IMG/VR virus record: IMGVR_UViG_3300005607_000288 | Coordinates: 1 to 23,326 of that record | Length of the DNA stretch: 23,326 bases | Source of the DNA: a virus | Strand: one strand, 5' to 3' | Part shown: in pieces, positions 1 to 23,326 of the stretch | Layout: each line of letters begins with the position of its first letter | Position numbering within the stretch: the stretch's first letter is position 1 | Made by a program: the position numbers and the translations under genes | Notes under the pieces: generated by a model | Databases searched by the model: none | What the model saw: only the letters and a program-made list of their open reading frames with translations | What the model was told of the DNA's origin: nothing

Positions 1-8
1 ACAAGAGA

Positions 9-73
9 GCGTGCCAGACGCGGAATGCGAGCCAGAAGGTAGGTGTGTGCCACTTTATACGAGCGAGCCAGAA
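9..73. repeat. Three short direct repeats at left edge
   Basis: A motif close to GCGAGCCAGAA occurs at 9-18 (with mismatches), 27-37 and 63-73 (the last two are identical 11-mers). The starts are 18 and 36 bases apart, a multiple of 18. The first two fall in an arginine-rich reading frame that enters from the left edge and stops at 40-42, so they may be codon repeats of the C-terminus of a gene outside the window. They could also be protein-binding sites upstream of the promoter at 141. I cannot choose between these. Confidence 0.3.
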
Positions 74-140
74 AGAAGATGGATACCATGAAAGCGAAGC
101 GAATCATACCTCACGTGCGTACCAGGAAAAAAATATGCTC

Positions 141-169
141 TTGACATCACTCTGATATCATGCTAGTAT
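141..169 (+). promoter_or_regulatory. Sigma70-type promoter of left accessory operon
   Basis: A consensus -35 hexamer TTGACA lies at 141-146 and a -10 TAGTAT at 164-169, separated by exactly 17 bases. The bases TGC directly before the -10 form an extended -10 element. The spacer contains the perfect 8-base palindrome TGATATCA at 153-160, which could be an operator half or chance. The first start codon is 30 bases downstream of the -10, so this promoter should drive the genes at 199-1569. Confidence 0.75.
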
Positions 170-198
170 AGAGAACACGTCTGGAAAGGAAGGAAGAA

Positions 199-609
199 AT
201 GAAACTTCTCATTGAAACTGGCTCAGAGAGTCATATGACCAGTTCAGCGTCTCTGCAAGTAAAATATCATGGCGGACCGTATGATGGCCAGTACTTATAT
301 GAAATCAAGGACCGTCAGGTCAGTACCGAATGGCATCCAGTTCAAGGTGGTCGATGGGTAACGACCGTCTATGAACTTCCGATAGGAACGGAGATTGAAA
401 TAATTGGCAAAGGTCGTACCGGCGCACAGGGACGAATCCGATTTGATATTCATCGCATCTATCGCCTTGATCCTCAGGCGGAAGTGCTTGATACCACGCT
501 TCCTCTCGGATTGCGAGCCTGTCCATTAAAAGGCCGGTTATGCTTGATACGCGATAGATCTTCTGACAAAGAGCAAGCGCGCACAGAATTTCAAACAGAA
601 GATTTCTAA
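199..609 (+). CDS. Hypothetical protein, first gene of left accessory operon
   Basis: This 136-aa protein is not recognised. It is the first gene behind the promoter at 141-169. The ATG at 199 has a purine-rich ribosome site (AAAGGAAGGA at 185-194) at good spacing, so I keep that start; an internal ATG at 235 is the alternative and lacks such a site. The sequence is soluble, with no membrane segment or signal peptide. The central part (residues about 20-95) alternates hydrophobic and polar residues and looks beta-rich, with several Gly-Gly and Gly-x-Gly turns; the C-terminal 25 residues are charged and probably disordered. It is 29 bases upstream of a ribbon-helix-helix-like gene and is likely co-transcribed with it. 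The context suggests an early or moron-type accessory gene rather than a virion part. Function unknown. Confidence 0.7.
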   Translation: MKLLIETGSESHMTSSASLQVKYHGGPYDGQYLYEIKDRQVSTEWHPVQGGRWVTTVYELPIGTEIEIIGKGRTGAQGRIRFDIHRIYRLDPQAEVLDTTLPLGLRACPLKGRLCLIRDRSSDKEQARTEFQTEDF

Positions 610-638
610 ATACTACTTTTTGTTGGAGGATTTTTCGC

Positions 639-1028
639 ATGGAAAAGACAAGCTTTGCCATCCGCATTTCTGAAGCGGATGACATTGATCTGAATGCTTT
701 CGATCAGGCCGCCAGAGAAGCAGGAGCGAGTCGAGAAGAAATGGTACGCCGGCTTATGCGCGCTTTTCTGGCACGTCTTGCCGAAAAAGAGCAGTATTAT
801 ACGCTGAAGGGATACGATGATACCCATCAGCGCATGGCGTATATCCAGAATATGGATGGCACCGTAATCTGGAATGCGCATGGAATTGATTTCGATTCCG
901 AGGCATGGCATATACTGGAGCATGCAGTGGATCTGGTAGAGCGCGCAGAGCCAGGAGATAAAGAAGCCGCTATTCAATTGTTTCAGACACTCTTTGGCGA
1001 GCGCAACGTTTTCGTGAAAGAGGAATGA
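639..1028 (+). CDS. Ribbon-helix-helix-like small protein
   Basis: A 129-aa protein with a clear ribosome site (GGAGG at 623-627). Residues about 4-10 (SFAIRIS) form a beta strand, followed by two amphipathic helices (about 17-31 and 33-46, the second reading SREEMVRRLMRAFL). This is the strand-helix-helix layout of CopG/Arc-type DNA-binding domains, so a dimeric transcription regulator is a reasonable guess. The rest (about 50-129) is not recognised; it is acidic and contains a long helix near the end. The gene ends one base before the ATG of the next gene, which implies translational coupling. It could be an autoregulator of the operon or a partner of the HARP/ParB-like protein downstream. 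The fold is inferred from the pattern only. Confidence 0.7.
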   Translation: MEKTSFAIRISEADDIDLNAFDQAAREAGASREEMVRRLMRAFLARLAEKEQYYTLKGYDDTHQRMAYIQNMDGTVIWNAHGIDFDSEAWHILEHAVDLVERAEPGDKEAAIQLFQTLFGERNVFVKEE

Positions 1029-1029
1029 T

Positions 1030-1569
1030 ATGGTGGTTTCTCTTACCAGAATTGGCGATATTCTCATCATTCGCGCACCCTATCATCCTCTGCTTGTTGC
1101 GGAGATCAAACGCATTCCCGGACGTAAATATAGCGGTCCCCCGCTCAGAGTATGGTCAGTTCCCGCGCAATATGAAGAACAGATACGCGCAATCGTGCGG
1201 AACTATTTTCCCATCGAAGACGAGCCAAATGTCGTTTTTGAAGGTGCGCCCGAACCGCTGGAGGGACCATTTGCGGTTCTCAAACTGGAATTTATCGGCG
1301 AGAATCGCGAAGATCGTTCTGATCGCATCGCTTCAACCATTCGCCATAATCGCGCACGTGGCAAGCATCAGATTCAAGCCATGAGTGAAATTGTACAAGA
1401 GCTGGCCCGGCGCAACTGGACCGATGCAAAAATTGCGCGCGAACTGGGCATGGACCCTGATGAAGTTCTCCGTCTCAAACAGATCAGCGGTCTTGCTGAA
1501 ATGTTCGCCGATCGAGAATTCAGCGAAGCCTGGGAGATTACCGAGTCCGAGCAAGAGAGTACTCAATAA
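1030..1569 (+). CDS. HARP-like domain fused to IbrB/ParB-like C-terminal half
   Basis: A 179-aa protein with two regions. Residues about 6-66 contain APYHP, IKRIPGRK and an R-VWSVPA motif, the pattern of small HARP-like modules (named after the SMARCAL1 HARP domain, which binds branched DNA). The same pattern recurs in the protein at 4024-4548. Residues about 85-170 resemble the distal half of IbrB-like ParB-fold proteins: the TIRHNRARGKH segment (103-113), a helix-turn-helix-like stretch (about 127-151, with MDPDEVLRLKQ), and the ending GLAEMFADREFSEAWE. The N-terminal part of a complete ParB domain is missing, so nuclease or CTPase activity cannot be assumed. The ATG at 1030 follows GAGG and is coupled to the upstream stop. 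A DNA-binding role is inferred; last gene of the operon, followed by a terminator hairpin. Confidence 0.7.
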   Translation: MVVSLTRIGDILIIRAPYHPLLVAEIKRIPGRKYSGPPLRVWSVPAQYEEQIRAIVRNYFPIEDEPNVVFEGAPEPLEGPFAVLKLEFIGENREDRSDRIASTIRHNRARGKHQIQAMSEIVQELARRNWTDAKIARELGMDPDEVLRLKQISGLAEMFADREFSEAWEITESEQESTQ

Positions 1570-1595
1570 ATTGAGCCATACTTTCTCAATAAAAT

Positions 1596-1635
1596 CAGAA
1601 GAGCACTGAGGCAAACAAAAATCAGTGCTCTTCTG
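1596..1635. terminator. Strong 14-bp hairpin terminator, bidirectional
   Basis: A perfect 14-base inverted repeat pairs 1596-1609 (CAGAAGAGCACTGA) with 1622-1635 across a 12-base loop. Read on the minus strand the stem is followed by ATTTTATTGAG, a usable U-tract, so it should end minus-strand transcripts that come through the tRNA-like gene. On the plus strand it sits 27 bases after the stop at 1569 but has only a weak T-run behind it, so termination there is less certain. Confidence 0.75.
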
Positions 1636-1778
1636 GTCATTTCGCAGCCAGTTTCCGCCACACTGGCAAAGGCGCTCGCCCTCAAATAACGGGCCTCTGG
1701 ACGTTTCCGTCGAGCTGGCATACTTGCCCTTCCTGCCTGATCGTTGCAACAACCAGACAGTAACAGCCATACGGGATA
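1636..1778 (-). other. Non-coding stretch rich in hairpins, minus-strand sense
   Basis: No convincing gene is present. On the minus strand, between the tRNA-like element and the terminator, several small stems occur in series: CTGTCTGGT with ATCAGGCAG (1752-1760 with 1733-1741, two G-U pairs), GACG-GAAA-CGTC with a GNRA tetraloop (1711-1700), and GCCAGT with ACTGGC (1667-1662 with 1652-1647). This could be the 3' part of a structured RNA that begins with the tRNA-like element, or chance structure in a spacer. Confidence 0.3.
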
Positions 1779-1892
1779 AACCCTGTACACGAGTCGAACG
1801 TGTGATTTCCGCGAGTCTTGCCCCGGCGCATTCCGACAGAATGTGATGGAGGTTGACCAGCGCGGTATCCTAAGCCTCTAGACGAACAGGGC
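1779..1892 (-). tRNA. tRNA-Glu-like gene with 47-nt anticodon loop (interrupted or pseudo-tRNA)
   Basis: Read on the minus strand, the sequence folds as a tRNA. The 7-bp acceptor pairs GCCCTGT (1892-1886) with ACAGGGT (1786-1780), with one G-U at the end. Positions 8-9 are TC, and the D arm GTCT...AGGAT resembles tRNA-Glu (TCGTCTAGAGG signature). The 5-bp anticodon stem is CCGCG (1865-1861) with CGCGG (1813-1809), the variable loop is AAATC, and the T arm is a perfect ACACG-TTCGACT-CGTGT (1803-1787). CCA is not encoded; position 73 would be T. The anomaly is the anticodon loop: 47 bases (1860-1814) instead of 7, so about 40 are extra. The extra part contains a CATTC/GAATG hairpin. None of the simple 7-base splicings gives a purine at position 37, so a working tRNA is doubtful. 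It may be an interrupted or decayed tRNA, or a tRNA-like RNA with another job. Confidence 0.65.
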
Positions 1893-2092
1893 CTGTCAGC
1901 GTGATCCCCGTTGGACGCTTACCGGGATCTTCCTTTTTCAAGGATGTTTTTTCATGCGCATCATTAAACTATCAACACCTGACATACATGATTCTACCAG
2001 AATTCATACAAGAAAACAAATGGCCCCTGTGCTCTGCCTGATCGGAGAAAGACAATCAGGCGCAAGCGGTGACCGCGTGTACTCTCTTCAAA
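1893..2092. other. Intergenic spacer between holin-like gene and tRNA-like gene
   Basis: No gene is supported here. A 7-bp inverted repeat (GCCTGAT at 2036-2042, ATCAGGC at 2055-2061) forms a hairpin related to the one at 1733-1760. A small stem TCCTT/AAGGA (1931-1944) followed by six T residues (1947-1952) looks like a weak plus-strand terminator. GATCCC (1903-1908) and GGGATC (1924-1929) form another 6-bp inverted repeat. A plus-strand open frame over 1954-2286 runs into the opposite-strand gene and lacks a ribosome site, so I do not call it. Confidence 0.4.
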
Positions 2093-2644
2093 CTAGCCCC
2101 CGCGCACCTGCTGGCCCTGTTGTTGTGCTTGAACTGGCTGATTGTACTGACGATTCAAATCAGCATAACTCAGACCGTTTGCGAACGGTGACTGACCTGC
2201 ATAAGAAGCATTCGAATCAGCCGGTGGAAGTGTTGATGTGCGCACCGACTGCTGAGCAGGGGGATACGCGGGCAGAACCGCTGTAGGCTGATGTTGTATT
2301 GACTGAGCAGAAGGGAATGTGATTGGCGTTGGGACTGACTTCGGTGGTTTCGCCAGCCAGGGCGCAAGCTGATCAATCTTTGCATGCGCCTCATTGGCTG
2401 TATCCAGCGCCGCCTGCGCCAGATTGGGATTGCTGCTGATCGATTTATAAATCATGGTGAGCGCCGTGAGAAATCCACTGCCCAGCACTGTGAGCAGCGT
2501 TTTGAGATCAATACTTCCGGCGCTCAAGTATTGCACGATTCCGACCAGCAGCGAGACCAGACCGGAAAGCGCCGCTGATTGCGCGACATGGATAATGGCC
2601 TGCTGGGCCGCAGTCGGAGCAGGTTTATTGGATGATTGCTGCAT
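2093..2644 (-). CDS. Holin-like protein with two membrane segments and a long soluble tail
   Basis: A 183-aa protein. I place the start at the ATG 2644, which follows a strong AAAGGAGAAG site; a longer upstream reading (to 2713) would overlap the small gene before it and lacks such a site. Two hydrophobic segments, about residues 23-42 and 48-67, are separated by a short polar turn (SAGSID), a hairpin-holin layout. After a charged helical region (about 75-95) the C-terminus is rich in Pro, Gln and Ser and probably disordered. It is the last gene of the lysis cassette that starts with the C39-like peptidase at 3850, which supports a role in releasing that enzyme across the cytoplasmic membrane. 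The soluble tail is longer than in typical small holins, so a membrane-anchored accessory protein is the alternative. Confidence 0.65.
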   Translation of the reverse strand: MQQSSNKPAPTAAQQAIIHVAQSAALSGLVSLLVGIVQYLSAGSIDLKTLLTVLGSGFLTALTMIYKSISSNPNLAQAALDTANEAHAKIDQLAPWLAKPPKSVPTPITFPSAQSIQHQPTAVLPAYPPAQQSVRTSTLPPADSNASYAGQSPFANGLSYADLNRQYNQPVQAQQQGQQVRGG

Positions 2645-2645
2645 A

Positions 2646-2762
2646 TTACTTCTCCTTTGTGCTATTTTGCCACACCTTTGGAATTGCGCCCAAACAGGCG
2701 GTGATAACAACAATGATTAAACAGATAAGGCCAACGTCCGCCAGAATCGTGAGAAGAGCCAC
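2646..2762 (-). CDS. 38-aa single-pass membrane peptide, GTG start
   Basis: A short frame starts with GTG at 2762 and ends with TAA at 2646, one base before the ATG of the holin-like gene. The first 27 residues are strongly hydrophobic (VALLTILADVGLICLIIVV and onward), with a short polar basic end (KVWQNSTKEK). The site GGGGGAAG, also part of the preceding coding end, lies nine bases before the GTG. Position between two lysis genes, spacing and hydrophobicity support a real gene, perhaps a small holin, antiholin or lysis regulator. An overlapping ATG two codons upstream in another frame gives only 17 residues and is less likely. Confidence 0.5.
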   Translation of the reverse strand: MALLTILADVGLICLIIVVITACLGAIPKVWQNSTKEK

Positions 2763-2766
2763 CAGT

Positions 2767-3048
2767 TCATACTTCCCCCTGCAACGCGGTTACTTTGGGA
2801 AATTGATACATATTTTTACGAGAAAACAACGTTCTGATAGGCGAAGCTTTGAGCCAATCAAACAAATAACGTTGTATGATCGTTTCAACCAGTACCGGAT
2901 CAGGCTTTGTTGACAGCCACACATCAAAAGCTGCTTCCATACCTGCCAATTGTTCCAGGCGATCAAATGCTCTGAATTGTTCTTCTCCTGTCATTGTACG
3001 CAGTCGATAAGCAGTACAGATAGCCCGGCGCTCATTCTTCGTGTACAT
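2767..3048 (-). CDS. Hypothetical 93-aa protein in lysis cassette
   Basis: This protein is not recognised. It is basic, mostly helical and has no membrane segment; residues about 5-60 are rich in Arg, Glu and Leu. The ATG at 3048 is nine bases after GGGGGAAG, which lies inside the last codons of the peptidase gene, so translation is coupled to that gene. Its last five residues (LQGEV) are identical to those of the peptidase upstream, because both genes end on the same 14-base DNA segment that doubles as the next ribosome site. It lies between a lytic enzyme and two membrane proteins, so a lysis-related role is possible but not shown. Confidence 0.6.
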   Translation of the reverse strand: MYTKNERRAICTAYRLRTMTGEEQFRAFDRLEQLAGMEAAFDVWLSTKPDPVLVETIIQRYLFDWLKASPIRTLFSRKNMYQFPKVTALQGEV

Positions 3049-3052
3049 ATCG

Positions 3053-3850
3053 CTAGACTTCCCCCTGCAAGGTCTTCAGATCATTTGCCAGATTGTTTGC
3101 CGCGCTCCCCATTGCCGCAATAGCCTGCTGCATGGCTCCAACGGTACTCAGAATCTTCTCAATATCCAGCGTGGGTTTGGGCGCGGGCCATTTACCGCTC
3201 TGGAACCTGAACCCCGCAGGGGGGGCGGGCACCCCCGGCGGCATGATTGCCAGGCAGAAATTCGGTTTGGCCTTGACGATACTCTCTGACCAGGAAATAT
3301 GCACCGGCACATTCTTCCCGGTCTTCGGATCGGTGCAGGCTTGCGGCGCGGCGGGATCATAATAGAGTCCATAGCCGGCATCATCGCTAAATCCGAGCCG
3401 GACAATGCAATGCCCATAATGCAGCCCTGGATGCAGGCTTGTTCCAGTGGCATCATTGATCAAAAGCGATTCATCGGCCACTGACATGAACTGAATAATG
3501 CCCTGACGATTTTGCGCCTCGATCTCCTGCAACAACGGCTCGTAGTCGCCCTGCTGAAGACCAGTATTCACCAGGTCCTGCATATCCACGATTCCCACAT
3601 GATAGTCCGCGAAAAATCGCTGCATGATCTCGTTGGTCACGCCGTTCTGATCCTGTGGCGTATCCGGCCCAACGAATTGTTGATACGCATCATGCTCGAT
3701 CAGATACGGATCGTATTTGTTCGGATAGGCAAAATCCACGCACATTGCGCCGGCGGCTGTCCCGCAGCGAAACAACGAGGGATGGGGCGCTTCGGACGTG
3801 GGCGCAAATTGATTGACGTATCTGGGGAGACGATTGATAACAATATCCAT
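3053..3850 (-). CDS. C39-like cysteine peptidase, candidate endolysin
   Basis: A 265-aa protein. The ATG at 3850 is preferred over 3874 because GAGAGGAAG lies just upstream of it. The N-terminal two thirds have the layout of C39-type papain-fold peptidases: QF and then FRCGTAAGAM around Cys29, LHYGHCIVRLG around His144/His147, and YYDPAAP with Asp165, matching the family's Cys, His and Asp/Asn triad. The last 60 residues are a Pro-rich linker and an Ala/Asn-rich helix. There is no signal peptide, so export would depend on a holin. It is the first gene of a cassette with two membrane proteins and has a candidate promoter of its own, which supports cell-wall peptide cleavage at lysis. It could instead be a virion-associated peptidase; substrate unknown. 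Confidence 0.6.
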   Translation of the reverse strand: MDIVINRLPRYVNQFAPTSEAPHPSLFRCGTAAGAMCVDFAYPNKYDPYLIEHDAYQQFVGPDTPQDQNGVTNEIMQRFFADYHVGIVDMQDLVNTGLQQGDYEPLLQEIEAQNRQGIIQFMSVADESLLINDATGTSLHPGLHYGHCIVRLGFSDDAGYGLYYDPAAPQACTDPKTGKNVPVHISWSESIVKAKPNFCLAIMPPGVPAPPAGFRFQSGKWPAPKPTLDIEKILSTVGAMQQAIAAMGSAANNLANDLKTLQGEV

Positions 3851-3885
3851 GATTCTTCCTCTCCATGTAACCACAACTGCATTCT

Positions 3886-3914
3886 AGTATACAAGATTTT
3901 CAGTGCTTGTTCTA
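3886..3914 (-). promoter_or_regulatory. Candidate promoter of lysis cassette
   Basis: On the minus strand a good -10 hexamer TATACT lies at 3891-3886, 36 bases before the ATG at 3850. The hexamer 17 bases upstream (TAGAAC, 3914-3909) matches the -35 consensus at only three of six positions, so an activator or a phage factor might be needed. It would let the lysis genes be transcribed separately from the structural operon, which is cut off from them by the opposing genes at 4024-4938. Confidence 0.4.
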
Positions 3915-3953
3915 CTTCTTTCCGTTTTATGAAAAAACTCGAAGCAAAAAGAC

Positions 3954-3983
3954 TTGACAATAGCGTTATCGTTATGTTATCTT
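3954..3983 (+). promoter_or_regulatory. Sigma70-type promoter of second accessory operon
   Basis: A consensus -35 TTGACA at 3954-3959 is followed by -10 candidates TTATCT (3977-3982, 17-base spacer) or TATCTT (3978-3983, preceded by TGT as an extended -10). The ATG at 4024 is about 40 bases downstream, behind AAAAAGGAGAAAG. The core promoter is overlapped by the operator-like repeats at 3959-4004, so repression is likely. Confidence 0.7.
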
Positions 3984-4004
3984 TCGTATATCGATAACGT
4001 TACC
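3959..4004. promoter_or_regulatory. Paired LacI-like operator palindromes over the promoter
   Basis: GATAACGTTACC at 3993-4004 is a near-perfect palindrome centred on CG; extended to CGATAACGTTACCG it matches at six of seven paired positions. A related, less symmetric site, AATAGCGTTATC, is at 3959-3970, centred 34 bases away inside the promoter spacer. The two contain the exact inverted repeat CGTTATCG (3964-3971) and CGATAACG (3992-3999). A palindrome around a central CpG with TAAC half sites is typical of LacI/GalR family operators. One site sits in the promoter spacer and the other just after the -10, so binding would block transcription. No LacI-type gene is in the window; the regulator would be elsewhere or in the host. 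Confidence 0.5.
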
Positions 4005-4023
4005 GTTAAAAAGGAGAAAGATC

Positions 4024-4548
4024 ATGTTGATAGAGACAAAAGCGAAAGTCTATCGAAACAAAACAGGTTCCCACGCGATTATCAAAGCTCCCTATCATCC
4101 TCAGATGATTGAAAAAATTAAAGTCATTCCCGGTGCGAAATGGCATAATCAGGGAGACCTGAAATTCTGGGCGGTGCCCGCTGACCAGCTAGAAGCTGCC
4201 AGGCAAGCAGTACGTCCGTTCTACCAGATCGAGGGTGAAGAGAGCCAGGTTGAATGGAAAACAGTCAAAATGCGTGTGCGCTTTGCGCAGCATCAAACAC
4301 GCAGTGGAAGTTACAAATGTGGCAAAGCCATCATCATTGACACAACAGATTTGCTGAATGTTCAGCATGGAAATTTCTACGAATGCTCATCTGACTATGA
4401 TGTCCTGGAGGCCGAAGGCGGCTTTATCCAAGGAGATGAGCATGCTGCCTACTGGACAGTCGAGTACATAATGACTGTTAAAATGCGTAAAAATGCCGTC
4501 ATTGAAGCATATGCAGGCACTTATGAAATCATAGAGGAGGAGGCATAA
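4024..4548 (+). CDS. HARP-like domain protein, second copy
   Basis: A 174-aa protein. Residues about 8-70 share the pattern of the protein at 1030-1569: KAPYHP, IKVIPGAKW, a LKFWAVPA motif and an ending of the form FYQIEGE. I read this as a HARP-like module that may bind nucleic acid. The C-terminal 100 residues are different from the other protein: beta-rich, with TVKMRVRFAQ and a later TVKMRKN repeat, no ParB-like segment and no membrane segment. It has a consensus ribosome site and is the first gene behind the promoter with LacI-like operators. The stop codon directly abuts the ATG of the next gene. Function unknown; accessory (moron) status is inferred from its orientation, own promoter and own terminator. 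Confidence 0.65.
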   Translation: MLIETKAKVYRNKTGSHAIIKAPYHPQMIEKIKVIPGAKWHNQGDLKFWAVPADQLEAARQAVRPFYQIEGEESQVEWKTVKMRVRFAQHQTRSGSYKCGKAIIIDTTDLLNVQHGNFYECSSDYDVLEAEGGFIQGDEHAAYWTVEYIMTVKMRKNAVIEAYAGTYEIIEEEA

Positions 4549-4938
4549 ATGGAAGGTTTCTATACCCCCAAGCAACTGAGTGAACTGCTTGGAGGGGGCG
4601 AAAGCACCTATCGCGTTAAAGCGGCGCGTGGAGATTTTAAACATGCATTCAAGCAAGGAAATACCTGGTTTATTCCGCTGCTTGATGTGAGCCAGATTGG
4701 ACGCGGCTATGATAAAGAACTTGCTCCCCCTGCTCTACTTGATCCTGACTATCCTGATGATCCAAGCGATATTGTCCTAGCGCAAAATAGCGACAAACGC
4801 TATGGTATCTATATCGACTCACACTGGTACGGAGCAAGGCAAGCCCTCTCAATACTCGCCTATCTGGAAGAACATCGAGCATGGCTTGAAGAAAAAGCGA
4901 ACGAAAATAATGCGAATGAAAATAACGCAGCGCAATAA
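4549..4938 (+). CDS. HTH_17/excisionase-like DNA-binding protein
   Basis: A 129-aa protein. Residues about 4-48 (FYTPKQLSELLGG, then STYRVKAARGDF and WFIPLLDV) follow the layout of helix_turn_helix_17/excisionase-type domains: helix, turn, recognition helix, then a short beta hairpin ending in a W-x-IP motif. The middle is acidic with several Asp-Pro pairs, and the C-terminus ends in a low-complexity Asn/Glu tail (NENNANENNAAQ). The ATG directly follows the stop of the HARP-like gene and has GAGGAGGAGG upstream, so it is strongly coupled. It may regulate the phage or recruit the HARP-like protein to DNA; both ideas are inference. A true excisionase is less likely because no integrase lies nearby. 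Confidence 0.65.
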   Translation: MEGFYTPKQLSELLGGGESTYRVKAARGDFKHAFKQGNTWFIPLLDVSQIGRGYDKELAPPALLDPDYPDDPSDIVLAQNSDKRYGIYIDSHWYGARQALSILAYLEEHRAWLEEKANENNANENNAAQ

Positions 4939-4975
4939 AAGAGAACCGGCTTTGTTCTGTCACCATTCCTCGCAA

Positions 4976-5006
4976 TATGCTCGGAGGTTTCATCCCTCCG
5001 AGCATA
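4976..5006. terminator. 12-bp hairpin between convergent genes
   Basis: A perfect 12-base inverted repeat (TATGCTCGGAGG at 4976-4987, CCTCCGAGCATA at 4995-5006) with a 7-base loop lies between the plus gene ending at 4938 and the minus gene ending at 5020. The T-runs on both sides are poor, so it may work as a bidirectional or factor-assisted terminator. Its position at a convergent junction makes termination the best reading. Confidence 0.6.
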
Positions 5007-5019
5007 ATTCATCTGTTCA

Positions 5020-5280
5020 TCACCGCAAAAAATGTCCAAGCAACACGCCGCCAGCAGATGTCACAAGCGGTACGCCGATCGTCAGAATTCTTGCGCGAAT
5101 ATCTGCATGCAAAGATTCTTTGGTCTCGCGTTCCGCGACCACTTTTGCCAGCAGTTCCGTTGACTTCTTCAATTCTTCTAAATCTTTCCGATCTTCCTCT
5201 ACCAGCGTCGCTAATCGTGCCAGCAATTCGCCATGCAATCGCACCTGCTCGGTAAGCGTCATCTGCTGCTGATTTGGCAT
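5020..5280 (-). CDS. Holin-like protein: coiled coil plus C-terminal membrane segment
   Basis: An 86-aa protein with a strong ribosome site (AAAAGGAGAA) before the ATG at 5280. Residues about 5-58 form a charged amphipathic helix (LVEEDRKDLEELKKST and similar), likely a coiled coil. Residues about 66-84 (ILTIGVPLVTSAGGVLLGH) form one membrane segment, ending in a short Phe-Leu-Arg tail. This is the layout of XhlA-type holin-associated proteins. It is the last gene of the long minus-strand structural operon and precedes a hairpin terminator. The protein at 18913-19251 has the same elements in reverse order. A role in lysis is inferred from topology and position. Confidence 0.6.
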   Translation of the reverse strand: MPNQQQMTLTEQVRLHGELLARLATLVEEDRKDLEELKKSTELLAKVVAERETKESLHADIRARILTIGVPLVTSAGGVLLGHFLR

Positions 5281-5291
5281 AGATTCTCCTT

Positions 5292-5759
5292 TTATCCATG
5301 AGGATGCTTGCCAGACGCTTTCAACTGCCGGGCTAGTTCCATATGATTCTGCGCGATCGCATGGCTCCTGGTATGCAAGCCACCAGCATCTCTCAGAGCT
5401 TCTAATTCTCTGATTTGTAAAGCCAGCGCTGCCTTATGTGCTGTCTCCTCGGGCTCAGCTTCATAAGCCATCTGGAGATCAATCAGTGCTTGCGCATGTT
5501 CCGAAGTCCAGGACACAAACATATTCGGAGCTTGCAATTCTTCTTCAGTGAAATGCACCTTAAGATAGGTCTGTGCGCCGCATTTCTCACAGGGAGGTAA
5601 GCGCACCGTCTGCCGCTCAGCGGATTGCTCGGGTAGTCCGCACCATTGAATTGCTTCATGAGCAATATGATGCGTATGTCTGGTTCCGCAAGCTCGGTCA
5701 TGCACAACATGCCGACATTCCCACTGAATAGTGCCATTCGCATCGATTGCGTGAATCAT
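5292..5759 (-). CDS. Cys/His-rich, zinc-ribbon-like hypothetical protein
   Basis: A 155-aa protein. The ATG at 5759 is preferred because AAAGGA lies at good spacing before it; the ATG at 5774 overlaps the stop of the previous gene (TAATG) but has no visible ribosome site. The N-terminal half is rich in Cys and His: WECRHVVHDRACG, then RHTHHIAHEAIQWCG and PPCEKCGAQ. The CxxC and paired Cys/His residues suggest a metal site, probably zinc. The C-terminal half is helical and rich in Glu and Ala. It lies between a fibre-associated gene and a holin-like gene; no family is recognised. A small binding or regulatory protein is as likely as a virion part. Confidence 0.6.
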   Translation of the reverse strand: MIHAIDANGTIQWECRHVVHDRACGTRHTHHIAHEAIQWCGLPEQSAERQTVRLPPCEKCGAQTYLKVHFTEEELQAPNMFVSWTSEHAQALIDLQMAYEAEPEETAHKAALALQIRELEALRDAGGLHTRSHAIAQNHMELARQLKASGKHPHG

Positions 5760-5773
5760 CTCTATTCCTTTCA

Positions 5774-6106
5774 TTAATATTGCCAGGTAATGGTACTTCC
5801 TACATGTGCGCTCGTTGTAGCTCCTATCGCTGTCTGCCAGATTTGTGCCCCATTGGCATCCAGATGACTGACATTGAGCGGCGTATTGATATTCACCGGA
5901 TTATCAAAATAACTGGTCGAAATGGTCAGGCTGACCGGAACTGATACCCTGCTGCGACTTGGCAAGTAGCAAGAGAGTATATCTCCTGAAGCCGATGCCC
6001 ATCCAGCCAGCTCAAATGATCCGGCCTCACTGCCACCCGATGGCTGACAGAGACCATAAAGGTCTGAAGCAAAGATGGTATTGCCGTTCACGGCTGGTAA
6101 ACTCAT
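5774..6106 (-). CDS. Small beta-rich protein downstream of fibre gene
   Basis: A 110-aa protein behind a clear ribosome site (GGAGGATTTT before the ATG at 6106). The sequence is rich in Ser, Gly, Thr and aliphatic residues with alternating hydrophobicity, typical of beta-sandwich tail or fibre proteins; there is no membrane segment or catalytic motif. It follows the fibre-type gene at 6119-6736 by 12 bases and is in the same operon. An accessory tail-tip or fibre protein is the likely role, inferred from context only. Confidence 0.6.
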   Translation of the reverse strand: MSLPAVNGNTIFASDLYGLCQPSGGSEAGSFELAGWASASGDILSCYLPSRSRVSVPVSLTISTSYFDNPVNINTPLNVSHLDANGAQIWQTAIGATTSAHVGSTITWQY

Positions 6107-6118
6107 AAAATCCTCCCT

Positions 6119-6736
6119 CTACACGTAAGAAAGCAAATAATCAAAGGTCACGGCATTGCTGTTTGTTTTGGTGTACTGAAACAAACTATGCGTCATCAGC
6201 GTGCCGCTCCCGAGCGTTGAGGTTGCTCCATTGCCAAACAGACCCGCATTGGTAATAGAGCCATTCGCCTGCGTCGTGCCAGCAAAGACAGAGATATCCT
6301 GCTGCGTGCCGCTCACGCTGGCAGTCGAGGGAACTGCACGGAAGTATTCCCCGGCCACGCTGGTATCAGCAGACGTAACCTGTGTGATTCCAATATTGCC
6401 TACCGCAAAATATTGCGCAAAGCCAATACTGTTGCCCGATTGCGAGCCGACATAATTGAGGACCTGCGTGATCCCCCCGCTCACCAGAATATTCGGGCTT
6501 TCTGCCACTGTATACCGCGCTTTTTCCCGATCGGACATACGCGCCGGCCTGATGATTCGGCCTCGACTATCGCGCTCGCAGAGCCACCACATGCGCCATT
6601 CGTCCTCGGTCGCAAATGGCACTTCCCGCACGCGAATCAGCCCGCAAATATGCAGCCGATCATGAAGCAAGGCAGGGGGGGCAATCAGCCGCGCAACGCT
6701 CGCTCGAAGAGCGTCCAGGCGTGACACTCGGTACAT
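6119..6736 (-). CDS. Tail fibre/tip protein, copy B
   Basis: A 205-aa protein, a paralogue of the one at 19273-19872. Shared elements in order are: an N-terminal part around EDEWRMWWLCERDSRGRIIRPARMSD (compare EEEFRYWYCPVTAPDGTILQEARLSD), then ESPNIL versus AENILTN, a VGNIGITQVTSADTSVAG segment (compare VGNVAITGVTRADTSVAG), and near the end GTLMTHSLFQYTK (compare GALMTHAMFSYSK). The family is not named with confidence; gene order directly after the hub protein suggests a tail-tip or receptor-binding role. The N-terminus is longer and more basic than in copy A. A run of seven C residues codes for part of IAPPALL, a possible slippage site. A ribosome site (AGAGGAAG) precedes the ATG. Confidence 0.65.
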   Translation of the reverse strand: MYRVSRLDALRASVARLIAPPALLHDRLHICGLIRVREVPFATEDEWRMWWLCERDSRGRIIRPARMSDREKARYTVAESPNILVSGGITQVLNYVGSQSGNSIGFAQYFAVGNIGITQVTSADTSVAGEYFRAVPSTASVSGTQQDISVFAGTTQANGSITNAGLFGNGATSTLGSGTLMTHSLFQYTKTNSNAVTFDYLLSYV

Positions 6737-6751
6737 CTTCCATCTTCCTCT

Positions 6752-8857
6752 CTAGCTGTACACTGCAAAGCCATAGATCGCACTGCCATAAGTATAGGGA
6801 CCGGCTGATGGCGCGCCATGAGCATTCACCGCTACCTGATCATTCACATGCAGCTCATCAAAAAGCGCCGCGTCAATGCTGGCCACCACCGCCACATTGG
6901 CCGTCGTCGGTGTTTTTTTGACCGCTTTGTGAACGTTTCGGATATGATCAAGAATCGTTGGATTGTAGACGCCTGCGGTATAATTCCAGTGATACACTCC
7001 GCCGCCTTGCAGATCGGCATTGACGGTCTGCACAACAAATGGCGCTCTGGACAACCCTTCACTCTGGCAGGTAAACAGAATGAGTGAGCCCACCGGCAAA
7101 TAGATTCCAAGCGATGAGAGCGTCAAAATCACTCGCGGTTCCGCATAATCTTGCAACTCGGTCAGACCCCGATGCTTCGCTGCTGTCGTACTGGTAATAT
7201 TGCTATCGGAGACCAGGCCCCAAAATTGGGCCTGGCTTTCAGCAATCGCATCGGCAGCAATCACATCGCTGATTACCTGGTCTTCATAGGTGTAGGACAC
7301 CACTACATTGTTGGTGCCTGAGGCCGGCGCGGTTGCAAACTGGATCGTTTGTTTTTGTTTGTTAATCAACGCGCGAAACGTACTGGACGGGCCAAATTTC
7401 GCATTATCCACGCCATCCACGCCTGTCCTCACGCTTGATCCGCCGACCGTCACGCTATGCACATTGTCCGGCGGCTCCGAGAGATTGAAAACGGTCGTTG
7501 AGCCATTCCCGCTGAACGTATCGGTAATCGCTGCTGCTTTCTGTTTGGTGCCTTTCACTCGACAATAATTCACCGGATTGGTGCTGTCATATTCAATCGA
7601 GAACGCATCATAGGGAAAACTGTTCACATTATCTGGCGTATCTGACAATTCAACGACTGTGCCGACGAAGCTGGGCGGCACGTACCAGAAATAATAATAG
7701 GGATCGACATAGAACAGGCTGCCAGATTGCGCAGAAACGCTATTCGCCACCTCGCGCATCGTCGCATCGTTGAACGAGATCGAATCCACGATCACACCGG
7801 GCACCAGCGTACTCGGCGGACTGAAAAGATTCTGCTGCCCGGTTGCCAGTTGAGCAATCAGTGAATTTTGGACAGGAAGCTGAGCAAACGCCGTAGAGAG
7901 AATAGTCGTATCCTGTGTATTCGTGAAGGAAGCTGAAATAAGTCCTGCGGTTTCCAGCAATTTTGATGAGCTGGCACATTGCACTGCCGTATGCCGCTGC
8001 TTGCCGACATAGCTATTGATATGATCCTCCACATATCCTGCGAACAGGCGGCATTTGCGGCTGGTCGTGCCATCGGGCAAAAGCACACTGTTGACCTGCG
8101 CGAAATTGCAATCAGGCGTCGGATAGGATATGCCTTTATCTGTGAACCACATGGGTTCAAATTGCACAGCTCCAAACGTGACCGATCCACTGTTCGTTGC
8201 ACTGATAATGATGCCGCCAAAGGCGATTTGCGCCGACACTGCGCCGACGGGCGCAACACCAGCAATCGCGATGCGATTCTGACCGAGCAGGGGGGTACGC
8301 TGGTCGATCACGACGGGCGTCAGACTATTTCCATTGCTATCAAAAAAAGTAAGTTCCAGCAACGTTTGAAATCCAGCAATAGTACCTGAGCCAGTCATAT
8401 ATATGGAAAGCATATACTGCTGGCCAGCAACGATATAGCCCGGGTTGGTTATTTGCTGCTGCAACGCGTACTGAGCATTGGTATTATTATTGACGGTAAA
8501 AACGATCGCTGCTTGCGGATAACTCCAAACGGTTGATGGCAGCGTGCCTACCTGCGTCCAGTTTGCTGGCGCATGTCCGAATCCATCATTAGTGAACGAA
8601 GGATTGCGCGCAAAGTTCCAGGCCGGAATTGTTGGTATCGTGCCAATTGCGGGAGCATTTTCATCCCAAATGACGACCGGCTGGAAATTCTGAACAGCAA
8701 GTTGCTGATTGATATCATCCAGCACAAACGAGCAACTTGACGCCGGATCATTGAGACTGGCTGAAAAAGTGATACCGCCTGCTTGCGCGCTTCCATTCTC
8801 TTCCGAATCAGGCGCAATGAAATTCGTTACATCGCGCATGCCAACAGTGATATACAT
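6752..8857 (-). CDS. Tail hub/tip protein with carbohydrate-binding-like domain, copy B
   Basis: A 701-aa protein that starts three bases after the tape measure stop, in the usual place of the distal tail or hub protein. Residues about 10-70 open a tail-associated domain. Residues about 75-240 look like an inserted carbohydrate-binding module (ARNPSFTNDGF and a later ANWTQ, then a beta-sandwich ending VQFEPMWF). The following part (NSYVGKQRHTAVQCASSSKLLETA to SNITSTT) matches the hub region of the 19891-22335 protein, with FTN, DTTI and FYVDPYYYFWYVPP-type motifs aligned. Unlike copy A there is no C-terminal LamG domain; the end is a compact beta region of about 70 residues. Likely role: tail-tip hub that carries fibres and binds surface glycans. 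Confidence 0.7.
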   Translation of the reverse strand: MYITVGMRDVTNFIAPDSEENGSAQAGGITFSASLNDPASSCSFVLDDINQQLAVQNFQPVVIWDENAPAIGTIPTIPAWNFARNPSFTNDGFGHAPANWTQVGTLPSTVWSYPQAAIVFTVNNNTNAQYALQQQITNPGYIVAGQQYMLSIYMTGSGTIAGFQTLLELTFFDSNGNSLTPVVIDQRTPLLGQNRIAIAGVAPVGAVSAQIAFGGIIISATNSGSVTFGAVQFEPMWFTDKGISYPTPDCNFAQVNSVLLPDGTTSRKCRLFAGYVEDHINSYVGKQRHTAVQCASSSKLLETAGLISASFTNTQDTTILSTAFAQLPVQNSLIAQLATGQQNLFSPPSTLVPGVIVDSISFNDATMREVANSVSAQSGSLFYVDPYYYFWYVPPSFVGTVVELSDTPDNVNSFPYDAFSIEYDSTNPVNYCRVKGTKQKAAAITDTFSGNGSTTVFNLSEPPDNVHSVTVGGSSVRTGVDGVDNAKFGPSSTFRALINKQKQTIQFATAPASGTNNVVVSYTYEDQVISDVIAADAIAESQAQFWGLVSDSNITSTTAAKHRGLTELQDYAEPRVILTLSSLGIYLPVGSLILFTCQSEGLSRAPFVVQTVNADLQGGGVYHWNYTAGVYNPTILDHIRNVHKAVKKTPTTANVAVVASIDAALFDELHVNDQVAVNAHGAPSAGPYTYGSAIYGFAVYS

Positions 8858-8860
8858 AGC

Positions 8861-11035
8861 TCAGCTATCCCTCATTCCACGTGCTGGATTGCTCATGAGT
8901 CCAGAACTGCGAAATTTGCGATTGAGTCGCTCTTCCACTGCACGCGCAATCGCTTCAGGACTCATTCCAGCCGCTGCATTAATCACAAACGACGTATTGC
9001 CATAGTGATTGCCGCTCACCGCGCTGCTATAATTATTCCCGGCAGGGGGGCGGCCATAGGGTACGCTCGCACCCGTTCTCTGCGGTGTGGGAGCCATGCC
9101 AGAGAGCACGGTTGCTGTCTGCTGCACGGCTGCTTGCAGCTTTGGATGCCCGGCGAGAATGCCCTGAGTCATGAGCGACATCATATCTGGCATCCAGGTA
9201 TCAGCGTCAGCAAGCGGCCCTTTTTCCGGCACGGAAAACCCTAAGAAATGCTTGATCGTCGAGCCAATATTGCCAACGGCATTCCCGATGCCACTGAGCA
9301 TATTTTTAATGCCATTGATGAATCCCTGGATCATATCTTTCCCCCATTGGAGCGCCTGCCCCGGGAGATTTTTGAAAAAAGTGACGATGGTGGTAATGAT
9401 TTCCTGCGCTTTCTTCCCGGCAGCATTTTTGAATTCAATCAGTTTATTGATCACATTCAAGACCATTTGCGCAAGAAATAATTTGATTTTGTCCGGTAAT
9501 TCTCTAAAAAAGGTGATAATGGCAGCGATACGCTGTTGCACCTGATTTTTCCAGTTCTCAAAACGCGCAACAATCGCCAGAATAATTGCATGAATGAGCG
9601 TGCCAAGCGCCTGGAAAAATGCTCCGATTCTGGCGAATTGCTGCTGAAACCAGGTGCCCAGTTCGTGCAGTCGATCGCCAATCCACTGCGAGACCTGCTT
9701 CCAATGCGTCCAGAGCAGAATAATGGCCGCCACCACCAGCGTCACAACCAGGATGATCAGCAAAAGCGGCCACGTGGCCGCCAGCGTCGCGATGGCCGCT
9801 GATCCTGCTGCGATCGCCCAGCTCACAAATGCCGGAATAAGCACGCCCAGCGCCACGCCGGCAAACGCGATCAATGCGCCTTTCAAAAGCGCCATGAATA
9901 CTTCATTTTGCGCGGCGGCTCTGGCAAAATTGATCAGCCACAGAACGACAGGCGCGACAAATGAAACGATCTTTGTCAGGATCGGCAGCAGTTTCTGGCC
10001 AATATCGATAAAGAGAACCTGCACTGCCGCCCCGGCGCGATCAAGCGCCTGCTTGAAGCCGCTCTGCGTGATAGCCCAGGCATCCGCCGTTTTCCGGCTC
10101 ATTGCCTGCCGATCAGAAAGCGTCTTCAGATTTGCATTGTAATTCTGCGTGTGCGAGGCGAGCGCCTGAATCGCCTGTGCCGCCTGCTTTGTCACGCCGG
10201 TAATATGGACATGCTTTGCATTGGCCTGCTCCAGCACGCTATTGAGATAGCGCACTTTGTCGCCAAAGGACATCGCATTGAATTTCGTCTCATCAAATGC
10301 GATGCCATTCTTATGCAGGCTCTTTGTCACCGTTCCGATGTTGCCATACATCACGCTGAGCAATTGCGTGTAATCGGTCGTGGCCTGCCCGGCGGAAATG
10401 CCGGTAGACGTGAGCGTGGACCAGGCGGCATTCATGGTCTCAAGCGAAACATGAAATTGCTTGGAGGAAGAAGCGGCTTTGGTAATCGTCGAGGCGTATT
10501 GCTGGAACGTCGCTTTGCCAAGCGTCACCGTTTCCAGCATCTCACCGTTCACACGCGTGGCATCTTTGGCGCTGATATTGAACGTTCGGAGAACATTGGT
10601 AAGCGCATTTGACGTGACGCTGGCATCCGTCATACCAATCTTGGCATCCTCGGTCGCCAGCGTCAGCACCCGAATGGCATCCGCGCCACTGTAGGACGCT
10701 GAAAGGACATTATAGAGGCCCTGCGCAAGCTGATTGGGAGCCACGCCCGCATCGACGGCAAGCTGCTTGACCTGCGTATCGTAGTATTGCATCTGCTGCG
10801 CATTCGATCCAGTCAGCGCCTGGACCATATTCATGCTCTGCTGATACTGCGATGCCAGTTGCACAGCCTGCGTGCCGATTGCGATCGCTGCAAGCGAGAG
10901 GCCGCCAAACACCTTGAGCAATGGGCCAGCATCGCCTGCGAGAGTGACAAGCGTCGAGCCGAATTGCTTCAGGCCATTCGATGCCATGTCCTGTACGTGC
11001 AGAACAACTTTTAACGAAAGATCGTTACTGCCCAC
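8861..11035 (-). CDS. Phage tail tape measure protein, TP901 type, copy B
   Basis: A 724-aa protein that sets tail length and occupies the tube lumen. Residues about 60-280 have the TP901 core pattern (LAVDAGVAPNQLAQGLYNVL, then TEDAKIGMTDASVTSNALTNVL and STGISAGQATTDYTQLLSVM). Residues about 385-447 are a long hydrophobic stretch, as is common in these proteins for membrane passage of DNA. After amphipathic helices the C-terminus holds LGFSVPEKGPLADADTWMPDMM, closely matching the partial protein at the right edge. The start is a GTG at 11035, with GGGAG 11 bases upstream; no better in-frame start is visible. It follows the chaperone pair, the canonical order. At about 1.5 angstroms per residue a tail near 100-110 nm would be expected. 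Confidence 0.85.
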   Translation of the reverse strand: MGSNDLSLKVVLHVQDMASNGLKQFGSTLVTLAGDAGPLLKVFGGLSLAAIAIGTQAVQLASQYQQSMNMVQALTGSNAQQMQYYDTQVKQLAVDAGVAPNQLAQGLYNVLSASYSGADAIRVLTLATEDAKIGMTDASVTSNALTNVLRTFNISAKDATRVNGEMLETVTLGKATFQQYASTITKAASSSKQFHVSLETMNAAWSTLTSTGISAGQATTDYTQLLSVMYGNIGTVTKSLHKNGIAFDETKFNAMSFGDKVRYLNSVLEQANAKHVHITGVTKQAAQAIQALASHTQNYNANLKTLSDRQAMSRKTADAWAITQSGFKQALDRAGAAVQVLFIDIGQKLLPILTKIVSFVAPVVLWLINFARAAAQNEVFMALLKGALIAFAGVALGVLIPAFVSWAIAAGSAAIATLAATWPLLLIILVVTLVVAAIILLWTHWKQVSQWIGDRLHELGTWFQQQFARIGAFFQALGTLIHAIILAIVARFENWKNQVQQRIAAIITFFRELPDKIKLFLAQMVLNVINKLIEFKNAAGKKAQEIITTIVTFFKNLPGQALQWGKDMIQGFINGIKNMLSGIGNAVGNIGSTIKHFLGFSVPEKGPLADADTWMPDMMSLMTQGILAGHPKLQAAVQQTATVLSGMAPTPQRTGASVPYGRPPAGNNYSSAVSGNHYGNTSFVINAAAGMSPEAIARAVEERLNRKFRSSGLMSNPARGMRDS

Positions 11036-11066
11036 TGCTGCTCATACTCCCTACCATCCACACACA

Positions 11067-11764
11067 TCAATGACTGTACTTTTCGCGCTCGTCTTCGGCT
11101 CTTTGTTGCTGATACTCCTGTTCTTCGGCATCCGCCTGACCTTGCGCAAGCCAGCGTTCATAGTGCCGATCGGCTTTATAAAGCGGCGCATCATGATACG
11201 TGTATGGTGCGCCAAAAAGCGGATAGAAGAGTTCTGCCTCGATTATTTCGTCAGGTAATTCCTCGGTCCATGCTCGTTTGAGAGCTCCAGGTCGCGCCTG
11301 CTCATTGCGCCATCGGTAAAAGCGAAGACATCGCCGGTAAAATTTGAACCATTTTCCTCCCCGGTCGGACGAAGTTCCGCTTCTTCTTCCTCTTCTTCTT
11401 TCGGCTGGCGTTTCTGAATCTCGTTATAAATGTAATTCAATACACTTTGAGGAAGCTCTCGCACTGCTTGAAGCGTCAACGGAACTGGCATCCCATTTTT
11501 TGTAAATGTCCAGCTTTTGAGCATGCGATACACCCACAAGCGATCAGCCGCGCCCGTTTGCGCCTGAATATCAATCCCGACATCTTGCTGGAATGCACCG
11601 CGCCGCGTGGATTGCGTATTCTGTTTGATGAGCACCAGTTGATTTTGCACCCATTCAAAATCACTGACTTTCACCACCGTACGCGCCACGCATTCTTCAT
11701 GAGGATCCCAGTTTGGCGCATGAATTGTAATCAGATCATCGTCTTTTTCATCAAAAACTCCCAT
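11067..11764 (-). CDS. Tail assembly chaperone gpGT-type fusion by -1 frameshift
   Basis: This product begins at the same ATG as the shorter chaperone and changes to the -1 frame at AAATTTT (11344-11338). The -1 frame has no start codon of its own, is open upstream past the slip site, and runs to TGA at 11069-11067, adding about 90 residues (KFYRRCLRFYRWRNEQ and onward, ending in a Gln/Glu-rich charged helix). The nucleotide count fits an intact 232-aa protein. Position directly before the tape measure gene, product sizes and slip site match the lambda G/GT system, in which both forms chaperone tape measure assembly. The frameshift product is inferred, not observed; its distal domain should bind tail tube protein. 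Confidence 0.8.
11243..11764 (-). CDS. Tail assembly chaperone, short (gpG-type) product
   Basis: A 173-aa protein with a strong ribosome site (AAGGAGAACACTT) before the ATG at 11764. Residues about 1-115 are a mixed fold with a DWVQ-like segment (DFEWVQNQLVLIKQN), and about 120-127 is a Lys/Glu run (PKEEEEEEAEL). It lies between the tail tube and tape measure genes, the fixed place of the lambda G-type chaperone. The last residues after the slip site at 11338-11344 are made only when no frameshift occurs. It should bind tape measure protein in the cytoplasm during tail assembly and not be part of the virion. The identification is from context and frameshift structure rather than sequence similarity. 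Confidence 0.75.
   Translation of the reverse strand: MGVFDEKDDDLITIHAPNWDPHEECVARTVVKVSDFEWVQNQLVLIKQNTQSTRRGAFQQDVGIDIQAQTGAADRLWVYRMLKSWTFTKNGMPVPLTLQAVRELPQSVLNYIYNEIQKRQPKEEEEEEAELRPTGEENGSNFTGDVFAFTDGAMSRRDLELSNEHGPRNYLTK
11338..11344 (-). other. -1 frameshift slippery heptamer A AAT TTT
   Basis: In the zero frame of the short chaperone the bases read TCA AAT TTT ACC, giving the canonical X XXY YYZ heptamer A AAT TTT. Slipping by -1 gives AAA TTT, and the new frame is open to 11067. No obvious pseudoknot was worked out downstream; phage G/GT sites often do without strong stimulators. Confidence 0.8.
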
Positions 11765-11793
11765 AAGTGTTCTCCTTCTCTTTTTTCAACAGA

Positions 11794-11817
11794 GCAGGGG
11801 GAACGCCCCCCCCCTGC
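11794..11817 (-). other. GC-rich hairpin between tail tube and chaperone genes
   Basis: GCAGGGGG (11794-11801) pairs with CCCCCTGC (11810-11817), and a run of nine C residues lies in the right arm and loop. The hairpin is seven bases after the stop of the tail tube gene on the minus strand. There is no T-run behind it, so it is not a classic terminator; it may stabilise the upstream mRNA or cause partial termination, lowering chaperone and tape measure levels relative to the abundant tube protein. Confidence 0.45.
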
Positions 11818-11823
11818 GTAGCT

Positions 11824-13752
11824 CTAAAGTGAATAATTCGGAGGCTGCTGGTTGATAATAGTGAGCCGGTACGAGCCGCCAAGATTGGCATCATACTGGC
11901 TGGTTGCCTGCACACTGGCCTCGACATGCTCTTTGGATGGCTCCGAATCAATATCGAAATCATCCCAGGATGCTGGAAACGTCCACTGCCACATCTTGTT
12001 ATTGCCCCCGCCGATCGCCTGACCAAGCAACTGGAACGTCACGTACTGAAGCGTATTCAGCCGGTACGCTTCCCATTGCAGAACATTCGTGAGATCAATT
12101 TTGCCGGAAAACATCGTCTCACGCTGGCCGCGATTGACACGATTGTAATTCTGACTATTGGTCGCCGTCCAGTTTGGCTTTTGCGGTGACTTGAAATTAA
12201 GCTTACATTCCAGCAGATCACCGAAAGCAGTAGTTGGCGCGGCTCCTGCGGTCGTGTCGATATAGACGAGCGATTGCCAGCCAACAATCGGCAAATCGCC
12301 TGGCTGGCCAAGCGCCGTAATACGATTGACATTGAGATAGGCTGTCGTGCGATCGCCGATAACTAATCGATCCTGCATCACGCCTTTACTGGTCAGTTTC
12401 GCCTCTTTGTCCATGCCAAATTCCAGATCGGCTTCCTCGATCATCGCCCAGGGTAGAAGAAACGAATCCACACCGGTAAATGCCTCGATACTGGCGCTGT
12501 ACACGGTATCACCGGGCAGAAACACATACTGCCAGCCATAGACGCCGGAAATGGCAAGCTTGCCGCCGGTCAAACCAGAGACCGTGATACCAGACGCGGC
12601 AACCGCCGAATAGACATTGCTGCTGTAATAGATCGCATTGGAAGCCGCTGCAATGATCGTCTCGCTTACTGACTGGCCATACTGATTGGTGCCAGCAATC
12701 GTGATGGTGCCGGTGGTTGACGGGTTATTGCTCACCTGAAGAATAAGCGGCATGCCCGGCGCGGTTGGCTGCGTGGAAAGCGAAAGCGGCGAGCCGGACA
12801 CATTTGTTGCTGCCAGCAACGTTTGTGGACCGAGACCGTTGACCGCCGCAGAGCCGCTGGTGAGACCAGTATAGGTGATCGATGTAATCGTCCAATACGA
12901 ATTGACGCTATTATACGTGCCATTGCCATTGGAACCGCCTGCATTGGCCGTAATCGTCTCACTGATCGTATTTCCTTGCGCATTCGTGCCGGTGATCACA
13001 AATGTTCCGGTAGTACTGGAACCAGTCACCACGAACTGAATCACAGAACCTGGATTCGGCGGAGTAGTGAGCGTGACATTGCCCCCTGAAAGCGGTGTGC
13101 TGGTGAGCAAAACCGTTGAAAAATTGCCAACACTGCTGATTACTGGTAGAGAGCCTGTCAGCATATATGCCATATACAGACTGTTCTCAGGATAGAGAAC
13201 CTGAGAGAGTTCATCGAGCGTACACACATTTTTCGTCTGCACGCGCCTGGTATGCCGATCAAGCAGATTGCGATGCTCCTGCGGCGAAAATTTTTCCAGC
13301 TTTTTCTTGGCTTTGAGCACGCCGGGCACCAGATATTTCCCGGCCTGCGCCCCCTGAATCGTAATGGTCGCCCCGGTGCCCGAGAGATTGGTCGTAGTAA
13401 TGCCGCTCGCATTGACCGTCTTGAAAATCTTGGTCGTTACATATTCCCATTTGCCCACCACCGCCGATTGAGCGGCAGGACTGGCAAAAGGAATGGTGAT
13501 TGGCCCCTCGGTAATCGCATTCCCATTACTATCTGTGCCTGCAATCGTGATCGTTGGCGCAGAACCGCTTGTTGGCGCACTCATTACCCAGATGACCAAC
13601 CGCGCCCCCTGCTGTGTTGACGTGACCGGTTGATTCGTTAAACTCATACTGGCCGCCGCAGCTGCATTGACAAGCAGCGGCTGCAAGCCCTGATTCGTGA
13701 GTGGCTCCAGGCAGATATTAATCTGTCCTTTTGCGGCGGTAATCTGTGGCAT
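11824..13752 (-). CDS. Major tail tube protein with inserted Ig-like repeats
   Basis: A 642-aa protein with AGGAAGGAAG before the ATG at 13752. Its place directly before the chaperone pair is that of the major tail protein. It is much longer than usual tube proteins (about 150-350 residues). A repeated beta motif of the form G-T-I-T-I-A-G-T-x-x-x-G-x-x-x-S/T-E appears near residues 67-85, 250-268 and 349-367, each within a Ser/Thr/Gly-rich segment resembling bacterial Ig-like folds. The C-terminal third (about 405-642), with FGDLLECKLNFKSP and TMFSGKIDLTNVLQWEAYRL, looks like the tube core. The inserts probably decorate the tail surface and may bind the cell surface. The alternative is two fused proteins, but no internal ribosome site or break is seen. 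Confidence 0.65.
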   Translation of the reverse strand: MPQITAAKGQINICLEPLTNQGLQPLLVNAAAAASMSLTNQPVTSTQQGARLVIWVMSAPTSGSAPTITIAGTDSNGNAITEGPITIPFASPAAQSAVVGKWEYVTTKIFKTVNASGITTTNLSGTGATITIQGAQAGKYLVPGVLKAKKKLEKFSPQEHRNLLDRHTRRVQTKNVCTLDELSQVLYPENSLYMAYMLTGSLPVISSVGNFSTVLLTSTPLSGGNVTLTTPPNPGSVIQFVVTGSSTTGTFVITGTNAQGNTISETITANAGGSNGNGTYNSVNSYWTITSITYTGLTSGSAAVNGLGPQTLLAATNVSGSPLSLSTQPTAPGMPLILQVSNNPSTTGTITIAGTNQYGQSVSETIIAAASNAIYYSSNVYSAVAASGITVSGLTGGKLAISGVYGWQYVFLPGDTVYSASIEAFTGVDSFLLPWAMIEEADLEFGMDKEAKLTSKGVMQDRLVIGDRTTAYLNVNRITALGQPGDLPIVGWQSLVYIDTTAGAAPTTAFGDLLECKLNFKSPQKPNWTATNSQNYNRVNRGQRETMFSGKIDLTNVLQWEAYRLNTLQYVTFQLLGQAIGGGNNKMWQWTFPASWDDFDIDSEPSKEHVEASVQATSQYDANLGGSYRLTIINQQPPNYSL

Positions 13753-13780
13753 CTTCCTTCCTCACTTCCATCCGATAGAG

Positions 13781-14038
13781 TTACAACTGCTTAACGGCCT
13801 CCGAAAGCTGCTGTGCTGGATCAGCAGACTGCTCTGCTGCGGAATTTTCCGCAGTAAGAGGAGCGACAAACGTTCCATCTTTTTCTTGCTGTTCTTCTCC
13901 TACCGGCACTGCCATCGACGTAATTGTAAGAATGGTATTCGTCTCCTCATCCACAGTGACGCACTGACCGGCGCTCCACATGCCCGGAATGCCCGGAATA
14001 AAGCCCGGCACATTAAAACTATATTCGCGAATAGCCAT
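13781..14038 (-). CDS. Small hypothetical protein upstream of tail tube gene
   Basis: An 85-aa protein. I use the ATG at 14038, which has GAGGAGAGCAAG upstream, instead of a longer frame from 14077. It overlaps the end of the preceding membrane-protein gene by 20 bases. Residues 1-50 are hydrophobic and Gly/Pro-rich (VPGFIPGIPGMWSAG), then a beta-rich patch; residues 50-85 are acidic and Ala/Gln-rich. There is no known motif. Position suggests a minor tail or chaperone-like protein. Confidence 0.55.
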   Translation of the reverse strand: MAIREYSFNVPGFIPGIPGMWSAGQCVTVDEETNTILTITSMAVPVGEEQQEKDGTFVAPLTAENSAAEQSADPAQQLSEAVKQL

Positions 14039-14372
14039 CTTGCTCTCCTCTTTCCACGATCTGATCAATGCGATCAACGACTGCTGAAGTATGCGCTTCT
14101 ATTTGCTCAATGCGACGAATAATCACAGCATCTCGCCGCGTTTGCTGAAACATCGCCAGCCCCACGACCGATTCGATAAAAATTGCCAGATAACTGGCCG
14201 CCAGATTCCACCAGAGCAAGGCCGTTGGATTATTCGTCAGCCAGACCCCGATCGTTATCCCGGAAATGACCAGGAGAAATGTCCAGCGCCGAATCACGCC
14301 TTGAATCAGCCAGGAAATATATTCTCCGAAACTCAGCATATCACCTGTTACCGGATCAATACGTTTTTTCAT
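14019..14372 (-). CDS. Two-span membrane protein with C-terminal coiled coil (DUF1003-like layout)
   Basis: A 117-aa protein. The ATG at 14372 overlaps the stop of the connector gene upstream in the ATGA form, so I reject a longer frame. Membrane segments lie at about residues 30-46 (WTFLLVISGITIGVWL) and 51-75 (ALLWWNLAASYLAIFIESVV and on), followed by a charged helix with a heptad-like pattern (RRIEQIEAHTSAVVDRIDQI). The layout, including a polar loop between the spans and QQTRRD after the second, is close to DUF1003-type membrane proteins. A membrane protein between connector and tail tube genes is unusual; superinfection exclusion or a lysis-related role are possible, neither shown. Confidence 0.6.
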   Translation of the reverse strand: MKKRIDPVTGDMLSFGEYISWLIQGVIRRWTFLLVISGITIGVWLTNNPTALLWWNLAASYLAIFIESVVGLAMFQQTRRDAVIIRRIEQIEAHTSAVVDRIDQIVERGEQDGYSRI

Positions 14373-14857
14373 TGAATGCTTCCCGGAATGACATAATACT
14401 GCGCGACCTCCAGCACGACCGTATGGATGCGATACCAGTTTGGCTTGAGCCACATCCACAAAAACGCTGCACTGTTTGGTTTGATCCTGGCACTATACAC
14501 GGTCACGGTATTTGGCAGCACAGCATACGTATTGAGCAACGGCAGAAGCGCGTCACGGATTGCGAGAATCTGTAGCTCAGCCTGGCTTGCGCTGTTTATC
14601 GTGGTATAGTCCACGACGCTCCTGATCTCAATATCCGTATGCTCCATGATTGTCCCGCCGAAAGCATGTCGTTGTGAATCATCATGGCGCGCAATGATCA
14701 CGCCTGCTGGCAATGCCAGTTCAGTATAGTCCTTGACGCCGCCAATCACGACCGTTTGATACGCCAGTGTCACTCCATCAGCAAGCTTTAAAGCCTGAAG
14801 CTCGCGTTGAAGCTGCTGGACGACTGCTGTCGTCTGTGGCGCTGCCGGAAAAGCCAT
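14369..14857 (-). CDS. Tail terminator/completion-type protein
   Basis: A 162-aa protein with GGGGAGGGGA upstream of the ATG at 14857. The fold pattern is alpha/beta: an N-terminal helix (VVQQLQRELQALKLAD), a strand-rich middle, and a helix with RDALLPLLNTYAVLP. It follows a gp10-like connector and precedes, after two small genes, the tail tube gene, which matches the position of tail terminator or tail-to-head joining proteins in siphophages. These form a ring that stops tail tube growth. I assign the role from size and gene order; no specific signature is certain. Confidence 0.55.
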   Translation of the reverse strand: MAFPAAPQTTAVVQQLQRELQALKLADGVTLAYQTVVIGGVKDYTELALPAGVIIARHDDSQRHAFGGTIMEHTDIEIRSVVDYTTINSASQAELQILAIRDALLPLLNTYAVLPNTVTVYSARIKPNSAAFLWMWLKPNWYRIHTVVLEVAQYYVIPGSIQ

Positions 14858-14878
14858 GCATCCCCTCCCCTCTCTCGA

Positions 14879-15340
14879 CTAGGCCGTGCTCATAAACGCT
14901 GCCTGTCCCTGTGGCAAACTGCCAACAGCTTCTTGCCAGGCGGCATAGATCGCTTCCGTATATATCTCAGCAATCGCCTGAAGTGTTTCAGGATCGCTGA
15001 TCGAATATTCTGCATAGAAAATCCCGGGATCATGCGGATAATAGCGACCGAGGCGATCGGTCATGCCAGAGAATCCGCGATCCCGTCTCCATGCATATGG
15101 CACGCCTTCCGGCCCGATGTACGCCAGATATTCCGATGACATCTGAACGCCGACCGAATCTGCCAGATTCCCGGTTGGATTCTGAAAATTCATCCACATC
15201 TCAGCAACCTGCTGATCGCCGATCACGCCTGCTGCCTTCTCAGTGGCAATTGCCAGATGCTTGGTAAGCGTGCCCTGAAATTCGTTGAGCTGGCTCATCA
15301 CCCCCAGCAGATCCGGCTGAAATGACAGACCCAGATACAT
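14879..15340 (-). CDS. HK97 gp10-like head-tail/neck protein
   Basis: A 153-aa protein starting nine bases after GGGGA. Features expected of the gp10 family are an N-terminal long helix (LNEFQGTLTKHLAIATEKAA), a middle section with residues such as RRDRGFSGMTDRLGRYYPHDPG, and a C-terminal helix around YTEAIYAAWQEAV. Size is typical (130-170 residues). It sits four bases after the adaptor gene and 21 bases before the terminator-type gene, forming a three-gene connector block. Likely location: neck of the virion. The family call is based on layout and position. Confidence 0.55.
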   Translation of the reverse strand: MYLGLSFQPDLLGVMSQLNEFQGTLTKHLAIATEKAAGVIGDQQVAEMWMNFQNPTGNLADSVGVQMSSEYLAYIGPEGVPYAWRRDRGFSGMTDRLGRYYPHDPGIFYAEYSISDPETLQAIAEIYTEAIYAAWQEAVGSLPQGQAAFMSTA

Positions 15341-15343
15341 GAT

Positions 15344-15634
15344 TCAATTCCCCACCGGGATCGTCGCCGTGCATTCGACATGCCCATCCATGAATACCTC
15401 TGGCCTGGCTGAAACCGTATAAACCAGACCGTCAGCATCAATCAGATGATCATTGCGTTGCATTTGATCGGTCCAGGCTATGATCGCAAAGAGATCATAT
15501 GGCGCGGCTCCATGATCAAATTGCTGCATATCCAGACTCTGCTGATCGATCTGCGCCACAATGCCGCTCGCAATGATCGGCTGGCTCGATAGTGCGCCGG
15601 TCCCCCGCTTGATTGTCACTGTTGTGATTTTCAT
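15344..15634 (-). CDS. Head-tail adaptor/head closure-type protein
   Basis: A 96-aa protein. The ATG at 15634 follows AAGGAGCAAACA, while a longer frame from 15856 runs over the preceding gene and is rejected. Motifs such as FDHGAAPYDLFAIIAWTDQ and DHLIDADGLVYTVSARPE suggest the small beta-barrel head-closure family (SPP1 gp16-like), in which a GD or NDxLID motif and a closing VxxRPxVFMDGHVE strand are common. It begins a block of connector genes, consistent with stabilising DNA in the head and joining the tail. Confidence in the exact family is moderate. Confidence 0.5.
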   Translation of the reverse strand: MKITTVTIKRGTGALSSQPIIASGIVAQIDQQSLDMQQFDHGAAPYDLFAIIAWTDQMQRNDHLIDADGLVYTVSARPEVFMDGHVECTATIPVGN

Positions 15635-15644
15635 TGTTTGCTCC

Positions 15645-15962
15645 TTACAGCGGCGGCACGATAACGAGCGTTTTTGGATCACAATGCTCGGTCTGGCCAT
15701 TGATGGTAATGGCCACCTGAATTGTCCAGGTGCCCGACTGCGCCACATCCGCCGATGACCAGGTATAATGCGCCTGGCCTGCTGCCGCATTATCAATCGT
15801 CCAGGTCCCGGTGCCCACCTGCCGTACTCCAGCAGAAGATTCCATGACGAGCGCAAGCGCGGCCCCGGTCAGATTGATTGCCGTGCCATCTTTCGTACTG
15901 AACTGCACGCTCAAGGGGACAAGCGTATCCCCGAGGTACAGCGGGCTATAATCATCGGCCAT
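15645..15962 (-). CDS. Ig-like protein resembling baseplate upper protein N-terminus
   Basis: A 105-aa protein, nearly entirely beta strand. The sequence follows the BppU N-terminal domain pattern: a start with YLGDTLVPLSVQFSTKDGTAI and NLTGAALALVM, then GTGTWTI, AAAGQAHYTWSSADVAQSG and a closing TWTIQVAITING. This fold is an Ig-like sandwich used on siphophage baseplates. The ATG directly follows the stop of the previous gene (TAGATG) with GGAGG upstream. It may be an exposed tail or capsid decoration protein. The same strand pattern can occur in unrelated Ig-like decorators. Confidence 0.55.
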   Translation of the reverse strand: MADDYSPLYLGDTLVPLSVQFSTKDGTAINLTGAALALVMESSAGVRQVGTGTWTIDNAAAGQAHYTWSSADVAQSGTWTIQVAITINGQTEHCDPKTLVIVPPL

Positions 15963-16148
15963 CTAAGGCTTCCTCCCAGAAAGCGTGATGGTGCCTTTCC
16001 TGGCTTGCATCTGCACGCTCCCATGTCGCGCAGAGAGCGTGATAGTACCTCTCCTGGCACTCATCGAACTGTTGATAGCCGGTGGGATCGGGAGCGTTCT
16101 ATTCAGAATGAGCGTGCCGCCAAAACGCGGGACATAGATCGTCGTCAC
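15963..16148 (-). CDS. 61-aa repeat protein with nine-residue repeats
   Basis: The start is taken as GTG 16148, which overlaps the stop of the preceding gene (GTGA) with GGGAGG six bases upstream; a GTG six bases earlier is too close to that site. The C-terminal half has tandem nine-residue units SARRGTITL, SARHGSVQM, QARKGTITL and a partial SGRK, suggesting a short beta solenoid or coil. It is basic and has no membrane segment. Function unknown; its place in the late operon suggests a minor virion protein. Confidence 0.55.
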   Translation of the reverse strand: MTTIYVPRFGGTLILNRTLPIPPAINSSMSARRGTITLSARHGSVQMQARKGTITLSGRKP

Positions 16149-16645
16149 GACCACCCTCCCTGCACCAGTCCTAAGATGGACAGCCGGCGTTGGAAATTCG
16201 AGAGCGACACCTGGCTCATTTGCGCGGGAAGCCCGGCGGCATTCACGCCAGTCAGCGCCGGGATCGCCCCCAGGTTGGTGGCCGAGACGCTAAAGGAGGT
16301 ATCCGTCGCATTATCAATCCAGAACGCGAGATAGTAGCGGCCCGGGGCAAGTGGCAGCGCGGACGAGAGCGTATAGGTCTGCACGCCGGTCGCGGTGAGC
16401 GTTGAGCCAATGTGCGTGAGCAGGTTGCCTGCACTGTCATAGAGACCAAGATCACAATGGCCGTTGCCGCCGGTGCCAAATTGATAGCGAAAGCCAGTCA
16501 GCACCAGAAACGCATCCAGCTTCGTATGCTGGAAGTACACGCCGTTGACGGTGCGGGTGTTGGCTGCGCAGTTAGAAAGATCGGCCAGATCGCCCAGAAA
16601 CCAGGGCTGGATCTGTCCGGTGTCCACGCTTGCTGGATACGGCAT
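16145..16645 (-). CDS. Jelly-roll-like virion surface protein
   Basis: A 166-aa protein. The ATG at 16645 has GAGGGGAGGG just before it; a GTG at 16657 overlapping the previous stop is the alternative start. The sequence is beta-rich with motifs such as QHTKLDAFLVLTGFRYQFG, GHCDLGLYDSAGNLL and GRYYLAFWIDNATDTSF, typical of a jelly-roll sandwich of the sort found in carbohydrate-binding and fibre-head domains. The high GC of this gene and everything to its right differs from the left half of the operon. It probably forms a receptor-binding or decoration part; no enzyme motif is seen. Confidence 0.6.
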   Translation of the reverse strand: MPYPASVDTGQIQPWFLGDLADLSNCAANTRTVNGVYFQHTKLDAFLVLTGFRYQFGTGGNGHCDLGLYDSAGNLLTHIGSTLTATGVQTYTLSSALPLAPGRYYLAFWIDNATDTSFSVSATNLGAIPALTGVNAAGLPAQMSQVSLSNFQRRLSILGLVQGGWS

Positions 16646-16653
16646 CCCTCCCC

Positions 16654-17685
16654 TCACTTTCCGTACACATTCGGCGTAAATGTCCAGGTGGGCGATGCGG
16701 TCCCCCCAACCACCCAGCGCAGCCGCCCGGTTCCTCCAAGCGACTGATTGTACGCAAGGCCCGGCCCGATGGAGGTACTGACCGTATTACTTGCAACCGA
16801 GAGCACCGCACTCTGCCAGAGGGGATAGTAGATGCCATCCGCACCTTTGCGCTCCCAGAAAAATTGCAGGGTGGGATTCGTCCCTGATTGCGCCGTCGTG
16901 GTGATATCGATCGCAATTTCATGCAATTTGGAGACATCCAGATCCCCGCTATTCCCGCTTCCTACCCCGGTCTGGGCGCTGCTAAAAAGCGTGGTGGTAG
17001 AAAGTCCTACGAGCACTCGCCCAATGCTGTCGAGGGCCAGTTCCACGGCTCCGTTGTAGATCGCGGTGCGCAAATTCCGGTTCGCTGCCGATTCCACCTG
17101 CAAGGCTTGCAGATTCGTCCCATCGGTAGCCCCCAGCTGGGTTGATGAACCGGGGGCGGCGCTCCCAGTTGCACCGACTGAAGCGTTATTAAACGAACCG
17201 GTGCCGGCGTTCGCGGTCACGGTCCCGGATACCGGCTGCACTACCGCCGAATTATCCACTTTGAGCGCCCCGCCGGCGCTAATGGATGCCTTATTCGCTC
17301 CGCCGCTATCCGCCAGTTCCACGCTGCCAATCAGCGCCGATCCCGCCACGATCCCCACATTGCCGATCGTGTTCGTGCCCGCCGGCAAGGAAGGCAAGCC
17401 TCCGATCGTGACGCTTGCCGTATTGGCCTTGATCTGCTTGAGCTGGCCGATCACGCTGTTTGCGTTGGCTGCATCGGTCGAGGTTCCCTGGGTCACGTCA
17501 TTGCCATCAGCAACATACATCGCAACAGGCGCGCTCACATTGCCATTAGAATCAGCACTGGACGCCGGCCCGCCCTGCATCGCCGTAAAATTGCCGCCAG
17601 CGGTGCCGGGAACATAGACGGCGGTCGCTGGAAATTGATTCGTCCCGATGGTCGTTGTCGAAAGCGGGGTGGTGCCAAAACTCAT
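16654..17685 (-). CDS. Phage structural protein with beta-helix-like N-terminus
   Basis: A 343-aa protein with GAAGGAGGCC before the ATG at 17685. The N-terminal half is Gly/Ala/Asn/Thr-rich with hexapeptide-like strands (PAGTNTIGNVGIVAGSALIG and KVDNSAVVQPVSGTVTANAG), resembling the repetitive shaft regions of phage surface proteins. The C-terminal part (about 225-343) is a beta sandwich with LHEIAIDITTTAQSG and TLQFFWERKGADGIYYPLW, a pattern of jelly-roll domains. The ATG overlaps the stop of the small gene before it. It is most likely a fibre, collar or decoration protein. No close family is named. Confidence 0.6.
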   Translation of the reverse strand: MSFGTTPLSTTTIGTNQFPATAVYVPGTAGGNFTAMQGGPASSADSNGNVSAPVAMYVADGNDVTQGTSTDAANANSVIGQLKQIKANTASVTIGGLPSLPAGTNTIGNVGIVAGSALIGSVELADSGGANKASISAGGALKVDNSAVVQPVSGTVTANAGTGSFNNASVGATGSAAPGSSTQLGATDGTNLQALQVESAANRNLRTAIYNGAVELALDSIGRVLVGLSTTTLFSSAQTGVGSGNSGDLDVSKLHEIAIDITTTAQSGTNPTLQFFWERKGADGIYYPLWQSAVLSVASNTVSTSIGPGLAYNQSLGGTGRLRWVVGGTASPTWTFTPNVYGK

Positions 17686-17807
17686 GGCCTGGCCTCCTTC
17701 TTCAGCGTGGCTATCTGTGTGCCGGCGAGGAAGCGCAGCCGTTTGTCTGGCCCACGCGCCGCGCTCTGCGCTTTGAGTAGGACCGGTTGTCGGGCGCGTT
17801 CTCTCAC
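17682..17807 (-). CDS. 41-aa basic peptide, GTG start
   Basis: A frame from GTG 17807 to TGA 17684-17682 encodes a 41-aa, strongly basic peptide with several Arg and Lys residues. AGGAGGGGAG lies at correct spacing upstream, and the stop overlaps the next ATG in the ATGA form, a common sign of a real coupled gene. It fills the 133-base gap between lysin and structural gene. It could simply serve translational coupling. Function unknown. Confidence 0.5.
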   Translation of the reverse strand: MRERARQPVLLKAQSAARGPDKRLRFLAGTQIATLKKEARP

Positions 17808-17818
17808 GGCTCCCCTCC

Positions 17819-18868
17819 TCAGAGTGTTTTCAGATCAGCCAGGGCCCGGGCGATGGGCGCGGTAATCGCCTCGGCGATGGCGTGGATATCGGCTTCGACC
17901 TGGCTGGTATCCACTGCCGGGGGAACTGGTGGCGCGAATCCCGGCACATGCTTGAGAAAGTCCGCGTCTGTCAGATGGCAGAGCGCACACGCCCCGGTCC
18001 CTGGCTGATGATCCTTCAGGTGGGCCGGATCGTAGAAAATGCCCGCGCGTTCAAACACCTGCAGCACGACCCGGTTCCCCTGGACTGACAGGGAAATTTC
18101 ATCGGTGAGGGGCAGACCAACAATCGGCAGGCTGTTGCCATCCATTGAGAGCGCGGCGTAGAAGTCTTTGATGCCAAATTGTACAACCCGTCCGGTCTTC
18201 TTACAGGTCCAGTGATCGGCATCAGAGGCCGTAAACCAGAGACCAAAATCGGCGGCATGCTCCGTATAGCGTTGCATTGTTCCTCCCTGGAACCATTGTC
18301 CAACGTCGCTCGTTGTCGAGCGGTCGTAGTCTACAGAACGTCCGTCAAGCCTGACGCCATTCTGATACTGCTGAAGATGCGCACGCGGCTCCCATTGGCC
18401 GGCAGACCACGCATACGTTTGCCATCCCCAGGTGATCGCGCCGGCGTCAAAGAGCGCCTTGATGACCCGGTACGAGCCATAGGCCCCGGTGCGCGCGAGA
18501 CCGAGCACGGAGGCCACCCCGTGAAAGTAGTCGATCACGGCTCCCATCTGCGCGTCGCTCGCGTCAAAATCGACGCTGAAGTAAATCGGGCGATCCGCCG
18601 GTCCTCCACAGGCGGCGTGTTGCGCGGCGGCAATCTGGGCGTCGATCTTGCCGGAGGCGGCCCCCTCCAGTGCCCGGTTGGCATACCATTCATAGTTACT
18701 CACCAGGGCGATCCCGGCCTCGGTGAGCGCCTTTGCTTCCTCCGCCGTGAGCAACTTGACTCTGGTCAGGTCATTGACCTCGGAGAGATACCGGCACACA
18801 AACGTCACCCCCGCCGCCTTGAGGGTCGCGATCGGCGGCCCGGTCACATAATCCAGTCCAAATGCCAT
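17819..18868 (-). CDS. DUF1906 glycoside-hydrolase-like lysin with C-terminal binding region
   Basis: A 349-aa protein. Residues about 3-197 match the DUF1906/GH25-like fold: FGLDYV with Asp6, VTFVCRYLSE, an ALTEAGIALVSNYEWY strand, PIYFSVDFDAS with Asp100/Asp102, GAYGSYRVIKALFDAGAITWGWQTYAWS and VDYDRS near 179-184. Enzymes of this type are proposed to cleave the peptidoglycan sugar chain. Residues about 200-300 contain GLPLTDE (251-257) and QVFERAGIFYDP (270-281), an LGFP-like pattern often found in Chloroflexota cell-surface proteins, which may bind cell wall. The sequence ACALCHL (294-299) contains CxxCH, probably by chance. AAGGAG precedes the ATG. It follows a holin-like gene, so lysis is the likely role. 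Confidence 0.75.
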   Translation of the reverse strand: MAFGLDYVTGPPIATLKAAGVTFVCRYLSEVNDLTRVKLLTAEEAKALTEAGIALVSNYEWYANRALEGAASGKIDAQIAAAQHAACGGPADRPIYFSVDFDASDAQMGAVIDYFHGVASVLGLARTGAYGSYRVIKALFDAGAITWGWQTYAWSAGQWEPRAHLQQYQNGVRLDGRSVDYDRSTTSDVGQWFQGGTMQRYTEHAADFGLWFTASDADHWTCKKTGRVVQFGIKDFYAALSMDGNSLPIVGLPLTDEISLSVQGNRVVLQVFERAGIFYDPAHLKDHQPGTGACALCHLTDADFLKHVPGFAPPVPPAVDTSQVEADIHAIAEAITAPIARALADLKTL

Positions 18869-18912
18869 AACAGTCTCCTTGTCGTTCCAACGCAGGATGC
18901 GCCCACGCCCCC

Positions 18913-19251
18913 CTATGACTCATCGGGGCGTTTGCCCATTGATTTCGAGACATTGCCCTGGGCGTCCCGGATCGTTACTAAATCGCCGCTGATTGTCACG
19001 GCGACATTCATCTGAGAGAGCGCCGCCTGGATGGTCGAGATAACGTAATGCAGGTGGGCGTTCTCCTTCACGAGCTCCTCCTGCTTGGCTTTGAGCGCGT
19101 CGATTTGCTGTTGCAACGCCTCGATGGTCTCTTTCTGGATGTCCTCCAGCGCGGCGCGCCGGGCATTGCGAAAGCCAAAGAACCCGCCGATGGTAGCAAA
19201 GAGCAGCAGCAGCAGATTGGCCACCGAAAGCGTGGTATAGAGCGTGTCCAT
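18913..19251 (-). CDS. Holin-like protein: N-terminal membrane segment plus coiled coil
   Basis: A 112-aa protein. Residues about 8-27 (LSVANLLLLLFATIGGFFGF) form one membrane segment, followed by a basic patch and a long heptad-like helix (about 34-75; ALQQQIDALKAKQEELVKEN), then a small C-terminal beta piece. It is located directly upstream of the DUF1906 lysin and downstream of the fibre gene. The membrane segment plus coiled coil next to an endolysin gene suggests a lysis role. The segment order is opposite to that of the 5020-5280 protein. GGGAGGGAG is 10 bases before the ATG, somewhat far. A tail-associated scaffold is the alternative. Confidence 0.6.
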   Translation of the reverse strand: MDTLYTTLSVANLLLLLFATIGGFFGFRNARRAALEDIQKETIEALQQQIDALKAKQEELVKENAHLHYVISTIQAALSQMNVAVTISGDLVTIRDAQGNVSKSMGKRPDES

Positions 19252-19272
19252 ACGGCTGTTTGCTCCCTCCCC

Positions 19273-19872
19273 TCAGTTGCTCAGGACAAAGACATAGTTG
19301 ACGGCGATCGCCTGCGACCCTTTGGAATAGGAAAACATCGCGTGCGTCATGAGCGCCCCGGTCCCGGCGGTCGTGGTGGCGGCCTGGCTCGACGCCGTTT
19401 TGTATCCGTACACCCCGATATTCGTCCAACTCCCAACGGCGTCGGTGCTCGCGTAGTTGGTCACGACGGTCGTGCTAAAGCCGGTCGTGCTAAACGAGGT
19501 GGGCGCTTTGCGTGCGCCGGTGGCAAAGCCATCGCCGGCAACGCTGGTATCCGCGCGCGTTACCCCGGTGATGGCCACGTTGCCCACCGAAAGAATCTGG
19601 AAAAACGGGTTCATACTCCCCTGCCCGGCCACACTCATATTGGCCAGCAAGAGCGTGATGCCGGTATTGGTGAGAATGTTTTCCGCCTGCATCCGCCCGT
19701 CGTCAAGCGGGATCTGCCAGCGGCGCTTTACCGCGTCTGAGAGCCGTGCCTCCTGCAAAATGGTGCCGTCCGGGGCCGTCACCGGGCAGTACCAGTACCG
19801 GAACTCCTCCTCGGTCCACTCGGCCGGGATCTGGTGCAGGGTAATGATTCCGCGAATGCTCAGGGGTTCCAT
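19273..19872 (-). CDS. Tail fibre/tip protein, copy A
   Basis: A 199-aa protein, a paralogue of 6119-6736. Both contain a short N-terminal beta section with a Glu-rich loop and Trp/Tyr cluster (EEEFRYWYCPVTAPDG), an ARLSDAVKRRW helix, an ENILTN turn, the DTSVAG motif, and an ALMTHAMFSYSKG end. The shared motifs are spread along the whole chain, so this is duplication of the gene rather than of one domain. It follows the hub protein by 18 bases and is followed by lysis genes, as in copy B. A role in cell binding is inferred from position. GGAGGTCAC precedes the ATG. Confidence 0.65.
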   Translation of the reverse strand: MEPLSIRGIITLHQIPAEWTEEEFRYWYCPVTAPDGTILQEARLSDAVKRRWQIPLDDGRMQAENILTNTGITLLLANMSVAGQGSMNPFFQILSVGNVAITGVTRADTSVAGDGFATGARKAPTSFSTTGFSTTVVTNYASTDAVGSWTNIGVYGYKTASSQAATTTAGTGALMTHAMFSYSKGSQAIAVNYVFVLSN

Positions 19873-19890
19873 GTGACCTCCGTTTCTCCC

Positions 19891-22335
19891 TCAGGGCCGC
19901 CCGGCGGCATAGTGCGTGGCAATCTGCGTACTGCTGAGCGCAAACGTGTAGAAGGCGACCTCGTCGATCGTTCCTGAAAAGAAGCTATTGGAATACGATC
20001 CGGGCGCATAGGCTGCAATGCAACACAGCGTTTGCGTCAGCGACAACGTGAAGGCCGTTGGACCGGCAACCAGCGATCCATTCACATACAGTCGAGTGTT
20101 TGTTCCATCATAGGTGCCGACGACATGATAGATCGTATTGGTACTCAGATTGCCGCTCAAGATATCGCCGCTATCGGTCGAGCACACCACCTGGAAGGTC
20201 GTGCCATTGGAGGCAAAGTTCAGCACCCCGAACTTCTGATTGCCAGAGGCGCCCCCCCATCCCATGAGGGTCTGGTGACTCCCGCTTGGCGGAACGCTTG
20301 CGACCTTGAACCAGCATTCCAGACTCCAGGGTTGGGACCCGGTCGGAACCATACTGGTAGGAAGCGTGATTTGCTGGCTCGACGCCGCCGCAAAGGTCAT
20401 GGCAAAATCACTGGTATCGGGCGCGGCGCTATCGGTCAGCAGCGTTGCCACGCCAAGCGTCGGGCTATTGACGATCGTCCCGATATGTCCATTGCCACTC
20501 CAATCATCGGCGACCGTGCCTTCCAGGTTGCTGAGGCGGTAGTAGGCAATCGGGCCATCGGCCTGAATCGTCTGGACATAGCTGCTGGTGACACTTGCCG
20601 TTGCCTCTGTATCGGTCATGCCGATGGATTCGAGCAGCGCCAGGGTAGTCGTGCCAATGGGGGGGGCGCTGACGTTGCGCTGGGTCGTGCGGAAAATGCG
20701 ACTCATGATCGCGGTCGCCGCCCGGTTGACGGCCCCCAGGTCGGCCTGGTACTCCCACTGGTCGGTGAGCGTTTCGCTGGTCCCGATCCACCGGGCCGTG
20801 ACCTGCTGAATGAGCAGCGTCGTCTGGGAGAGGCCATCCGTGTTACTCGTCACCTGGATCGATTCGCCGGCCAGCAATTCCACGTTGGTAGACAGATGCA
20901 CAATCGTGCGCGCGGTGTCGTACTGGATGAGTTCGGCCATCGCCCGCTGCGTGCAGTCCGCATTCGAGAGCAGCGTTGAATCATTGACTTTGCGCAGAAA
21001 CATCTTGCCAGGCGTGAAGGTATACCCGCTGGTAATCCCGTACTGAGCGGTGGTGGAGGGGTCAATCACCTCGGCGCTAAAAGTGGTGGAGCCGGACGTG
21101 CCGCCGATGACCAGAATCGCCGCCCCCGGTTGGGTCAAATCCACCTCGCGTGAGAAGTGGTAGGCCGGAAAGCTTGTGACCAGATCAGGCGTGCTGGAAT
21201 TGTCGCAGATCAGGCTGATCGGCATAGCGAAATAGCCGGGGGGCGCGTAGATGAAGTTCCAGTAATAATCAATGGTCCAGTAAAAGCCGGAGAGGCCGCA
21301 CAGCCCATCAAAGAGGGTGCGCAGGTCATCCCAGTTTGCTTGCAGGCTCGTCACATTTGAGACGCCTTTCACAATACTCCCTGTCGTGCAAAAGCCATTG
21401 AGATAGGTCGTCAGCAGGCTGGTAATAATCGTTGCGTCGCTCTGGTTGGTAAACGAGTCATTGGCCAGAATGAGTCCGGCCAGCCAGGCGTAGCCCGCTG
21501 CTCCGATCAGCACCTCGCGTTTGTTGCCATGATAGTTCTGATAGGTGACGTGCGTGACAAAGCCGGCAAACTTGCGGTACTGGCGAATAAAAAGGCCATC
21601 TGGTAATTGTTGACAGTTGGTTTGTGCGGGTCCGCACCAGGGCGTCGGGTAGGAAAGCGTTGGAAACCAGAGTGGCTCCATCTGCGCCTGGGTAAAGGTG
21701 ATCGATCCGCTATTGGTACTGCTTGACAGCTTCAGACCAAACTCTACCTGAAAGTAGGCAGCAGTAGCCGGCGCGGTTGCGATCAGGCTGTAGCGCGTAT
21801 TGGAGGTTGAAGCCGGAACCGGGCCATCGGCATCGCCGAAGCTAGAAAGACCATTCCCATTGGCGTCAAGCCAGAAGCCGGAGAGTGAGACGCCGATATT
21901 GACCGGGGAGGTCGCCTGTCCATACACCGAGAAAACATAGGATTGTCCACCAACGACCGTGTAAAGTCCTGGATTGGCGCTATTCGCATAGGTCCCCTGA
22001 ATCATGGGGAATCCGCGCGGAGTGGCGGCGTTATTCGCGGTGATAGTGACACCACCCCCGGTCTGTTGTGAAAGCGTCATGCCAGGCGTCGCGTTGATGA
22101 ACCAGTTGGTGGTGTATGGATTCATCTGTGGATTGAGCAGCAGATTCACCGTAGGATTTGGCACAACCTGCTCGTCAAGCACCAGGAGTTCCTGCATTGC
22201 CTGCGGAGCAAGAGAGGAGGTATTGTCCTCCACCACCACGGTACAGGTAGGCACCGGATCGGTCATCGCTCGCGTGATCTTCACGCTCGTTGCATCCAGG
22301 GTGCTGATATATTGCCCGCCAAGAATGATTCGCAT
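19891..22335 (-). CDS. Tail hub/tip protein with carbohydrate-binding-like and LamG domains, copy A
   Basis: An 814-aa protein with AGGAAGGAAACA before the ATG at 22335. It starts 20 bases after the tape measure stop. Residues about 1-60 and 240-590 match the hub region of the 6752-8857 protein (KREVLIGAAGYAWLAGLI versus KQRHTAVQCASSSKLLETAG; FTNQSDATIITSLL versus FTNTQDTTILSTAF). Residues about 60-235 form an inserted beta sandwich similar to a carbohydrate-binding module. Residues about 598-812 are a LamG/concanavalin-like domain (DDWSGNGHIGTI, then WSLECWFKVASVP, YHVVGTYDG, RLYVNGSLV and FFSGTIDEVAFYTFAL). That C-terminal domain is absent from copy B and probably gives glycan binding at the tail tip. 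A run of eight C residues codes for part of SAPPIG. Confidence 0.75.
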   Translation of the reverse strand: MRIILGGQYISTLDATSVKITRAMTDPVPTCTVVVEDNTSSLAPQAMQELLVLDEQVVPNPTVNLLLNPQMNPYTTNWFINATPGMTLSQQTGGGVTITANNAATPRGFPMIQGTYANSANPGLYTVVGGQSYVFSVYGQATSPVNIGVSLSGFWLDANGNGLSSFGDADGPVPASTSNTRYSLIATAPATAAYFQVEFGLKLSSSTNSGSITFTQAQMEPLWFPTLSYPTPWCGPAQTNCQQLPDGLFIRQYRKFAGFVTHVTYQNYHGNKREVLIGAAGYAWLAGLILANDSFTNQSDATIITSLLTTYLNGFCTTGSIVKGVSNVTSLQANWDDLRTLFDGLCGLSGFYWTIDYYWNFIYAPPGYFAMPISLICDNSSTPDLVTSFPAYHFSREVDLTQPGAAILVIGGTSGSTTFSAEVIDPSTTAQYGITSGYTFTPGKMFLRKVNDSTLLSNADCTQRAMAELIQYDTARTIVHLSTNVELLAGESIQVTSNTDGLSQTTLLIQQVTARWIGTSETLTDQWEYQADLGAVNRAATAIMSRIFRTTQRNVSAPPIGTTTLALLESIGMTDTEATASVTSSYVQTIQADGPIAYYRLSNLEGTVADDWSGNGHIGTIVNSPTLGVATLLTDSAAPDTSDFAMTFAAASSQQITLPTSMVPTGSQPWSLECWFKVASVPPSGSHQTLMGWGGASGNQKFGVLNFASNGTTFQVVCSTDSGDILSGNLSTNTIYHVVGTYDGTNTRLYVNGSLVAGPTAFTLSLTQTLCCIAAYAPGSYSNSFFSGTIDEVAFYTFALSSTQIATHYAAGRP

Positions 22336-22355
22336 CCTGTTTCCTTCCTTTCGAC

Positions 22356-23326
22356 CTAAAAGACCAGTCCGCTGTTGTAGCCAGCCGTCTGGCCGCGAAA
22401 TCGCTGGCCGAGTTCCCGCTCTAAAAGGTCTACCAACCGGCTGACCTCGTCTTGCGAGCGGGCCATCGTCGAGAGGTTCAGCGTCCAGTTATGGATGATC
22501 GTCGTCGAGGCGCCAGCCCCTCCAGGCGGAAGTGGCCCGATCGGGGCGGGCGCAAGCGGAGTGAGCGCCGCATTGAACGCAGCCTGGAGTTTTGGGGACC
22601 CGGCAAGAATGCCGCGTGCGAAGAGATCCATCATATCCGGCATCCACTCATCGGCAGTGGAAAGGGGGCCGGCCACCGGCACGCTGAAGCCCAGGTGATC
22701 CTTGATCCACTGCCCGATGCCATTAATGATGTCCTGCACATGCTTCCACCCGGAAAGAATCCCATTGCCCAGATTGGTTATCAGATCGCTTCCCCATTTG
22801 AGCGCCGCCTGCGCCAGATCGTTGAACTTCTGGATAAGCCAGAGGTTCAACCCCATCCAGATCAGCTTGATCCGATCCGGCAGCGTCCAGAACCAGTCGG
22901 CGATGGTGCGCCCGAGAGTGAAGAGCCAATCGGAAAACAACTGGAATTTTTCGTGTAGCCAGTTGAAGGCCCCCCCAAATGCGCCCGGAATCCACTGGAC
23001 AAAGCCAGAGAGCAAGGACATGAAGTTGCCAAAGGCGGGCATCCCGTCGTTGTTGACCCAATCGACCAGGTTCCCCAGCCAGCCGAGCGCGGTCTGTATC
23101 CCGCCAATCAGGGGGGGGCCGAACGTCTGGGCCAGCCAGAGGACGCCCTGCACGATGTGCAGGATGATTGGCAAAATGAACTCGGCAGTAAAGATCCAGA
23201 ATTTCAGGAAGATTTCGATGACCTTGCCAATCTCCTGCCACAAGCCTTTCCAGGTCCCCGTGAAGTTGATCACGCTGCCCGATCCCTTGCCCCCGCTGCC
23301 AAAATCGGCAATGATCGTATCCTCCA
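22356..23326 (-). CDS. Tail tape measure protein C-terminal part, copy A (cut by window edge)
   Basis: The frame is open to the right edge: 17 further codons (from GAGGATACG on) precede the internal GTG at 23273, so the gene starts outside the window and 323 residues are visible. The visible part has Trp-rich amphipathic helices and hydrophobic stretches (WIFTAEFILPIILHIVQGVL), then LGFSVPVAGPLSTADEWMPDMMDL followed by ARGILAGSPKLQAAF. This matches LGFSVPEKGPLADADTWMPDMM and QGILAGHPKLQAAV near the end of the 8861-11035 tape measure. The last segment (DEVSRLVDLLERELGQRF) is also similar. It is followed by a hub gene in the usual order. No TP901 core is visible because of the truncation. Confidence 0.75.
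   Translation of the reverse strand, partial: EDTIIADFGSGGKGSGSVINFTGTWKGLWQEIGKVIEIFLKFWIFTAEFILPIILHIVQGVLWLAQTFGPPLIGGIQTALGWLGNLVDWVNNDGMPAFGNFMSLLSGFVQWIPGAFGGAFNWLHEKFQLFSDWLFTLGRTIADWFWTLPDRIKLIWMGLNLWLIQKFNDLAQAALKWGSDLITNLGNGILSGWKHVQDIINGIGQWIKDHLGFSVPVAGPLSTADEWMPDMMDLFARGILAGSPKLQAAFNAALTPLAPAPIGPLPPGGAGASTTIIHNWTLNLSTMARSQDEVSRLVDLLERELGQRFRGQTAGYNSGLVF

What the first reader, a model, noticed from the sequence alone, without database searches (positions are those of the whole stretch)
1779..1892. tRNA-Glu-like cloverleaf with a 47-nt anticodon loop
All other parts are canonical: a 7-bp acceptor with one G-U, a tRNA-Glu-like D arm, a perfect 5-bp anticodon stem, a five-base variable loop, and a perfect T arm with TTCGACT loop. 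Only the anticodon loop carries about 40 extra bases, with an internal CATTC/GAATG hairpin. Bacterial tRNA introns are normally self-splicing group I introns of 200 bases or more, which this cannot be. The intact stems on both sides argue against random decay. Options are a recent insertion, a very small processed intron, or a tRNA mimic with another function such as a decoy for anticodon nucleases (speculative).
Basis: partly seen in the sequence, partly recalled or inferred. Interest (0 to 1): 0.75.

Follow-up and report, generated by a model that had tools for sequence, protein, structure and literature searches.

The report
Phage tRNA-Glu body, foreign anticodon loop
A virus of an unknown bacterium carries a well-preserved copy of a transfer-RNA gene whose decoding loop has been replaced by 47 unrelated bases, so it probably cannot read the genetic code; it is most likely a broken or idle relic, although a kept, non-decoding tRNA-shaped RNA is not excluded.

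Summary
On the minus strand (1892-1779) a tRNA-Glu-type body has all 21 stem pairs and its tertiary-contact bases intact, but a 47-nt anticodon loop. Intron-aware ARAGORN finds this element and nothing else in the window, and finds none in 200 shuffled windows. It is not a coherent intron-containing tRNA: every single excision leaves Thr (GGU) or Ser (GGA/AGA) anticodons on a Glu-type body, with a pyrimidine at position 37. The insert's fold is not better than chance. Nothing similar was found in related phage records, in IMG/VR pattern scans, or in 396 Actinomycetota genomes. Best reading: a tRNA-Glu-derived gene whose loop was replaced in one event, now non-decoding. Intact stems do not exclude recent inactivation (below about 10% neutral divergence).

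The search for relatives exposed something separate and stronger. Jumbo and other phages carry tRNAs with 39-52-nt inserts inside the anticodon stem (mostly between positions 28 and 29). Removing the insert restores a perfect stem and, in several cases, a sensible anticodon. The inserts share a covarying hairpin followed by a YNRC(A/G)GCA motif. The window element fails the membership tests for that family.

The parts
1779..1892 (-). tRNA-Glu-type cloverleaf with a 47-nt anticodon loop (whole element)
   Evidence: Sequence; ARAGORN -i finds 1893..1778 on the minus strand; 0 hits in 200 shuffles
1886..1892 (-). acceptor stem 5' strand GCCCTGT
   Evidence: Pairs with 1786-1780 ACAGGGT, 7 of 7 with G1-U72
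1867..1883 (-). D arm GTCT-AGAGGCTTA-GGAT, Glu-type (U11-A24, U13-G22; G15 opposite C48)
   Evidence: Sequence; same D-arm type as tRNA-Glu(UUC) in L112
1861..1865 (-). anticodon stem 5' strand CCGCG
   Evidence: 5 Watson-Crick pairs with 1813-1809 CGCGG; 5 WC pairs plus U33 arise in 0.3% of shuffles of this stretch
1814..1860 (-). 47-nt expanded anticodon loop (about 40 nt extra)
   Evidence: No cognate splice solution; fold z = -1.5, 84 of 1000 shuffles fold at least as well; no match to intron model R1
1829..1843 (-). internal hairpin CATTC-TGTCG-GAATG
   Evidence: Present in the minimum-free-energy fold; not significant by itself
1809..1813 (-). anticodon stem 3' strand CGCGG
   Evidence: See 1861-1865
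1787..1803 (-). T arm ACACG-TTCGACT-CGTGT
1779..1786 (-). acceptor stem 3' strand ACAGGGT and U73; no encoded CCA
   Evidence: Sequence
1596..1635 (-). perfect 14-bp hairpin downstream, followed by ATTTTATT on the minus strand: probable end of the minus-strand transcript

Best explanation
It is the body of a phage-carried tRNA-Glu-type gene whose 7-nt anticodon loop was replaced in one event (insertion with loss of the original loop bases) by about 47 nt of unrelated DNA. It can still fold as a tRNA-shaped RNA (shown only as a secondary-structure prediction) but has no usable anticodon, so it does not decode (inferred). It lies between two converging gene sets, at the end of the minus-strand late operon behind a small gene of unknown function. 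It is probably co-transcribed with that operon (inferred) and now idle: a recently disabled tRNA gene rather than an intron-containing one.
For: The body is significant and tRNA-Glu-like. Against an actinobacterial tRNA-Glu that shares its G1-U72 pair (L112), 6 of 21 stem pairs differ on both sides and none is broken, so the body diverged while it was under pairing constraint. No single excision gives a Glu anticodon or a purine at 37. The insert fold is ordinary. No other tRNA is in the window. No relative of the element was found in 11 related phage records, and none of the IMG/VR pattern hits has a similar insert. 0 of 396 Actinomycetota genomes match the lengthened tRNA-Glu pattern. Intact stems are compatible with up to about 9% neutral divergence.
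Against: All 21 pairs and the bases of the standard tertiary contacts are intact, which a maintained RNA would also show. No decay is actually visible. No intact sister gene is known, so the replacement event is inferred rather than seen.
Confidence: 0.55

Rival explanations
1. A maintained, non-decoding tRNA-like RNA: the cloverleaf is kept because it recruits tRNA enzymes (RNase P or RNase Z cutting at the end of the late operon, or binding of a tRNA-targeting host factor), and the long loop is a tolerated or functional extension.
For: Intact cloverleaf and tertiary positions; the cloverleaf-constrained fold is within about 1.3 kcal/mol of the minimum; position just upstream of a strongly folded stretch (z = -4.46) and a 14-bp terminator-like hairpin.
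Against: The insert shows no significant structure; no conserved relative; T4's stable RNAs C and D, a known phage case of small stable RNAs beside tRNAs, do not share the cloverleaf.
Confidence: 0.25
2. A tRNA with a small processed intron at the canonical 37/38 position, giving tRNA-Thr(GGU) after removal of 40 nt.
For: ARAGORN's parse; perfect anticodon stem and U33; short introns in phage tRNAs have been reported (Lak phages, PMC6784885) and intron-like stem inserts were found here.
Against: Pyrimidine at 37 in every parse and a Thr/Ser anticodon on a Glu-type body; no match to the phage insert model; the MFE fold lacks an archaeal-type bulge-helix-bulge.
Confidence: 0.1
3. A recombination scar: an integrating element used the anticodon loop as its attachment core (common in mycobacteriophages, PMC10865867) and left about 40 nt behind, or the element is a variant attachment site of this phage.
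For: Anticodon loops are frequent attP/attB cores in mycobacteriophages (PMC10865867); the endolysin's relatives found in genomes are all actinomycete and the body shares G1-U72 with an actinomycete tRNA-Glu.
Against: No integrase is evident among the window's ORFs (not searched exhaustively), though the record may be a fragment; both halves of a tRNA are present, whereas an attP normally holds only the 3' part.
Confidence: 0.1

Closest known systems
Bacterial tRNA-Glu (e.g. L112, Catenulispora, UUC)
   Same: Acceptor beginning GCCC with G1-U72, D arm GTCTAGAGGCYTAGGA, canonical T arm
   Different: 47-nt loop instead of 7; no Glu anticodon; 5-nt variable loop AAATC instead of TAAC; U73 instead of A73
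Phage tRNAs with short inserts in the anticodon stem (GAP32, CBB, BF/pEa_SNUABM, Kaldavass and others; family assembled here)
   Same: Phage-encoded tRNA body with 39-52 extra nt in the anticodon arm; similar total length (111-127 nt)
   Different: There the insert lies mostly between positions 28 and 29, its removal restores a perfect stem and a usable anticodon, and it has a conserved hairpin plus YNRC(A/G)GCA; none of this holds in the window
Lak megaphage tRNA introns (Devoto et al. 2019, PMC6784885)
   Same: Phage tRNA genes with unexplained inserts
   Different: Conserved across phages and with intron-less counterparts; sequences not compared here
T4 stable RNAs C and D
   Same: Small stable phage RNAs beside tRNA genes; RNA C has a T-arm-like 3' end
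   Different: No D arm or full cloverleaf
Group I introns in bacterial tRNA anticodon loops
   Same: Located in the anticodon loop
   Different: At least about 200 nt with a catalytic core; here about 40 nt and no Rfam match

Membership tests
Functional bacterial tRNA | Complete cloverleaf with acceptor, D, anticodon and T stems | tested here: met
Functional bacterial tRNA | 7-nt anticodon loop with U33, purine 37 and an anticodon matching the body | tested here: not met
   47-nt loop; no excision gives a Glu anticodon or a purine at 37
Phage anticodon-stem tRNA inserts (family described here) | Excision of one 39-52-nt segment inside the anticodon stem gives 5 WC pairs, U33, R37 | tested here: not met
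   true for 11 of 13 family members tested, 0.1-0.5% of shuffles
Phage anticodon-stem tRNA inserts (family described here) | Hairpin followed by YNRC(A/G)GCA, scored by covariance model R1 | tested here: not met
   No match at 1778-1893 with filters off at E up to 10
Group I intron in a tRNA | Catalytic core, about 200 nt or more | tested here: not met
   About 40 nt; no Rfam hit
Archaeal-type BHB tRNA intron | Two 3-nt bulges on opposite strands separated by 4 bp at the exon-intron junctions | tested here: not met
   The MFE fold has a 2-nt bulge, 4 bp, then a symmetric 3x3 internal loop; judged by inspection of one predicted fold
tmRNA | tRNA-like domain with mRNA-like tag region | tested here: not met
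   No Rfam hit; no tmRNA found by ARAGORN
Phage tRNA / attachment site of tRNA-dependent lysogeny | Integrase gene and attP near the tRNA; isotype matching the disrupted host tRNA | tested here: inconclusive
   No integrase seen among the ORFs, but the record may be incomplete and the host is unknown

The most novel reading that the evidence does not exclude
The element is a maintained non-decoding tRNA-like RNA that uses an intact cloverleaf with a giant anticodon loop, for example as a processing or stability module at the end of a phage late operon or as bait for a tRNA-targeting host defence.
Probability: 0.2. Interest if true: 0.75.

Novelty: new variant of a known kind. Interest (0 to 1): 0.42.

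Why it matters
Taken alone, it is one unusual tRNA-derived element of uncertain function in an unclassified phage. Its value is that it led to a test separating two things that gene finders mix up: tRNA bodies with a broken loop, and phage tRNAs carrying short inserts that look like real introns. The second group appears in several cultured phages (GAP32, CBB, BF, pEa_SNUABM, Kaldavass). I found no description of it in the held library beyond the Lak-phage tRNA introns, and it can be tested directly in those phages: if the inserts are removed, bacteria or their phages must have a tRNA-splicing route for introns far too small to splice themselves.

Tried and rejected
Group I intron, tmRNA and known Rfam RNAs: no match. 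Archaeal-type BHB intron: the predicted fold does not fit. Chance cloverleaf: rejected, 0 of 200 shuffled windows. Evolved structure in the insert: not significant. Membership in the phage stem-insert family: rejected twice; the similar total length is not evidence, because the search pattern selected for it. Finding the same element in relatives: the closest relative (contig 3300048899_000081, tail proteins mostly 75-82% identical) ends before this region and has no tRNA-like element; other scans returned nothing near. Host assignment: only hints (actinomycete endolysin relatives, G1-U72), no conclusion. Many of the 36 pattern hits were truncated or overlapping tRNAs and were set aside.

Full report
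Observation. It reads GCCCTGT-TC-GTCT-AGAGGCTTA-GGAT-A-CCGCG-[47 nt]-CGCGG-AAATC-ACACG-TTCGACT-CGTGT-ACAGGGT-T (1892->1779). All 21 pairs of the four stems form, counting G1-U72, G10-U25 and U13-G22. The bases for the usual tertiary contacts are present (U8-A14, G15-C48, G18/G19 with the T loop, A58); this is from the sequence and general tRNA knowledge. ARAGORN without introns finds no tRNA in the window. With introns it finds exactly this one, as tRNA-Thr(GGU) with a 40-nt intron, score 106.3. The same search on 200 dinucleotide-preserving shuffles of the window (4.7 Mb) finds nothing. With 40 nt removed the body scores about 113.7; ordinary tRNAs in other loci score 107-127. Rfam's tRNA model does not see it, even at E up to 5.

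Setting. The window is an IMG/VR virus record of 23,326 bases. Minus-strand genes encode tail and lysis functions (tape measure 8861-11035, endolysin 17819-18868). Plus-strand genes at 199-1569 converge on the region. The element lies about 200 nt downstream of the minus-strand gene 2093-2713 (function unknown), followed by 194 nt with unusually strong structure (z = -4.46) that ends in a perfect 14-bp hairpin at 1596-1635. No sigma-70-like promoter lies nearby. Co-transcription with the late operon is inferred, not shown.

Source of the body. The D arm GTCTAGAGGCTTAGGAT is of tRNA-Glu type. An actinobacterial tRNA-Glu in a held locus (L112) has the same G1-U72 pair, an acceptor beginning GCCC, and nearly the same D arm. 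Compared with it, six stem pairs differ on both sides and none is broken. So the body diverged while pairing mattered. This does not say whether that was before or after the loop changed.

Is it an intron? I enumerated every single excision that leaves a 5-bp stem (at least 4 pairs), a 7-nt loop with U33 and a 4-5-nt variable loop. The window allows only loops CTGGTCA, CTGGTCT, CTGGACT and CTAGACT: anticodons GGU, GGA or AGA on a Glu-type body, always with a pyrimidine at 37. Neither CUUUCAC nor CUCUCAC (Glu loops) can be recovered as a prefix plus a suffix. So a simple insertion into a Glu loop is not enough; the loop was replaced, or further changed. Folding with the cloverleaf fixed gives the insert z = -1.5 (84 of 1000 shuffles as good). 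There is no sign of an evolved structure, and the predicted fold is not a bulge-helix-bulge.

Is it decaying? A simulation shows that neutral change of 5% per site leaves all 21 pairs intact in 23% of cases, 9% in 7%, and 12% in 2.5%. The intact stems bound the age of any inactivation; they do not exclude it.

Relatives. The nearest phage relative (tail proteins mostly 75-82% identical, contig 3300048899_000081) ends before this region, and ARAGORN finds no tRNA or intron-tRNA in its 19.4 kb. Eleven related records lack any similar DNA (one chance match of 19 bases). Pattern scans of IMG/VR for lengthened tRNA-Glu genes returned 36 loci, none with this insert. The same pattern is absent from 396 Actinomycetota genomes.

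A separate finding. Many of those 36 loci are jumbo or other tRNA-rich phages; cultured ones include Cronobacter GAP32, Pectobacterium CBB, Serratia BF, Erwinia pEa_SNUABM and Kaldavass. They carry tRNA genes of 111-127 nt, annotated as 'tRNA-OTHER', as odd isotypes, or not at all. Excising one 39-52-nt segment, mostly between positions 28 and 29, restores five pairs, U33 and a purine at 37 in 11 of 13 members tested; shuffles do so in 0.1-0.5%. Two further members gave no solution at all (L003_9916, L128_4671), and several gave four pairs only. Restored anticodons include Glu UUC on a Glu body (GAP32), and Lys UUU, Asp GUC, Ile GAU and Tyr GUA on others whose body identity was not established; some Glu-type bodies give other anticodons (L114, L117, L119, L015). 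The inserts share a covarying hairpin (0 of 500 shuffles reach the covariation score) followed by YNRC(A/G)GCA. A covariance model finds further copies but nothing at the window element. Lak phages were reported to have tRNA introns of unknown nature (PMC6784885); I could not compare sequences. Splicing itself is not shown: a permanent side arm on the anticodon stem would look the same.

Verdict. The most likely identity is a tRNA-Glu-derived phage gene with a replaced anticodon loop, non-decoding and probably idle (0.55). A maintained tRNA-like RNA is the main rival (0.25). The intron reading is weak (0.1).

Noticed in passing
L110:8389-8503, 10084-10210, 16872-16995 (Cronobacter phage GAP32); L079:2994-3108, 4695-4819 (CBB); L081:2994-3110, 3440-3566, 4642-4766 (pEa_SNUABM_12); L080:4953-5070; L003, L018, L114, L117, L128 and others: Phage tRNA genes with 39-52-nt inserts inside the anticodon stem (mostly 28/29), sharing a covarying hairpin plus YNRC(A/G)GCA; excision restores perfect stems and usable anticodons. 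Looks like an undescribed class of short phage tRNA introns or side arms.
   Followed up: partly
window 6119-11035 and 19273-23273 (minus strand): Two paralogous tail modules in one 23-kb record (small tail protein, 701/814-aa tail protein at about 35% identity, tape measure), in the same order.
   Followed up: no
window 1585-1778 (minus strand): Stretch downstream of the element folds far better than shuffles (z = -4.46), with a 14-bp perfect hairpin at 1596-1635 and a 12-bp hairpin near 1730-1763.
   Followed up: partly
window 1652-1675, 1704-1727, 1806-1829: Three 24-nt copies (67-71% identical) spaced 52 and 102 nt apart; the last lies in the expanded loop and the anticodon stem. May be chance.
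   Followed up: no
L119 c1843-1967 and c1973-2097: Adjacent phage tRNAs with 50-52-nt inserts that splice at 28/29 or 29/30 but lack the CAGCA motif: possibly a second insert type.
   Followed up: no
L114 c3067-3353 and L125 c2085-2332: Permuted tmRNA genes (Rfam RF04321) in phage records.
   Followed up: no
L078 1054-1172 (T4 rnaD): T4 stable RNA D contains a hairpin TGATG...CATCA followed directly by CAGCA, like the motif of the phage tRNA inserts; model R1 does not score it.
   Followed up: no
window 1030-1569 and 4024-4548 (plus strand): Two genes share an N-terminal segment (APYHP...IPG.K......W.VPA); the first has a ParB-like C-terminal part.
   Followed up: no
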